Assembly (NCBI RefSeq): GCF_008362905.1
Contig: NZ_VFJB01000003.1
Span: forward strand, 69,501-133,500
DNA from: Deferribacter autotrophicus
Lineage (GTDB): Bacteria > Chrysiogenota > Deferribacteres > Deferribacterales > Deferribacteraceae
Direction of reading: 5' to 3'
Length of the DNA: 64,000 nucleotides
The translations under genes and the position numbers were made by a program. Under the pieces are notes generated by a model that did no database searches, was not told where the DNA came from, and saw nothing but the letters and a program-made list of their open reading frames with translations. Positions 1 through 64,000 of this stretch are shown here, piece after piece; the first letter of the stretch is position 1; each line of letters starts with the position of its first letter.

Positions 1-1
1 A

Positions 2-265
2 GAAAAAATAGGAGCAGAAATGAACAAATATTTAATTTTAGGGGTCTGTAATCCAAATTTTGGTTTCAAAGCTTTGCAAACAGAACCAAACATTGGAACT
101 ATGATACCTTGTAATGTTGTGGTTAGAGAATTAACTGATAAAAAAGTAGAAATTTCTGCAATTAATCCTGTTGCTCAGATGAGCATAGTTGATAATGAAG
201 AACTGATTAATTTAGCAAAGGAAATTCAAAAAAAATTAAGCAAAATCATACATCAATTAGAGTAA
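2..265 (+). CDS. DUF302 family protein, C-terminal part (5' end outside window)
   Basis: The reading frame is open to the left window edge, so this is the tail of a longer gene. The ATG at 20 is probably internal: the codons before it (E-K-I-G-A-E) fit the family, in which a similar stretch precedes the conserved ILGxCNP segment. Visible family marks are ILGVCNPNFGFKALQ, then EPNIGTMIPCNVVV, then the AINPVAQM strand. DUF302 proteins are small soluble alpha/beta proteins of about 130 residues with no settled function; some are linked to sulfur or redox metabolism. No partner gene is visible downstream. Confidence 0.75.
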   Translation, partial: EKIGAEMNKYLILGVCNPNFGFKALQTEPNIGTMIPCNVVVRELTDKKVEISAINPVAQMSIVDNEELINLAKEIQKKLSKIIHQLE

Positions 266-518
266 ATTTATTCAGCATCTTTTTAGTAGTTAAAAGTTAT
301 TTTTATCTATTTTCTAGATTTAACGATTTAGAGAAATGCAAACATGATAACACAGCAATTTACTTATCAAAATTACGGTTGACCAGATATTTCTCTTACC
401 AAACATAGGTTGGAAGAATTAATAAAAAAATGTTGTAGCCATAAATATCTATATATATTATCGACCTATTCTACCGTGAGCCAAAAGAATTAGAATAATT
501 GATTGCTACTCAAATATA

Positions 519-854
519 TTATTTACCCTTCTGTTCTCTTTCTGAAAAATAATCATCAGCAATTTTGACAAGAAATTGTCCTATTAGCTTTGCTTGCTCT
601 GGTACCATAATAAGTTCAGCCAATAATTGTCTAACACCATAATAATCAGACTTTTTTATTGTTTCACTAGGAATTTCACTATTTTCACTAAATTCCAATT
701 CTGATTCATCAGGTAAAACAAAATCTTCATAGTATAGCTTAACAGAAACTAATCCATTAACATTAAGGCCACCATAGACACCGTTTATGTAATACTGCTT
801 AAAATCTGGCGACTTTATGTATTTTATTTTCATTGTTTTATTTTCTCTATTCAT
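519..854 (-). CDS. Small hypothetical protein, 111 aa
   Basis: Not recognised. The ATG at 854 has a plausible ribosome site (GAGG about 7 bases upstream); a second ATG seven codons on is possible. The protein is acidic and soluble, with no signal peptide or membrane segment. The N-terminal half alternates hydrophobic and polar residues as in beta strands (YYINGVYGGLNVNGLVSVKL). A Glu/Asp/Ser-rich linker follows, then an amphipathic helix near the C-terminus (EQAKLIGQFLVKIADDYF). This strand-then-helix layout resembles small DUF3467-type proteins, but I cannot claim membership. It stands alone, just outside the tRNA-bounded island. Confidence 0.45.
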   Translation of the reverse strand: MNRENKTMKIKYIKSPDFKQYYINGVYGGLNVNGLVSVKLYYEDFVLPDESELEFSENSEIPSETIKKSDYYGVRQLLAELIMVPEQAKLIGQFLVKIADDYFSEREQKGK

Positions 855-1036
855 TTTAGCCTCGTTTTAAAAATATAAACTATAAGTAATTTTATCATAT
901 GCATTTTCTGGCGTGCAAGGGAAATTGTGGAAAAATCTCATAAGGCTTATCTGAATGATAGAAATCTATCTTGACTATTTAGTTGATTACTTTTGATTCT
1001 ACAGATTTAACTTATAGATATTGAAAGAAATTTAAA

Positions 1037-1057
1037 ATGGCGGCACAGGGACTTGAA
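1037..1057. repeat. 21-bp copy of tRNA-Met 3' end (candidate island attachment site)
   Basis: Twenty-one bases are identical to 11932-11952, the 3' end (acceptor and T-arm side) of the minus-strand tRNA-Met gene, in the same orientation; core GGCGGCACAGGG. Similarity stops sharply on both sides. Site-specific integrases that use tRNA 3' ends leave exactly such a direct repeat at the far end of an island. Confidence 0.7.
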
Positions 1058-1323
1058 TGGAAGGAATGGGGTTAAATAAGGTTAAATAAAATTAGTTGAA
1101 AGTAAATAATTTTTAGAATTAACAATAAATTATAGCCTATTTATAATCATTTTAATTACCGTTAATTACTGTAAAAGTGTCCGAAATATGGCTGTAAAAT
1201 TACAAAAAACATCTTATGCAGGGTTAAGATATTAAGTTAACATTTTCTAAAATAAAAATATTGTTAAATCTTATTATGAATTGTAAGGAAATTAATTAGT
1301 GACTTCCATGGGAAAAAGTTTAA
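1058..1323. other. Gene-free AT-rich stretch with one IS21-like end motif
   Basis: No open frame worth calling. At 1179-1186 lies TGTCCGAA, the inverse of the ATTCGGAC motif repeated four times at 1632-1708, so this may be the stub of an opposite element end. Otherwise I see only AT-rich sequence. Confidence 0.4.
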
Positions 1324-1616
1324 GATGTTTTTACATTCAGTATAGACGGTTTACTAGGTTTAAATGAAGCTATCAGGGCGGTATATCCAGAATCTGAAAT
1401 TCAACGATGTATAGTTCATCAGGTAAGAAACTCTCTGAAGTTTATATCTTATAAAGACAGGAAAGAATTAGCGAGGGATTTAAAGGCCATTTATACATCA
1501 GCTACGGAAGAAACTGGAAGAATTGAATTAGATAAATTAAATGAAAATGGGGTAAAAAATATCCAAACGTAATAAAATCGTGTGAAACCCATTGGTTGGA
1601 ACTTTCAACGTTATTT
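1324..1616 (+). pseudogene. IS256-family (Mutator type) transposase fragment, frameshifted
   Basis: Translation gives IDGLLGLNEAIRAVYPESEI followed by QRCIVHQVRNSLKFISYKDR, the classic region around the second catalytic Asp of IS256 transposases. It continues through KELARDLKAIYTSATEE. At about 1546 the frame breaks: the true continuation (KWGKKYPNVIKSCETHWLEL) lies in another frame, while the first frame stops at 1570. Only about 95 of roughly 400 residues remain. Stops precede 1324 and an IS21-like end follows at about 1620, so this is a dead relic into which a second element appears to have inserted. Confidence 0.8.
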
Positions 1617-1631
1617 GCCCGTATCGCTGAC

Positions 1632-1708
1632 ATTCGGACAGTGATATCGTTTTTATTCGGACACCCGTATCGGAAACATTCGGACACCATAGCGCTACTA
1701 TTCGGACA
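1632..1708 (+). repeat. Four ATTCGGACA repeats: IS21-like element end
   Basis: ATTCGGACA occurs at 1632, 1655, 1678 and 1700, in one orientation, spaced 23, 23 and 22 bp (about two helical turns). IS21-family elements carry several such transposase-binding repeats at each end, before istA. The array starts where the IS256 relic ends and lies 60 bp before the helix-turn-helix gene at 1769, consistent with a left end. Confidence 0.6.
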
Positions 1709-1768
1709 CCTTGAGTTAAGCAGAACTAACCTCTAAACTCTCCCTAAACTAAACAAGGGGGAGTAACA

Positions 1769-2167
1769 ATGAAGAGGTTAGCTATGGCATCAGTAAAAGA
1801 GGTATTACGGTTAAGATTTCAACATGGATTGTCATATCGTGCAATTAGTAGAGCTTTAGAAATTCCGAAATCAACGGTATCTGATTACTGCACCCGTTTT
1901 CAAATAACGGGATTATCGATAGAAGAAGGGTTAAAACTTTGGCTTGTAAAGGCTTATAACAGATCAGGGATAAAAACTTGTTTTGTTGATTTTAAGCCTA
2001 ACATGAAAATTGAGTTTGAAGATTACGTTTTAGAAAACATAGAAAAGTTAAAACACATGACTTTTGACGAGTTAATGAAACATTTACAGGAAAAGGGCTA
2101 CAGTGTAGCAAGCAATAAACTGAAGAATTTTTGGTATAGGCATTTCATTTGTAAAAAAATTAAATAA
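1769..2167 (+). CDS. IstA-like helix-turn-helix protein, short (132 aa)
   Basis: A strong ribosome site (GGGGGAG) precedes the ATG by about six bases. Residues 1-50 (SVKEVLRLRFQHGLSYRAIS, then a KSTVSDYCTRF recognition helix) match the N-terminal DNA-binding domain of IS21-family IstA transposases. Full IstA is about 400-500 residues with a DDE domain. Here the protein ends after 132 residues, and the rest (EEGLKLWLVKAYNRSGIKTC onward) does not look like the usual linker. No IstB ATPase follows. It may be a deletion product of an IS21 element or a small DNA-binding protein left from one. Catalytic activity is not possible from what remains. Confidence 0.6.
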   Translation: MKRLAMASVKEVLRLRFQHGLSYRAISRALEIPKSTVSDYCTRFQITGLSIEEGLKLWLVKAYNRSGIKTCFVDFKPNMKIEFEDYVLENIEKLKHMTFDELMKHLQEKGYSVASNKLKNFWYRHFICKKIK

Positions 2168-2573
2168 GATAAATTATCTTGTCGATTTTTTTCCAATATG
2201 ATATAAAGAATATAGTGTTGCTTGACAAATGAATATTTTTTTGTGATTGGGTGATTAAAAATTAGGCAAAAATTGATGGGATGTGAAGAAATGGGAAGGT
2301 TGAAAGTAGAAAATTTAGGTAAAGTTTTTATATAGCAAGTAGTTATACGATTTTTTAAAGTTCTCTTTTGATTTTATGGCATAAAAATAAAATCCTGTAC
2401 TATCAATAAATTATCTACGGTTTATGAATTGTGAACACGAAATTTTTTATTATTAATTATCAGTAAGTTATAAAAACAGGGGTATCCCCTGGAAAAGATA
2501 GCAAAAAATAAAACGGAGAACTTTAAAAATAGGTTGCTAACGTATTGTCAATTTAATATTTAAAAAATGTACT
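2168..2573 (+). promoter_or_regulatory. AT-rich stretch before CRISPR array, probable leader
   Basis: This gap has no coding signal. It lies at the end of the array opposite to the degenerate repeat; leaders usually sit opposite the decayed end, so the last 100-200 bp are the likely leader. I could not pick a definite promoter. Confidence 0.35.
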
Positions 2574-3065
2574 GTTGAAATTTGTTACCCTGTTCGAAGG
2601 GATTGCGACTGTTGTATCTGAGATGTCAGCAAAAAGTTGAAATGCAATAAGTTGAAATTTGTTACCCTGTTCGAAGGGATTGCGACCTTTCAAGTCATCA
2701 AGATTTAACGAATAATAAGTTTTTGGGTTGAAATTTGTTACCCTGTTCGAAGGGATTGCGACTTATTTGGTAATAACTCATTAACCTTTTCAAAATTTTC
2801 TTGTTGAAATTTGTTACCCTGTTCGAAGGGATTGCAACCCTGCTTTATCGTCATCAAAAAACAAGATGACGTATCTAGTTGAAATTTGTTACCCTGTTCG
2901 AAGGGATTGCGACTTCAATTTCTATTTCTATCACTTCATAACCAGCTTTTTTATAGTTGAAATTTGTTACCCTGTTCGAAGGGATTGCGACAATGCTTAT
3001 TAAGATGTTTAAACATTCTGTCTGTTGTTGTTGAAATTTGTTACCCTGTTCGAAGGGATTGCGAC
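2574..3065 (+). CRISPR. CRISPR array, 7 full repeats of 36 bp, 6 spacers
   Basis: Repeats start at 2574, 2651, 2727, 2803, 2878, 2956 and 3030. Each is 36 bp, beginning GTTGAAATTTGTTACC and ending GAAGGGATTGCGAC; the copy at 2803 ends GCAAC. The six spacers are 41, 40, 40, 39, 42 and 38 bp and differ from each other. The inner CCCT...AGGG can form a short hairpin around TTCGAA. The 3' end (ATTGCGAC) resembles the ATTGAAAC tag of type I-B/III repeats and suggests transcription on the plus strand. The array type cannot be fixed because no cas gene is present in the window. A truncated eighth repeat lies at 3191. Confidence 0.95.
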
Positions 3066-3190
3066 CTAAAATAGTTCAGCGTTAGTTCGTTCAACGTTCA
3101 AAGTTGAGAGGAAATATTGGTAGTGATTGATAAGTTTTTTATTTAATTTTTAACTTTGAACCTTGAACGTTGAACTTTGGACTTTACTTT
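3066..3190. repeat. GTTCAA-word element interrupting the CRISPR array
   Basis: Between repeat 7 and the truncated repeat lies 125 bp, too long for a spacer. It begins with words such as GTTCAACGTTCAAAGTT (about 3085-3101) and ends with the inverted form (AACTTTGAACCTTGAACG, about 3152-3170). The same words build arrays at 51780-51880 and 54030-54080. It probably inserted into, or recombined with, the last spacer and repeat. Confidence 0.6.
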
Positions 3191-3211
3191 CCTGTTCGAA
3201 GGGATTGCAAC
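3191..3211 (+). CRISPR. Truncated terminal CRISPR repeat (3' 21 bp only)
   Basis: CCTGTTCGAAGGGATTGCAA plus one base equals the last 21 bases of the repeat with the GCAAC variant. The first 15 bases are missing and replaced by the word element. Degenerate terminal repeats mark the old, leader-distal end of an array. Confidence 0.8.
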
Positions 3212-3366
3212 AAGTATAAATTAGAATCAATAAGAGCTAGTGAATTTTTTATAATAACGGGAAACAATACAAAAGATGTTAAAAACCTTCAAATTAGAAA
3301 TTGAGTTTAAGGTAACTGCTATACACAGATATAATAACAAACAATAATTTATTACTCATCTTTGAA

Positions 3367-3406
3367 TTAAACAGTTATCTCCCTCTGGGTGGGCATAACT
3401 GTTTAA
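3367..3406. other. Hairpin with 12-bp perfect stem
   Basis: TTAAACAGTTAT at 3367-3378 pairs with ATAACTGTTTAA at 3395-3406 around a 16-base loop. No clear T-run follows on either strand, so a terminator role is uncertain. It sits in the gap 3212-3559, which otherwise shows nothing recognisable. Confidence 0.5.
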
Positions 3407-3559
3407 TCTTTAGATCAGTAATTACAATCCAAAAGTAATTTCTTTTACTATCTATATCTTACTAGCCTAATACCTTAATCATTAAATTTTTTACATTTTA
3501 TATAACCTCTTTCGAAAGTAATATAGTTGACACTAATACTACAATAAAAAAAACAATAA

Positions 3560-3820
3560 TCATTGCTTTACGGGAGTATATCCTTTGGCTTTAAGACAGC
3601 TTTCAACCAACATGGGTATTTCGAAACCATATGTGCCAACTGTAGCTTTTTGTGCTTCGTATATGCACTGAGCCTTATCTCTTTCCCATTCTTCTTGGGT
3701 TAATCCCGGTTTAGTCCATATTTTTTTAGAGACACAACCTAATAATAAAAAAATAATTAAGTATATGGCAAACTTTTTGATATTGTTGATAAAAAAAACA
3801 AGAAAATTAGTCTTTATCAT
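3560..3820 (-). CDS. Small lipoprotein, 86 aa
   Basis: The start is placed at the ATG at 3820 because AGGAGG lies about 8 bases upstream; an upstream in-frame ATG at 3871 lacks such a site. The N-terminus is a signal peptide ending in the lipobox LLLGC, so the mature protein is probably acylated at Cys. The mature part has W-x-KPGLTQEEWERDKAQC and ends ESCLKAKGY, the pattern of small outer-membrane-anchored lipoproteins with two conserved Cys and a C-terminal KGY/KGW. The function of this family is not known. It is the last of three envelope genes in a row (OMP, lipoprotein, lipoprotein). Confidence 0.7.
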   Translation of the reverse strand: MIKTNFLVFFINNIKKFAIYLIIFLLLGCVSKKIWTKPGLTQEEWERDKAQCIYEAQKATVGTYGFEIPMLVESCLKAKGYTPVKQ

Positions 3821-3888
3821 AACAATAAACCTCCTAAGTTTTATTAATATACTGATAATTATATTTAACAATCTACTAAAACAGTGTT

Positions 3889-4590
3889 TTATTTATACAC
3901 TTTTTCAACATATTCCCATATGTTACGATTTGTGACTATTTCCTTAGCAGCTTCATTTAAAGAATATATTAAAGCATCTGTTGCTGATTCACCAACTTCT
4001 TTTTCAGCTTTAAGATTAAAAACCCAAGGACCTTTTCTTTGTTCTGGTGATTCTATGCTTTTTTCCCATATAATAGTTTCACCACTTCCTAAAACAACAT
4101 GTATTTTAATTTTACTGATTACAGCTACTGCAAATCCTGCATAACTAAGTTGGTCATACCTAAAATGAAATTCTTCTATATTAGGTTCAATAAAAATTTT
4201 GATTTTTTTTGCTTCATGATGTGTTCTCACTAAATATAATCTTTTAAAAATTCGTGAAAATACTTGAATAGAAGCGTCTTCTAAAGCTTTTCCTAATGGA
4301 AATTCATGGGGGCGTGCACCTGCAGTAAAACTTTCTGGATGCCCTCTAAAAACATAATTCTTAGTTTCTTCACTAATCAACAAACCAGCTTCTACAGGTA
4401 GTTTTTCCTCAACGTAAAATTTATCGACTTTAGGAGACATGGGTACTTTTACTGTACATCCAAAGGTTAATAAAATTGAATTTACTGATATTATTAAAAG
4501 TATTAACCTTAAAATAACATAAATTCTCTTACATTTATTTAAATAACAAAACATCTGCTTATAGTTTTTTGGTGAAAATATTGATCTCAT
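3889..4590 (-). CDS. Conserved lipoprotein of unknown function, about 233 aa
   Basis: Start uncertain: the longest frame begins at a TTG inside the upstream gene, so the ATG at 4590 or the one at 4554 is more likely; neither has a strong ribosome site. A hydrophobic signal segment ends in LLTFGC (lipobox). The mature protein has the pattern PVEAGLLISEETKNYVF, PLGKALEDASIQVFSRIF, then FIEPNIEEFHFRYDQLSYAG and IWEKSIESP. This is typical of a family of secreted or lipid-anchored proteins with a modified ferrous-iron/LptE-like alpha/beta fold, but I do not recognise a named function. It sits between an OMP gene and a small lipoprotein, so an envelope role is likely. Confidence 0.6.
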   Translation of the reverse strand: MRSIFSPKNYKQMFCYLNKCKRIYVILRLILLIISVNSILLTFGCTVKVPMSPKVDKFYVEEKLPVEAGLLISEETKNYVFRGHPESFTAGARPHEFPLGKALEDASIQVFSRIFKRLYLVRTHHEAKKIKIFIEPNIEEFHFRYDQLSYAGFAVAVISKIKIHVVLGSGETIIWEKSIESPEQRKGPWVFNLKAEKEVGESATDALIYSLNEAAKEIVTNRNIWEYVEKVYK

Positions 4591-4624
4591 TATTATTGTA
4601 TTTGACAAAATGATTTTAATAACT

Positions 4625-5194
4625 TTACCATTTATACCCAATTCCACCTGTAATACCTCTTCTATTATCAAAATCTAACATTAAAACAATACCCTTATTA
4701 ATTGGGAAATATCCAATACCTGCACCATAAACACCATGGGTTTTAGAATCTTCAGATTGTGTATAGTACCAACCTGTTGCGTTTGATTGAGCTAATTCAA
4801 TTTCTTTAACATATGAAATTCCACCAAGACCATAAACAAAAAAACCACTATTTTTCACAATCTCTATACCAAATTTACCAAACAACAATGTTTCTCCACC
4901 GTCATTTTTTGTACCTATATAAGTATAATCAGAATGTGGAACAGGGTAATCTAATGTGTTTTCTGGTACTTCATCATCTAAAAAAATATAACCTAAACCT
5001 ACTCCATACAATGCTCTATAATGTTCATAGGTACTGATTATACCACCATCTATTGAAATATTAGCTTTATTATTTTCACCACCATATCCCCCCCCAATTG
5101 AAATGTAACCATCAGCAAACAAACTATTATTAAGGATTAACAAAAAAGCACAAATTAATAACAGATTAGTAACAAAATAAAAATTTTTTTTCAT
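4625..5194 (-). CDS. Outer-membrane beta-barrel-like protein, 189 aa
   Basis: ATG at 5194 chosen: GGAGGT lies 7 bases upstream, whereas the ATG at 5209 has none. A Sec signal peptide (MKKNFYFVTNLLLICAFLL...LFADG) is followed by short alternating strands rich in Gly and aromatic residues (GYISIGGGYGG, ALYGVGLGYIF, GVYGAGIGYFP). It ends in an aromatic residue (GGIGYKW), as outer-membrane barrels recognised by BamA do. Length and pattern suggest an 8-stranded OmpW/OmpA-like barrel. Substrate and role are unknown. Confidence 0.6.
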   Translation of the reverse strand: MKKNFYFVTNLLLICAFLLILNNSLFADGYISIGGGYGGENNKANISIDGGIISTYEHYRALYGVGLGYIFLDDEVPENTLDYPVPHSDYTYIGTKNDGGETLLFGKFGIEIVKNSGFFVYGLGGISYVKEIELAQSNATGWYYTQSEDSKTHGVYGAGIGYFPINKGIVLMLDFDNRRGITGGIGYKW

Positions 5195-5813
5195 ACTAAC
5201 CACCTCCATAATTAATTATTGTTAAATTTATTAACTAACCAAAGATACTTCTAAAGGTGACTTTAGATACACCTCTGGCTAATTAAGCATATTCAACTGT
5301 TTGGGTTTATTTTTGTGTATTTATATTATAAAAAACTACTAATCAAACAACATACCAAATCAAACAATGTTATTAACAGCAAAATATTTTTTTTGTCAAT
5401 TATTTTATCTCCTGCAGTCTCCCCGTTTTTTTCATAAAATATGGCATAGTGAACTTTTTGGGAACAGGAAATCCTCTATTGTCACCTGTTTTGGCTCATT
5501 TTTCTTTCGCTGCCGTCTATGAAAATACAATCTTTTAACACCAGCTAAAATATTTTTCACACCCCTTAAAAGTGTGTAATAAATAAACTGTCAACTTTCA
5601 TATAAAATTGACCCGTTTTTTCATGAATTTTGATCCACCTCTTGTATAGATAAAATTATTTTTTACCATTTTTCTTTTTTAAAAAGCTTTATCATACGTG
5701 AACTCTTACCGTTTATTAAAAATTAATGATACAACCTATACAAAATTTAAATGGCTACAACCTTATCAAATTAAAAAATGATGATAGTGATGATTTATTT
5801 TTTCTTATATTTT
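5195..5813. other. Gene-free gap with a possible transposase remnant
   Basis: At 5400-5560 the minus strand reads AGVKRLYFHRRQRKKNEPK then QVTIEDFLFPKSSLCHIL before a stop. This is a short protein-like stretch of the kind seen at the start of some DDE transposases, but I cannot assign a family. The rest shows nothing. Confidence 0.3.
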
Positions 5814-8800
5814 TCATGATAGTAGTGCTATAAGTTCATTGATGGAGAGCTTTGTTATTTTATCGGTATTTTCCAGCATGAAATCCGCAAGCTCACGCTT
5901 TTTACTTTGAATCTCTAAGATTCTCTCTTCCAATGTGTTTTTAGCAATTAATTTATAAACGGTAACCGGTTTCACCTGACCGATCCTGTAAGCTCTATCC
6001 GATGCCTGTTCTTCAGCTGCCGGATTCCACCAGGGATCAAGATGAATAACAATATCCGCTGCTGTAAGGTTCAAACCGAGACCACCAGCTTTCAAACTCA
6101 GTAGAAAAATTTTAATATTCTTATCCTCTTGAAAACTCTCTATTATCTTTTTTCTCTCCTTCACAGGTGTGTTACCATCAAGATACGCATAATTTATATT
6201 TCTATTTTTTAACCCTTTTTCTATGATTTTTAGAAACTTAACAAATTGGCTAAAGACAAGAACTTTGTGCCCACCTTCTATAATTTCTTCAACAATTTCA
6301 AAAAATACCCTTTCTTTACTTGATTCATTTATAGTAACATCCTCATCTATTAATTTAGGATGACAACAAGCCATTTTTAATTTAACAATTTCACTTAAAA
6401 TAGACATCGCATTTTTAGTTACATTGTCAATCTGCATAAGTTTCTCTTTCGCATGAAGCTGCAATGCCTGGTAAAAGCTGATTTCATCTTCTCTCAACTC
6501 ATAATCTATAATCACTTCAGTTTTTTTAGGTAGCTCTTTCAATACATCACCTTTCTTTCTCCTTAATACAAATGGTTGAATAACTTTTTTCAGCAATTTC
6601 AACTGGTTAGAATTTATATCAGCAGACAAAAATTTTTCTTTAAATGTATTGTAAGACCCCAAAATCCCTTCATTTACGATATCCATTATATTCCATAATT
6701 CTGAAAGGTTGTTCTCTATCGGTGTGCCTGTTAAAACTATTTTCTGATGTGCAATTATTCGTTTTGCAATTATAGAGCGTTTTGCAGCTGGATTTTTGAG
6801 TAGATGCCCCTCATCAAAGAAAGCAACGTTGAATTTCGTATCTTCAAAAACTTTAAATCTATTAAGGAGTAAACCATAACTCACAATTACCACATCATTT
6901 CCTTTACAATTTTTTGCATCAAACGTTTTTAGATTGTTAACAATAACAGGATTTAAATTTTTTGAAAATTTTTTCACTTCCCTTGCCCAGTTATGTATGA
7001 GTGAAGCAGGTGCAACTACCAAAAAAGGAGTGTTTCCAATCACACTCTCCATAAAAACTATCGAAGTAACAGTTTTTCCGAGCCCCATATCATCAGCCAG
7101 GCAAACACCAAAATTTAACTCAAACATCCTGTTCATCCAGTTAAAAGCTTCAACCTGATAACCTCTTAACACACCACAAAATCCATCAGGAATTGCATAT
7201 ATCTTTTCATTAATCTCATCTATCTTTTCAGCTAACAAATTTTTTTCAAGTAAAGACGCTTTATTAGAAGATACAAAAGGTCTCAATTTTTTATGAATCA
7301 AAAACTTCCCCTTTTTAGTCTTACCAATTATCGATAGCTGTCTTAATTCATCATAGACTTTATCATCAAGTAGTAAATAATCGCCATTTTTTAGCTGAAC
7401 AAAGCCGGTATCATTTTTTTCTTCAGAAATGGCTCTAACCAGGTCAAGAAACTTAATAACCTTATCCTGTAACTTAACAGAACCATCTATCTCAAAATAT
7501 GAACCTGAAGCACTTTCTTTTAACTCAAAATTATCCTTCTTCACTTTGTAAACATCTTTTAAAAAAAGCTCAGAGGAAACTTCGATACTCACACCGTCAA
7601 CCTGTTTTATCTCGGCGAGAAATTTTAATAATTCTTCTATTTTATCAAATTCAAGTTTTCCTTTTTTTCCATATTTACCGACTAATTTTTCAATTTCACT
7701 TTTTAGTTTTTCGTCAAGAGTAACGAAGTATTTTCTGTTATTGTAAAAAAACATGGTTGCAACATATTTTATCTCTGTAAACAGTTTTATCTCTTCAATA
7801 GGTGCATACATAAATGATATCACAAACTTATTATCAAATTTATCAACCATCACTTTTAGAGATTTACAACTGGATATTTCTTCATCGAAATCCAGTAAAT
7901 TACTATCCGGTAAAAACTCAAAGTTTATTTTAAACCTTAAAGACAACTTATTAGCTATTTGGTAAATCAGATTGAAATCATCACTTTTAAAAAAATAAAA
8001 TATATCATCACATTTGCTTATTAGCTTTTCTAAATTTTTTAAATAAGACGGAAGACTGTAAAATATGTAATTGTATCCGTATAAATTTTCCAAAATGACA
8101 TGATTATAAAAATATCCGTTATAAAACATGATTTTCCCCCCTTCACCGTCCCTTGTTATAACTGTGAAGGGGAAACCTTCAATCAATTTTGCCTTATAAA
8201 AGTTTTTTCTGCTTTTTTTGACATAAAATTTATCATATTGAGATAACAATTTGAAAAAAGCGTAAAAGTTTCTGCTTATCAGTAATGAAGCCAGCATACC
8301 ATCTTCGGTATGATAATGTTCTTTATGAATTTTTTCTAAGTAAATTTTTTTAAAACTCACTCCTCGTTTTGTTTTTGCAATTTTATGGGGGATGATTTCT
8401 TTAGTTTCTAAATCTTTAACCCATACTATTTTATCATTGTCATCTTTTATATCTATCAATTTTAAAACTTCTTCGTTAATATATTGATTTGGAAATTTAA
8501 AATTATGAAGTTGTTCAATAACACTGAAAAACTCGCTTTTAATCTTTCCGGATTTGTTTAATTCTCGACTATTGATAAATTCACCATTTAAATAGGGGTA
8601 TCCCAATAAATCTTCAAAACCGTAACTCATAAATTTATTCTCATCACCAATCAAAAGTGCGTAATAAAAACCGGTAAAAATATCTCCAAAAAGATACAGA
8701 TTACTAAAAAATTGAAATTTAGTTTTAATCTTTTTAATTAAATTATTGAAAATTTCTCCATTAATGCTTGAATCGGCATTAGCTAATTTCAATATTTGAT

Positions 8801-9071
8801 TAAGCTCATCCCGTATATCATATTTCTGAAATAGTATGATCATAATGAGTTGTAAAAGACTACGCTTAAACCATGCCTTATTGAAAAAAGATTTTTTTGC
8901 ATTTTGCACAACTTCCTGCAAAATTATTGTGGCTTTGTGATCATCATTTTCAAGAAGAAAGTAGAACGCTTCAGCTATTTTTGAAAAAAGAGGCTCTACA
9001 TCGCTGATTCCTTTTGATAGTAGCCTCAATCCTTTTTTATCCAGTTTTATAAAAAGAAGTACTGTTAACAC
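5814..9071 (-). CDS. SNF2-family helicase, main part (frameshifted gene)
   Basis: Superfamily 2 DNA translocase of the SNF2/HepA type. The N-terminal two-thirds of the frame is a large Lys-rich region without a recognised domain. The ATPase core is C-terminal: motif I LADDMGLGKTVTS, motif Ia APASLIHNW, motif II as FDEGHLLKNP (DEGH rather than DEAH), motif III LTGTPIENN, motif V LKAGGLGLNLTAA and motif VI ASDRAYRIGQ. It ends LSINELIALLS. The frame stays open upstream of the first ATG to about 9208, and the missing N-terminus lies in another frame at 9193-9735. Together they would make about 1,300 residues. It lies in the island next to mobile DNA; defence or DNA-repair roles are both possible. 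Confidence 0.85.
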   Translation of the reverse strand: MLTVLLFIKLDKKGLRLLSKGISDVEPLFSKIAEAFYFLLENDDHKATIILQEVVQNAKKSFFNKAWFKRSLLQLIMIILFQKYDIRDELNQILKLANADSSINGEIFNNLIKKIKTKFQFFSNLYLFGDIFTGFYYALLIGDENKFMSYGFEDLLGYPYLNGEFINSRELNKSGKIKSEFFSVIEQLHNFKFPNQYINEEVLKLIDIKDDNDKIVWVKDLETKEIIPHKIAKTKRGVSFKKIYLEKIHKEHYHTEDGMLASLLISRNFYAFFKLLSQYDKFYVKKSRKNFYKAKLIEGFPFTVITRDGEGGKIMFYNGYFYNHVILENLYGYNYIFYSLPSYLKNLEKLISKCDDIFYFFKSDDFNLIYQIANKLSLRFKINFEFLPDSNLLDFDEEISSCKSLKVMVDKFDNKFVISFMYAPIEEIKLFTEIKYVATMFFYNNRKYFVTLDEKLKSEIEKLVGKYGKKGKLEFDKIEELLKFLAEIKQVDGVSIEVSSELFLKDVYKVKKDNFELKESASGSYFEIDGSVKLQDKVIKFLDLVRAISEEKNDTGFVQLKNGDYLLLDDKVYDELRQLSIIGKTKKGKFLIHKKLRPFVSSNKASLLEKNLLAEKIDEINEKIYAIPDGFCGVLRGYQVEAFNWMNRMFELNFGVCLADDMGLGKTVTSIVFMESVIGNTPFLVVAPASLIHNWAREVKKFSKNLNPVIVNNLKTFDAKNCKGNDVVIVSYGLLLNRFKVFEDTKFNVAFFDEGHLLKNPAAKRSIIAKRIIAHQKIVLTGTPIENNLSELWNIMDIVNEGILGSYNTFKEKFLSADINSNQLKLLKKVIQPFVLRRKKGDVLKELPKKTEVIIDYELREDEISFYQALQLHAKEKLMQIDNVTKNAMSILSEIVKLKMACCHPKLIDEDVTINESSKERVFFEIVEEIIEGGHKVLVFSQFVKFLKIIEKGLKNRNINYAYLDGNTPVKERKKIIESFQEDKNIKIFLLSLKAGGLGLNLTAADIVIHLDPWWNPAAEEQASDRAYRIGQVKPVTVYKLIAKNTLEERILEIQSKKRELADFMLENTDKITKLSINELIALLS

Positions 9072-9192
9072 ATACAGATAGAAATGAACGCTATAAGAGG
9101 ATACATATTTTTTATTTAGATAGAAAGTTAAAAAATTTTTAATATGATCAGGATTATGTCTTAAGGTGAGGGAAATTAAAAATAGTTTTTCC

Positions 9193-9735
9193 TCAAGACG
9201 TTTTTTTCGAAAAAAAAAGCGGGTATTTAATTAACTCTGAAAGTTCATCATAGCTTTCCCATAAAATTTTAACACCAAGCTCAGGTATGAAATCAAGGGG
9301 TGTTACATCTCCGGTGTTTACAAGATATTTTATTACTTCTTTCAGTTTTATCAGGTCATAGGCTTTTAAATAATAGATAAGATAAACTCTCAGAAAAGTA
9401 CTTTTTTTAGGCAGCAGATTATTCACCACATCAATTGCACTTTTGCCAATTCTGTCTCCCAATGCCTTAAAATAAGGGAAAATAATCTCTTTTAAATGAT
9501 TCGAACTTTTAGAAACAGCTTCACTTACAAAAGAGTTGAATTGTTCATATTTCAGTAGGGCATTGGAAAACTCTTCAAAATCAACCTTTTCATCGTCCAG
9601 TAACGATATTAAATATTTTAAATTTCGTTTTACACCCTGAATAGTTTTTAAATCTTTGAATAAAATTATCCCTATAATCAATAACTCGGTAACCGATAAT
9701 TCTTTTAGTTTATCCTGAAAGAAATCTTTCCCCAT
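9193..9735 (-). pseudogene. N-terminal 180 codons of the SNF2 gene, separated by frameshift
   Basis: The frame starts at the ATG at 9735 (MGKDFFQDKLKELSVTELLI) and stops just after two homopolymer runs: T7 at 9201-9207 and A9 at 9210-9218 on the plus strand. Removing one base from either run joins it in frame to the SNF2 part through ...PLFFRKKRLEEKLFLISLTL. The intervening stretch 9072-9210 is open in the SNF2 frame and reads like normal protein. So this is the N-terminal helical domain of the same protein. A sequencing error, a real inactivating indel and slippage on the run are all possible. Confidence 0.75.
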
Positions 9736-10323
9736 AATATTTCCAGCAAATCACCTTTTCCTGTTTCAATAGCAGATAATCAATAACAGATAATACCCGA
9801 ATTGGCAACTTAAATTACACTCCTGGCATCACCCCATTTTTTACAAAAATATAGTTTTATTAGTCCCGAGTAAAAACATTTTTCAGATTCAAGTTCCCAT
9901 AAATGCGCCATGGATGGCGGTTTTAGAGGAACTTGCCTCGCAAGTGGCACCAGACGTGCTACGAGAATGTTGGACTTGCTACAATAAAGTAGACAAAGAG
10001 TTAAGGAAATACTAAAGTAAAATAGAAAGGTAGGTTTAATAATGGTTAAAAGAAGAGTTTAACGCATTGATGATACTGAAAATTCATAAATAAAATATTC
10101 CAAAATACTGAACCACGAACACTGGAGTAAACGAGCATTAATTAATAAATATGTACAACTTTTTGCCTGCTTACAGTCTGACAGCCGAATAACCATTGTA
10201 TATTTTGACAAAATTACAATATAAGTATCAAAATTATTATCAAAATTTTAAGGTTCAACTTTATAATTATTTGAAAATCCAAAAAAAGTATGTTACATTT
10301 TAATTATCAAAACAGGATAAAAT
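9736..10323. other. Intergenic region with repeat-element fragment; fic leader
   Basis: Apart from the element copy at 9823-9979, the stretch 9980-10323 shows no gene. The last bases give fic a ribosome site (AGGA about 6 bases before its ATG). Low-GC sequence with TTGACAAAATTAC-like tracts near 10210 could hold its promoter. Confidence 0.4.
9823..9979 (+). repeat. Copy A of inverted-repeat hairpin element (left part only)
   Basis: It begins CTGGCATCACCCCATTTTTT and matches 18092-18240 along its length: the end motif, an AAACATTTTTC block, and a hairpin built on AAGTTCC...ATGG...GGAACTT. A second hairpin closed by GCAAGT/ACTTGC contains GAGAATGTT. No right end is found, so it is a fragment or an end-only copy. 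Confidence 0.7.
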
Positions 10324-11442
10324 ATGAAAGAATATTTAACCTTTAAATCTGGAAAGTTTTATTTTACTGTTAATTATGATAAAACAATTATAGATCCATT
10401 ACTTATTAAAGCCATTGTATTAAACGAAACCATTAAAGATTTGCCCATATTACCAAATTTAGCAGCACAATTTGAAACTGAACTAATGATCCGCTCTATT
10501 TTCGGAACAGCAGCAATTGAAGGTAATCCTCTTGATATAGAAGATGTTACAGCAGTTATAAATGATAATCAAATTAAGACTACATCAAAACATCAAACTG
10601 AAATCAAAAACTTACTGACAGCTTATAAATTTGTTGAACAGCTTGCAAAAACCTCAAATCCTATAATTCTTACTGAAGAAATAATTTCAAAACTTCATGA
10701 AACAATTACATCAAATTTAGACTACGAATACAATATCCCAAGAAAATATCGTACTCACATCGTAAAAGTAGGAGATAAAGCTCATGGCGGTATTTATACA
10801 CCGCCTAAAATAATTGAAGATATTAAAGCACTTATGAATGTTTACATTGAGTGGATCAATAGTGATGAAATGATGAAGGTATCTCCTTTTATCAGAGGCT
10901 CTTTAGCCCATTATTACTTTTCAATTATACATCCTTTTGCTGACGGCAATGGCAGAACCGCAAGAATGATAGAAACTTTAATTTTAGAATCATCTGAAAT
11001 AAAATATGTGTCAAAAATGCTATCAAACTATTATTATTCAAAAATAGATGATTATTATATTGCCTTTTCAAAAACCTTAAAACTTAAAAAAGATGTAACC
11101 CCATTTCTTAAGTTCGTATTAGAAGGAATAGTTTTATCATTAGAAGAAATTAAAAACCGTATAATTTTTATTATTAGACAATTAGCATTAAGAGATTTTT
11201 ACAATCATTTATTAAATGAAAAATATATAAACAAAAGACAGCATAGTTTAATGATGTTTTTACTCAAAGAAATGAAACCCTTTACTCTTAAAAAACTTTT
11301 ACTTGAAGAACCCTATAGCGTTTTATACGTAGGGAAAACAGAACAAACGGCACGCAGAGATATCAAAAAACTACTATCATTAAATTTGATCAACCAAATA
11401 AAAGGTAAAGAATATATAATTAATATCAGAAGATTAGATTAA
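10324..11442 (+). CDS. Fic family AMPylase-type protein with C-terminal winged helix
   Basis: Fic enzymes transfer AMP (or other nucleotide groups) to Ser, Thr or Tyr of target proteins. The catalytic motif HPFADGNGRTAR is complete at residues 203-214. An inhibitory helix motif TAAIEG at 62-67 fits (S/T)xxxE(G/N), placing it among class II Fic proteins that are self-restrained. Residues about 295-372 look like a winged helix (TEQTARRDIKKLLSLNLI), as in the common Fic-wHTH family. No antitoxin gene is adjacent. It is the last protein gene in the tRNA-bounded island, followed at once by a terminator hairpin. The target is unknown; at 372 residues it looks full length. Confidence 0.9.
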   Translation: MKEYLTFKSGKFYFTVNYDKTIIDPLLIKAIVLNETIKDLPILPNLAAQFETELMIRSIFGTAAIEGNPLDIEDVTAVINDNQIKTTSKHQTEIKNLLTAYKFVEQLAKTSNPIILTEEIISKLHETITSNLDYEYNIPRKYRTHIVKVGDKAHGGIYTPPKIIEDIKALMNVYIEWINSDEMMKVSPFIRGSLAHYYFSIIHPFADGNGRTARMIETLILESSEIKYVSKMLSNYYYSKIDDYYIAFSKTLKLKKDVTPFLKFVLEGIVLSLEEIKNRIIFIIRQLALRDFYNHLLNEKYINKRQHSLMMFLLKEMKPFTLKKLLLEEPYSVLYVGKTEQTARRDIKKLLSLNLINQIKGKEYIINIRRLD

Positions 11443-11462
11443 CCAAAAATATACACTAACTT

Positions 11463-11492
11463 AGTTCTCACTGAAAAGTGAGAACTAGTTTT
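11463..11492 (+). terminator. Rho-independent terminator of fic
   Basis: AGTTCTCAC (11463-11471) pairs with GTGAGAACT (11478-11486) around TGAAAA and is followed by a T-rich run. It starts 21 bp after the fic stop codon. Confidence 0.8.
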
Positions 11493-11610
11493 TAAATAAA
11501 ATTTTTATAATTTTAATAATTTTTAAATTAGTTTTCTAGCAAAAAGTTAAAGAAGAATGGCAATATTCTGAAAACAATGAAATAAGGTAATATTATAATT
11601 TTCATCCCTC

Positions 11611-11638
11611 AAATTAGTTTTCGTAAGAAAACTAATTT
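11611..11638. repeat. Hairpin, 12-bp perfect stem with GTAA loop (TTAGTT family)
   Basis: AAATTAGTTTTC pairs with GAAAACTAATTT; the loop GTAA is a GNRA-type tetraloop, followed by TTTTTC. It shares the TTAGTT/AACTAA lower stem with the hairpins at 11776 and 17955. Confidence 0.7.
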
Positions 11639-11683
11639 TTTCGATAACATATAGATTACAGTATTATCCTTTTTTGGGAATTT

Positions 11684-11705
11684 AAAGGGGGTGATAACCC
11701 CCTTT
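11684..11705. repeat. Hairpin AAAGGGGGT-GATA-ACCCCCTTT
   Basis: A nine-base-pair perfect stem with a four-base loop in the gene-free stretch after fic. No role is evident. Confidence 0.6.
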
Positions 11706-11775
11706 ATGTTCTGTGAAAAGTATTCATAATACTGGGGGAATTTTTATGATAAAATTGAAAGAAATCAATTATTAT

Positions 11776-11810
11776 AAATTAGTTGCCACTTTTTCAGTGG
11801 CAACTAATTT
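11776..11810. repeat. Hairpin, 15-bp perfect stem (TTAGTT family)
   Basis: AAATTAGTTGCCACT pairs with AGTGGCAACTAATTT around TTTTC. The lower stem is the same as at 11611, the upper stem differs. Nothing else is seen in 11811-11931. Confidence 0.7.
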
Positions 11811-11932
11811 AGTGCATATTACAAAAACGTGTACTAAAAATTAAAAAATTAGCGAATATACTTATATGTTGTAAGCACGCTTGTATAATTAAGCAGAATA
11901 AAAATCTGAGATTTTCAACTTGAAAAATAAGA

Positions 11933-12006
11933 TGGCGGCACAGGGACTTGAACCCCGGACCCTGCGGATATGAGCCGCATGCTCTCACCAGCTGAGCTAT
12001 GCCGCC
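11933..12006 (-). tRNA. tRNA-Met (anticodon CAT)
   Basis: The reverse complement folds as a cloverleaf: acceptor GGCGGCA/TGCCGCC, anticodon stem TGCGG/CCGCA with loop CTCATAT (anticodon CAT), and a TTCAAGT T-loop. CCA is not encoded. It could instead be tRNA-Ile2 with a lysidine-modified CAT anticodon; sequence alone does not separate these. Its 3' end faces the island and is duplicated at 1037. Confidence 0.93.
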
Positions 12007-12010
12007 ATAT

Positions 12011-12032
12011 AAAAAAACCGGCGTAATGCCGG
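12011..12032 (-). terminator. Terminator after tRNA-fMet
   Basis: On the minus strand CCGGC-ATTAC-GCCGG is followed by seven T. It lies between the two tRNA genes, so they may be partly separate transcripts. Confidence 0.75.
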
Positions 12033-12042
12033 ATTATTTGCT

Positions 12043-12119
<77 letters not shown>

Positions 12120-12132
12120 TCAGCGAATTGTT

Positions 12133-12160
12133 AATATATAAACATTTCACAATTTGTCAA
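12133..12160 (-). promoter_or_regulatory. Sigma-70-type promoter for tRNA-fMet
   Basis: On the minus strand TTGACA (12155-12160) and TATATT (12133-12138) are 16 bp apart, placing a start a few bases before the tRNA. Confidence 0.65.
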
Positions 12161-12182
12161 GCACTTTTTGATGCGCATATTT

Positions 12183-14603
12183 TCATACTGTTTCATGTTC
12201 TGTTCTTTTTATTATCTCATCCTGCAATTTCTCATTAAGATCACAGAAATAGTCACTGTATCCTGCAACACGCACAATGAGATCTCTATACTTTTCAGGA
12301 TGCTTTTTTGCATTTTTAAGTGTTTCTGCATCTATCACATTAAACTGTATATGGTGACCATCCATAGCAAAATACCCTCTTATCAACCCACATACTGCAT
12401 CAATTCCTTTTTCCGTTTGCATAAATGATGGGGTGAATTTCACATTCAACAGTGTCCCTCCGGTTTTTAGATGATCCATCTTTGAAGCCGATTTTATAAC
12501 TGCTGTAGGACCATTTCTATCACACCCTTGTACCGGAGAAATCCCTTCGGAAAGTGGCTCATAGGCAAATCTGCCATCAGGAGTCGCACCACATACTTCA
12601 CCAAAATAAACATGACATGTAGTTGGAAGCATATTTATCCTGAACTTTCCACCAAGTTTTGTTGTCGAACGTCCATCCACACAGGCAAAAAATGACTCAA
12701 AAACTTCCCGCATTATATCATCGGCATAATCATCATCATTGCCATATTTTGGAGTTTTATTCCATAGAATCAACCTCTCTCTTTCAAAACCATCAAAATT
12801 TTTATGAAGCATCTCCATTAACTGCGCCATGGTGAACCTTTGATTTTCAAAAACATGACATTTGATTGCAGATAATGAATCTGTAATAGTACCTATCCCA
12901 ACACCCTGGATATAAAGGGAATTGTATCTCGCACCACCGGCATTGTAATCCATCCCCTTTTCGATACAATCATCTATAAGAATGGATAAAAAGGGTGAAG
13001 GTAGATATTTTGCATATATCCTCTCAATAATGAGATTCCCTTTTATCTTGACATTTACAAAATATTCAAGTTGCTTCTTAAATGCATCCATAAGCTCTTC
13101 AAAACTTTTAAAAGTCTTTACATCCCCCGTTTCAATTCCAATCATTTTTCCTGATAGAGGGTCAATTCCATTATTAAGAGTCACTTCAAGCACCTTCACA
13201 AGATTAAAATAACCTGTTAGAGCATAATTCTCTTTACCAAAAGCTCCCGCTTCCACACAGCCACTTGTACCACCATTCCTTGCATCAAGCAGGCTTTTAC
13301 CCTGTCTCAACAGCTCCTGAATAACTGCATCAGCATTGAAAACGGAGGGCTGGCCAAATCCTGTCTTTATTATATGCAAAGCTCTTTTAATAAACTTATC
13401 AGGGCTTTTCTTACTAACCTGAATACTTGTACTCGGTTGCAACAGCCTCATTTCCTCTATAACATCAAGGATAAGATAAGTAAGCTCATTAACTGCATCA
13501 CTTCCATCCTCATTTACTCCACCAAGGTTTATTTGAGCAAAATCCGTGTATGTAGCACTCTCCTTTGCAGTTATCCCCACTTTAGGAGGTGCAGGCTGAT
13601 TATTAAACTTTATCCAAAAGCATTCCAACAATTCTCTTGCCTTTTCTTTGGTAAGTGTCCCTTCTTCAATATCTTTTTTATAAAAGGGGTAAAGATGCCT
13701 ATCAAGCTTACCAGGATTAAAAGCATCCCAGGTATTTAACTCTGTTATAACTCCTAAATGTACAAACCAATAATATTGCAATGCTTCATGAAAAGTCCTC
13801 GGAGCATTTTCAGGTACCCATTCACAAATCTCGGCAAGATTTAATAACTCCCCTTTTTTAACAGGATCATTCTCTTCTTTAGCAAATTCCCTCAACTTTG
13901 CAGCATGTCTTTTTGCATAGATTATTATACCTTCCGCAGCATACTTCATACCAAGCAACTGCTCTTTTTTATCCAAAGCAAAGGGATCTTTTTCAAAATC
14001 AAGTCTATTAATTCTATCTTCTATTTTTGCTATAAAATCTTTCATCCCCATTTTATAAATTTTATCATCCAGCACTGTATGTCCCGGAGCTCTCTGCTCC
14101 ATAAACTCCGTAAAAATTCCAGCTTTGTAAGCATTCATCCAAGATTCATCCATCTCTCTATAAATCTTTTCTCTTATTGTTCTTCCTTTCCAAAAGGGGA
14201 TAATCTCTTTTTTATAGAACTCAAATACCTCTTCGCTTACTTTATACGGCACCTTTTCTCTATCATTCAACATCTTCAAATCTTCTATAGTATGGCAGCA
14301 AACCTCCGGATAAGTGGGGGTTCCTTTCGGCTTATCCCCTCTCTCTCCCACAATTAGCTCATCTTTATCGATATAAACAGTTTTCTTTTCCATTAAATAC
14401 TTAAATGCTTTCCCCCTCATAATGGGGATGGATAATTCTCTATTATTTTTATAAAATTCTGTTATTAATTTTGCTCGCTCCCCACTAATATGCTCTACTG
14501 CTTCAAGACTTTTTCTTCTGAGTCTTCTCACTCTGTCTGTGGAACCCCTTTCAAGATATTGTTCCCCTGTAGGAAAATGTAAAGTGCATGCTTTTGCTGC
14601 CAT
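12183..14603 (-). CDS. hypD: Glycyl-radical enzyme, trans-4-hydroxy-L-proline dehydratase-like
   Basis: 806 residues, normal for the pyruvate formate-lyase superfamily. The glycyl-radical motif RVAGY is at residue ~781 and the active-site Cys lies in GGTSGCVEAGAFGKE (~450), the CVE form used by dehydratase/lyase members rather than the CC of true PFL. Many stretches recall clostridial hydroxyproline dehydratase: PTYPEVCCHTIEDL, FTEFMEQRAPGHTV, ELNTWDAFNPGKLD, FNNQPAPPKVGIT. That enzyme makes pyrroline-5-carboxylate from hydroxyproline; its usual partner proC is not in this window, so the substrate is inferred. The radical is installed by the activase encoded just upstream (1-bp gap). Oxygen-sensitive and cytosolic. 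Confidence 0.75.
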   Translation of the reverse strand: MAAKACTLHFPTGEQYLERGSTDRVRRLRRKSLEAVEHISGERAKLITEFYKNNRELSIPIMRGKAFKYLMEKKTVYIDKDELIVGERGDKPKGTPTYPEVCCHTIEDLKMLNDREKVPYKVSEEVFEFYKKEIIPFWKGRTIREKIYREMDESWMNAYKAGIFTEFMEQRAPGHTVLDDKIYKMGMKDFIAKIEDRINRLDFEKDPFALDKKEQLLGMKYAAEGIIIYAKRHAAKLREFAKEENDPVKKGELLNLAEICEWVPENAPRTFHEALQYYWFVHLGVITELNTWDAFNPGKLDRHLYPFYKKDIEEGTLTKEKARELLECFWIKFNNQPAPPKVGITAKESATYTDFAQINLGGVNEDGSDAVNELTYLILDVIEEMRLLQPSTSIQVSKKSPDKFIKRALHIIKTGFGQPSVFNADAVIQELLRQGKSLLDARNGGTSGCVEAGAFGKENYALTGYFNLVKVLEVTLNNGIDPLSGKMIGIETGDVKTFKSFEELMDAFKKQLEYFVNVKIKGNLIIERIYAKYLPSPFLSILIDDCIEKGMDYNAGGARYNSLYIQGVGIGTITDSLSAIKCHVFENQRFTMAQLMEMLHKNFDGFERERLILWNKTPKYGNDDDYADDIMREVFESFFACVDGRSTTKLGGKFRINMLPTTCHVYFGEVCGATPDGRFAYEPLSEGISPVQGCDRNGPTAVIKSASKMDHLKTGGTLLNVKFTPSFMQTEKGIDAVCGLIRGYFAMDGHHIQFNVIDAETLKNAKKHPEKYRDLIVRVAGYSDYFCDLNEKLQDEIIKRTEHETV

Positions 14604-14604
14604 A

Positions 14605-15504
14605 TTATCCCCCTACAGTTACATCAAAATTATTTTTTTCAAAAAACTGCTTAAATTCTTCTACTCTCTCTTTCTCAAGAGTAAGGGATTCATCCAAAAG
14701 ATAAGCCATGTTTAGTCTGCGATATTTTTCAAGCATAATGTTGTGATACGGTAAGATATCCACACCAGATACATTCTCAATTTTACTAATAAATTTTAAA
14801 AACATCTCCCAATCGCTCTTGGAATCGTTTATCCCCGGAATTAAAGGAATTCTAATCCTAATCTCTTTTGCAATTTTTGATAATCTTTCCAGATTTTCTA
14901 AAATCAATCTATTAGACACCCCGGTATACTCTTTATGCCTTACATCATCCATTATTTTCAAATCATAAAGATACGTATCAATATACCTATTACACTTTTC
15001 TATCTTTAAAAATTCCACATATCCACAGGTATCCACAGAGGTATGCCAACCTTCACTTTTGGATGCTTTTAAAAGTTCATATAAAAACTCAAACTGAACA
15101 AACGGCTCCCCTCCTGAAAAAGTAACTCCCCCTTTAGAATATCCGTAAAATATCTCATCTTTTTTAATTTCATCGATAACTTCTCTCACGCTCATCTCTT
15201 TGCCCACTGTCTCAATGGCATTTGCAGGACACTCCTCTATACATATCCCACAAAAATCACAGACATCGCTCAAATGCATGCTTTCATCTATTTTTATGCT
15301 ATTTTTTGGACAAACAGATTCACATGACTTACATTGAATACACCTATCCATGTAAAAAATCATTTGAGAAGAAAGCTTTTGACTCTCCGGATTATGACAC
15401 CATAAACACTTTAATGGGCAACCTTTAAGAAACACAGTGCTTCTGATACCAGCACCATCATGAACAGAGTATTTCTTAATATCAAATACTATCCCTTTAA
15501 TCAT
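14605..15504 (-). CDS. Glycyl-radical enzyme activating protein (radical SAM)
   Basis: This uses S-adenosylmethionine and a [4Fe-4S] cluster to abstract H from the glycine of the partner enzyme. The radical-SAM motif is C29-x3-C33-x2-C36 (GCPLKCLWC). Two inserted ferredoxin-type clusters follow: CIQCKSCESVCP and CDFCGICIEECP, as in activases of dehydratase-type partners and unlike the shorter PflA. GGEP appears as FSGGEPFVQ. It overlaps the regulator gene by 8 bp and is followed 1 bp later by the glycyl-radical enzyme, so the three form one operon. Confidence 0.92.
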   Translation of the reverse strand: MIKGIVFDIKKYSVHDGAGIRSTVFLKGCPLKCLWCHNPESQKLSSQMIFYMDRCIQCKSCESVCPKNSIKIDESMHLSDVCDFCGICIEECPANAIETVGKEMSVREVIDEIKKDEIFYGYSKGGVTFSGGEPFVQFEFLYELLKASKSEGWHTSVDTCGYVEFLKIEKCNRYIDTYLYDLKIMDDVRHKEYTGVSNRLILENLERLSKIAKEIRIRIPLIPGINDSKSDWEMFLKFISKIENVSGVDILPYHNIMLEKYRRLNMAYLLDESLTLEKERVEEFKQFFEKNNFDVTVGG

Positions 15505-16180
15505 CTGTCATCTCATTGAAATAGTACTGTAAAATATATTTTTTCTGCACCTCAAAGGACCAATGCACATCACGGATATAATCAGCAGCTTTAACAAATT
15601 CTCCCATTCTTAAAAATTCCACAATTTTGGCATGTTCATTTAAAGAACTGTATTCCCAGTCAGGCACATAATCTTTTTTACGAGGAAAATCGTAAAGGCG
15701 TTGTTTACAAACTTCCAAGGTACGCAAAAGCGGTTTGTTGCAGCTTTTGTTTAGGTATACATTATGAAATTCTACATTTTTTTCATAGTATAGATCAAAA
15801 TCATCTTGATCGAGAGCCTGCTTCATCTCATCATTTAACTTTTCCATTTTATCAAAATCTTCAGAAAGCATTTTATCAGCTACACTTAAGAGAGCAGAAC
15901 TTTCCAATCCACCAATCATTTCGTAATAATTTTTTATATCATCCAACGTTAAATCATTAACAACAATCCCTCTTCTTGGTAAGATTTTTACAAAACCATC
16001 AATTTCAAGCTGTAACAAGGCATCTCGAAGAGGAGTTTTGCTAATACCAAGCATAACAGAAAGTTTATTCACGTCTATAAAATCACCTCTTTTCAGCCTG
16101 CCTTCATTAATTTCATTTTTCAGATAATCATAAACCTGCTCTCTGAGAGATTTTGTATTGAGCACTTTATACTCTACCAT
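15497..16180 (-). CDS. GntR-family regulator (FadR/FCD type)
   Basis: A GTG at 16189 opens the frame, but GGAAGGGG lies 8 bases before the ATG at 16180, which is chosen (227 residues). The N-terminal winged helix is typical: SLREQVYDYLKNEINEGRL, then VNKLSVMLGISKTPLRDALL with LPRRGIVV as wing. The C-terminal helical FCD effector domain (YYEMIGGLESSAL, EKNVEFHNVYLNKSCN, EHAKIVEFL) binds a small ligand, often a carboxylate. Placed first in the operon with the glycyl-radical enzyme, it probably senses that substrate and controls its own operon through the palindrome directly upstream. Confidence 0.9.
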   Translation of the reverse strand: MVEYKVLNTKSLREQVYDYLKNEINEGRLKRGDFIDVNKLSVMLGISKTPLRDALLQLEIDGFVKILPRRGIVVNDLTLDDIKNYYEMIGGLESSALLSVADKMLSEDFDKMEKLNDEMKQALDQDDFDLYYEKNVEFHNVYLNKSCNKPLLRTLEVCKQRLYDFPRKKDYVPDWEYSSLNEHAKIVEFLRMGEFVKAADYIRDVHWSFEVQKKYILQYYFNEMTDD

Positions 16181-16195
16181 AACTATCACCCCTTC

Positions 16196-16221
16196 CTGAT
16201 ATCTGATATATCAGATATCAG
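16196..16221. promoter_or_regulatory. Perfect 26-bp palindrome, likely operator of the GntR regulator
   Basis: The half-site CTGATATCTGATA is followed exactly by its reverse complement. It ends about 5 bp before the ribosome site of the regulator gene. Placement suits autorepression of this operon; it may also affect the divergent gene at 16291. Confidence 0.75.
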
Positions 16222-16290
16222 TATAGATTTCAATAGAGCTTTTGATAGTATCACAATTTTATGATAAAATTTAATTTATTAGGAGATGTT

Positions 16291-16977
16291 ATGAAAAGAG
16301 ATGAAGTAAAAGAATTTAACGGAGAAAACGGAAAACCCGCCTACATCATATATAAAAACAAAGTTTATGATGTAACTAACAGTAAACTCTGGAAAAATGG
16401 TAAACATGCAAATAGACACTCTGCCGGTGAAGAGCTTACCGATTTTATTAGTATGGCGCCTCATACTGAGGAAGTGCTGCAAAGATATAATATAAAATTT
16501 GTCGCCGAGTTGGAAGATGATATTGAAAAAGTAGAAGATAAAAAAGATAAATTTAGAGTCTTATATACAAAACTACATCCCCATCCAATCTTTATACATT
16601 ACCCAATGGGAATTTTTTACTTTGGTTATTTCATGCTTTTATTGCATTTAATTACAAGAAATGTTTACTTTGAAAAAGCATCATATTATGCACTTGTCTG
16701 CGCATTTTTATCAATATTTCCTGCTGTTTTATCAGGTATCCTTAGCTGGTGGTTAAATTATGAAGCAACATTCACCAAAATATTTAAATACAAAATTGTT
16801 TTCTCAATTTTACTTAGCTTGATATCCTTTTTAACTCTGATTATCAGGTCTTCTCATCCTGATTTATCCTCAACTTCTGGTATAATATTTTATATTTATT
16901 TTTTCTTATACACTTTAATCATTCCTACGCTTACTTTTATTGCGTACAACGGTGGTAAAATAACTTGGCCAAGTTAG
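16291..16977 (+). CDS. Cytochrome b5-like heme-binding domain fused to DUF2231 membrane domain
   Basis: The ATG at 16291 is chosen for AGGAG 5 bases upstream; an earlier in-frame ATG at 16261 has none. Residues ~1-75 match the predicted heme/steroid-binding cytochrome b5-like domain (AYIIYKNKVYDVTNSKLWKN, then GKHANRHSAGEELTDFI and APH; the two His are the likely heme ligands). Residues ~95-228 hold four hydrophobic segments starting with HPHPIFIHYPMGIF, the DUF2231 pattern. It is an inner-membrane redox protein of unknown partner. A ferritin-like gene follows 9 bp later. Confidence 0.8.
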   Translation: MKRDEVKEFNGENGKPAYIIYKNKVYDVTNSKLWKNGKHANRHSAGEELTDFISMAPHTEEVLQRYNIKFVAELEDDIEKVEDKKDKFRVLYTKLHPHPIFIHYPMGIFYFGYFMLLLHLITRNVYFEKASYYALVCAFLSIFPAVLSGILSWWLNYEATFTKIFKYKIVFSILLSLISFLTLIIRSSHPDLSSTSGIIFYIYFFLYTLIIPTLTFIAYNGGKITWPS

Positions 16978-16986
16978 GAGTATATT

Positions 16987-17229
16987 ATGGATAAAGATAA
17001 AAAAGAAAAAATTAGAGCCATTGAAGAAATGATACAAGTAGTATTACTCAGAATTCCCAAAGAAGTTGAAGCGATGAAATTCTACCTTTCTGCTGCTAAA
17101 AAAGCAACATCTGAAAAAGCAAGAAATCTCTTCCAGAATTTAGCAGAACAAGAAAAAGGGCATGAAGCAGAATTAAAAAGAATATTATTAGAATTAAAAG
17201 ATGAACTTAGAAAAATTAAAGAAAAATAA
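16987..17229 (+). CDS. Short ferritin-like / rubrerythrin-like protein, 80 aa
   Basis: It has two predicted helices with carboxylate/His spacing of the ferritin-like fold: EVEAMKFYLSAAKKA and FQNLAEQEKGHEAELKR (EKGHE being the second metal motif). At 80 residues it is a half-unit with one helix pair, so it would need to dimerise to build a di-iron site. Its ribosome site is GGAG, six bases upstream. It is co-transcribed with the heme/DUF2231 gene and convergent with a peroxiredoxin, suggesting peroxide or iron handling. Confidence 0.75.
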   Translation: MDKDKKEKIRAIEEMIQVVLLRIPKEVEAMKFYLSAAKKATSEKARNLFQNLAEQEKGHEAELKRILLELKDELRKIKEK

Positions 17230-17256
17230 AAAAGCCGTCCGAATAGGTCGGACGGC
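17228..17256 (-). terminator. Rho-independent terminator of the peroxiredoxin gene
   Basis: GCCGTCCGA (17234-17242) pairs with TCGGACGGC (17248-17256). On the minus strand the stem is followed by six T, 18 bases after the peroxiredoxin stop. The same stem also lies just after the plus-strand ferritin-like gene but has no T-run in that direction. Confidence 0.8.
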
Positions 17257-17274
17257 AAATTTGGGAGGTTCTAT

Positions 17275-17868
17275 TTAGAAGTGCCCCTGTGGAACCTTTT
17301 TAAAGAACTCTTTCATCTTCTCTGGATCTGGAACCATTGTCTCTTTTCCTGGCTCCCAACCCGCAGGGCATACTTCACCATGTTTTTTTGTATACTGAAG
17401 AGCATCCAAGCTTCTTAAAATCTCTTTAACATTTCTACCGATACCTAAATCATGAATAAGTTCAAACTGAACCACACCATCAGGATCAATGATAAATGTA
17501 GCTCTCAATGCCATACCACCTGGCAAAAGTACACCATAATCTTCAGAAATCTTCTTTGTAAAATCAGCTACAAGAGGATACTTAATATCACCAAGTCCAC
17601 CTTCCTCTCTCGGAGTATTGATCCAAGCAAGGTGTGAAAACTTACTATCGGTAGAAACACCAATAATCTCACAATTTCTCTTTTGAAACTCTTCATACGC
17701 ATCACTTAAAGCTGTAATCTCAGTAGGACATACAAATGTAAAGTCAAGAGGATAAAAGAAAAGAACAACCCATTTTCCTCTGTAATCCTCAAGCTTAATC
17801 CTTTTAAATTCCTTGTTTACTACAGCATCTTCTTCAAAAAGTGGCGCTTTTTTTGTCACTAAACTCAT
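17275..17868 (-). CDS. 2-Cys peroxiredoxin (AhpC/Prx1 type)
   Basis: Reduces hydrogen peroxide and alkyl peroxides through paired cysteines. The peroxidatic Cys is C47 in FTFVCPTE; the resolving Cys is C167 in EVCPAGW. The family-typical [15 protein letters not shown] and the C-terminal [16 protein letters not shown] tail are intact, and 197 residues is full length. AGGAGG sits upstream of the ATG. No reductase (AhpF) is adjacent, so it may draw on a thioredoxin-type donor. The promoter overlaps a PerR-box-like sequence. Confidence 0.95.
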
Positions 17869-17892
17869 CTTAGTTACCTCCTCATGTTTTAT

Positions 17893-17929
17893 TTATAATA
17901 ATTCTAATTAAAACAACTGCGTTTGTCAA
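17893..17929 (-). promoter_or_regulatory. Peroxiredoxin promoter overlapping a PerR-box-like operator
   Basis: On the minus strand TTGACA (17924-17929) and TAGAAT (17901-17906) are 17 bp apart. The stretch TTAGAATTATTATAA (17893-17907) covers the -10 and differs at one defined position from the PerR consensus TTATAATNATTATAA. This supports peroxide-responsive repression; the regulator itself is not in the window. Confidence 0.6.
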
Positions 17930-17954
17930 GACTTTTTTTAAGATAAATTTTGTC

Positions 17955-17993
17955 TTATTTTAGTTGGCTTATAAAAAACGCCAACTAAAATAA
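17955..17993. repeat. Hairpin, 14-bp perfect stem (TTAGTT family)
   Basis: TTATTTTAGTTGGC pairs with GCCAACTAAAATAA around TTATAAAAAAC. It shares the TTAGTT/AACTAA lower stem with 11611 and 11776. It lies upstream of the peroxiredoxin promoter. Confidence 0.65.
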
Positions 17994-18091
17994 AGATGTT
18001 CTTTATCGCCCTAAAAAAATCTTTCTAATTTTCAAATAATTTTATAAAAATTGTGGAAAAATGGGACAAACTAAGTAAAAAATATGAGGTC

Positions 18092-18240
18092 CTGGCGTCA
18101 CCCCATTTTTTACAAAACTTTTTTTAATGAGTTTGTGGGAAAACATTTTTCGGGTTCAAGTTCCCATAAAACCGCCATGGATGGCGGTTTTAGAGGAACT
18201 TGCCTCGGAACAAAACTGGACGTTTTGTGAGAATGTTCCG
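18092..18240 (+). repeat. Copy B of the hairpin element, left arm
   Basis: Aligned with copy A at 9823-9979. A first hairpin AAGTTCC...ACCGCCATGGATGGCGGT...GGAACTT is nearly unchanged. In the second hairpin both stems differ in sequence between copies but still pair (here CGGAACA/TGTTCCG and CAAAAC/GTTTTG), with GAGAATGTT conserved. Confidence 0.65.
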
Positions 18241-18249
18241 TGTTAATTG

Positions 18250-19263
18250 TCAACCATTTTCTGTAACCTCTGTTAAATTTTTTAAATATTCTGGATCATA
18301 TGGCCTACCGTTTTTTAATACACCAAATATTTGCCTTATCAATTTATTCGCTACTGCTATTATCGCCAATTTCTTCGCTTTACCTGATGATAAAAGCCTT
18401 CTATACAAATTTGAACAAAATTTATTATACCGTATCGCTGACAATGAACATACAAACAATATCTTCCTTATATAAGCATTTCCTCTCCTTGATATATGTC
18501 CCCTTCCCCTTACAGATGTCCCAGATTCCCTAATAGAAGGACACAAACCTATATAACTAACAACCTCCTTCGCCCTCTTGAAATTACGAAAACACTCCAA
18601 TTTGCCCAACACTATCGACGCTAACTTCATACCTACTCCAGGAATACTCATAACTAACTCATATTCCTCTCTATAACGACTTTTCAACAAAACCTCTAGT
18701 TCCTGCTCCAATTTCTTAATCTTGCTCTTATAGGCGGAAATTACATCTTTATAACACGATATAACCTCTTCTTGTTCATATGGCAATTGGCTAAATCCCT
18801 CTATCTGATTATTCAATCTATTTATCTGAGATTGAAAATCCTCTATTGCTTTTAAACGACTATCTATCTCATAATATAATTCATCCTTAGGTTTAAATCT
18901 CCATTTATAACCATATTCCAGCCCATATTCCGCTATCAATTTGGAATCCGATTTGTCTGTCTTTGCCTTCCTTAAATTCATATCTGAATATTTCTTTATT
19001 GACATCGGATTAGCTACACTTACTTCGTAACCTAACTCCCTACTCAAATGGGTGGCTAATTTTAAATGATATACTCCTGTACTTTCCATCATAAAAAGTA
19101 CTTTCGACCAATCTACTCCTTTTACTTTCTTAAGAAAATCTTTAGTAAAAGATCTTACACTATTGCTCGTCTCGTAATACTTGTGCGTAGATCCATCATA
19201 AAAACTTATTGACAATGTCGACTTTGATACATCAATACCTACCACATTTTCAAATCTTCTCAT
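18250..19263 (-). CDS. IS110-family transposase (DEDD recombinase)
   Basis: 337 residues, full length. The N-terminal RuvC-like domain begins VVGIDVSKSTLSISF, with MESTGVYHLKLA and the KAKTDKSDSKLIAEYG motif supplying the other acidic residues. The C-terminal transposase_20-type domain has SIPGVGMKLASIVLG, YIGLCPSIRESG and RGRGHISRRGNAYIRKIL, which carries the conserved serine region. AGGAG lies upstream of the ATG. The downstream flank before the element end is only about 12 bp and the upstream flank about 240 bp, the layout of IS110-group elements whose guide RNA comes from the upstream side. It looks intact and may be active. Confidence 0.95.
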   Translation of the reverse strand: MRRFENVVGIDVSKSTLSISFYDGSTHKYYETSNSVRSFTKDFLKKVKGVDWSKVLFMMESTGVYHLKLATHLSRELGYEVSVANPMSIKKYSDMNLRKAKTDKSDSKLIAEYGLEYGYKWRFKPKDELYYEIDSRLKAIEDFQSQINRLNNQIEGFSQLPYEQEEVISCYKDVISAYKSKIKKLEQELEVLLKSRYREEYELVMSIPGVGMKLASIVLGKLECFRNFKRAKEVVSYIGLCPSIRESGTSVRGRGHISRRGNAYIRKILFVCSLSAIRYNKFCSNLYRRLLSSGKAKKLAIIAVANKLIRQIFGVLKNGRPYDPEYLKNLTEVTENG

Positions 19264-19312
19264 TTTATAATGTCTCCTATATTTTTTCTTGAGCTTTGCT
19301 TCCCTTTATACT

Positions 19313-19438
19313 ATCATCGCAACATAATACAGGCTCGTAGCCTAATGTTCCGTCCAGTATTTGGAAAGCTGAAGGTGGGGACAACATTCTCAACGGTTTC
19401 TTACAACCAATGAGAAAAATGTCCTTGTTCACCTTCAG
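19313..19438 (-). ncRNA. Candidate bridge (seek) RNA of the IS110 element
   Basis: In the transposase leader the minus strand folds into a long hairpin: CTGAAGGTG (19369-19377) with CACCTTCAG (19430-19438), then GGAC/GTCC, ATTCTCA/TGAGAA with an internal loop, and GGTT/AACC on top. A smaller hairpin AGGCT-CGT-AGCCT follows. The upper-hairpin arm holds ATGAGAAAAATGT (19410-19422, plus strand), identical to 19507-19519 at one element edge. The second part holds AATGTTCCGT (19344-19353), identical to 18232-18241 at the other edge. TCATCG (19314-19319) is complementary to 19505-19510. RNA ends are estimates. Confidence 0.6.
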
Positions 19439-19600
19439 TGCTCCATACATTACATAACCTTTTTTTAACTCTTTGTTAATTGTTTATTCCATATTTCTAA
19501 TATACGATGAGAAAAATGTTTTCCCACAAACAATTCAACATAATTTATTGATATATAATTATAATTCAAAACAGTCTCCGAAAAAATGGGGTGACTCCAG

Positions 19601-19697
19601 AAAAATATGAGGTCTAATTGACAAACCCCTGCCCTTAGCAAGCAAAGCAGAAGCAGTTATCAGACATCGGCCGGATAACCTACTAAGCTTTGTTCTT
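19601..19697. other. Direct repeat copy and short gap
   Basis: The bases AAAAATATGAGGTC at 19601-19614 repeat 18078-18091. The remainder up to the tamA stop shows no signal. Confidence 0.5.
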
Positions 19698-22193
19698 TTA
19701 GAAAACCCTACCAAAGGTAATGTAAAAGGCTTGTGATTTTTTTTCACTGAAAAGATAATTGTTAGCATAACTCAATTTTAAGGGGCCAATAGGTGTTCTC
19801 AACTCAAAAAGTATTCCTAAATCTTTATATTTAAAAATATCATTGTAACCATCATTCGCATTGCCAGCTTCAAAAAATAGACCTATCAATACATTTCTTT
19901 TAATTAGTTTATTAAAAGTTACCTCATTATAAAAATAACTTTTCCCACCATAAATCTTACCCGTAGAATCTTCTTCTCCAATATCATCTACACCGTACCC
20001 TTTCATCATCTGCGGTCCCCCAAGCGTAAAACGATAACTTAAAGGTATGGAATTTTCATTACCAAATAGTTTTCCACTTTTTAATACGATTGAGAATAAG
20101 TATTTCTCATTAAGTAATGACTTAAAGAAAGTACTTCCAACGTTTGCTTTGTAAAAAAAGGATTTTTCCACATTTTTATATATATTTCCATAAAAACTAA
20201 GCGCATAACCATTTAATGGATTTATGAACATATCAAAGTCTTTTAGAGTAAAGCTTCCACCAATTCCTACTATCTCCTTTTTTTCATCAATCCTATTTTG
20301 AAGTTGTAAATCATACTCTAAATTATACTCTCTTAACTCATCAAACATAAGGTTTGTTGAAATAGTTTTATCAATATAGTTTTTCGAAAGTTGAATAACA
20401 ATTTTTTTTGAGTTGATTTTGTAATGATTTTCTTTTTTATATCTGTAAGTAAAACTTAGTTCATCATAGATATCTTCACCAAGATAATTATAACCCAATA
20501 AATTCAGACTCCCCCTTTCTTCATCCATAGATTTAAAAAGAACTAAATTAAGATTGTGATTAAGAAAATCGAATCTTTTATATCCCACATAGGCATTTAA
20601 TCCACTCACAGAGGTAAAGCCAAAACCACCATAAATCTGATTTCTATTCTCAACTTTATTATATATAGCAATTAAAGCTTCATCCTCATTAATTGGAATT
20701 ACAGCAACAGAACTTTCTTTATAAAAACCAACTTTTTTTAAATAATTTCTAATCTTATCTATCTTATACTTTGTAATTTTATTATCTTTCTTAAAATACC
20801 TTTTAACAGCTAATTTATAAATGGCTTGCCTATCGTAATAAATCAATTTTTTTAACTTGTATTCCTTTAAGTCCCCTTTAAAATATAAATCAACCTTGTC
20901 CCCTTTTACTTCAAACTTTTCAAAATTCACATATCTAAAAAAATATCTATTATCATACTGCTTTATTAATTCATTTTTTATTCTTTCAATATCACTGAAT
21001 TTAATAGAACTCAAATTTAAAGGTACTCTTTCATTGTTTAAAAAAACCTCTCCAATCTTACATTGTTTCCCAAGACTGATATCAACATATAATTCATAGA
21101 CTGAAATATCTTCTTTGGCATAAGCACGTTTAATTTTCGGATTACAGTAACCTTCATTAAAAGCAACTTTTTTTAAAAGAGATGCTAATCTGTTTGTATC
21201 TAAATCAAATACACTCGTTTTCAAATAATCAAATATATCTGTTTCAATTTTACTATTTTTAGGAGTAATATTAAGCTTAATATCAATATGCTTAAAAAAT
21301 TTATCAAAAAAAACTGATATAAGAATGATGTTATCCTTCAGTTCTACATCAACGTAACCATTTTCATAACCTAGTGATCTTAATAAATCAGTACTTTTTT
21401 CTTTAAAAAAACCCACATAAAAACTATCTATACGCTCAACATTCTTAACAAAAAGTTTAATAATTTCCTTTTTAGTTTTTCTATCAACAACCCCTTTGAC
21501 TACAATGTTGTATTTTTCCCCCGTATCCACATTTATCTTTAATTTCACAATCTTATGAAAAAATGGTAAGACAGAAATAATACTACTGATAAACTTATCT
21601 TTATTGAAAAAAGGGTAATTGTATTTTACATATTCAATACTGTAATTAATTTTTGCATCAAAATAACCATTCTCTCTTAATTTTTCTTTAATCTCACCTA
21701 TTACTTCATTAAGTTTTTTCGTAGAAAAAATTTTAAAAGGCATCATCTTATATTTGAATGGAACATTGGTTAACTCAATCCCACTAATGATATATAAATC
21801 ACCCTCTTTGATATCAATAACACATTTATTATTTTTCAAAGTAAAACCAACTTTTGCATCAATATAACCATTATCCTTATAAAACTTTTCAATCCTTTTT
21901 ACTGCAGCTTGAGCTTCATCTTCCACAATTTCTTTTCTTCTAATTAACGCAACCCTTAATAGAGTGCTATCTAAATAAACGTAATTCCCTTTTAAAGTAA
22001 CCGTATATTTTTTTAAATTAGCACTTCTAACAGCACAATTTTTATATAATATTGTATTTTCGAGTCTAAAAATATCTTTTATTTCACTGGCAACTTGATA
22101 CCCGTATTTTTGACATAAATCTTTCAAGTCACCATTTTCAAAAGCAAAAATGTTCGAAATACTAAAAATCAGTAAAAAAAGTAATACCCGCAC
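19698..22193 (-). CDS. tamA: TamA/BamA-family outer-membrane protein (Omp85)
   Basis: The GTG start gives a signal peptide (MRVLLFLLIFSISNIFAFEN). POTRA-like repeats occupy roughly residues 25-500 (for example VKRIEKFYKDNGYIDAKVGF and IKEKLRENGYFDAKINYSIE). The C-terminal ~330 residues form the Omp85 barrel with YRFTLGGPQMMKGYG (the VRGY-like loop motif) and ELRTPIGPLKLSYA, ending in Phe (YITFGRVF). Being directly downstream of tamB and overlapping it by 32 bp points to the TamA role in moving proteins or lipids to the outer membrane rather than to BamA. The POTRA region is long for TamA (normally three). Confidence 0.85.
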   Translation of the reverse strand: MRVLLFLLIFSISNIFAFENGDLKDLCQKYGYQVASEIKDIFRLENTILYKNCAVRSANLKKYTVTLKGNYVYLDSTLLRVALIRRKEIVEDEAQAAVKRIEKFYKDNGYIDAKVGFTLKNNKCVIDIKEGDLYIISGIELTNVPFKYKMMPFKIFSTKKLNEVIGEIKEKLRENGYFDAKINYSIEYVKYNYPFFNKDKFISSIISVLPFFHKIVKLKINVDTGEKYNIVVKGVVDRKTKKEIIKLFVKNVERIDSFYVGFFKEKSTDLLRSLGYENGYVDVELKDNIILISVFFDKFFKHIDIKLNITPKNSKIETDIFDYLKTSVFDLDTNRLASLLKKVAFNEGYCNPKIKRAYAKEDISVYELYVDISLGKQCKIGEVFLNNERVPLNLSSIKFSDIERIKNELIKQYDNRYFFRYVNFEKFEVKGDKVDLYFKGDLKEYKLKKLIYYDRQAIYKLAVKRYFKKDNKITKYKIDKIRNYLKKVGFYKESSVAVIPINEDEALIAIYNKVENRNQIYGGFGFTSVSGLNAYVGYKRFDFLNHNLNLVLFKSMDEERGSLNLLGYNYLGEDIYDELSFTYRYKKENHYKINSKKIVIQLSKNYIDKTISTNLMFDELREYNLEYDLQLQNRIDEKKEIVGIGGSFTLKDFDMFINPLNGYALSFYGNIYKNVEKSFFYKANVGSTFFKSLLNEKYLFSIVLKSGKLFGNENSIPLSYRFTLGGPQMMKGYGVDDIGEEDSTGKIYGGKSYFYNEVTFNKLIKRNVLIGLFFEAGNANDGYNDIFKYKDLGILFELRTPIGPLKLSYANNYLFSEKKSQAFYITFGRVF

Positions 22194-25100
22194 CAGAGCC
22201 CTCTTTGTTAGAATAAGTTATATTGAATTTTAACCAATCAAATAATAAATATTCCCCTATTACAAACCCCTCACCCTTCCCCTCTGTATCCACCAAATAT
22301 TTTATTTCTAACCTATCAGAAAATTTGCGACCTATTTTAAAATAATCTTTCATTTTTGTTCCTGAAACTGAAGTCTCTTCCAAACCAATTTTATTTATTC
22401 CAAGCAATTTTTCCGTATATCCTGTTAACTCCCTTAATAAAGATCCTGTAAAAAATGATGATATTACGTTCTTTGATTGGGTTCTTGCTTTATTAAAAAT
22501 ATTCTCTCTACTATTTGGATTTAAGTCCTCAATTTCCACAGTATAATCAGGCAAAAAACCATAAATTTTTATCGTTAGATAACTAAAACTCCCAGTTCCC
22601 ACTGCTTTTGTATAAATATAAGGTGGTCTATCACCTTCAATTTTTAAATAACCTTCCTCTACAAAAAATTTTTCATTTGCAATTCTCAAATATGACTCAA
22701 CCGACTTGATTAACCCAGTTACATCTAGCTTACCTTTTTTATATACCACATTCAATCTCACAAAAGCCTTTCCATCCACAAAATCATCAATCAACTTAAC
22801 AGGTTTTACACTGTATATATGAATATCAAAATCAAAAGGAAAATCTAATTTTTCAGATGAAGTTGAAATCGTTTTCATTTTCTTGTAATTAAAAATACCT
22901 TTAGTAATAAAGAAATCCCCCTTAATTTCATTCTCACCTCTGTTTTTAGTGATATTAACATTTAAAACACCTGAAAATCCGTCTTTGGAAACAAATATAT
23001 TTTTACCCGTTAAAATCATTTTATACTGACTCAATTGGTACAAATTTTCGGAAAAAATAGAAACCCTGATATATGTATCAAGCTTCTTACCAATTAAATA
23101 AGCGCTAATCCTTTTACGATTAATATTCAGATTAAAAGATATAACATCTACATTCAAATAAAGCTCGGGAACATTTATTACACCTTTGCCATACACGTCA
23201 GCAAAAATCTCAAAATTTTCATAATCACCTGTTATTAAAAGCTCACCTTCACTTTGAAGAACAACAAAATTTTCAAAATTAATTCTTTCAGGAACTAATT
23301 TCAAATTAAAGTTTTTAGAGGAAAAAAACCCTTCCTTGATTTTCAAATTTTTAAAATAGTCACCCGATAAGTTGCCTCCCTTTAAAATTAAAATTCCATC
23401 TTTATAATTACCTCGCAAATCATTCAATTCCACCATATAGTTTCCATAATAAATTAAAGACTTTGTTGAGCTAAAATTAAAATTTTTCAAATCTTCAGAT
23501 TTCAAATAAATAAATGAACTAATCTTAACATCCTTTTCAATATTGTAATTATTAATGGCTATTACACCATTTAACATCTGTAAATCAGTTATATTAAAAT
23601 CACCTTTTACCCCTTCATCATAAAATTTAAGCTTTAAATTATTGAGATTCCCAGATAAAAGAGCTTCAAATTTGCCTAATTTTGTATGTATAACGTTACC
23701 GCTTGCCAATACCTTCGGGTCTAAAAGATTTCCCTTAACTTTTATACTCAAACCTGCAATCTGAAACGCTTCATATTTATATTTAAAGTCTTTATCTCTT
23801 ATGGAAAAATTAACTTTGTTGTGTTTAAAATCTATATAACCTGGGTTTTTATATTTCTTGTTTTTATAAACAAGATTATCAATATGTAGTCTATTACTTT
23901 CGTAACTAAAATTAATTTTCAAAGAATCAATATCTTTAACCTTATTTACCTTTCCTTTTACAAAAACTTTCGAATCAACAACCTTGATAGCGGTTTCACC
24001 ACTAACAGGGAAATTTATCCAGCTTTTAACACCAAAATAACCAAGCACTTCATTAAAAGGCAATCTATCAACCTTAACTTTATATTCATTAAATTTTTTC
24101 TTAATTTGTCCAACCACTGAAACCTTACCCCTTTGAATAAAGCCTATAACCTTAAAATCGAGAATCCCCTTATCAAACTTGAAATCCCCGTTATAGTTAC
24201 TGATTTTCAAATTATGATACTTCGTAGGTGACAACCCTTTAAAAACACCCTTTGCAACAAAACCTTCATTATTTAGTTTAAGTTCAAAAGATATGTTTAT
24301 ATGATGAGAAAAATTTAGTAATTTTATTAACTCTTTATTATTTTTCACCACCCCATTAAAAAATAATTTCAAAGACTTCCCTTTGTAACTCCCATGCCCC
24401 TTTAATTTTGCACTACTACTGTTTATAAAAATATTTTCCATGAAAATATCGGATCCAGTTGTACGAAACTCTAAATGTGTTCGATAATCTTCCGCACCTA
24501 TAATTACAAAATCGGCAGTACCTATTTTTTTAAAAAAATGAAAATCATAACTTCCATTTTTTATGGTGAAACTTCTCTCTTTATCTTGATGGATAACCAA
24601 TGGTTTATTAAATAAAACTTTTCCCTCTAAACTCTTTAAATCTGTCCTTCCAAAAGCTGCTATATCAATATTTCGATACTGAAATTTTTTAATTGCATAA
24701 TGAAGATCATTCAATGTACCTTCAAAATTCCCTTTTATTAGGACAGGATCATTTCCATAGTAAAGCTTTTCCGTAACAACTTCAGCATTAATTTTTCCAT
24801 CTGTTATCTTACCTGTTATTTTTGTATTTCCTGTTAACTTACTATCAAAAAGTTTCAAAAAAGCTGTTCCAAAAGTAAACTGAAACCTGGCTTCATACCC
24901 TTTTTTTCCCAAATATCCACTAAACTTTCCATCTATATCTATACCTTGAACATTAGCATTCTGAATTAATAACTTACGTTTAAATAATTTCCCGTTTAAC
25001 TCAAAGTTGATATCATTGATTTTTAACTTCTTTTCAAAAACAGAAAAATTCCGTAAAATTATTTGAAATCTATCTTTGTTTTGAACATTAAGCTTTTCAA

Positions 25101-25554
25101 TAACAATACTATCTTCAGACTCTTTTTTAACAATCAAATCTTCAAAACTTAAACTTCTGATAATATAAAAAGGAAATGGGGCATCAAATAAAAATTTTAT
25201 ATTAGTTTTTCCTCTTTTATTCTCTTTAATTACATAAACGATATCTTTAAAAGAAAGGTTAACAAAAGGTTTTTTGGAAAAAAAAGCTCTTAAGTTTAAC
25301 TCACAACTTCCTTCTTTGAAAAATAATGAACCTTTTTTAGTTTCAAAGTAAACATCCCCCACATCAAGATATATCGGCAAAAAAACTCTTTTAACTTTTC
25401 CGATATGAATAACTACCTTATCATCAAAAGTTTTTGAGATGTAAAAATTTAAAATCTGAGCTGAAAAAATATTTAAAAGCAGCAATATAATAAAAAAAAA
25501 TAGAATACTACCAAGAATAAAGTGTGTCAGTTTAAGAAAAATTTTTTTTAGCAT
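22162..25554 (-). CDS. tamB: TamB-like protein (DUF490), inner-membrane anchored
   Basis: 1,130 residues. One N-terminal membrane anchor (ILGSILFFFIILLLLNIFSA) is followed by a very long run of short beta strands, the lipid-carrying groove of TamB/AsmA-type bridge proteins. The C-terminal DUF490 region ends with the typical LTGYTEKLLGINKIGLEETS, IGRKFSDRLEIKYLVDTEGK and FNITYSNKEGSGAGITFFTD. TamB spans the periplasm and works with TamA. It starts directly after the amidase stop codon (TAGATG) and overlaps tamA downstream. Confidence 0.9.
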   Translation of the reverse strand: MLKKIFLKLTHFILGSILFFFIILLLLNIFSAQILNFYISKTFDDKVVIHIGKVKRVFLPIYLDVGDVYFETKKGSLFFKEGSCELNLRAFFSKKPFVNLSFKDIVYVIKENKRGKTNIKFLFDAPFPFYIIRSLSFEDLIVKKESEDSIVIEKLNVQNKDRFQIILRNFSVFEKKLKINDINFELNGKLFKRKLLIQNANVQGIDIDGKFSGYLGKKGYEARFQFTFGTAFLKLFDSKLTGNTKITGKITDGKINAEVVTEKLYYGNDPVLIKGNFEGTLNDLHYAIKKFQYRNIDIAAFGRTDLKSLEGKVLFNKPLVIHQDKERSFTIKNGSYDFHFFKKIGTADFVIIGAEDYRTHLEFRTTGSDIFMENIFINSSSAKLKGHGSYKGKSLKLFFNGVVKNNKELIKLLNFSHHINISFELKLNNEGFVAKGVFKGLSPTKYHNLKISNYNGDFKFDKGILDFKVIGFIQRGKVSVVGQIKKKFNEYKVKVDRLPFNEVLGYFGVKSWINFPVSGETAIKVVDSKVFVKGKVNKVKDIDSLKINFSYESNRLHIDNLVYKNKKYKNPGYIDFKHNKVNFSIRDKDFKYKYEAFQIAGLSIKVKGNLLDPKVLASGNVIHTKLGKFEALLSGNLNNLKLKFYDEGVKGDFNITDLQMLNGVIAINNYNIEKDVKISSFIYLKSEDLKNFNFSSTKSLIYYGNYMVELNDLRGNYKDGILILKGGNLSGDYFKNLKIKEGFFSSKNFNLKLVPERINFENFVVLQSEGELLITGDYENFEIFADVYGKGVINVPELYLNVDVISFNLNINRKRISAYLIGKKLDTYIRVSIFSENLYQLSQYKMILTGKNIFVSKDGFSGVLNVNITKNRGENEIKGDFFITKGIFNYKKMKTISTSSEKLDFPFDFDIHIYSVKPVKLIDDFVDGKAFVRLNVVYKKGKLDVTGLIKSVESYLRIANEKFFVEEGYLKIEGDRPPYIYTKAVGTGSFSYLTIKIYGFLPDYTVEIEDLNPNSRENIFNKARTQSKNVISSFFTGSLLRELTGYTEKLLGINKIGLEETSVSGTKMKDYFKIGRKFSDRLEIKYLVDTEGKGEGFVIGEYLLFDWLKFNITYSNKEGSGAGITFFTDF

Positions 25555-27186
25555 CTATCTGCCGTTATATTTATTAATATATTTCATTAACCCTTTAAAT
25601 ATACCTTCTGCAATCTCCCCTCTGTATTTCTTAGTAGCAAATTTTCTTGCTTCTACTTTATTACTTAAAAAGCCTGTTTCTATAAGAATTGAAGGCATTT
25701 TAGCTCCAACAAGGACATAAAAAGGTGCCTGTTTTACACCTAAACTATTCTCTTTAATATGATAAACCAAACTATCCTGAACGCTCTTTGCAAGAATCAG
25801 AGACTCCTCAAGCTTAGAGTTCAATATAATATCCTTTAAAATACCCTGAAGATCTGAAAGGGATTTCTCTGTTGCCTGGTTTTCAAAGGCAGCCACTTCC
25901 AGTGCAGATTTATCTTTAGTTACATTCAATACGTATGTTTCCACACCTTTAGCTCTCCGATTTCTACTTGCATTAACATGTATTGATACAAAAATGTCAG
26001 CTCTATTTTTATTTGCAAACGCAGTCCTTTCCTCAAGAGGAATAAAGATATCCCTATCCCTTGTCATCAGTACTTTCAGTTTTGTGTTTTCCTTAAACAG
26101 TTTTCTCAAATGAAGCCCCACATCCAGAACAATATCTTTTTCTTTTAAACCGTAATAGTTACATCCTGGGTCTTTACCACCATGCCCTGGGTCTATAACA
26201 ATAGTTTTTATTTTCAAACCGAAAACCGATGCTAATGTATCAGAATAATTACCTTCTTTATTAGAATTGTTTCTTCTACTCGCCAGTATTGACTTATTCG
26301 CTTCACCGGTAACGTCTATTACAATTCTTGCAGGGTTTATCAATTGAAAAACTGAGAATTCTTTTACTGAAATAGTATCAAGAACTACTCTCGTAACACC
26401 GTCTTTAAATCTTCCCCATCTAATCCTGCTAATTAATCCATCTTTAACATTAATGACTTCAGGGATATTTCCCACAACACTTGAATTGTAAATATCTACA
26501 AAAAGTCTCGGTGGTAGATTAAGCTTTTCATTTTTCTTTAACCAATGTTTTTCAAATTTAGCTGGTTTATTCAAATCTATAACAATTCTCGTGTAATCCT
26601 CATTACTCCAATATCTTATCCCTTTGATATTAACGTTTTTTGAATTATTACTTGTATATGCCGTTTTTCTAACACTACTTTTGATTTGCTTAGGTTTTGT
26701 ATTTTTTTCTATCTTTGCTAATAGTTTTTTTGCATCTTTAACCTTCGAGCTTCTTGGATATTTTGCTCTCAATTTTTTAATCATATACTTTGCGCTAACA
26801 TAGTCTTTCTTCAAATAATAAATATAAGCTGCTTTATAATAAGCATCCGCTGCCCATCTTGATTTATAGTTTGCAGCTAGCAGTCGAAAATATTTCAGAG
26901 CATTAGTCAAATCGTTTTTATTCTTAAATCTGTAATAACTTTTCATATAAGTTTTTGCACAAAGATATAGAGCATCATCAGCTAAAGATGAACGTGGAGC
27001 TTTTGCATAAATTTTATAAAACTTTTCTGCCGTTAAAATGTAAGACTGTCTTGACACTCTTCTTGATTTTTCAATGTACCGCAGATCCTTTTTCGCAGAA
27101 TTATACTCATCAATCAGATCTGCAAATGCCAGAGAACTGAAAAGCAGAAATACTAGAGTAATAATAAAAAATTTATTTCTGAACAT
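25555..27186 (-). CDS. amiC: N-acetylmuramoyl-L-alanine amidase (AmiC type)
   Basis: ATG at 27186 chosen over an upstream GTG, giving a clean signal peptide (FFIITLVFLLFSSLAFA). TPR-like repeats fill residues ~25-160 (ADDALYLCAKTYMKSYYRFK, AADAYYKAAYIYYLKKDY). An AMIN domain at ~185-290 (YTRIVIDLNKPAKFE, RIVIDVTGE) targets septal peptidoglycan. The C-terminal Amidase_3 zinc domain has IVIDPGHGGKDPGC, DIFVSIHVNAS and LIETGFLSN. It cleaves stem peptides from glycan during cell separation. It overlaps uvrA by 14 bp. Confidence 0.93.
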   Translation of the reverse strand: MFRNKFFIITLVFLLFSSLAFADLIDEYNSAKKDLRYIEKSRRVSRQSYILTAEKFYKIYAKAPRSSLADDALYLCAKTYMKSYYRFKNKNDLTNALKYFRLLAANYKSRWAADAYYKAAYIYYLKKDYVSAKYMIKKLRAKYPRSSKVKDAKKLLAKIEKNTKPKQIKSSVRKTAYTSNNSKNVNIKGIRYWSNEDYTRIVIDLNKPAKFEKHWLKKNEKLNLPPRLFVDIYNSSVVGNIPEVINVKDGLISRIRWGRFKDGVTRVVLDTISVKEFSVFQLINPARIVIDVTGEANKSILASRRNNSNKEGNYSDTLASVFGLKIKTIVIDPGHGGKDPGCNYYGLKEKDIVLDVGLHLRKLFKENTKLKVLMTRDRDIFIPLEERTAFANKNRADIFVSIHVNASRNRRAKGVETYVLNVTKDKSALEVAAFENQATEKSLSDLQGILKDIILNSKLEESLILAKSVQDSLVYHIKENSLGVKQAPFYVLVGAKMPSILIETGFLSNKVEARKFATKKYRGEIAEGIFKGLMKYINKYNGR

Positions 27187-29995
27187 ATAATTTTTCACTT
27201 AAATACTTCCCAGTATAAGACTCTTCACACAAACAGCATTCTTCAGGTGTCCCCTGAAACACAATTCTACCACCTCTATCCCCACCTTCAGGCCCCAAAT
27301 CAATTATATAATCGGCACACTTTATCACATCCAAGTTGTGCTCGATTATTATAACGCTATTTCCATTATCCACAAGTCTATAAAATATATTTATCAATTT
27401 CTTTATATCATCCATATGCAAACCGGTGGTTGGCTCATCGAAAAGATATAGGGTTTTGCCGGTCATGCGTTTCATTAGCTCTTTTGCAAGTTTTATCCTT
27501 TGAGCTTCTCCGCCTGATAAGGTCGTGGCGGGTTGACCAAGTTTTATATACCCAAGCCCCACATCCCTCAAAATCTCAAGTTTGTTTTTCAGTTTTGGAA
27601 TATTTTCAAAAAATTCGTATGCTTGATTTACTGTCATATCAAGCACTTCTGCGATATTTTTACCTTTATACCTAATATCAAGTGTATCTCTGTTGTATCT
27701 CAAACCATGACACACATCACACTTTACATACATATCGGGTAAAAAATGCATTTCTATCTTTATATACCCTTCCCCCTGACAATTTTCACACCTACCCCCC
27801 TTCACATTAAAACTGAATCTTCCCATTTTATATCCACGTTTTTTAGCATCAACAGTCAATGCAAAAATTTCTCTGATGTCTGTAAAAACTCCAGTATAAG
27901 TGGCTGGATTTGACCTAGGAGTTCTGCCAATGGGACTCTGATCAATATCTATTACTTTATCAATATTCTCAATACCTACAAGGTCTTCACAGTTTTCTTT
28001 TCTTACATTTTGCCCTCTCAACTTTCGCAAAATAGAGTCATAAAGGACATCTATTACCAATGAGGACTTACCAGAGCCACTCACTCCCGTTATACAAACA
28101 ATTTTTCCTAGAGGTATCTCAATATCTATATTCTTAAGATTATGTCTTTTTGCACCAATAATTTTAAGGCTTTTACCATTACCTTTTCTTCTTTTTTCAG
28201 GAACTTCGATTTTTAATCTTCCAGATAAATAGCTGCCGGTTAAAGAATTTTCCGCTTTCATTAGTTCTTCAGGTGTCCCAGAAAATACCACTTCACCACC
28301 CTTTCTACCGGCGTATGGGCCCATATCTATTACCCAATCAGCTTCTTTGATGGTATCTTCATCATGTTCTACCACTAATACGGTATTTCCTATATCTCTT
28401 AAACCCTTAAGAGTACTTATCAACCTACCGTTATCCCTCTGATGTAAACCAATACTCGGCTCATCAAGAACATAAAGGACACCGGTCAACCCTGCACCAA
28501 TCTGGGTAGCCAGTCTTATACGTTGTGATTCGCCCCCACTTAACGTCCCTGCCTTTCTATCCAGCGTTATGTAATCAAGTCCCACATCCAGCAAAAACTT
28601 CAACCTTCTTTTAATTTCTCTCAATATCTTATCAGCTACGGAAGCCTTAAATCCTTCAAATTTTAATTTACTAACAAAATCATGTAACTCTTCAATAGTC
28701 ATTGAAGAAATTTCAGCAATATTTTTTCCACCTACTTTAATTGATAAAGACTCTTTTTTTAATCTTGTACCGTTACACGTTTCACAAGGCATCTCTGACA
28801 TAAACTGTTTTACGAAATCCACATCACTTTTTATCCCGGAGTAAAGTCTTTCCTTCAAATATCCGATAACACCATCAAATTTCTTTTTATAGAAGACCTT
28901 CTTCTCACCTTTAAAAGTAAAGAGTTCTAACGGCTCATCCACTCCATAAAGAATTATTTTCTTCTCATCATCTGTTAACTTTTTAAATGGTTTATTCAAA
29001 TCTATCTTATATTTTTCACTCAATGCTATCAATGTATTGTAAAAATAGAAATCATCTAGTTTCTCCCAGGGCTTTATTGCTCCTTCCCTTATAGACTTAT
29101 CCTTATCAGGCACAATTAAATCTATATCAAAAATCATCTTTTCTCCGATCCCATCACAAACAGGGCATGCTCCATAAGGGTTGTTGAAAGAAAAAATTCT
29201 TGGCTCAATTTCAGCAAAACTTACATTACAATCCGGGCAAGAAAAATGTTCACTATAAAGTGTTTCATTCTCTTCGTTTCTAACTTTAACAAGTCCTTCA
29301 GCCAACCTCAAAGCCACTTCCACAGAATCGGTAACCCTTCTTTTGATATCTTCCTTAATTTTAATTCTATCCACCACCACAGATATGTCATGCTTGACAT
29401 TTTTATTTAACTCAATCTCATCTTCAAACCTTACCAGCTCTCCATCCACATATCCCCTTACAAATCCATCTTTTAAAAGCTTTTTAAAAAGTTGTTTATA
29501 TTCCCCCTTTTTGCCTCTTACTATTGGCGCAAGGATTTCAATTTTGCTTCCTATGGGAAATTTTAAAATATTATCCACAATCTGCTGAACAGAATACTTT
29601 TGTATAAGTTTTCCACAAGATGGGCAAAATACATCTCCAACCCTTGCATAAAGTAATCTGAAATAATCATAAATTTCTGTCACAGTTCCCACTGTAGACC
29701 TTGGATTGCTGCTTATAGTTTTCTGTTCAATACATATGGAAGGGGACAAATATTCTATAGAATCCACATCCGGTTTTTCCATCAACTCTAAAAACTGTCT
29801 TGCATAAGCTGACAGTGATTCCACATAACGCCTTTGCCCTTCAGCATAAAGCGTATCAATGGCAAGGGAAGACTTACCAGAACCACTTACACCAGTAATT
29901 ACTACAAGCTTGTTTTTAGGAATATCTACATCAATATTTTTAAGATTGTGCTGCCTAGCCCCTCTTACTAAAATATGATCAATCATCTGTTTCAT
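27173..29995 (-). CDS. uvrA: UvrA, excinuclease ABC subunit A
   Basis: DNA damage recognition ATPase of nucleotide excision repair; 940 residues, full length. There are two ABC modules: Walker [21 protein letters not shown] and [19 protein letters not shown]; signatures [16 protein letters not shown] and [15 protein letters not shown]. Zinc-finger Cys pairs occur at [16 protein letters not shown] and CENCQGEGY...CDVCHGLRY. It starts 17 bp inside the end of the upstream FapA-like gene. Confidence 0.98.
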
Positions 29996-31508
29996 TAAGC
30001 CCTTCTAAACTCACCCAACCTACTTGATTATATTTTGGCTCTAAAAAATATAATCCTTTTTTTATTTCTTCAACATTCTTTGTTGATGCATTACAAATTT
30101 GTATTTCAATACCAGTGCGAATAACACCTTTTACCCTTATTTTTGCCTTTTCATTATATAAATTATCTTTCAACATCTCTATATTTCTTTTGATTTCATC
30201 TATCTTCATTACAATCTTTTTTCTTAGAATTATCATCTGTTTTACTTTATTATTATTCAAAACATTTTCATCTTTTAAATTTAATTGCTTCAATGTAGCA
30301 TCAATTTTATTTAAGTTTTGAGTATATTTTTCCAGCTCTTTTTCTAATATTCTTAATCTTTCAATATAAAAAGGATTCACTCCCACAACAATTCTAAACT
30401 TTTCACTTCCTTTAGCTCCTAATTTATTACACTCTATCCCCCCATATGACTCTACTTCTCCACCAGCAATCTGTCCTTTTCCACTTGTAGCAATAATTTT
30501 GCCTCCAGCCTTTGCCATACAATTAAGCATATAATTATTAACTATGATATCACCTTCAGCATAAAGTTTAGCATTTTCTGCAAAATTAAAAACAATATTT
30601 TTCTTAGCATAAATTTTATTTCTTAATTTTCCTTTTATTCCTGTCTTTATATAAATATTTTCATCAGCAATGAGTTCTGCATCTTCACACACACCATCTA
30701 TCACAATATCCTTTGATGCTCTTATCTTAAAATCACCCAAAACATCCCCTAAGACATGCACAGTGCCAACAAAATTTATGTTTCCTGTTTCATAATTTAC
30801 TTCTTTTACTGTGTATACGGGATATACTGCAATTTTATTTTTTTCAAAAACTACATAACCATCAATACTAGCTATATATTTCCGTCCATTTTCTACAACA
30901 TCTACTCCTTCAATCACTGTAATCTCAATATCTTTCCCCTCTTTTGCAGGGATCACAGCTCCTTTAACTGTTATTCCAGGCACACCTTTTGTAGGTAAAA
31001 TCTTCGTTAATAGTAAATCTCCTTTTTTAACATTTATAATCTTACCTATTTCTTTAAAGTCTACTTTTCCATCAAAATTATTATTAGCAGGTTGTAATTT
31101 TTCATTAAAATTTATTATCAATTTTGCATCTTTTCCATGTATAGATTTAAAACCTTTAGAAACTATTATGTTTGTAATTATATAATTTTTTTGAAAAATA
31201 TTATATGCTTCTACTAATCTATCCATAATAATTTCTTTAACACCTTCTGATTTTATAGCTTCGATTATACTATCAATATCTAAATTTTTTCCATTAATTG
31301 CTGGAAATAATGAAATTTTAAGGACCAAATCATTATCTAAAAATTTTAATTCTAGTTTAGCATCAATTACTTTATCTGTAAAAATATCTGCTTCAAGAGA
31401 ATCGTCATTCTCGTAAATATTAAATTCACTTTCATCAAGCTGATACTTATTTTTTAAAATCTCAATAAATTTATTTTTCTCATCTTTATTTAAAAAATAA
31501 AGTTTCAT
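29979..31508 (-). CDS. FapA-like polymer-forming protein (DUF342)
   Basis: 509 residues. The middle holds the FapA right-handed beta-helix: VKKGDLLLTKILPTKGVPG then repeats such as VHVLGDVLGDFKIRASKDIV and IYAKKNIVFNFAENAKLYAE. Then comes a coiled-coil segment (~400-455, ILEKELEKYTQNLNKIDATL) and a short beta tail. DUF342/FapA proteins are cytoplasmic and linked in some bacteria to flagellar or polar protein placement; no flagellar gene is nearby, so the role is open. The ATG overlaps the kinase stop (ATGA). Confidence 0.8.
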   Translation of the reverse strand: MKLYFLNKDEKNKFIEILKNKYQLDESEFNIYENDDSLEADIFTDKVIDAKLELKFLDNDLVLKISLFPAINGKNLDIDSIIEAIKSEGVKEIIMDRLVEAYNIFQKNYIITNIIVSKGFKSIHGKDAKLIINFNEKLQPANNNFDGKVDFKEIGKIINVKKGDLLLTKILPTKGVPGITVKGAVIPAKEGKDIEITVIEGVDVVENGRKYIASIDGYVVFEKNKIAVYPVYTVKEVNYETGNINFVGTVHVLGDVLGDFKIRASKDIVIDGVCEDAELIADENIYIKTGIKGKLRNKIYAKKNIVFNFAENAKLYAEGDIIVNNYMLNCMAKAGGKIIATSGKGQIAGGEVESYGGIECNKLGAKGSEKFRIVVGVNPFYIERLRILEKELEKYTQNLNKIDATLKQLNLKDENVLNNNKVKQMIILRKKIVMKIDEIKRNIEMLKDNLYNEKAKIRVKGVIRTGIEIQICNASTKNVEEIKKGLYFLEPKYNQVGWVSLEGLNETDD

Positions 31509-32656
31509 TTAATAACCGGCAGTTTAATAATAAATTTTGTATACTCCCCTTCTTTAGAATCAACCATAATTTCTCCATCATGGGCCTTGACTATCTCTTT
31601 TGCCACAGCAAGCCCCAAACCGGTCCCCTTTAGCTTACCAGAAGTAAAAAATGGATCAAAGATCTTTTCCAGGTTTTCCTTTTTAATACCAATCCCGTTG
31701 TCATATACCTCAAAAATCAAAAATTTATCATTTTTTCTAACATCAATTCTGATTATTCCTACTCCATATAATGCTTCAACAGAATTATTTATTAAATTCA
31801 TAAAAACTCTAAAAAGCTTTTCTTTATCTATAACTATTTCTTCATCAAAATCACAATTAATTTCGAATTTGATATCTAGAAACTTAACCATAATTTTTGT
31901 GTGCTTTTCTATTAATGAAAGAAATTCAGACAACCTTACACGCTCTCTAGTCAGCAAAATACTGTTTCTTGAAAAATCTAAAACATCTAATGTTAATCCA
32001 TATATAATTTTTAGTTCTGTAACAACTGAATCAACATACTCTCTAAGTACTTTATTATTTGAAATTTCAATCTCTAACAGCTCTAAATAGCCTTGAGCTA
32101 CATTTAAAAGATTTTTTATATCGTGAGCAATAGATGCTGTAAATTTACCGATTAATTTTAACTTTTCACTTCGTTTCTCCTCTTCGTACAACCTGAATCT
32201 TTCTACAGCCAAAGCACATTGAGATGCTATATATTTACCAATTTTGACATCCTCCACTGTAAAAAAATCGTTTTCTTTATCAGTTACATTTAAAACACCG
32301 ATAACTCTTTCACTCGTTTTAAGAGGGATACACATGTATGATTTTGCCGAATAACCCAACTCTTTTTTCACGCCATCTGCATAATTCACTACAATCTCTT
32401 CACCGCTAGCTGCCACTTTCCCACTTATCCCCTCACCAAGATTGATACAAATATTGCTATAATCAAAATTTAGACCCACAGCTGCAACAATTTTTAATTT
32501 ATCATTTTCAATAAGCATGACAGAAACTCTTTTAACTTTTAAATAAGTTTTCGCTAAATCAATAATTCTCTGCAATAAACTATCTACATCCTTGGTTTTA
32601 TTCATAATTTCTGCTATTTCAACAAGGATATCCAACAAGTCCCTTTTTTCTGTCAT
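31505..32656 (-). CDS. GAF-domain sensor histidine kinase (soluble)
   Basis: 383 residues without membrane segments. The GAF domain is at ~15-155 (LLQRIIDLAKTYLKVKRVSV, ICINLGEGISGKVAASGEEI). The His-phosphoacceptor box is FTASIAHDIKNLLNVAQGYL, like that of NtrB/atypical HisKA kinases (HDIKN). The ATPase domain is complete: NLINNSVEAL (N box), VYDNGIGIKKENL (G1), GTGLGLAVAKEI (G2). It senses a cytoplasmic signal. No response regulator is adjacent, so its partner lies elsewhere. Confidence 0.9.
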   Translation of the reverse strand: MTEKRDLLDILVEIAEIMNKTKDVDSLLQRIIDLAKTYLKVKRVSVMLIENDKLKIVAAVGLNFDYSNICINLGEGISGKVAASGEEIVVNYADGVKKELGYSAKSYMCIPLKTSERVIGVLNVTDKENDFFTVEDVKIGKYIASQCALAVERFRLYEEEKRSEKLKLIGKFTASIAHDIKNLLNVAQGYLELLEIEISNNKVLREYVDSVVTELKIIYGLTLDVLDFSRNSILLTRERVRLSEFLSLIEKHTKIMVKFLDIKFEINCDFDEEIVIDKEKLFRVFMNLINNSVEALYGVGIIRIDVRKNDKFLIFEVYDNGIGIKKENLEKIFDPFFTSGKLKGTGLGLAVAKEIVKAHDGEIMVDSKEGEYTKFIIKLPVIK

Positions 32657-33705
32657 TCAAATACCCTTAAAATTTCATATTGCATATTTCTCTGGGCAGG
32701 AATAAATCCAGCCCTTTTGATATTATGCACCATATCCTCCAAGCTTATTCTATAGGTGGCACCACAGGCAGCCACCACATTTTCTTCAATCATTAAACTT
32801 CCAAAATCATTGCCACCAAAATAAAGTCCTATCTGACCAATTTTAGGCCCTTGGGTCACCCAGGAAACCTGAATATTTTTTATATTATCAAGGTATATCC
32901 TTGAAAGTGCTAACACTTTTAAATACTCATAGGCAGTGACATGTTCACCACCCAATTCGGTATTATCAGGCTGAAATGGCCACGGGATAAAAGCTGTAAA
33001 GCCGCCTGTTTTATCTTGTAATTTTCTAATTTTATCCAAATGTTCCAAAATATACTCTATACTATCACCTTTTTTAAACATCATTGTTGCAGTAGTTTTC
33101 AATCCTAATTTATGGGCAATCTCCATCACCTTTAACCATAGTTCTGAATTGATTTTATTTGGGCTAATTCTTGATCTCTCACTATCCACCAATAGCTCTG
33201 CTCCGCCACCAGGTATTGAGTCAAGTCCGGCTCTAATGAGTCTTTCCAGTGTCTCTTCTACAGATAAGCCAGCCATTTTAGATATGTGAATTATTTCAGG
33301 TGGGGAAAACCCGTGGATCCATATATTCTGATCTTTTATAAATTTTAACATATCCTCATAAAATTCAATACCAAGCTCAGGATGCAATCCTCCTTGTAAT
33401 AAAATCTGAGTCCCACCCAGCTCTTTTGTTTCATCTATCTTTCTTTTTAAAGTCTCTTTATCCAACACATAAGCATCTTCATCTTCTTTATCTCTGTAAA
33501 ATGCACAAAATTTACATTTGCATACACAAACATTTGTATAATTTATATTTCTATCAATAACAAATGTTACAATACCATCTGGATGTAACTCTTTTCTTAT
33601 ATTATTTGCAAGCTCACCAAGCTCCATTAAATCAGAATTTAAAAATAGCTTCGCAGCATCCTCTTTTGATAATCTTGTAATAGTATTATAGCTCATATTC
33701 TTCAT
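32653..33705 (-). CDS. mqnC: Dehypoxanthine futalosine cyclase (radical SAM)
   Basis: Catalyses the spiro-cyclisation step of the futalosine route to menaquinone. The cluster motif is CKCKFCAFYR (Cx3Cx2C form). Family-defining stretches include IWIHGFSPPEIIHISKM, RAGLDSIPGGGAELLVD, TATMMFKKGD and GGFTAFIPWPFQPDNT. MqnE (aminofutalosine synthase) is related, but the SIPGGGAE...RISPNK segment favours MqnC. The start may be the ATG at 33705 or 33696; GGAGG fits neither perfectly. The gene overlaps the upstream hydrolase by 20 bp. Other mqn genes are not in the window. Confidence 0.9.
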   Translation of the reverse strand: MKNMSYNTITRLSKEDAAKLFLNSDLMELGELANNIRKELHPDGIVTFVIDRNINYTNVCVCKCKFCAFYRDKEDEDAYVLDKETLKRKIDETKELGGTQILLQGGLHPELGIEFYEDMLKFIKDQNIWIHGFSPPEIIHISKMAGLSVEETLERLIRAGLDSIPGGGAELLVDSERSRISPNKINSELWLKVMEIAHKLGLKTTATMMFKKGDSIEYILEHLDKIRKLQDKTGGFTAFIPWPFQPDNTELGGEHVTAYEYLKVLALSRIYLDNIKNIQVSWVTQGPKIGQIGLYFGGNDFGSLMIEENVVAACGATYRISLEDMVHNIKRAGFIPAQRNMQYEILRVFE

Positions 33706-34372
33706 TAACCTCCAGAATAATAGGCTCTACACCATGTTCATTACATTTTCTCTTAAATATATCCATATCAACAGTTATTATATCCCACGTATTATAATGT
33801 ACTGGTATAATTCTTCTAACATTTAAAAGTCTAGCTGCATGTATTGCTTCTTCAGTATTCATCGTAAAATTATCACCTATTGGAAGTACTGCAATTTCAG
33901 GTTTTAATAATTCACCAATCAGTTCCATATCTTTAAATAGTGCAGTGTCACCAGCAACATATATGGTTTTACCATCAATATTTATAACAAATCCAGCTGG
34001 ACTGCCCGCATAGATTATTCTGCCATCCTCCATGATTGATGAAGAATGAACAGCTGGTACCATCTTAACCCAACCGAAATCAAAATTTTTCCTTCCACCT
34101 ATATTCATAGGAACAATTTCATTTATTCCTTTACTTTGTAAATATGCTGTAATCTCAAAAATTGCTAATACTGGTACATTTTTCTTTTTTGCCAAATAAA
34201 CAGTATCTCCAATATGATCTGGATGTCCATGAGTTACCAAAATATAATCAACTATAATTTCATCTATATCAACCTTAGCCACTGGATTTCCTTTTATATA
34301 AGGATCTATAAGTAATTTTTTTGAACCATCTATTAAAATTGCAGCATGCCCTAACCATTTTATCTTTACCAT
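33686..34372 (-). CDS. UPF0173 metal-dependent hydrolase (MBL fold)
   Basis: 228 residues. The metallo-beta-lactamase zinc motif is VTHGHPDHIGD (HxHxDH); further ligands fit VHSS, YVAGDTALFKD and IPVHYNTWD. It begins with WLGHAAILIDGSKKLLIDPY, the hallmark of the UPF0173/UlaG-like group. The substrate is unknown. It is the first gene of the long minus-strand run that continues to tamA. Confidence 0.9.
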   Translation of the reverse strand: MVKIKWLGHAAILIDGSKKLLIDPYIKGNPVAKVDIDEIIVDYILVTHGHPDHIGDTVYLAKKKNVPVLAIFEITAYLQSKGINEIVPMNIGGRKNFDFGWVKMVPAVHSSSIMEDGRIIYAGSPAGFVINIDGKTIYVAGDTALFKDMELIGELLKPEIAVLPIGDNFTMNTEEAIHAARLLNVRRIIPVHYNTWDIITVDMDIFKRKCNEHGVEPIILEVNEEYEL

Positions 34373-34692
34373 AAAATTCCTCCAGTTGCTTTTTATTAAA
34401 TTATAACTAAATAGATATATTACTTCAAGGAATAATCAGACTGGAGTCCTCCCAATTATAATAAATCGTACTATTCACAAAAATTGAGGAAATGTAATTA
34501 TCTTCGTTGTAGATGTATTAGGGGTAGTAAGAGTAGTAAGGGAACTAGGGGTAGTAAAGTTTGAGTATATTTTACCTCTATAACCTTTACTACCATTACG
34601 AATATTTGCAACCATAAATAATCTCCAAATACCAAAAAACAAAAAATTGGTATATTATAAACAAATATTTATAATTCCTAAAGTTCACATGA
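34373..34692. other. Intergenic gap with GTAGTAA-word repeat
   Basis: At 34507-34595 the words GGGGTAGTAA, GAGTAGTAAGG and GGGGTAGTAAAG recur, and CTTTACTACC repeats in inverse about 40 bases later (34579 on), so the block can fold back. Similar word composition is seen at 54080-54130. The promoter of the hydrolase gene should lie at the left side. Confidence 0.45.
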
Positions 34693-36141
34693 CTAATTTA
34701 ATAGTCTTTCAATTCTTTTTTTACTTAATATTTTAAAAAACTCAAAATTCCTGTAAACCTTATTATCTTTTATCCCCACTATTCCACTTAAATATCTTTT
34801 CACGCCAAAAATATTATTCAATTCACCATCAATAAATGTAACAATATCGTAGCCTAAAACTGAATTAAAATCCCCTTTGCTATTATAAAAATCTTCAAAT
34901 CCTTTAAAAAAATCTTTGCGTAATTTATCACATATTTCACAAATTGGAGCCACAATTATTGTGCCCTTGAAATATTCGTAAAAATTTTCATCAAGATATT
35001 CTTCTTTAAAGATGTCTGTTCCTATTATAACATTAATTAGTTCTGGATCCTTAGCATAATATTTCAACAATGGTACAAACTTGATACTTTCTTCAGAATT
35101 ACCTAAAAACACGAAATAGTATTCAGTAGCATTATCATATTCATCATTAAAAGTTACGAAGAAATTTTTCAAAGCATCCATACTTGAATTAATAACTGTA
35201 ATATTATCTTCAGCAATATTTAATTCATAATTAGTTATTACATAAAAATTGTATATATCATTTAATGCTAGATAATTTTTTATTTCTTCAAAAATTTCAT
35301 TATAATCAATTCCAAAAAATACCTTATCTAATCTTTTTTTATCTAACAATTCTTCAGTTTTTTCATTAAAATACCATCTACCATCACAGTTTTCGCCAAT
35401 TTCCGTTAAGTAATCCAGCTTATTTTTTTTGATATTGTACAAAATACCTTTTACTTCGTTACTATCAAAACTTTCAGTATTTAAACAGATTTTTTTCTCA
35501 CTAAAAATTTCTTTTTTTCTCTCCTCTTTTTTTTCTTCGCTCTGATTATCCACAATCATATTTAAAATATCTGCAACTTTTTCTTTAATCTTAATTTCCT
35601 TTTCTTTTTCAATCTTCTTTATATCTCCTTTATCAGTTTTATTACTAAATTTTTTATTATAGACAGCTATGAGACAAGCATTACCTGTGAGATTTATCGG
35701 GTATTTTGAACAAATAAGGCTTGAAAGCCTATTTCTATTATTCATTTTTAACGCTTCTTTTAAGACATTATTAATTCTTTCTTTATTGTTCTCCTTTAAA
35801 TATATATCAAAAAGCCACAACAATCTTGCGTATTCAACATCTTTATTTTCAATACCTTGAACATCTTCAAGAAGTTTTTTAGCTTTATTATATTTACCAA
35901 CTTTGTAATAGTATCCACCTAACAAGACCTTCCCATTTATCTTGTCCTGTTTTCTCTCACTGGCAATTAATGCTTTATAAAAAGAAACATCATCTTTTGA
36001 AGGATTTTTTGTTATATAAAAAAGTGGAGTATAATCTTTTTTAACTTTAGTGACATCAATCTGTTTTTCTGGGACACAGGCTATAATCATTACGATAAAT
36101 GATAGTATAAGTCCTTTTAAAAGGCTCTTCCATCCTGACAT
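34693..36141 (-). CDS. Lipoprotein with TPR-like and periplasmic-binding-like parts
   Basis: ATG at 36141 chosen for GAGGG 6 bases upstream; the longer frame starts at a TTG. The signal peptide ends at IIACVPEK (lipobox IIAC). Residues ~40-150 look like TPR helices (GKVLLGGYYYKVGKYNKAKK). A Lys/Glu-rich stretch at ~175-215 (coiled or disordered) follows, then an alpha/beta part (YYFVFLGNSEESIKFVPLLK, LINVIIGTDIF, GTIIVAPICEI, VLGYDIVTFIDGEL). This resembles the LppC/LpoA penicillin-binding-protein activator layout, but the match is loose. It overlaps rsmG by 86 bp. Confidence 0.6.
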   Translation of the reverse strand: MSGWKSLLKGLILSFIVMIIACVPEKQIDVTKVKKDYTPLFYITKNPSKDDVSFYKALIASERKQDKINGKVLLGGYYYKVGKYNKAKKLLEDVQGIENKDVEYARLLWLFDIYLKENNKERINNVLKEALKMNNRNRLSSLICSKYPINLTGNACLIAVYNKKFSNKTDKGDIKKIEKEKEIKIKEKVADILNMIVDNQSEEKKEERKKEIFSEKKICLNTESFDSNEVKGILYNIKKNKLDYLTEIGENCDGRWYFNEKTEELLDKKRLDKVFFGIDYNEIFEEIKNYLALNDIYNFYVITNYELNIAEDNITVINSSMDALKNFFVTFNDEYDNATEYYFVFLGNSEESIKFVPLLKYYAKDPELINVIIGTDIFKEEYLDENFYEYFKGTIIVAPICEICDKLRKDFFKGFEDFYNSKGDFNSVLGYDIVTFIDGELNNIFGVKRYLSGIVGIKDNKVYRNFEFFKILSKKRIERLLN

Positions 36142-36694
36142 ATTCAACCCTCATATCGTTTTTGTTTATAAACTTTTGAACATTTTTAATTTCTTCATCC
36201 ACTTTTTCACCTTTATAAAAAAGAAAACACTTTGTTTCACGTGAAACATTCCTTGTCCATTTAAAAAGTTTGTCAACCGTTGCCACCCCTCTTGCAGTAA
36301 TAAAATCTGGATAAATATTTCTCATATTTTCACATCTATCATTTATAACTTCTACATTCTTTAACCCAAGTTCTTTTGTTGCAACCCTTAAAAAATCAGC
36401 TTTCTTTTTAATACTTTCAACAAGGATGATATTTCTATCTGGATATAAAAGTGCTATTGGAATCCCAGGAAAACCACCACCAGAACCGATATCTATAAGT
36501 AATTGAAAATTTAGATTATAAATTTTAAAAATATATAGACTATCTAGATAATGCTTTATATAAAAATCATCATAATCCTTGATTGCAGTTAAATTTATTG
36601 GCGCATTTTTATGGATTTCATAAAAATAATCTAATAACTCTAACAGATTTTCATTATCAAAATAACTTTTAAATATTTCTTTTCCGCTTTTCAT
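36056..36694 (-). CDS. rsmG: RsmG (GidB), 16S rRNA G527 N7-methyltransferase
   Basis: SAM-dependent methyltransferase acting on 16S rRNA. The SAM-binding motif is LLIDIGSGGGFPGIPIALLY and the family motif TARGVA is present. ATG at 36694 is preferred to a TTG two codons up. About 212 residues is normal length. It overlaps mnmG by 26 bp. The segment NVSRETKC contains an in-frame parS site. Confidence 0.95.
   Translation of the reverse strand: MKSGKEIFKSYFDNENLLELLDYFYEIHKNAPINLTAIKDYDDFYIKHYLDSLYIFKIYNLNFQLLIDIGSGGGFPGIPIALLYPDRNIILVESIKKKADFLRVATKELGLKNVEVINDRCENMRNIYPDFITARGVATVDKLFKWTRNVSRETKCFLFYKGEKVDEEIKNVQKFINKNDMRVEYVRMEEPFKRTYTIIYRNDYSLCPRKTD
36233..36248. promoter_or_regulatory. parS site inside rsmG
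   Basis: TGTTTCACGTGAAACA, a perfect match to the chromosomal parS consensus bound by ParB (Spo0J). It is read in rsmG as Val-Ser-Arg-Glu-Thr. Confidence 0.93.
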
Positions 36695-38543
36695 CTTCAA
36701 TATAAATATGGAGAAGTGATATGGCTGCAGGAGTCACACCTGGAATTCTAGATGCCTGCCCTAATGTTTTAGGCTTAATCTTTGTAAATTTCTCAACAAA
36801 TTCCCTTCTAAACCCTTTAATTTTTGAATAGTCAATATCATCAGGAATCCTAACATCCTCAATTTTACTAAAACGTTCTACCTCTAACAACTGCTTCTTT
36901 ATATACCCTTCATATTTAGCTGTAATTTCCACTTGTTCTGCAACCCTTTCGTTTTCAACACCACCCCAAAATTTTCTTATCATTTTATAATCAACTTCTG
37001 GTCTTTTCAGCAAATCGTACAAAGTCACAGGGTTTGTTAGCTTCACATTATACTTCTCTAACAAACTTTGAGTTTCTTTATCTGGCCTTACTTTTATTGA
37101 TTTTAACCTATCAATTTCTTCCTCTAGCATCTTCTTTTCGCTCAAAAACCTTTTATATCTACTTTCTTTGATTAATCCGAGTTTATAACCGTGTTCAAGC
37201 AATCTATATTCTGCATTATCCTCTCTTAAAAGAAGTCTGTACTCACTCCTTGAATGAAAAACTCTATAAGGTTCATCCACACCTTTAGTCACAAGATCAT
37301 CGATCATCACACCAATGTAACTTTCATCTCTACGCAAAATAAAATCTCTATTATCATAAGATAACACGGCATTCACTGCAGCAACAAACCCCTGCCCTGC
37401 AGCTTCCTCATAACCTGTTGTTCCATTAATCTGGCCTGCGAAATACAGCCCTTTAACTTTTTTGGTTTCAAGGGTTGGATAAAGCTCTGTAGGTTGCACA
37501 AAATCATACTCTATGGCATAAGCAGGTCTAATTAGCTCCACTTTTTCAAGTCCCTTTACAGACCTATACATACTGATTTGAACATCTATAGGAAGGGATG
37601 AAGAAAATCCGTTTGCATAAATTTCTCTGCTATCAAGCCCCTCAGGCTCTAAAAAAATTTGATGTCTAGTTTTATCAGGAAACTTTTTTACCTTATCCTC
37701 TATTGATGGGCAATATCTTGGGCCAATCCCTTTAATTACACCAGCATAAAGCGGTGATCTGTGCATATTCTCTTTAATTATTTGATGAGTCTTTTCATTC
37801 GTATATGTAATATAACATGATATTTGAGGAAGTTTTGGACTATCATTTTCAAAGGAAAACATTTTAGGCTCTTTATCCCCTGGCTGCTCCTCAAGTACAG
37901 AAAAATTTATTGTTGCAGCATCAAGTCTCGCGGGTGTCCCGGTTTTCAATCTTTCTAGAGTAAACCCAATTCGTTTCAAAGCTTCTGCCAGATCTACCGA
38001 TGCAAATTCATTGGCCCTACCTGCCGGATATCTTTTATCTCCAATATGTATAAGCCCGTTTAAAAAAGTACCGGTTGTTAATATCACCTTTTTTGATTTA
38101 AAAAATAACCCGTAATCTACAACTACTCCCTGAACTTCTCCATTTTCAACCAGAATATCTGTAGCAACCCCTTGCTTCACATCAAGATTTTGCTCATCCA
38201 TCAATACAGAAATCATTCGTTCTCTATACAGTTTTTTATCAGCTTGGGCCCTTGAACTTCTAACAGCAGGACCCTTCTTTTTATTTAAAACCTTGAACTG
38301 TATTCCGGTATCATCAATATTTTTCGCCATTTCACCGCCAAGAGCATCAAGCTCTTTGACAATATTCCCCTTTGCAAGTCCACCAATGGCTGGATTGCAG
38401 CTCATCTGAGCTATGGTTTCCACATAAATTGTAATTAATAGAGTTTTTGCGCCCATCCTTGCTGCGGCGAGAGCAGCCTCGCAACCAGCATGACCTGCAC
38501 CAACTACAATCACATCATAGCTTTTATCATATACAAGATTCAT
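36669..38543 (-). CDS. mnmG: MnmG (GidA), tRNA U34 cmnm5 modification enzyme
   Basis: FAD protein working with MnmE to modify wobble U34 of several tRNAs. FAD-binding motif VIVVGAGHAGCEAALAAARM; family motifs MSCNPAIGGLAKGNIVKELD, TGTFLNGLIHIG, AGQINGTTGYEEAAGQG and the C-terminal YEGYIKKQ. 624 residues is full length. The ATG at 38543 follows GGAAGGTG. A parS site lies 15 bp upstream. Confidence 0.98.
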   Translation of the reverse strand: MNLVYDKSYDVIVVGAGHAGCEAALAAARMGAKTLLITIYVETIAQMSCNPAIGGLAKGNIVKELDALGGEMAKNIDDTGIQFKVLNKKKGPAVRSSRAQADKKLYRERMISVLMDEQNLDVKQGVATDILVENGEVQGVVVDYGLFFKSKKVILTTGTFLNGLIHIGDKRYPAGRANEFASVDLAEALKRIGFTLERLKTGTPARLDAATINFSVLEEQPGDKEPKMFSFENDSPKLPQISCYITYTNEKTHQIIKENMHRSPLYAGVIKGIGPRYCPSIEDKVKKFPDKTRHQIFLEPEGLDSREIYANGFSSSLPIDVQISMYRSVKGLEKVELIRPAYAIEYDFVQPTELYPTLETKKVKGLYFAGQINGTTGYEEAAGQGFVAAVNAVLSYDNRDFILRRDESYIGVMIDDLVTKGVDEPYRVFHSRSEYRLLLREDNAEYRLLEHGYKLGLIKESRYKRFLSEKKMLEEEIDRLKSIKVRPDKETQSLLEKYNVKLTNPVTLYDLLKRPEVDYKMIRKFWGGVENERVAEQVEITAKYEGYIKKQLLEVERFSKIEDVRIPDDIDYSKIKGFRREFVEKFTKIKPKTLGQASRIPGVTPAAISLLHIYIEDEKRKRNI

Positions 38544-38557
38544 CACACACCTTCCAT

Positions 38558-38573
38558 TGTTTCACGTGAAACA
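38558..38573. promoter_or_regulatory. parS site upstream of mnmG
   Basis: A second perfect TGTTTCACGTGAAACA, 15 bp before the mnmG start and 2.3 kb from the one in rsmG. ParB bound here could also influence mnmG transcription. Confidence 0.93.
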
Positions 38574-38851
38574 TTATTTAGTTGCCACCTAAAATTGCAT
38601 CCGCATGACAACTTGGTGATTAGACCCACTGTGCCTCCTAGCATCACAATCATCATTGTAATTCGCCCTTCTCCACCCGTCAATTCGCCCAATAGCGATC
38701 TTGTTAATATTTAAATCCAGCACCCTCACAATGGTGCCTGATCCTTGCAATGACTTATTTACAGTCATCATAATATATTTTCTGTTTATTAAATTAACTA
38801 ACCTATTTTTTTAACAAATTCTTATGATTATTTACACTTAAAAAATGTTAA
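38574..38851. other. Gap between mnmE and mnmG with unlike base composition
   Basis: About 180 bp (38590-38770) is visibly richer in G and C than its neighbours. A 60-codon frame on the minus strand (38589-38771, starting MMTVNKSLQGSGTIVRVLDL) has no ribosome site and unusual composition, so I do not call it. It must also hold the mnmG promoter. Confidence 0.4.
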
Positions 38852-40180
38852 CTACTTACCAATACAAAATTTTGTAAAAATATTTTTTAAAATATCTTCT
38901 GTGTAAATTTCACCTGTAATTTCTGAAATCTTATTTAAACAATAATGTAAATCCACCGCCAGAATATCAAGTGTTCTCTTTTCAAAATTCTCTTTTACAC
39001 CAATTATAACATCAAGAATTTCTTCAAATACAAATTTTTGTCTTTCATTCAAAATCATCCCGTTTTCGCCACCCAACGAAACAAGATTTTTTATCCTCTT
39101 TTCAATTATCTCAAATAGTTGCTCAACACCCTCACCTGTTTTAACAGAAATTTCCACATCACAGTCAAACTCGATTTTTTTCTTATCAACTTTATTTCCA
39201 ATTATAACTACCTCTTTATTTTTTACCAGTTTCATAATTTCTTCATCCATATCGTCAAGCTCATCACTTAAATCAAAAAGAGCTAAAATAATATCAGCCT
39301 CACCAAGCTTCTTTTTTGAAAATTCAATCCCTATTTTTTCCAACTGATCTGCTGACTCTCTAATCCCTGCTGTGTCTATAAGTTTTATAGGATACCCTTT
39401 TATAAAAATTTCTTCTTCTATTATATCCCTTGTTGTTCCAGGTATTTCAGAAACAATTACCCTGTTTTCCCTTAGTAAATAATTCATTAAAGATGACTTA
39501 CCTACATTTGGTTTTCCCACAATCGCTATCTTTACACCTTCACTGTTATACCTGTTCATTTCAAACGATTTTATCAAAAATTGCAGATTTTTTATAACAT
39601 CATCAAGTTTATTATAAACATATTGAAGCTCATAATCCCCTAAATCTTCTTCAGGAAAATCCACATATGCCTCAACAACACTCAACAGATCAATAAGATT
39701 GTCCTTAATTATACTCAACTGGGATTGTAACCCTTCTTTCAATTTTTTAAAGGAAGCATGGATTCCTGTAATTGATCTGGATTCTATCAATTCATAAACG
39801 GCTTCAGCCTGCACAAGATCGATTTTTCCATTTAAAAACGCTCTTTTAGTAAACTCACCAGGCTCTGCCAATCTGATACCCAATTTGAAAATATCTTGTA
39901 ATGCATTCTGCACGATTAAAGGATTGCCATGAAAAGAGATCTCCACCACATCTTCACCGGTATAAGAGTTTGGCCCTTTGAAAAAATAAAAAACACAATC
40001 ATCTTCTACATTTTCTGAGATAAATTCACCATGATAAACATATCTATATTTTAAATCTTGCAAAGGCTTGCCATTTACATAAAGATATTTTTTTATATCG
40101 AAGGCTTTCGAACCTGATATTCTGATTGTTATTACAGAACTTCTAAATAAAGGTGTAATAGGTGCAACAATTGTGTCCAT
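38852..40180 (-). CDS. mnmE: MnmE (TrmE), tRNA modification GTPase
   Basis: Partner of MnmG. The N-terminal formyl-THF-binding domain (DTIVAPITPLFRSSVITIRI, NSYTGEDVVEISFHGN), a helical domain and an inserted G domain (GKPNVGKSSLMNYLL, IPGTTRD, DTAGIRES, GNKVDKK) are in the usual order. The C-terminal catalytic-type motif FCIGK is intact. 442 residues is normal. It starts right after the folD stop. Confidence 0.98.
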   Translation of the reverse strand: MDTIVAPITPLFRSSVITIRISGSKAFDIKKYLYVNGKPLQDLKYRYVYHGEFISENVEDDCVFYFFKGPNSYTGEDVVEISFHGNPLIVQNALQDIFKLGIRLAEPGEFTKRAFLNGKIDLVQAEAVYELIESRSITGIHASFKKLKEGLQSQLSIIKDNLIDLLSVVEAYVDFPEEDLGDYELQYVYNKLDDVIKNLQFLIKSFEMNRYNSEGVKIAIVGKPNVGKSSLMNYLLRENRVIVSEIPGTTRDIIEEEIFIKGYPIKLIDTAGIRESADQLEKIGIEFSKKKLGEADIILALFDLSDELDDMDEEIMKLVKNKEVVIIGNKVDKKKIEFDCDVEISVKTGEGVEQLFEIIEKRIKNLVSLGGENGMILNERQKFVFEEILDVIIGVKENFEKRTLDILAVDLHYCLNKISEITGEIYTEDILKNIFTKFCIGK

Positions 40181-41038
40181 CTAACCTTTTATACCAATTT
40201 TACGTTCAAAAGAGAGCAATGTATTGTATAAAAGCATTGCAATTGTCATAGGACCAACACCACCAGGCACAGGAGTTATGTATGAGCATTTATCCTTAAC
40301 ATTTTCAAAATCAACATCGCCGCATACTTTCTCACCCACTTTACATATACCCACATCGATTAAAACCGCTCCTTCTTTCACCATATCCTCAGTTATCAGT
40401 TTATGTTTTCCCACAGCAGTTATGAGAATATCCGCCTGTTTTGTTTTCTCTTTTAAGTTTTCAGTATAAATATGGCAAACCTGAACAGTGGCATTCATAT
40501 TCAAAAGCATAGAAGCAAGAGGTTTTCCTGTAATATTACCGGCCCCTACAATTACAACATCCTTACCGCAAACATCTATTTTATACTCTTCCAAAAGTTT
40601 TATAATACCAAGGGGAGTACATGGAGAAAAAAGAGGATTTCCTCTTACCAGCTTTCCTATATTATAAGGATGAAAGCCATCCACATCTTTATTATAATCT
40701 ATGGCCTCAATAATTTTAAATTCATTAATATGCTTAGGTAACGGTAACTGCACAAGAATACCGTCTACCATAGGATTCTCATTCAACATCTGTATAACAT
40801 AGATCAACTCTTCCTCTGAAACCGATTCGCTCATTCTGTGATTAATAGAGTAAATACCGGCCTGTTCACAGGCCTTTGTTTTCATTTCCACATAAAGTTT
40901 GCTGGCAGGATCGTTCCCCACAAGTATAACTGCAAGTCCAGGAACTTTTTTGTATTCCTGCTTATATTTCAAAACCTTATCTTTTATTTCATCTTTAATT
41001 TTTGACGCAACAAGCTTTCCATCAATTAACTGAGCCAT
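40181..41038 (-). CDS. folD: FolD, methylene-THF dehydrogenase/cyclohydrolase
   Basis: Bifunctional one-carbon enzyme giving 10-formyl-THF. Family motifs KLYVEMKTKACEQAGI, VDGILVQLPLPKHIN, DVDGFHP, GIIKLLEEYKID, VIVGAGNITGKPLASMLL and ITPVPGGVGPMTIAMLL are all seen. The active-site Lys lies in YVEMKTKAC. 285 residues. The canonical GRSxxVGKP reads GAGNITGKP here, a mild variation. It follows gyrA by 2 bp. Confidence 0.97.
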   Translation of the reverse strand: MAQLIDGKLVASKIKDEIKDKVLKYKQEYKKVPGLAVILVGNDPASKLYVEMKTKACEQAGIYSINHRMSESVSEEELIYVIQMLNENPMVDGILVQLPLPKHINEFKIIEAIDYNKDVDGFHPYNIGKLVRGNPLFSPCTPLGIIKLLEEYKIDVCGKDVVIVGAGNITGKPLASMLLNMNATVQVCHIYTENLKEKTKQADILITAVGKHKLITEDMVKEGAVLIDVGICKVGEKVCGDVDFENVKDKCSYITPVPGGVGPMTIAMLLYNTLLSFERKIGIKG

Positions 41039-41040
41039 TT

Positions 41041-43449
41041 TTACCCCTCTTTTATAACATCAAAAGAAATTATTTCATCGTCTAATCCCATAAGTTTTAC
41101 GCCCTGAGTATCACGACCTAATATAGGAATATCGGATACAGATAGCCTAATAATTTTGGATGATTTTGAAATAAGCATTACATCATCTTCCATTTTCACC
41201 TGTTTTGCACCCACTATCAATCCTGTCTTTTCAGTTACTTTAGAAAGTTTTATCCCTTTACCACCCCTTGATTGAACTCTATAATCAGTAACAAGGGAGC
41301 ATTTTCCGTACCCTTTTGAAGTAACGGTAAGTATAAGGGGATCTCCTTTAATAACTTCCATAGATACCACTTCATCGTCTCTCACAAGCTCTACACCTTT
41401 CACACCTGTGGCAACTCTACCCATATTACGTACTTCATTACTGCTAAATTGAATACATTTACCTTTTCTAGTGGAAATAAATATAAAATCATCTTTAGAA
41501 GTCAAAGCCGCTGCCACAATCTCATCATTTTCCCTCAGCTTCAATGCAATGATACCACTTCTTCCACTACTGAATGCATCCAATGAAGTCTTCTTCACAA
41601 CCCCTTTCTTTGTACACATAAATATATAGTTTTCTTTATCAAAATTCTTTGTAGAAATTATTGCAGCTACTTTTTCATCGTTTTCAAGATTTATTATATT
41701 TGCAATATACTTACCTTTAGCATCTCTTGCTAATTCTGGTAAATCGTAAACTTTCAGATAGTGAATTCTTCCTTTGTTTGTAAAAAACATTAAAGTAGAA
41801 TGATTTGTAGTTACAATAATATCTTTAATAAAATCCTCTTTCACTTTACCGGCACCTGTTTTACCTTTGCCACCTCTTTTTTGAGACCTGAAATTAGTCA
41901 AAGGTGTCCTTTTTATAAACCCTTGATAAGAAAGTGTTACCACCACTTCATCATCAGGAATGAGATCCTCTATGTTTATCTCTTCGGTACTACTTACAAT
42001 TTCTGTCCTTCTTTTATCACCGTAATTTTTCTTAATTTCTAAAAGTTCTTCCTTTATTATCCCCATTAAAACCTTATTGCTTTCCAAAATTGATTTATAA
42101 AACTCAATATTTTTTAAAGTCTCTTTATATTCATTGTTCAGCTTTTCTATCTCAAGTCCTGTTAGTCTTTGCAGTTTCATATCAAGAATCGCTTGAGCCT
42201 GCTTTTCTGAAAGATTAAATCTATGTATAAGCTTTTCTTTTGCCGTAGCAGTATCTTTTGAAGATTTTATTAAAGCCACTACTTCATCTATGTTTTGAAC
42301 GGCAATAATCAACCCTTCAAGGATATGTAATCTATCCTCTGCCTTCTTTAGAAGATACTTAGTTCTTCTAATAACAACAATCTTTCTGTGATTTAAAAAC
42401 TGCTCTAGCATCTCTCTTAAGGTGAGAGTTTTAGGCCTTTTGTCCACAATCGCCACTAAATTAATTCCAAAGGCAATTTCCATCTGAGTGTATTTATAAA
42501 GATGATTTATTAAAATATCTGGATTTTCTCCTTTTCTCAGTTCGATTACCACCCTTATACCATCTCTATCCGATTCATCCCTCAAATCGGTAATTCCGCT
42601 TATCTTTTTATCCCTAACCAGTGTGGCAATCTTTTCAATCAAGTTTGCCTTATTTACTTGATAAGGGATTTCGGTGATTACTAGATATTCCTTACCTGTT
42701 GTGGTTATTTCCTTTTTTACCCTCGCTCTTACTTTGATTACCCCTCTACCGGTTTTATAAGCTTTTATAATCTCATCTTTTCCGTAAATAATACCATAAG
42801 TTGGAAAATCAGGTCCTTTAATAAAACCTAACAAATCATCATCGGTATAATTAGGTTCGTCTATCATATAAACAAGAGCATCAACTACTTCTGACAAGTT
42901 ATGAGGCGGTATATTTGTGGCCATACCCACAGCAATACCACTTGTGCCGTTTATAAGCAAATTAGGTATTCTTGTAGGCAAAACCACAGGTTCATTTAAA
43001 GAACCGTCATAGTTTGGAGCAAAATCAACTGTATCCTTATCGATGTCAGCAAGCATCTCCTCGGCAATTTTTGTCATCCGCACTTCAGTATATCTCATTG
43101 CAGCTGCAGCATCACCATCCACTGAACCAAAGTTACCTTGACCGTCCACCAAAGGATACCTGAGAGAAAAATCCTGAGCCATTCTTACAAGAGTATCATA
43201 AACTGCAGCATCACCATGAGGGTGATATTTACCGATCACATCCCCTACGATTCTTGCGGATTTTTTATACGGTTTGTTATGTAAAACCCCCATTTCATGC
43301 ATAGCATAGAGGACTCTTCTGTGGACAGGCTTTAATCCATCCCTAACATCAGGTAAAGCCCTTCCCACAATTACACTCATTGCATAATCAAGGTAACTAT
43401 CTTTTAATGAATCTTCTATGTTGATATCAATTATACCTTTTTCCTTCAT
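41041..43449 (-). CDS. gyrA: DNA gyrase subunit A
   Basis: 802 residues. The active-site Tyr is in [13 protein letters not shown]; the quinolone region [20 protein letters not shown] is standard with Asp and Ala present where many bacteria have Ser. The GyrA-box appears as QKRGGKGK, which supports gyrase over topoisomerase IV. The C-terminal beta-pinwheel repeats are complete. It follows gyrB by 8 bp in the origin cluster. Confidence 0.98.
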
Positions 43450-43457
43450 CAGCCCCT

Positions 43458-45830
<2,373 letters not shown>

Positions 45831-45837
45831 TCACCTT

Positions 45838-46827
45838 TCATAAATTAATTAAATTTATGTTTTTTATGTATTTTTTTTCTACGCCAGTTATGATTAGCTG
45901 GTTTTCAGAAAAAAGCTCATAAAATGTTTTTACTCGCCCTTCATCCAATCCCGTTTCAAAGTCATCTAAAAGAACTATTATATCATCTTTTTTGTTTTCT
46001 TCAATAACTTTAAGAGATGAATATACAGTAAATATAGAAAGTTCTTTTTTCTGTCCAAAAGAGAGCAAGTTTTCCACATTTTCACCATCTTTGTTGATAA
46101 TTTTGATTGTTTGTGAATTTGAACTGAGATAGTTTTTATTTGTAATTTTTTCTTTTTGTATAAGTTTTGATATATCTTCCTGAAAAATTTTAAAGCTAAT
46201 ATGCTTCAATGTGTTGTAATTTCTTATCTTTTCGTTAATTGAATCAAGCAATCTTTGTCTGTAATTGAACATTTTCTCTAGTAAATCAATAAGCATTTCG
46301 TTGTATATTTTAATACTTTTATAATCGCTGTAATTGATTAAAAGATTTCTTTTTTGTTCAATCAGTCTGTTATGGTTTTTTAACAAAGTCCTATACTCTT
46401 TATTTATAAAAAATAAGATTTTGTCAATAAATATGAGTTTTTTTCTATTACTTTTGTCTGTTAATCCTTCGTAATATGGTGAATGCACTATAAGTGGGAA
46501 ATCGGAGATTATATCTTGTAGTTTTTCAATTTTTTTTCCGTTCATTAAGTGTGATTTTTGTTTTTTTTCAATTTTGAGAAGAAATTTGTGATCTAAATTA
46601 TGTTTTTCAAATAGTGTGCTTATAATGGAGTATTCTTTATTTAACGTGATGATATCAGTTATTTTATTGGTTCTGAAACTTTTTCTGCTTATTGAAGCTA
46701 AGATTGCTTCTAATATGCTGGTTTTACCTGCTCCGTTAATTCCAGCAATGTAGTTTTTTTTTTCAAAATAAAATTTTTTTTGTGTATGGTTTCTGACGTT
46801 TTCTACATAAAGTTCTTTTAAAATCAT
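45838..46827 (-). CDS. recF: RecF, recombination mediator ATPase
   Basis: Helps load RecA at gaps. Walker A GINGAGKTSILEAI, signature-like LLSFGQKKELSIF, Walker B VLLDDFETGLDE. 329 residues, a little short of the common 350-370; the middle region is Lys- and Asn-rich. The start overlaps the dnaN stop by one base. Confidence 0.93.
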   Translation of the reverse strand: MILKELYVENVRNHTQKKFYFEKKNYIAGINGAGKTSILEAILASISRKSFRTNKITDIITLNKEYSIISTLFEKHNLDHKFLLKIEKKQKSHLMNGKKIEKLQDIISDFPLIVHSPYYEGLTDKSNRKKLIFIDKILFFINKEYRTLLKNHNRLIEQKRNLLINYSDYKSIKIYNEMLIDLLEKMFNYRQRLLDSINEKIRNYNTLKHISFKIFQEDISKLIQKEKITNKNYLSSNSQTIKIINKDGENVENLLSFGQKKELSIFTVYSSLKVIEENKKDDIIVLLDDFETGLDEGRVKTFYELFSENQLIITGVEKKYIKNINLINL

Positions 46828-47936
46828 TAAAGCTTGCGTTCTATCGATATTGGCGTAAGGAGGTATCTATACCAGTCTTCATCTGGAAAAATGAGAACTG
46901 GATTTTTTCTTCCTACAAGCTTGATTATAAAGTATTCTGTGTCTATATGGTTTAGTACGTCTATTACATGTTTTGTGTTAAGGATAATATCCATTGGTTC
47001 ATTTTCGTATTCTATACCATCAACGGATTCATAACCTTGTCCGTATTCTGTTTCAAGACTGTAGATATCGAGCTGATTATGGTTGAATGAAAAAACAGCG
47101 GCATGGGTGATATCACTTGTAAGTGTTGAAACCCTTTTGACAGAATCAAGTATTCTCTCTTTAGGAAGTCTTACGCTCACTTTGTATTCAATGTTGAAAA
47201 GTTTGTTTAAACTTGAGATATATTTTTCAATCAGTTTTGTGAAAATTGTTATATTGCCGATATTAAAGATTGCCTGCTTTCTGTCTGTTTCAATAGAAAC
47301 GAATTCGTCTAAATCAAGGAGTTTTATTAATTCTGTAATTGTTTTCTTTGGAATGTTTATGGTAAATTCGTCTGAGAACTCTTCTTCGAATGTTGATTCT
47401 GTTATACCGATTTTTTGGAAATCAGCTGCTGATAATTCAAGTTTATTGCCAAAAACTTTAAAATGGCCGCCTGTATATTCAAGTTTTGAATGATCATTTG
47501 ATATGCAAAATTGTATTTTTTCAAGCATTTTTTTCAATTCTTCGGATTTAAGTCTTATGAAATATTCTGGAGTTATATCTGATATTGTTGGAAAGTGTTC
47601 AGGTGGCAGTGTTGAGAGGGTAAATTTTGATTTGCCACTTTTGATAATGAATTTGGATCCAGTGAATTCTGCATCTATGATGCTACCGTCTGGAAGCTCT
47701 TTTAGAATTTCTGCGAATTTTTTTGCTGGAATTGTTGTTGTACCTGTTTGTTCAATTTCGGCTTCAAATCTTCCTGTAAATGCAGTTTGTAAGTTTGTGG
47801 ATTTTATGGTTATTTCGTTTCCTTCAGCTTCTATGTATAAATTTTGTAGAATTGTGCTTATATTTTTAGATGTTGTGAAACTATTTGCATATTGAACTAT
47901 GTTTACAATATCGTTTTTCAAACATTTGAACTTCAT
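46827..47936 (-). CDS. dnaN: DnaN, DNA polymerase III sliding clamp (beta)
   Basis: 369 residues with three clamp domains. N-terminal MKFKCLKNDIVNIVQYANSF, TTTIPAKKFAEILKELPDGS, and the C-terminal hydrophobic partner pocket region, with the usual MPM/R ending replaced by LTPISIERKL. Its position directly after the dnaA/oriC gap and before recF is the classic order. Confidence 0.97.
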   Translation of the reverse strand: MKFKCLKNDIVNIVQYANSFTTSKNISTILQNLYIEAEGNEITIKSTNLQTAFTGRFEAEIEQTGTTTIPAKKFAEILKELPDGSIIDAEFTGSKFIIKSGKSKFTLSTLPPEHFPTISDITPEYFIRLKSEELKKMLEKIQFCISNDHSKLEYTGGHFKVFGNKLELSAADFQKIGITESTFEEEFSDEFTINIPKKTITELIKLLDLDEFVSIETDRKQAIFNIGNITIFTKLIEKYISSLNKLFNIEYKVSVRLPKERILDSVKRVSTLTSDITHAAVFSFNHNQLDIYSLETEYGQGYESVDGIEYENEPMDIILNTKHVIDVLNHIDTEYFIIKLVGRKNPVLIFPDEDWYRYLLTPISIERKL

Positions 47937-48379
47937 TATTATTCTCCTAACTTATTTAAAGATAGTAATAATAGTAATATAGTATTTTGGAATTGTTTAC
48001 AAGTGGAAATTTGTTTTAGTTTTAAGTGTCTTAAGTTATATTTTAAATGTTGAAAAGAGAATTATATATGTTGAAAGATATCCACTTTTCCACATAACAA
48101 TTTATGTACAAAGTTGTGAACACGTTTGACACAACATTTTGAACATTTTGTTTTTTCAATATGCTCCATATTGACCGACTTAGATTTGAAGTCCTAATGT
48201 CGATAAAACTAGGATTTGCCGAGTATAATTTCAGTGACTTATTTGCTAATTGATCTAATTAAAGTTGTATAGATATAGCTTTGGATGAAATGTTGAAATT
48301 TTAATCTTAGTTTTTAAAAGAGGAATTCACAAATTCTAAATAAAGAGAAACCTGATAATTATTCAAGAATTGTTTGCGA
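47937..48379. promoter_or_regulatory. oriC: Candidate oriC, dnaA-dnaN intergenic region
   Basis: A gene-free, very AT-rich stretch of 443 bp. TTTTCCACA at 48086-48094 (one mismatch to the DnaA box TTATCCACA) adjoins ATATCCACT at 48078-48086 (two mismatches); ATTATATATG beside them (48061) could unwind. Only two weak boxes are visible, so assignment rests mainly on gene order. The dnaN promoter must also be here. Confidence 0.55.
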
Positions 48380-49711
48380 TTATTCGTAAAGCGCTTTTTC
48401 AAGGATTTTGATTATTTCTTTTAATTCTTTTTCTTTTTTAATCTTTTTTTCTATAGAATTGATGGAATGTAATACAGTGGAATGGTCTCTCCCACCAAAA
48501 ATCTCACCGATTTCATTTAGTGAACAGTTTAATTTTTCTCTCATAAGATACATGGCAATCTGCCTTGGATATGCGATGCTTTTAGTTCTTTTTTTAGATT
48601 TTAACTCACTTAATTTTACATTGAAATATTCACAAACGACTTTCAATATTGTATCAAAAGTTATTATTTTATCTTTTTTTATCAGGAACTTATCAAGAGT
48701 TTTTTTTGCAAGTTCAATTGATATTGGTTCACCATTAAATGATGAATACGCAGATAATCTTATTAACGCACCTATCAATTCCCTAACATTGTCACTTTTC
48801 AAATTTTCAGCAATGAAAAGGGCTACTTTTTCATCAAGAGGGATATTCATTTGCTCTGCCCTCTTCATGAGAATGGCTGTTTTCTCTTCTACAGATGGTG
48901 GTTGAATATCAGCTATTAAGCCCCAGGCAAAACGACTCTTTAGCCTTTCTTCCATCTCTGGAATTTCATCTGGGGTTTTATCTGATGTAAGTATTATCTG
49001 CTTTTGAGAATCGTATAGTGAGTTGAATGTATAGAAAAACTCTTCTGTACTTCTCTGTTTTCCTGCTAAAAACTGAACATCATCGAATAAAAGTACATCA
49101 ATCTTTCGATATTTTTCCCTGAATTCATCCATCTTTTTAGATTTTAAGGATGAAATCATTTCGTTTGTAAAGTTTTCACTTGAAATATATAGCACTTTTA
49201 ATTTTGGAAATTTTTCAAGTAGTTTATTACCAACAGCGTGCATTAAGTGAGTTTTACCAAGCCCTACACCACCATAAATAAATAGTGGATTATAGGTATG
49301 AAAGTAACCTTCAGAAACAGCTAGACATGCTGCATGGGCAAAGTTGTTGGAATTACCTACCACAAAATTGTCAAAAGTATATTGTTTATTCAAATTGGAT
49401 GTGAAAACATCTACCGTAACAGCTGAAGATACTGTATGTGTGACTGTTTTTTTCTGTTTTTCAGATAGTTTTGTAATTACTTGAATTGTTTGTGCTTCAA
49501 TTGAGAGGGATTCATTGAAAATCTTTTTAATTAAAGGAAGATATTTTGTTTCAATCCAGTTTTTATAAAATTTATTTGGTGCTATGAGTTGGATGAAATC
49601 ACCCCTCAATTCACCAACTTTTATTGGTTTAAGCCATGTATTAACAATTTGTTCAGAGAGATGATTTTTTGCTTCCTTTAAAACTTCTTCCCAGATTTTC
49701 TCGCTACCCAT
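48380..49711 (-). CDS. dnaA: DnaA, replication initiator
   Basis: ATG at 49711 chosen (GAGGCAAGGG upstream); the longer frame uses a TTG. 443 residues. Domain I is short (IWEEVLKEAKNHLSEQIVNT). AAA+ motifs: FVVGNSNNFAHAA, YGGVGLGKTHLMHAVGN, VLLFDDVQFLAGK. Domain IV DNA-binding signature GGRDHSTVLHSI is intact. The start codon lies 8 bases inside the end of ilvA, so dnaA probably shares its transcript, which is unusual. Confidence 0.98.
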   Translation of the reverse strand: MGSEKIWEEVLKEAKNHLSEQIVNTWLKPIKVGELRGDFIQLIAPNKFYKNWIETKYLPLIKKIFNESLSIEAQTIQVITKLSEKQKKTVTHTVSSAVTVDVFTSNLNKQYTFDNFVVGNSNNFAHAACLAVSEGYFHTYNPLFIYGGVGLGKTHLMHAVGNKLLEKFPKLKVLYISSENFTNEMISSLKSKKMDEFREKYRKIDVLLFDDVQFLAGKQRSTEEFFYTFNSLYDSQKQIILTSDKTPDEIPEMEERLKSRFAWGLIADIQPPSVEEKTAILMKRAEQMNIPLDEKVALFIAENLKSDNVRELIGALIRLSAYSSFNGEPISIELAKKTLDKFLIKKDKIITFDTILKVVCEYFNVKLSELKSKKRTKSIAYPRQIAMYLMREKLNCSLNEIGEIFGGRDHSTVLHSINSIEKKIKKEKELKEIIKILEKALYE

Positions 49712-50921
49712 TTGCCCTTGCCTCAAAACCAGCTCTGTTTAATTCTGATATGATCTTTTCAATATGGTCAAACCCTTTTGTTTCAAGGTCAAAAATAACC
49801 TTTGTATAGTTTACTGGTAGATTTGCGTCAAATCTGTGATGTTTTATATCGAGAATATTTGCCTGAAGTGAAGCTATAATTCCTGTGACAGCGGATAAAG
49901 AACCGGGAGCATCCTTCACATTTACGGTTATCTGACAGTATCTTCCAGTGGTGACCATACCTTTGTTTATAATTCGTGATATTAAATTCACATCAATATT
50001 TCCACCGGAGATTATAACAACTGTTGTTTTGTTTTTCACATTAACTTTATTGCTCAAAATGGCTGCGATACCTACTGCACCGGCTCCTTCAACAACCAAT
50101 TTAGATTGTTCAATAAGCTGCAGTATAGCATAAGCTATTTCATCGTCAGATACGGTAATTACATCATCGACGTGACTTTCACATATTTCAAATGTCATAT
50201 CTCCCACACGCTTTACAGCAATTCCTTCTGCAATGGTGGCAGAAGATGAAAGTGTTACTACTTTTTTACGCATATGGGAATAATACATACCTGCTGCATT
50301 ATCAGCTTGTATTCCTATAATTTTTGTATTGGGACTAACATGCTTTACATAAGTGGCAATGCCAGAAATTAAGCCACCCCCACCTATAGGGACTAAAATC
50401 TGGTCTATTTCAGAAAGTTCATTTAATATTTCGTATCCAATAGTCCCCTGTCCAGCAATGACATCTTCGTCTTCAAAAGGGTGTATCAGAAAAAGATTCT
50501 CTTTTTTGGATAGTTCAACCGCTTTATTATAGGCATCATCATAGCTTTTACCGTGTAGAACAACCTTTGCTCCATATTTAGAAGTATTCAATACTTTTAT
50601 CAGAGGTGTTATCTCAGGCATAACAATTGTGGCTGGTATATTTAAAAGTTTTGCACCAAAGGCGACACCTTGAGCGTGGTTACCAGCAGATGCTGCAATA
50701 ACGCCATTTACGCATTTTTCTCTGTTTTTGAGCATACAGTTTAAAGCGCCACGGATTTTGAATGAACCTGTTCTTTGAAGGTTTTCAAGTTTTAAATAAA
50801 TATCACCCTCTTTTAACTCACTGAAAATGTTAGAGTAATAAAGAGGGATATTTTTTATAAAACTCTTGATTCTTTCATGAGCTTTGATAATTTCTCTATA
50901 CATAGTATATCTGTTATACAT
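49704..50921 (-). CDS. ilvA: Threonine ammonia-lyase with ACT-type tail
   Basis: PLP enzyme converting threonine to 2-oxobutyrate. The PLP lysine lies in LQRTGSFKIRGALN; other motifs are AASAGNHAQGVAFGAKLL and the phosphate loop PIGGGGLISGIA. At 405 residues it has a single C-terminal ACT domain (QITVNVKDAPGSLSAVTGII), the form between catabolic TdcB and two-ACT IlvA. The start could be the ATG at 50921 or 50903; neither has a good ribosome site. Divergent from the SDR gene. Confidence 0.9.
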   Translation of the reverse strand: MYNRYTMYREIIKAHERIKSFIKNIPLYYSNIFSELKEGDIYLKLENLQRTGSFKIRGALNCMLKNREKCVNGVIAASAGNHAQGVAFGAKLLNIPATIVMPEITPLIKVLNTSKYGAKVVLHGKSYDDAYNKAVELSKKENLFLIHPFEDEDVIAGQGTIGYEILNELSEIDQILVPIGGGGLISGIATYVKHVSPNTKIIGIQADNAAGMYYSHMRKKVVTLSSSATIAEGIAVKRVGDMTFEICESHVDDVITVSDDEIAYAILQLIEQSKLVVEGAGAVGIAAILSNKVNVKNKTTVVIISGGNIDVNLISRIINKGMVTTGRYCQITVNVKDAPGSLSAVTGIIASLQANILDIKHHRFDANLPVNYTKVIFDLETKGFDHIEKIISELNRAGFEARANG

Positions 50922-50957
50922 TAAGAAAGGAATTAGTCAACTTTTTTGGAGGTTATT

Positions 50958-51716
50958 ATGAATTATAAAGCACTTGTGACATCAGGAAGTAAAGGGCTTG
51001 GAAAAGCTGTTGTGGAAAAGCTGGTAGAAAATGGAATAAAAACCTTTTTCACATCATCATCTAATGAAAATATTATTAATGTTGAGAAAGAGTTAGGAGA
51101 AAGCACCGTTGGTGTTAAATGTGATATTTTTGAAGATAAAGATGTGGAAAACTTGTTGAAAATTGTTGAAAATGAGGAATTTGATATCCTTGTAATAAAT
51201 TCACCAGGTCCTAAAGCTGGAGTGGTTTTTGAGATTACACCCGATGATTGGAAATCCCATTTTGATTCTATATTTTTAAATCCTGTAAAAATAATGGAAA
51301 AATGTGCAAAGATTATGATGAAGAAGAATTATGGAAGAATTCTGGTTATCACAAGCGTTTCTGTGAAAAAACCGATTGATAATCTTCTTATTTCAAACTG
51401 TTTAAGGGCAGCTCTTACAAGCTATGTGAAATCTTTGGCAAAAAAAGTGGCACCTTTCGGTGTAACTGTAAACACTATTGCACCTGGTTATACACTTACT
51501 GATAGAGTAAAGTTTTTAATTGAAGATAGAATGAAAAGGGAGAATAAAGAATATAAAGAAGTTTATGACAGTATTGCCAGTATGATTCCTGCAAAAAGAA
51601 TTGCAGATGTAAAAGAATTTGCTGATGCAGCCTATTTCCTCGTTTCGAAAGAAGCTTCATATATTACAGGTACATCTTTAATTGTGGATGGAGGTCTTAC
51701 CGAATATCCATTTTAA
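50958..51716 (+). CDS. SDR-family protein lacking the usual Tyr-Lys catalytic pair
   Basis: GGAGG sits before the ATG at 50958. The Rossmann nucleotide motif TSGSKGLGKAV is present, with the NAG-like INSPGPK and the C-terminal VNTIAPGYTLTDR and YITGTSLIVDGG. Where classical members have YxxxK, this one reads LLISNCLRAALTSYV, with Asn and Arg in those places. The Ser in ITSVSVKK remains. Such SN..R variants form a recognisable subgroup annotated as 3-oxoacyl-ACP reductase-like, of unproven activity. 252 residues. Confidence 0.8.
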   Translation: MNYKALVTSGSKGLGKAVVEKLVENGIKTFFTSSSNENIINVEKELGESTVGVKCDIFEDKDVENLLKIVENEEFDILVINSPGPKAGVVFEITPDDWKSHFDSIFLNPVKIMEKCAKIMMKKNYGRILVITSVSVKKPIDNLLISNCLRAALTSYVKSLAKKVAPFGVTVNTIAPGYTLTDRVKFLIEDRMKRENKEYKEVYDSIASMIPAKRIADVKEFADAAYFLVSKEASYITGTSLIVDGGLTEYPF

Positions 51717-52110
51717 ATGGAGAAGTAGGAAAATAGATAAAAGGGGAGATAGAGAAATAGTAAGGAAGGGTAATGGAAAGTTCAATGTTCAAAGTTCAAG
51801 GTTCAATGTTCGAGGTTCAAAGTTCAAGGTTCAATGTTCGAGGTTCAAAGTTCAAGGTTCAATGTTCGAGGTTAAGGTTGAGGTTAAGGAGATAAATTTC
51901 AATCATCACTCTTACTCCCCTTTTTACGCTTTTTACACTATATTATAACATTGTCCCACTTCTATAGGGAACAATAAGCTCTAATTCCCACTTATTTATT
52001 TCCTTATTTTCCTATTTCTCTACCTTCCCGTTTCCTTAATTTCTCTCAGTTTATCAACTATTGTTATTTTTTGTTTGAAAAAGTAATTATTTTCTGATAA
52101 ATCCATTGTT
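51717..52110. repeat. Low-complexity word arrays: GTTCAA heptamers and inverted flank
   Basis: At about 51779-51880 words of seven bases (GTTCAAA, GTTCAAG, GTTCAAT, GTTCGAG) repeat in a 28-bp higher-order unit, nearly three copies. On both sides lie AG-rich and CT-rich stretches (AGATAGAGAAATAG near 51748 and CTATTTCTCTACC near 52012) that are imperfect inverse copies, so the block can fold around the array. No gene is seen. Confidence 0.7.
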
Positions 52111-53004
52111 ATGGAAAATAAAGACTTGTTAACTGCAAAAGAGGTAGCTGAGTTACTAAATATCAATGAAAAGAAAGTTTACGTTTTAGCTCAAAGTGGA
52201 GTTTTGCCTGCTACGAAAATTACCGGTAAATGGCTTTTTCCAAAAGAAGAGTTGCTTGATTATATCAAATTGAGTTCTCTTAGTAATATTTCTGATACAA
52301 GCTTAAAAAATTTGTTGGAAAAGAAAATTATTTTAATTTCAGGATCAGATGACTTTTTACTTCCATTTATTTTTGAGAAATATTTCAAAGAAACTTTGAA
52401 TAGGATCTTTTACAGCAATGTGGGAAGTAAAAATGGTATTGAAGATTTAATATATCAGCGGGCTCATATAGCTTTTTCGCATCTTTATGATTTTGAAAAA
52501 AACGATTTTAATATTCCTTATTTAAAAAGTAAAAAAATTGCAAATGAATGTGTAGTTGTAAATTTGTTTTTTAGAGAAGTGGGTTTTGTGTCAGACAGTT
52601 TATATGAGAATCTAGAAGAGTTTTATGAAAATGGATTGAAATTGATTCAAAGACAACCGGGATCAGGTATCCGGATATTGCAGGATGAAATGATAAAGAA
52701 AGAAGGGTTAAATCCAATAGATCTTTTTGATGAAAGGGTTGTGAATACTCATCTGGAAGTGGGGATGCTTGTGAAAGAGAATAAACAGCTTTTTGGTATT
52801 ACTACAAAATCGGTGGCCAATTTCTTTAATCTGAATTTTGTCAAAATCTTTGATGAACGTTTTGATATGATTTTACTTAAAAAGTTTTATTTCAACCATG
52901 AAATTCAAAATTTTCTAGAATTTATCAGAGAGAAAGCATTTAAAAATTTACCAATCACAGACGGATATAATTTTAAAATAAGCGGGAGGATAGTTTATGG
53001 TTAA
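52111..53004 (+). CDS. Excisionase-type HTH fused to periplasmic-binding-like domain
   Basis: Residues 1-52 are a MerR/excisionase-type winged helix (LLTAKEVAELLNINEKKVYV...KWLFPKEELLDYI). Residues ~70-297 resemble the PBP-like molybdate-binding domain family (COG1910/PF12727): QRAHIAFSHLYDF, IQRQPGSGIRILQDEMI, VGMLVKENKQLFGITT. It probably senses intracellular oxyanion and regulates the transporter behind it. The end overlaps the start of the binding-protein gene by 8 bp. Confidence 0.85.
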   Translation: MENKDLLTAKEVAELLNINEKKVYVLAQSGVLPATKITGKWLFPKEELLDYIKLSSLSNISDTSLKNLLEKKIILISGSDDFLLPFIFEKYFKETLNRIFYSNVGSKNGIEDLIYQRAHIAFSHLYDFEKNDFNIPYLKSKKIANECVVVNLFFREVGFVSDSLYENLEEFYENGLKLIQRQPGSGIRILQDEMIKKEGLNPIDLFDERVVNTHLEVGMLVKENKQLFGITTKSVANFFNLNFVKIFDERFDMILLKKFYFNHEIQNFLEFIREKAFKNLPITDGYNFKISGRIVYG

Positions 53005-53953
53005 AAAAGTCTTCATAATGTTTTTGTTAGTTTCAGCCATCAGTTTTGCCAAGGAGAAAATAATCATTTTTCATGCCGGTAGTCTTAGTGTTCCTTTTGC
53101 GCAGCTTGAAAAAGAGTTTGAGAAGAAATATCCCCAGTATGATGTGGTTAGAGAGGCAGCTGGCAGCAGGGCCTGTGCAAGAAAAATCACAGAACTTAAA
53201 AGACCGGCAGACATTATGGCAAGTGCAGATTACAAAGTGATCGATAATTTACTTATTCCAGAGTATGCAAAATTTAATATTCACTTTGTTACCAACGAAA
53301 TGGCTATTGCTTATACGGAAAAATCAAAATATGCCGATGAAATAAATGCCCGTAATTGGCCTGAAATTCTTTTAAGAAAAGGTGTAAAAGTTGGGCATTC
53401 TAATCCAAACCTGGATCCATGCGGTTATAGGAGCATGCTTGTGGCTAAACTTGTTGAAAGATATTATGGAATAAATGGTTTTTTTGAGAAACTTTTTGGA
53501 TATGGTGAAAGTTATGAAAATGGAGAGGAAAATAAAAAGAAGGTGGTTGTGAGACCAAAGGAGACGGATCTCTTAGGGTTGCTTGAAGCTCATGCCATAG
53601 ATTACCTCTTTATTTATAAATCGGTGGCAAAACAGCACGGTTTGAAGTTTTTAGAATTGCCAAAGGAAGTATCTCTTGGTGATAGCAAATTGGCTGATTA
53701 CTATAAGAGTGCAACATTCAAAATAACAGGCAAAAAACCTGGAACCTGGATTGTAAAGAAAGGTGCTCCCATGGTTTATGGTATTACCATTGTAGAACAT
53801 GGAGATAAATTGCCTTTAAATAAAGAAGGTGCTGTAAAATTTATTAAATTTTTGCTTTCTGAAAAAGGGAAAGAGATAATGGAGAGGAACGGACAGAAAT
53901 TTATAGAGCCATCTGTGATAACCGGAGATGCAAGTATTTTGAATAGTGAATAA
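52997..53953 (+). CDS. wtpA: Tungstate/molybdate-binding protein (WtpA-like)
   Basis: The signal peptide is MVKKVFIMFLLVSAISFAKE. The mature protein carries the WtpA/ModA-type pattern IIIFHAGSLSVPFAQLEKEF, VREAAGSRACARKITEL, PADIMASADYKVID and VGHSNPNLDPCGYRSMLVAK. The AGSLSVP and NPNLDPCGYR segments fit the class binding tungstate tightly, with an octahedral site. Tungsten is used by aldehyde:ferredoxin oxidoreductases and some formate dehydrogenases. 318 residues, no lipobox Cys. Confidence 0.85.
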   Translation: MVKKVFIMFLLVSAISFAKEKIIIFHAGSLSVPFAQLEKEFEKKYPQYDVVREAAGSRACARKITELKRPADIMASADYKVIDNLLIPEYAKFNIHFVTNEMAIAYTEKSKYADEINARNWPEILLRKGVKVGHSNPNLDPCGYRSMLVAKLVERYYGINGFFEKLFGYGESYENGEENKKKVVVRPKETDLLGLLEAHAIDYLFIYKSVAKQHGLKFLELPKEVSLGDSKLADYYKSATFKITGKKPGTWIVKKGAPMVYGITIVEHGDKLPLNKEGAVKFIKFLLSEKGKEIMERNGQKFIEPSVITGDASILNSE

Positions 53954-54163
53954 ACCTGGCATCAATGAGTAGATGGGTAGATGAGTGAAACGGAAATCGT
54001 AATTCGTAAACCGTGAAACGATGCGTAAAAGGGTTTAAGGTTCAATGTTAAAAACTAGGTTAAGGCTTAGGTTCAGGTTATTTACCCTTACTGCCTGTAC
54101 AACCCTTATTACTCATACAACCTTTACAACTTATTAATAAGAAATGAAGCGGTGCTAGTTTAA
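53954..54163. repeat. Low-complexity words between wtpA and wtpC
   Basis: ATGAGTAGATGGGTAGATGAGTG (split words), then GGTTCAATG and AGGTTAAGGCTTAGG near 54039-54078, then TACAACC words (54096-54129). The composition matches the arrays at 51780 and 34507. It lies within an otherwise tight operon. Confidence 0.55.
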
Positions 54164-54190
54164 TTGAGCTTGGAGAAATGGTGTGGTTTG

Positions 54191-55195
54191 ATGAATAATG
54201 TGTTAGTTATAGAGAATCTTTTTGTAAAAAAAGAGGATTTTGAGTTAAAAGTTGATAAGCTGTCCATTGGTGAAAATGAGTATTTTGTCCTGCTCGGAAA
54301 AACGGGCAGTGGCAAAACAATGCTTCTGGAAACGATTGCAGGTTTTAATAGAGTGAAAGGGGGGGAGATTTATTTTAAAGGTGAAAAAATCACAAATCTT
54401 GCTCCCGAAAAAAGAGGTTTTGGTTTTGTATATCAGGATTTTGCACTATTTCCCAATCTAAAAGTAAAAGAAAATATTCTTTTTTCCGTTAGATATAGAA
54501 AAACCAAAAAATTTAAAGATATTTTTGATGAAATTGTGGAATTTTTACAACTTGAAAGTTTATTGAATAGAGATGTTCAACACCTTAGTGGAGGGGAAAA
54601 GCAGAGGGTTGCCATAGCAAGAGCATTGATGTCAAAACCTAAAATGCTTCTACTTGATGAGCCTCTCAGTGCAATTGATCCTTCATTTCGTTATGAAATT
54701 ATGGAATATTTGAAAAAAATTGTACCAAAATATGGTATTTCGGTGATTCATGTGACTCACAATTTCAGAGAAGCGGCATATCTGGCCGATAAGATGGCAG
54801 TAATTTTGGATGGAAGAATAGTTGAATATGGAGATGCACATGAGATTTTAAATAGACCGAAGTATCTGGAGACAGCAAAATTTTTAGGTTTTAAAAATAT
54901 TCTGCCATCATCATTGATTGATAAGAGGATGAAAGGGTATTTTACAGTTGATCCCACACAAATTGTTCTTGGTAAAAATCCTGAAAAAGAGATTTCCATT
55001 AAATGTGTAGTAGATGAAGTTGTTCCTTTTATCGATCATAAAAAGATTTATTTAAGTTATGGCAGATCGAAACTGTTTGTGAAGGTTAATGGTGATTTAA
55101 TGAATTCAAATATTGCAGAAGGGGATGAGGTTTTTATAAATTTTGAAAGAAAAGATATATCCTTTTTGAAAGAGAGAAATGAAATTGAAGATTAA
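54191..55195 (+). CDS. wtpC: ABC transporter ATPase, tungstate/molybdate (WtpC/ModC-like)
   Basis: ATG at 54191 chosen; a TTG at 54164 opens the frame but adds a non-conserved lead. Walker A LLGKTGSGKTMLLE, Q-loop VYQDFALFPNLKV, signature LSGGEKQRVAIARAL, Walker B MLLLDEPLSAID, switch VIHVTHN. The C-terminal TOBE/Mop-like regulatory part (~230-334) suggests anion feedback. It overlaps the permease gene by 17 bp. Confidence 0.88.
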   Translation: MNNVLVIENLFVKKEDFELKVDKLSIGENEYFVLLGKTGSGKTMLLETIAGFNRVKGGEIYFKGEKITNLAPEKRGFGFVYQDFALFPNLKVKENILFSVRYRKTKKFKDIFDEIVEFLQLESLLNRDVQHLSGGEKQRVAIARALMSKPKMLLLDEPLSAIDPSFRYEIMEYLKKIVPKYGISVIHVTHNFREAAYLADKMAVILDGRIVEYGDAHEILNRPKYLETAKFLGFKNILPSSLIDKRMKGYFTVDPTQIVLGKNPEKEISIKCVVDEVVPFIDHKKIYLSYGRSKLFVKVNGDLMNSNIAEGDEVFINFERKDISFLKERNEIED

Positions 55196-55952
55196 TAAAG
55201 CTGTTTTTATCATATTTAGTGCGGTTATTGTTTTTTTTCTTGCTTTTCCAGTAGTCAAGCTGTTTTACACCAACGGTTTTTTTAAAATTATTAAGACTAT
55301 CTCAGAAAAAGAGGTATTTGATTCCATTGTTTTAACCTTTAAAGTCTCTTTTTATGCCACTCTTTTTGTATTTTTTACTGGAGTACCCCTTGCATATATA
55401 ATTGCAAGATATGATTTTTTTGGTAAATCGGTTATTGAAGGGGTTATCGATATTCCCACAATGATACCACACACGGCTGCAGGGATTGCGTTACTTGTAG
55501 CCTTTAATAGCGGATTTTTTGCTAAGGTTTTTGATTTTTTGGGAATACAGATGATTGATAGTAAAATAGGGATTATGTTTGGCATGATGTTTTTGTCTGC
55601 CACTTATCTGATTAATGGGGCAAAAGAAGGGTTTAAAAAGGTTGATGTGAAGTATGAGTATGTGGCAAGGACGCTTGGTGCAAGCTGGTTTTCCGCCTTC
55701 GTAAGAGTTGTACTACCTAATGCTAGAAGGGACATTGTAAATGGAATGCTTATGATGTGGGCAAGGGGGCTTGGTGAGTTTGGTGCTGTTGTGATAATTG
55801 CTTATCATCCTATGATAGCACCTGTTTTGATATACGACAGGTTCAATAATTTTGGACTAAAATATTCTGCACCTGTTGCAGCAGCCATGATAATGTTTTC
55901 TTTGGTTATTTTTATCATTGTAAGATTTTTAAATAATCGTAAATCAGGTTAA
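55179..55952 (+). CDS. wtpB: ABC transporter permease, tungstate/molybdate (WtpB/ModB-like)
   Basis: 257 residues with six predicted membrane segments (VFIIFSAVIVFFLAFPVVKL first). The EAA-type coupling loop is YVARTLGASWFSAFVRVVLP, followed by GLGEFGAVVIIAYHP, both typical of ModB/WtpB/CysT permeases. It is last in the transporter operon; its stop overlaps the convergent EAL gene by 9 bp. Confidence 0.9.
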   Translation: MKLKINKAVFIIFSAVIVFFLAFPVVKLFYTNGFFKIIKTISEKEVFDSIVLTFKVSFYATLFVFFTGVPLAYIIARYDFFGKSVIEGVIDIPTMIPHTAAGIALLVAFNSGFFAKVFDFLGIQMIDSKIGIMFGMMFLSATYLINGAKEGFKKVDVKYEYVARTLGASWFSAFVRVVLPNARRDIVNGMLMMWARGLGEFGAVVIIAYHPMIAPVLIYDRFNNFGLKYSAPVAAAMIMFSLVIFIIVRFLNNRKSG

Positions 55953-57182
55953 AAACTTTTTTGGTACTTCAGGTTTTGAGAGATAAAACCCTTGAGCATA
56001 ATCAAATCCCAATTTGTTGATAAGTCTGAGTTTTTCAGCTGAATCTATACCTTCACCAATTATCGCGATATTTCTAAATAGTGAAAGTTCTGTTATAGAC
56101 TTTAAAAGGTATCCTGTAATTGGATTATTTTTGACATTTTCTATTAACTCCTTATCTATTTTTAGAAAATCAATTTGAAGAGATGTAAAAACGTTTAAAT
56201 TTGAATAACCTGATCCAAAGTCGTCTATGGCAAACATTAAATTATATTGTTTTTTTAATTGCCTGAAAGTTTTATTAATTTCATCGAACTTTGCAAGTTC
56301 GGATATTTCTGTTAATTCAATACAAATTTCACTAGTGTTAAGCCCTTTATTTTTATAAGTATCAAGAATTGAAGTAATCATATCAACATATTGGTAAAAA
56401 TATTCAGGGACTATGTTGAAAAAATAGATTCTATGGTCGTTTGTATCAATTTTATATTGGAGTGCTTTATTGATTATTACCTCATCACTTTTCATGTTAA
56501 TTTTAAAATATGTAAAAATATCTATAAGTTGAGATGCGTCATAAATTTTATTGTTATGACAAACTCTTGTTAAAACCTCATAACCAAAAATCTTGTTTGA
56601 ATTTAAATCATAAATCCCCTGAAATGCTGGTACAAGGTGTTTGTCAAAGTTTACATCGTAAATGAAATCGATAAATGTTTTTAGTTTTTCAAATATAGGA
56701 GATTCTGTTTTGTCAAAATAATAAATACCTTCTAATTCCTTTGATTTAATGAATCTTGAAAACATAATTAAATAGTCAATAGCTTCATTTAAATTCTGAA
56801 TATCATTTGGATAGTGAATTACTGCAATTCTATAATAAAGTTTAATCTTTAAATTTTCGCTTAAGAATATGGGTTTATCAAGCTCTTCTTTCAAATATTT
56901 TAATTTCTCTATGCAATTATTTTTGTTACCTTTTAAAAAGAGTATAAAATCATCAGCATAGATGTTTTCAACAAAATCTTCATCTGTAAGGTTAGATAAA
57001 AGACGTTCGGATACTATTTCCAATAGTTTATTAGTAATATTAAATCCATATTTAAATCCCAAAAATGAAAAATTATTTATATCTATGTGGACAATACAAC
57101 ATTCATGTTGTGATAATTTTTTTAAATACCTGCTTCTATTGGTGTGTAACTTACTTTTTATTTTTGGTATTAACGCATGCAT
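55944..57182 (-). CDS. Degenerate GGDEF plus EAL domain protein
   Basis: 412 residues, soluble. N-terminal GGDEF-like domain (IVHIDINNFSFLGFKYGFNI) with the signature replaced by YADDF, so no cyclase activity is expected. The EAL domain (~180-412) keeps key phosphodiesterase residues: FGYEVLTR (EVL for EAL), AIDDFGSGYSNL, FLKIDKELI and GEGIDS. It could break down cyclic di-GMP or act as a receptor. AGGA precedes the ATG. Last gene of the rlmB operon. Confidence 0.85.
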   Translation of the reverse strand: MHALIPKIKSKLHTNRSRYLKKLSQHECCIVHIDINNFSFLGFKYGFNITNKLLEIVSERLLSNLTDEDFVENIYADDFILFLKGNKNNCIEKLKYLKEELDKPIFLSENLKIKLYYRIAVIHYPNDIQNLNEAIDYLIMFSRFIKSKELEGIYYFDKTESPIFEKLKTFIDFIYDVNFDKHLVPAFQGIYDLNSNKIFGYEVLTRVCHNNKIYDASQLIDIFTYFKINMKSDEVIINKALQYKIDTNDHRIYFFNIVPEYFYQYVDMITSILDTYKNKGLNTSEICIELTEISELAKFDEINKTFRQLKKQYNLMFAIDDFGSGYSNLNVFTSLQIDFLKIDKELIENVKNNPITGYLLKSITELSLFRNIAIIGEGIDSAEKLRLINKLGFDYAQGFYLSKPEVPKKFLT

Positions 57183-57185
57183 TAA

Positions 57186-58160
57186 TTATCCTAAGAATTG
57201 ATTAATACTATTGTAATTTATTATTGTAGTATTGTAAACATATTTTAAAAAGCGATCAGGAATGTTATCAATGCCATATATGGCACCTGCTATTGCTCCT
57301 GTAACAGCACCTATGGTATCACTATCACCACCAATATTGATGGCCTTTAGAATAGCTTCTTCAAAGCAACTTGATTCCATATTGATCCAGATGGCTGTCT
57401 GCAACGTAGTAACGCAGTATGGTGTTGTAATGTAAATGGAAGGTTTTTCAAAAATTTGGTTAATGTCTTCAATCAAGTTTATAAATTGTTCCTTTATTTT
57501 GAAAAGGGCATCAGATAAGGAGTGATTGTTGATAATATATTTAAGAAGCAGATTATAGATACTGTTTGTGAATAAGGCTATGGGGTGAGCATGAGTTACA
57601 GATGCAGATTCAGCTGATGCTTCTATTAACTCCTTATCTGTTTTATCTAGATAATAAACGGTAATAATAGATGAGCGCATTAAGGCACCATTACCGTTTG
57701 ATAGTCTATCCTTTGGTGCGACACCTGTTTTTAATGCTGTATAGGTTGTCCTTCCAATTCCTATAGCCTCGCCTGTGGCAGAGTATGTGCCATTATAAAA
57801 CCATTTCAGATAGTGAGTTCGTTCGTTTTCTTTATCAACCTTACCCTTTTCGGATAAAGAAGTGGCAAGGGCAAGTAGCATAGCTGTATCATCGCTCCAT
57901 TCACCTGGATTCAAGTTTAGGTGCCCGCCACCTATGATGTTTTTCTGAAACTCACCTTCAAGTTTGACCGGAGGGTATGGTTTTAGCACACCAAAACTGC
58001 CTTCTTGGGTGATTCCAAGCATATCTCCGATTATATTGCCGGCGATCATACCAGAAATCTTTGATTTTCTTTCCTTTTTAAGCTCTTCAAATACCGTCTG
58101 GGTTTCTCTCTTTTGCATGCAATCAGCTACTTTTTCATAGTTTTCATTTATAAAACACAT
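57186..58160 (-). CDS. ADP-ribosylglycohydrolase family protein
   Basis: ATG at 58160 overlaps the upstream stop (TGATG). The fold signature is clear: KISGMIAGNIIGDMLGIT, GEWSDDTAMLLALATSL (Mg ligands), NGNGALMRSS and NIGGDSDTIGAVTGAIAGAI. 324 residues. Family members such as DraG remove ADP-ribose from Arg side chains; others act on ADP-ribose compounds. The substrate here is unknown. The gene is between a PEP-synthase-like gene and the EAL gene. Confidence 0.92.
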   Translation of the reverse strand: MCFINENYEKVADCMQKRETQTVFEELKKERKSKISGMIAGNIIGDMLGITQEGSFGVLKPYPPVKLEGEFQKNIIGGGHLNLNPGEWSDDTAMLLALATSLSEKGKVDKENERTHYLKWFYNGTYSATGEAIGIGRTTYTALKTGVAPKDRLSNGNGALMRSSIITVYYLDKTDKELIEASAESASVTHAHPIALFTNSIYNLLLKYIINNHSLSDALFKIKEQFINLIEDINQIFEKPSIYITTPYCVTTLQTAIWINMESSCFEEAILKAINIGGDSDTIGAVTGAIAGAIYGIDNIPDRFLKYVYNTTIINYNSINQFLG

Positions 58161-59923
58161 CAATTATTTTTTCCCACAGTCAAAATACCATTTTTAAGCT
58201 GCAGTGCAGAATCGCCAAAAAATAATGGAGCAAACCTCATTCCTGTAATTATTGGAGTATCGGTTAATGCTGCATACTCCATGAGATATGAATAAATGGG
58301 TGCTGATTCCACAATTATACCCTTTGCTTTAGTGGCTTTGAGTAATAGAGGTAATGGAATGGCTTTTGAAAAGATGAAATCTGTGTCAGGTTCGTCATTA
58401 ACGCCTTTTAGATAAGAAACTTTCCCAGAAATTTCCTTTTCAAAGAAAATTAAAGTGGAAAAGGTGGTTGTTTCTTTGATTTTTGAAATCATATTTGTGA
58501 CTATATTGTGGATTTGTGGAATATCTTCTTCATAAATTTCATTTGGAACTATTTGCATGGAATATCTTTCAAACTGCCATATTTTGAAACAGTAATTAAA
58601 CAAATAATTGGCATAAAAATTATCACTATAGATGTCAAAAAATTCTTTGAAATCGAAATTATATGGGGAGATTCCCTTTTTTAGTTTATGATTTTCTACG
58701 AGTTCATCTTTTTTGCTTTCAATGATATTTTTTACCTTATCTAAGACATCATTGGCAAAAAGAATTGTTTTATCCTTTATATCAAGGAGTTCATGAATTT
58801 CTGAGATTGCCTGCATAAGTTTCTTTTTTTTCAAAATTAATGCAATTTTAGGAAAGTACTCTTTTAAAAGTGTATCCAAATCAAATGAGTTTTTTTCATA
58901 TAGCTTAGAAAAATTGATTCTTTCATAGGAAAAATCAAAAAATGGATAGAGATTTTGATTACTGAATAGCAAAGTTGATTCTCTTGAAAGATAAATCACT
59001 TTTAAAATTTTTGAAATATCAGGTTGGATTTTGTAAAGGGTTGCAAAGGCATTGTTGAATCTGAAAAAGAAAATAAAGAAAATAGCAGATAAATTGGCAA
59101 TGGCAGTGAATAAAGTATCAAGAAAATTTTCAAAATTTAGCTCATCGAGGGAGGCCTTTGCATCATTAAAGTAACTTTCAAAGTTTATATCCTTTATCAT
59201 AGAAAGATCATACTCTTTGAATTTTATTTTTTTCAGTTTTAGAAAAAGATGGGGTGCATAATTTAGCAGATAGAAATGGTCATTTCCTTTTAACGTTCTA
59301 AAAATCATGTCAAGATTATTCATATTTATAAAGGGTTTTCCAAATATGTGTTTTATGGAAGGCTCAAAAGTTTTTATATCATTTTCTGCAAAAAGTGGGT
59401 TTATGACATTTTCAAAGATTTTGAAGAGGGAAGCTGAAAAAGGGGATGTAGTTTCGGGTAGCAGATATGAGAAAAAGTTGTTTGAGTAAATAGTGTTTCC
59501 TTTTATAAGTCCATCATGAAAAAGTGAGTATTCTACATGTGTAAGTGGAGGAAATGGTAAAAAATCACGCTTATCAAAATATATCGATGGCTTTGGAATA
59601 CTTTTGCATTGTAATAGATATAAATTTTTATCATCAACTCCTGCATCGATTTCTATGTGTTCTAAATAGTCTCTTTCAAAGGATGTGATAATTTCTGCAA
59701 TCTTTGTGTAAAAAGTTTTTGAAAGAGTGTTTTCCCCTTTTATCTCCTTAACAAAGTTTTTGTAAGTTCCTTTTATCAAGACAGTTTTGAAATTTTTTCC
59801 TTCAACTGTTATGTAGCCAAAATTTCCTTTGTAGCTATTTACAATTTTAAAAGTTTTTTGGATATTTATTGAATCATTAATTTCATGGAATCCGCATTTG
59901 ACAAGTGTCTCTTTCAGATTCAT
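58160..59923 (-). CDS. PEP synthase-like protein without ATP-grasp core or catalytic His
   Basis: 587 residues. The segment at ~85-115 (KIAEIITSFERDYLEHIEID...LYLLQCKSIPKPS) looks like the last strands of the PEP-synthase/PPDK nucleotide domain (normally ...DIEWA...LYILQSRPIT). The C-terminal ~65 residues (FIFSKAIPLPLLLKATKAKG, then TDTPIITGM) fit the swivelling phosphohistidine domain. Where the His motif is expected (GGxxSHxAI) the text is ESAPIYSYLMEYAAL, without His. The helical middle is unrecognised. So this is likely a pseudoenzyme or has a new role. It overlaps rlmB by 4 bp. Confidence 0.55.
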   Translation of the reverse strand: MNLKETLVKCGFHEINDSINIQKTFKIVNSYKGNFGYITVEGKNFKTVLIKGTYKNFVKEIKGENTLSKTFYTKIAEIITSFERDYLEHIEIDAGVDDKNLYLLQCKSIPKPSIYFDKRDFLPFPPLTHVEYSLFHDGLIKGNTIYSNNFFSYLLPETTSPFSASLFKIFENVINPLFAENDIKTFEPSIKHIFGKPFINMNNLDMIFRTLKGNDHFYLLNYAPHLFLKLKKIKFKEYDLSMIKDINFESYFNDAKASLDELNFENFLDTLFTAIANLSAIFFIFFFRFNNAFATLYKIQPDISKILKVIYLSRESTLLFSNQNLYPFFDFSYERINFSKLYEKNSFDLDTLLKEYFPKIALILKKKKLMQAISEIHELLDIKDKTILFANDVLDKVKNIIESKKDELVENHKLKKGISPYNFDFKEFFDIYSDNFYANYLFNYCFKIWQFERYSMQIVPNEIYEEDIPQIHNIVTNMISKIKETTTFSTLIFFEKEISGKVSYLKGVNDEPDTDFIFSKAIPLPLLLKATKAKGIIVESAPIYSYLMEYAALTDTPIITGMRFAPLFFGDSALQLKNGILTVGKNN

Positions 59924-60600
59924 TGTTTCCCCTTGAAAAAGTGATAAAAGACAATGGCTGATGACTGAGAGACATTGAGTGAGTCGATTTTACCGTCCAT
60001 CTCAATTTTAAATGTGGTGTGCGCACGTTTTAAGACATTGGGTCTGATCCCTTTTTCTTCCGAGCCTAAAATGATGCAATTTCGCTCAGTGGTATAAATT
60101 TCTGAGAGTGTTTTTTTGCCATCCACATCAGCAGCTGAAATAAAAAATCCCACCTCAAGCAATCTATCAAGGGTTCTTGCAATATTAGTAACCTGGACGA
60201 TTCTGGAATAGATAAGACTGCCTGCACTTGCTTTAAAAACGGCTGCAGTGACAGGGCATTGATTATTTTTTGCCACAATAAAATAGGTTATACCGAAGCA
60301 ATGGCCTGCTCTTATGATAGCACCGAAATTTTGTGGATCCTGAATCTGATCAAGGACAGCTATATTTTTTTCTAGAATCAAGTCATCATATACTTCATCA
60401 AAATCGTAATATCTAAAAGAGATTTCTGCTGCCACAGATTGGGCAGATTTAGGGAATTTTTTATCAAAAATTGCTGCGGGTAAAATTTCGTAAGGGATAT
60501 TTTCATCAAATTTTAAACAAATTTCGTCTCTGAAAATAAGCTTTTTTACTTTTTTGATTTTCAAAGCTTCTTTTACAGGGTTTTTACCATAAATTATCAT
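59920..60600 (-). CDS. rlmB: RlmB/TrmH-type rRNA 2'-O-methyltransferase (SpoU family)
   Basis: SPOUT methyltransferase. Motif 1 AVLDQIQDPQNFGAIIRAGH, motif 2 IILGSEEKGIRPNVL, motif 3 IEMDGKIDSLNVSQSSAIVFY. The N-terminal MIIYGKNPVKEAL substrate-binding domain matches RlmB, which methylates G2251 of 23S rRNA. ATG at 60600 chosen over a TTG nine bases up. First gene of the four-gene operon. Confidence 0.93.
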   Translation of the reverse strand: MIIYGKNPVKEALKIKKVKKLIFRDEICLKFDENIPYEILPAAIFDKKFPKSAQSVAAEISFRYYDFDEVYDDLILEKNIAVLDQIQDPQNFGAIIRAGHCFGITYFIVAKNNQCPVTAAVFKASAGSLIYSRIVQVTNIARTLDRLLEVGFFISAADVDGKKTLSEIYTTERNCIILGSEEKGIRPNVLKRAHTTFKIEMDGKIDSLNVSQSSAIVFYHFFKGKQ

Positions 60601-60774
60601 AGTGTCCAATAACTCCTTTCACGCAAAACTCAGGAGGCTTTGCCCCCTACCCTTCAATGGTAAAACGGTTTCAATTTCCTTGCAACAAAAAAGCAAGTTT
60701 TATTTAACCTTTACTCAAAGTTTCATAAAGTTTGACAAAAAAAGCAATTTGTTTATTGATTTTTTGAAATTATT

Positions 60775-60795
60775 GTTAGCATTTAAAATGCTAAC
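60775..60795 (-). terminator. 21-bp palindrome after the membrane-protein gene, weak terminator candidate
   Basis: GTTAGCATTT pairs with AAATGCTAAC, directly after the stop at 60796. It is followed on the minus strand only by mixed A/T, so termination is uncertain. Confidence 0.4.
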
Positions 60796-61332
60796 TCATA
60801 TTACAGGCTCCATTTTGTTTTTGTAATGCATAATAGAAATAAAGAAGAACAAAATTATTAAAGAAATTTTAATTTGTATATTTTGTGAAAAAATGATTAT
60901 TAACCAAAACAGGTTGTTTAACAATATCTTGAACGGTTGAAAATTTGATAGCTTCCATTTGAAGATAAATAATAGCAACAGAAAGGTGAAAAATGATAAA
61001 AGAATTATAGGGAACAGATTATCAAATAGGTAAAAGGAAAAATATAAGGAAAGAGTAAACAAAGGCAAAAATAGCAGTAAAAACAAAATGAAAAAGAATT
61101 TTCCTACCTTTTTAAAGAAGAGAGAAAAAGGGTTTATTTTAAAAGGGTAAGAAAAGATATACGCCTTTGCAAGTCCTATCAAAATTAGCATAGTGGCAAA
61201 TAGTGAAAAATTTAGCTTTTTTTCAGAGAGCAAGACGAAAGGGACCCATATAGGAATGTAAGCAAACAGAAAATTTAGTGTAAAAAAAGGGTTTAATATG
61301 GCAAATTTCAAAATCGTTATGCTATGATTCAT
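60796..61332 (-). CDS. Small integral membrane protein, 178 aa, unknown
   Basis: Not recognised. Very hydrophobic with about five predicted membrane segments (LNFLFAYIPIWVPFVLL, LFATMLILIGLAKAYIF, FFILFLLLFLPLFTLSLYF, IILLSFFTFLLLLFIFKW, LIIIFSQNIQ...LIILFFFISI). Phe, Leu and Ile make up most of the sequence. The start lies within the last 11 bases of mutS, so they are probably translated together. The gap 60601-60774 behind it shows nothing but the rlmB leader. Confidence 0.6.
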   Translation of the reverse strand: MNHSITILKFAILNPFFTLNFLFAYIPIWVPFVLLSEKKLNFSLFATMLILIGLAKAYIFSYPFKINPFSLFFKKVGKFFFILFLLLFLPLFTLSLYFSFYLFDNLFPIILLSFFTFLLLLFIFKWKLSNFQPFKILLNNLFWLIIIFSQNIQIKISLIILFFFISIMHYKNKMEPVI

Positions 61333-63877
61333 CGAGCATCTCTTTCAGCTTATTCAAAATATTTAATGCTTCAAGGGGTGTGATACTATTTATATCTATT
61401 TTTCTTAATTCTTCAATGACAGGACTCTCTTCAAAAATAAGTATCGGTTCTTTTATAATAATTTCTTCCCTTTTTGCAATTTTGGGTAATCCGTCTATGC
61501 TGAATTCATTTTTTTCAAGTTGTTTTAATATTTCATTGCTGCGATTTACCACTTCTTCCGGCAGTCCTGCAAGTTTGGCCACATGAATACCATAACTTCT
61601 ATCTGCAGAGCCTGGAATTATTTTTCTTAAGAATATTATTTCATCTTTCCACTCTTTTACGTCAATTGTGTAGTTTTTTACACCATCGGTGGTGAGAGCA
61701 ATATCGGTCAATTCGTGATAATGGGTGGCAAAAAGAGTTTTGGCTTTCAAATTTTTTGCGATGTATTCAGCCACTGCCCATGCTATGGAAAGTCCGTCAA
61801 AGGTAGATGTGCCTCGACCGATTTCATCAAGTATTATGAGCGAGTTTGAAGAGGCATTTCCCAATATATTTGCCGTTTCCACCATTTCCACCATAAATGT
61901 GGATTCCCCTTTGGCGAGATTGTCACTTGCGCCTATCCTTGTAAAGATTCTATCCACAAGTCCTATTTTTGCTTCTTTTGCCGGTATAAAACTCCCCATA
62001 TGTGCCATAATGGTGATAAGAGCCGTCATACGTAGATACGTACTTTTACCTGCCATATTTGGACCTGTGATTATCAAAAGCCTATTTTTATCAGTATTTA
62101 GAAAGATATCGTTTGGAACAAAAGGCTCATCTGTTCTTTGCTCTATCACCGGATGACGACCTTCTATAATCTTTAATTCGTCCGTTTCATCAACAACCGG
62201 GCGCACATAATTGTATTTTACGGCTGAATGAGCAAGGGAAAGGAGCATGTCAAGGTTTGCAATTAAAGAAGCTTGATTTCTCAGTCTTGCCACATTTTGT
62301 TCTACTGTTTCTCTGATTTTTAAAAATTGTTCGTACTCCAGTTCATTTAATCTTGTGTCTGCTTCCATAATTTTTATTTCAAGCTCCTTTAATTCGTCGG
62401 TGATGAAACGCTCCGCATTTACAAGAGTCTGTTTTCTAATAAAATATGGAGGCACTTTTGAAAGGTGTGATTTGGAGACTTCTATGTAGTAGCCAAAAAC
62501 CTTATTATATTTTACCTTAAGATTGGTTATACCTGTTTTTTCTCTTTCTTTTTGCTCAAGTTTTGCAAGTAAAATGGTGCTGTTCTCTTTGATTTCGCGA
62601 AATTCATCTATGAGGTTGTTAAATCCTTTTTTTATTAATCCACCGCTTGTAATGAGAAAGGGGGGATCATCCACAATACTTTTATCTATAAGATTGAAAA
62701 TATCCTCCAGAGTATCAAATTGCTCGCCAAAATCTTTTAGAACAGGATGATTTGAAGAGAGCAAAGCCTCTTTTAAGGCGGGTAAAATTTCTATGGAATT
62801 TTTTATCCAGATGAGATCTCTAGCATTGGATCTTTTTGCCGTTAGTCTTGATGCAATGCGCTCAAGGTCATAAACTTTTGATAATAACTCCTGCAGTTTT
62901 GACTTTAATTCTTGGTTGAATATAAATGCTTCTATTATATCCTGTCGCCATCTAATCAGTTGAAGATTTTTTGAGGGGCGTAATATGGATAATTTCAGTA
63001 AACGTTCCCCCATGGCTGTTTTGCAGAAGTTTAACAGCTCAAAAAGGGTATTTTTTACAGAGCCATCTCTTTGATTTTTTACAAGCTCAAGTGTATTTAC
63101 TGCTACAGAATCAAGATAAAGTTCATCTTCTACTGTGAGTAAAACAGGTGGTTTTATGGTTACATCAAGAAGAAGTTCATCAAAATATTTGATCGCAAAA
63201 TAGATGGGTATAGCAAATTTTATGTTATCTAATCCGAGGGATGTTAAACTTCCTACTTTGAAGTGATCGCATAAGGTAGATTCAACTGTTTTTTCAAATA
63301 CAGAATAGTTGACTTTTTGCGAGTTAATTTTTGAATTATTTAAAAGTTCGTTGCCTATAATCTCTTTTGGAGACCACTTTTCTATAAGATTTTCCAGGTT
63401 ATTACCGAAAGTTATAAACAGATCACCGGTAGATGTATCTACAAGGGCAACATAGTAGTTATCTTTATCCTTATAAAAGGATAAAAGAAAATTGTAGTCG
63501 GCACTTTTTATTGATTCTTCTTCTATGACAGTGGCAGGGGTTACTACTCTGATGACACCTCGTTTTACAATCCCTTTTGCTGTTGCGGGATCTTCAAGCT
63601 GCTCACAAATGGCTACCTTTTTCCCTGCACTAATCAGTTTGTCGAGATAACTTTGATATGAGTGATATGGGATACCGCACATGGGAATGGGATTTTCATC
63701 ATTTTTGTTTCTGGATGTGAGGGCAATTCCAAGGATTTTTGATGCCTCTATGGCATCATCCTCAAACATTTCATAAAAGTCCCCCATCCTGAAAAACAGT
63801 ATGCAATCTGGATACTGTTCCTTTATCTCGTAGTATTGTTTCATCATTGGGGTAAGTTTTACGTTTTTTTTACTCAT
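61322..63877 (-). CDS. mutS: MutS, mismatch recognition ATPase
   Basis: 851 residues, full length. The N-terminal mismatch-binding motif is present (FFRMGDFYEMFEDDA; Phe-x-Glu as FYEMF). Walker A ITGPNMAGKSTYLRM, Walker B LIILDEIGRGTSTFDG, and H-motif ATHYHEL. The C-terminal dimerisation tail is present. No mutL is in the window. The leader 63878-64000 shows only AGGAG some 20 bases before the ATG. Confidence 0.98.
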   Translation of the reverse strand: MSKKNVKLTPMMKQYYEIKEQYPDCILFFRMGDFYEMFEDDAIEASKILGIALTSRNKNDENPIPMCGIPYHSYQSYLDKLISAGKKVAICEQLEDPATAKGIVKRGVIRVVTPATVIEEESIKSADYNFLLSFYKDKDNYYVALVDTSTGDLFITFGNNLENLIEKWSPKEIIGNELLNNSKINSQKVNYSVFEKTVESTLCDHFKVGSLTSLGLDNIKFAIPIYFAIKYFDELLLDVTIKPPVLLTVEDELYLDSVAVNTLELVKNQRDGSVKNTLFELLNFCKTAMGERLLKLSILRPSKNLQLIRWRQDIIEAFIFNQELKSKLQELLSKVYDLERIASRLTAKRSNARDLIWIKNSIEILPALKEALLSSNHPVLKDFGEQFDTLEDIFNLIDKSIVDDPPFLITSGGLIKKGFNNLIDEFREIKENSTILLAKLEQKEREKTGITNLKVKYNKVFGYYIEVSKSHLSKVPPYFIRKQTLVNAERFITDELKELEIKIMEADTRLNELEYEQFLKIRETVEQNVARLRNQASLIANLDMLLSLAHSAVKYNYVRPVVDETDELKIIEGRHPVIEQRTDEPFVPNDIFLNTDKNRLLIITGPNMAGKSTYLRMTALITIMAHMGSFIPAKEAKIGLVDRIFTRIGASDNLAKGESTFMVEMVETANILGNASSNSLIILDEIGRGTSTFDGLSIAWAVAEYIAKNLKAKTLFATHYHELTDIALTTDGVKNYTIDVKEWKDEIIFLRKIIPGSADRSYGIHVAKLAGLPEEVVNRSNEILKQLEKNEFSIDGLPKIAKREEIIIKEPILIFEESPVIEELRKIDINSITPLEALNILNKLKEMLDES

Positions 63878-64000
63878 TGTTGTTGCTATTTGTACACTCC
63901 TTTCTTTGTAAGATGGTTTAAATTAACTGGCTTTTTATGAAAAATTCCTTTCTAAACAATAAGTTGGGGGTTACACCCTTGATCTCCACAAAGCATATTC

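Follow-up and report, generated by a model that had tools for sequence, protein, structure and literature searches.

The window, i.e., the whole stretch of 64,000 nucleotides analysed here (positions 69501-133500 of its contig in the 2.5 Mb genome of Deferribacter autotrophicus), contains four closely packed genes (Table 1). These are joined by two overlaps, one of 4 bp between the rlmB-like gene and the gene for a 587-aa protein (59920-59923) and one of 1 bp between the latter and a glycohydrolase gene (TGATG, shared base 58160), and by a gap of 3 bp between the glycohydrolase and EAL genes (57183-57185); all of these junctions, read from the sequence, are as the initial annotation gave them. 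A TTG lies one codon 5' of the ATG start of the glycohydrolase gene. Promoter and terminator scans placed promoter-like sites at chance level and recovered six terminator-like sites against 2.6 expected, results on which nothing here is based. The rlmB-like protein matches the Pfam family SpoU_methylase (E 5.7e-34), scores just below the cut-off of the RlmB model TIGR00186 (153.5 against 160.15 bits) and carries the motifs NFGAIIR, GSEEKG and SLNVSQS. The EAL protein combines a strong EAL match (Pfam, E 2.1e-38; motifs EVL, ELTE, DDFGSG, KID and EGI all there) with a weak GGDEF match (4.8e-09), in which the GGDEF motif was not found and ADDF stands instead.

Table 1 Genes of the locus, with the domains and two residue sites of the 587-aa protein (coordinates are those of the window)
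Feature	Positions	Strand	Product length or start	Basis
rlmB-like SpoU/TrmH-family rRNA 2'-O-methyltransferase	59920-60609	minus	229 aa	
RPH-fold pseudo-dikinase	58160-59923	minus	587 aa	
ADP-ribosylglycohydrolase (DraG/ARH type)	57186-58160	minus	ATG start	
GGDEF(degenerate)-EAL protein	55944-57182	minus	412 aa	
ATP-grasp remnant, residues 1-111	59591-59923	minus		HpeI and 5hv6_A structure alignment, hhalign
Equivalent of RPH rifampin-binding domain, ~residues 130-480	58484-59536	minus		VIA-align, hhalign
Swivel (phosphohistidine-type) domain, ~residues 487-585	58169-58465	minus		hhalign to RPH swivel, fold match
Y546, aligned with catalytic His825	58286-58288	minus		hhalign, column counts
K383-D384 at the place of Arg666-Glu667	58772-58777	minus		hhalign, column counts

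The 587-aa protein is the core of our finding. Pfam gives nothing for it at E<=5, the two matches from NCBIfam do not rise above chance, and a sequence search of the PDB gave zero matches with the single protein and, with a profile of its family, rifampicin phosphotransferase (RPH) at E 0.19 only. The family alignment comprises 34 members, with a mean column identity of 32% and six invariant columns, and with these 34 aligned members AlphaFold2 gave a model of high confidence (pLDDT 92.8, pTM 0.91). With this model, Foldseek found six PDB entries below E 0.001, every one of them RPH-Lm (E 3.5e-13 to 2.1e-10), followed as seventh entry by a separate RPH ATP-binding domain (E 0.039). A search of viral structures gave nothing at E<=0.001. 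A second model, built for a relative that is ~20% identical to the window protein (pLDDT 87.1), matched the same six RPH-Lm entries and no others at this threshold. Residues 132-585 align with residues 317-867 of 5fbu over 397 residues (VIA-align, Z 18.8, rmsd 4.2 A), and in the N-terminal part residues 6-111 align with residues 29-336 of HpeI over 93 residues (Z 11.5, rmsd 1.9 A) and the same part with 5hv6_A 23-314 (Z 9.5). Whole-chain TM-scores against RPH from Foldseek are ~0.3-0.47 with rmsd >11 A, so the placement of the domains differs from that in the RPH crystals.

Profile comparisons point the same way. Aligned with hhalign to 12 RPH-like ORFs used as reference (found by searching 384 genomes with NF004878), the family matched over 491 columns (probability 98.3, E 1.5e-14) with a score of 128.2, against a top score of 24.3 among 20 controls (one reversed and 19 column-shuffled). 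Conversely, the family profile matched 53 of the 384 genomes at E<=0.01, i.e., 42 of the order Deferribacterales and 11 others, and the matches in these 11 are ORFs of 837-986 aa (E 2.4e-7 to 0.0069) that all match the RPH-type model as well. As fold, hhalign and profile scan agree, the middle of the protein, described initially as helical and unknown (ca. 350 residues), is the counterpart of the rifampin-binding domain in RPH. The nucleotide and phosphohistidine domains, of which traces were noted at the outset, have left real remnants, as judged by hhalign to the RPH-like ORFs. Both C-terminal domains of the RPH three-domain fold are thus present and the ATP-grasp domain is reduced, and there is very little room for doubt that the protein has this fold with its dikinase residues lost.

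PEP synthase (PpsA) and PPDK share the ATP-grasp and swivel domains of the superfamily, but in place of the RPH middle domain they are described as having a central His domain and a C-terminal pyruvate domain (PMC4844700). The layout of the 587-aa protein is different, with a swivel-like domain at the C-terminus and the RPH substrate domain in the middle, and the PEP synthase-type structure 2ols aligns with its model only in part (Z 10.1, 183 residues, rmsd 12.3). We rejected parentage in the PEP synthase/PPDK family because the RPH fold and profile matches are far stronger and span the middle domain. The label “PEP-synthase-like pseudoenzyme” hence survives as to the dikinase superfamily and the pseudoenzyme, whereas fold and profile are those of RPH; likewise, of the structures proposed for comparison with a predicted model (PpsA, PPDK and RPH), it was RPH-Lm that matched and PpsA/PPDK gave only partial fold matches. 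Two other candidates for nearest kin gave weaker matches than RPH, namely the PRK05849 “PEP-utilizing enzyme” (E 0.12) and the HpeH-type proteins, for which the profile match to five ORFs covers 178 columns (residues 401-579) at E 0.0041. The 587-aa protein is therefore a pseudo-dikinase with the RPH fold, and RPH is the nearest known kind.

With RPH-Lm (PDB 5FBS/5FBT/5FBU/5HV1; PMC4844700) the protein shares the domain order, i.e., the ATP-grasp part, the cross-shaped substrate domain and the C-terminal swivel; the position of the second-site Arg-Glu is taken by (R/K)-Asp in the family. It differs in being ~280 residues shorter, at ~11% identity, in having no ATP-grasp N-lobe and in the loss of the catalytic His and of Lys670. 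We have not filed it as an RPH enzyme because a complete ATP-grasp domain and the catalytic His are both missing, and phosphorylation of rifamycin is not expected. A second parallel is found in relatives of RPH, the HpeHI/PpsAB-type two-component phenolic dikinases (PMC12167813), which have a substrate and swivel chain of ~600 residues that likewise lacks an ATP-grasp domain, and whose HpeI is the chain that aligns with residues 6-111. However, HpeHI still needs its His according to the same text, whereas the 587-aa family has lost it, and a gene for an ATP-grasp partner was not found in the host genome, where the only PF01326 frame encodes 878 aa on another contig. A search of the open literature found no description of the family; most subscription journals lay outside its scope, and absence from the literature is unproven.

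According to PMC4844700, the ATP half-reaction of RPH-Lm needs Lys22, Arg117 and Thr136, and transfer from His825 needs Arg666-Glu667. The N-lobe that seats the first three in RPH is gone from the 587-aa protein, in which ~111 residues of the domain remain, and the hhalign alignment to the RPH-like ORFs does not begin before residue 65, which faces residue 268 of the RPH-like proteins. At the His825 column the 34 rows carry Y19, F4, L4, H3, P3 and A1, i.e., His is replaced in 31 of them, and the three rows that bear it (L037, L044 and L057) are scattered across the family tree; by comparison, a GG..[TSC]H motif occurs in 10 of the 12 reference RPH-like ORFs. The absence of most of the ATP-grasp part and of the catalytic His, noted from the single sequence, is borne out. 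The column of Lys670, another residue of the second site, is variable, and the columns of Glu297 and Gln309, the latter presumably among the catalytic parts of RPH, are not conserved (the column assignment here is our own reading of the hhalign alignment). What is kept is the second-site pair, with Asp in all 34 rows preceded by Arg in 27, Lys in three and other residues in four (Arg/Lys in 30/34), together with the near-invariant charged residues K184, R314, D330, R453 and D467. With the N-lobe, His825, Lys670 and Glu297/Gln309 lost or variable, both dikinase active sites look disabled, the second one partly, and we infer from the missing residues that the protein would not carry out phosphorylation by the dikinase route.

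The probable explanation, if with real reserve, is a pseudo-dikinase specific to the order, in which the RPH fold serves binding and not catalysis. It could instead still be an enzyme that has kept the second half-reaction and transfers phosphate from one small molecule to another, or from a partner that carries it to a ligand in the substrate domain, working via (R/K)-Asp with neither an ATP-grasp domain of its own nor the His. The Arg-Glu pair, reported as essential for the second RPH reaction in PMC4844700, does survive as (R/K)-Asp, with Asp in 34/34 rows, and HpeH alone can pass phosphate from a phosphorylated phenol according to PMC12167813; yet the same source gives HpeH as needing its His (H581Q is inactive), and this His is absent in 31 of our 34 rows. 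The variable Lys670 column also speaks against an enzyme, as does the sole PF01326 frame of the genome, which at 878 aa is of PPDK size and leaves no HpeI-like partner found. We regard this alternative as improbable.

Slightly less probable again is a DNA-binding transcriptional repressor resembling PspR of Haloferax mediterranei. PspR provides the published precedent of an RPH-like repressor devoid of RPH activity, in that its description reports a regulatory role without rifampicin phosphotransferase activity and binding to the phaRP promoter (PMC10948481). However, PspR is archaeal, is reported there to bind DNA and retains both the ATP-binding and His domains. DNA binding is also less likely for the 587-aa family because the predicted pI is <7 in 29/34 members, and Pfam and NCBIfam returned no DNA-binding family beyond a chance-level match to CadR-PbrR (E 0.095).

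The initial annotation had proposed that the four genes form a regulatory or salvage system, a proposal that in its widest form would unite rRNA methylation, ADP-ribose removal and cyclic-di-GMP. The overlaps and the 3-bp gap in D. autotrophicus are in its favor, but the arrangement fails as a conserved unit, and such a system is very unlikely: rlmB adjoins the 587-aa gene in one of 33 relative loci (from the same genus), a homologue of the EAL protein was found in none of the 33, the same-genus locus included, and the 587-aa family persists without the glycohydrolase. The EAL gene is a neighbor in D. autotrophicus only and lies outside any conserved unit. Elsewhere the 587-aa gene is located 3' of the SAICAR synthetase gene (family f7), alone, or before dnaA (2/4 in f4).

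The 587-aa family itself is found in 42 of 50 genomes of the phylum, i.e., in 42/45 of the order and in 0/5 of the others, and as a single match in 41 of the 42 carriers (in the remaining one, G022, it is in two pieces on two contigs). The order genomes without the gene are both members of family f5 (G005 and G012) and G035; in the latter the usual upstream neighbor is missing too, and a deletion or an assembly gap would fit equally. Long PEP-utiliser ORFs (783-827 aa) in these three genomes were considered as an intact homologue and discarded, being unmatched by the family profile; in G005 and G012 they are similar by blastp to a 580-aa ORF from another genome (G002). A search of plasmids for the family gave no match. 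The copy of G011 has an in-frame TAG and a 445-aa ORF, and was kept in alignments and column counts and left out of the family tree. Among the 33 relatives (window row not included), 27 pairs with >55% identity were used for dN/dS, which ranged from 0.057 to 0.295 wherever dS was finite (22 pairs), dS being saturated in five and near saturation in several. As dN/dS is well below 1 in 22/22 measurable pairs, the gene shows a sign of purifying selection. That it is decaying or neutral, as the low overall identity (mean column 32%) and the in-frame TAG in one copy might suggest, has a negligible chance of being correct, being refuted by this selection test and opposed by the presence of the gene in 42/45 order genomes and by the six invariant columns. 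Both the family assignment and the loss of catalytic parts stand firm, and they come as something of a surprise in a gene at the core of a lineage.

The remaining neighbor is a clear ADP-ribosylglycohydrolase (PF03747, E 1.7e-55, 189.2 bits against a cut-off of 26.2), a member of the DraG/ARH type with the invariant catalytic motifs; DDT, NGNG, VTH.HP and GGD.DT are invariant in 11/11 linked glycohydrolases, and DDT and GGD.DT we take to be the Mg-binding acidic motifs. Judged by these residues, the linked enzyme is probably active. By coordinates, it is encoded directly 3' of the 587-aa gene in 13 of the 42 carrier genomes, namely in 2/2, 4/4 and 3/3 of families f1, f2 and f8 and in 4/11 carriers of f6, and is not adjacent in 29. 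Conservation of the pair across genomes holds as recurrence in several families and fails in the majority of carriers. PF03747 is absent altogether from 14 order genomes (11 of f7 and three of f4), all of which carry the 587-aa family.

A tree of glycohydrolases was built from 11 linked and 18 unlinked copies (of 20 unlinked places, L203 and L206 gave no ORF, and G016 and G022, linked by coordinates, are not in the tree). Linked and free-standing copies of the order separate in it: a single branch divides the 11 linked copies from the others, with 0/18 unlinked copies among them (support 60/90), and this branch occurs in 58% of bootstrap trees, while 0/500 shuffles were as low. This lends modest support to a single origin of the pairing. 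In the 587-aa family tree (33 rows) the linked label requires three changes, which would fit one gain and two losses. Given that the pair occurs in 13/42 only and that the gene is kept where PF03747 is absent, the family seems to be older than the pairing and independent of it.

By fold, profile and residue counts, the protein descends from a three-domain dikinase of RPH type and has shed the N-lobe of the ATP-grasp domain as well as the phosphohistidine, while keeping the cross-shaped substrate-binding domain and the swivel domain. The retained cleft ((R/K)-Asp, K184, R314, D330, R453 and D467) may bind either a protein or some small ligand, and the swivel domain, docked and devoid of its His, could act as a lid or as an interaction surface. 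The protein may in this way have become a ligand-binding sensor or regulator, or an adaptor, a mechanism that we put forward tentatively and at lower confidence than the binding role itself. In four families the 587-aa gene came to lie 5' of an apparently active glycohydrolase, and because of the overlapping gene order its product probably regulates or partners this enzyme; its older, general role needs no glycohydrolase. The full extension of this proposal, a ligand sensor core to the whole order and wired in several families to a glycohydrolase, thereby making ADP-ribose removal ligand-gated, is speculative and rather unlikely as it stands.

The dikinases of RPH type form a large group, and what they act on is for the most part unknown (PMC4844700). 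That both phosphotransfer steps are apparently disabled in the 587-aa family and the second-site charge pair is kept suggests that the scaffold is useful without catalysis, and a mostly single-copy gene is a place where such non-catalytic use can be examined. Its recurrent link to an apparently active glycohydrolase offers a concrete candidate partner. If true, the proposal would mean that a ligand gates, in a way of a new kind, how ADP-ribose is taken off proteins, nucleic acids or small molecules, and a dikinase of the antibiotic-kinase type would have been turned into a non-catalytic ligand sensor across a whole bacterial order.

In family f7 of the order, the gene for the 587-aa protein (the pseudo-dikinase with the rifampin phosphotransferase fold) is directly followed by a 305-aa ORF, and in several loci the two reading frames overlap by 8-17 nt. 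The only match of this ORF is a weak one to an outer-membrane barrel. One copy of the 587-aa family (L062, on contig C136 of genome G011) is interrupted by an in-frame TAG that leaves an ORF of 445 aa, and this stop may be either a sequencing error or real decay.

The phylum also has a second degenerate PEP-synthase-like protein, seen at six loci (L144, L145, L146, L147, L148, and L150) as ORFs of about 850-914 aa. All six contain the PPDK_N ATP-grasp domain, no PEP-utilizers domain is among the matches listed for them, and their N-terminal stretch is, we presume, KaiC-like in appearance. PRK05849-type PEP-utilizing enzymes are encoded on plasmids (L153, L155, L156, and L158), where their genes adjoin one for a member of the gamma-glutamyl-GABA hydrolase family, one for phosphocholine cytidylyltransferase, or both.

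Coordinates of the neighboring and related features
Feature	Locus	Position	Strand	Placement or basis
178-aa hydrophobic ORF	window	60796-61332	-	between mutS and rlmB-like gene
EAL protein	window	55944-57182	-	
305-aa ORF (homologues in f7)	L039	5449-6366	-	directly downstream of 587-aa family gene
PRK05849-type PEP-utilizing enzyme	L153	3675-6068		NF004508

Within the window, searches of the 178-aa ORF against Pfam and NCBIfam gave zero matches; the equivalent position in a same-genus genome (L034) holds a homologue with 30% identity. Given that the window EAL protein retains its EAL-domain motifs and reads ADDF at the GGDEF motif, we consider, judging from these residues, that it probably acts as a phosphodiesterase only.
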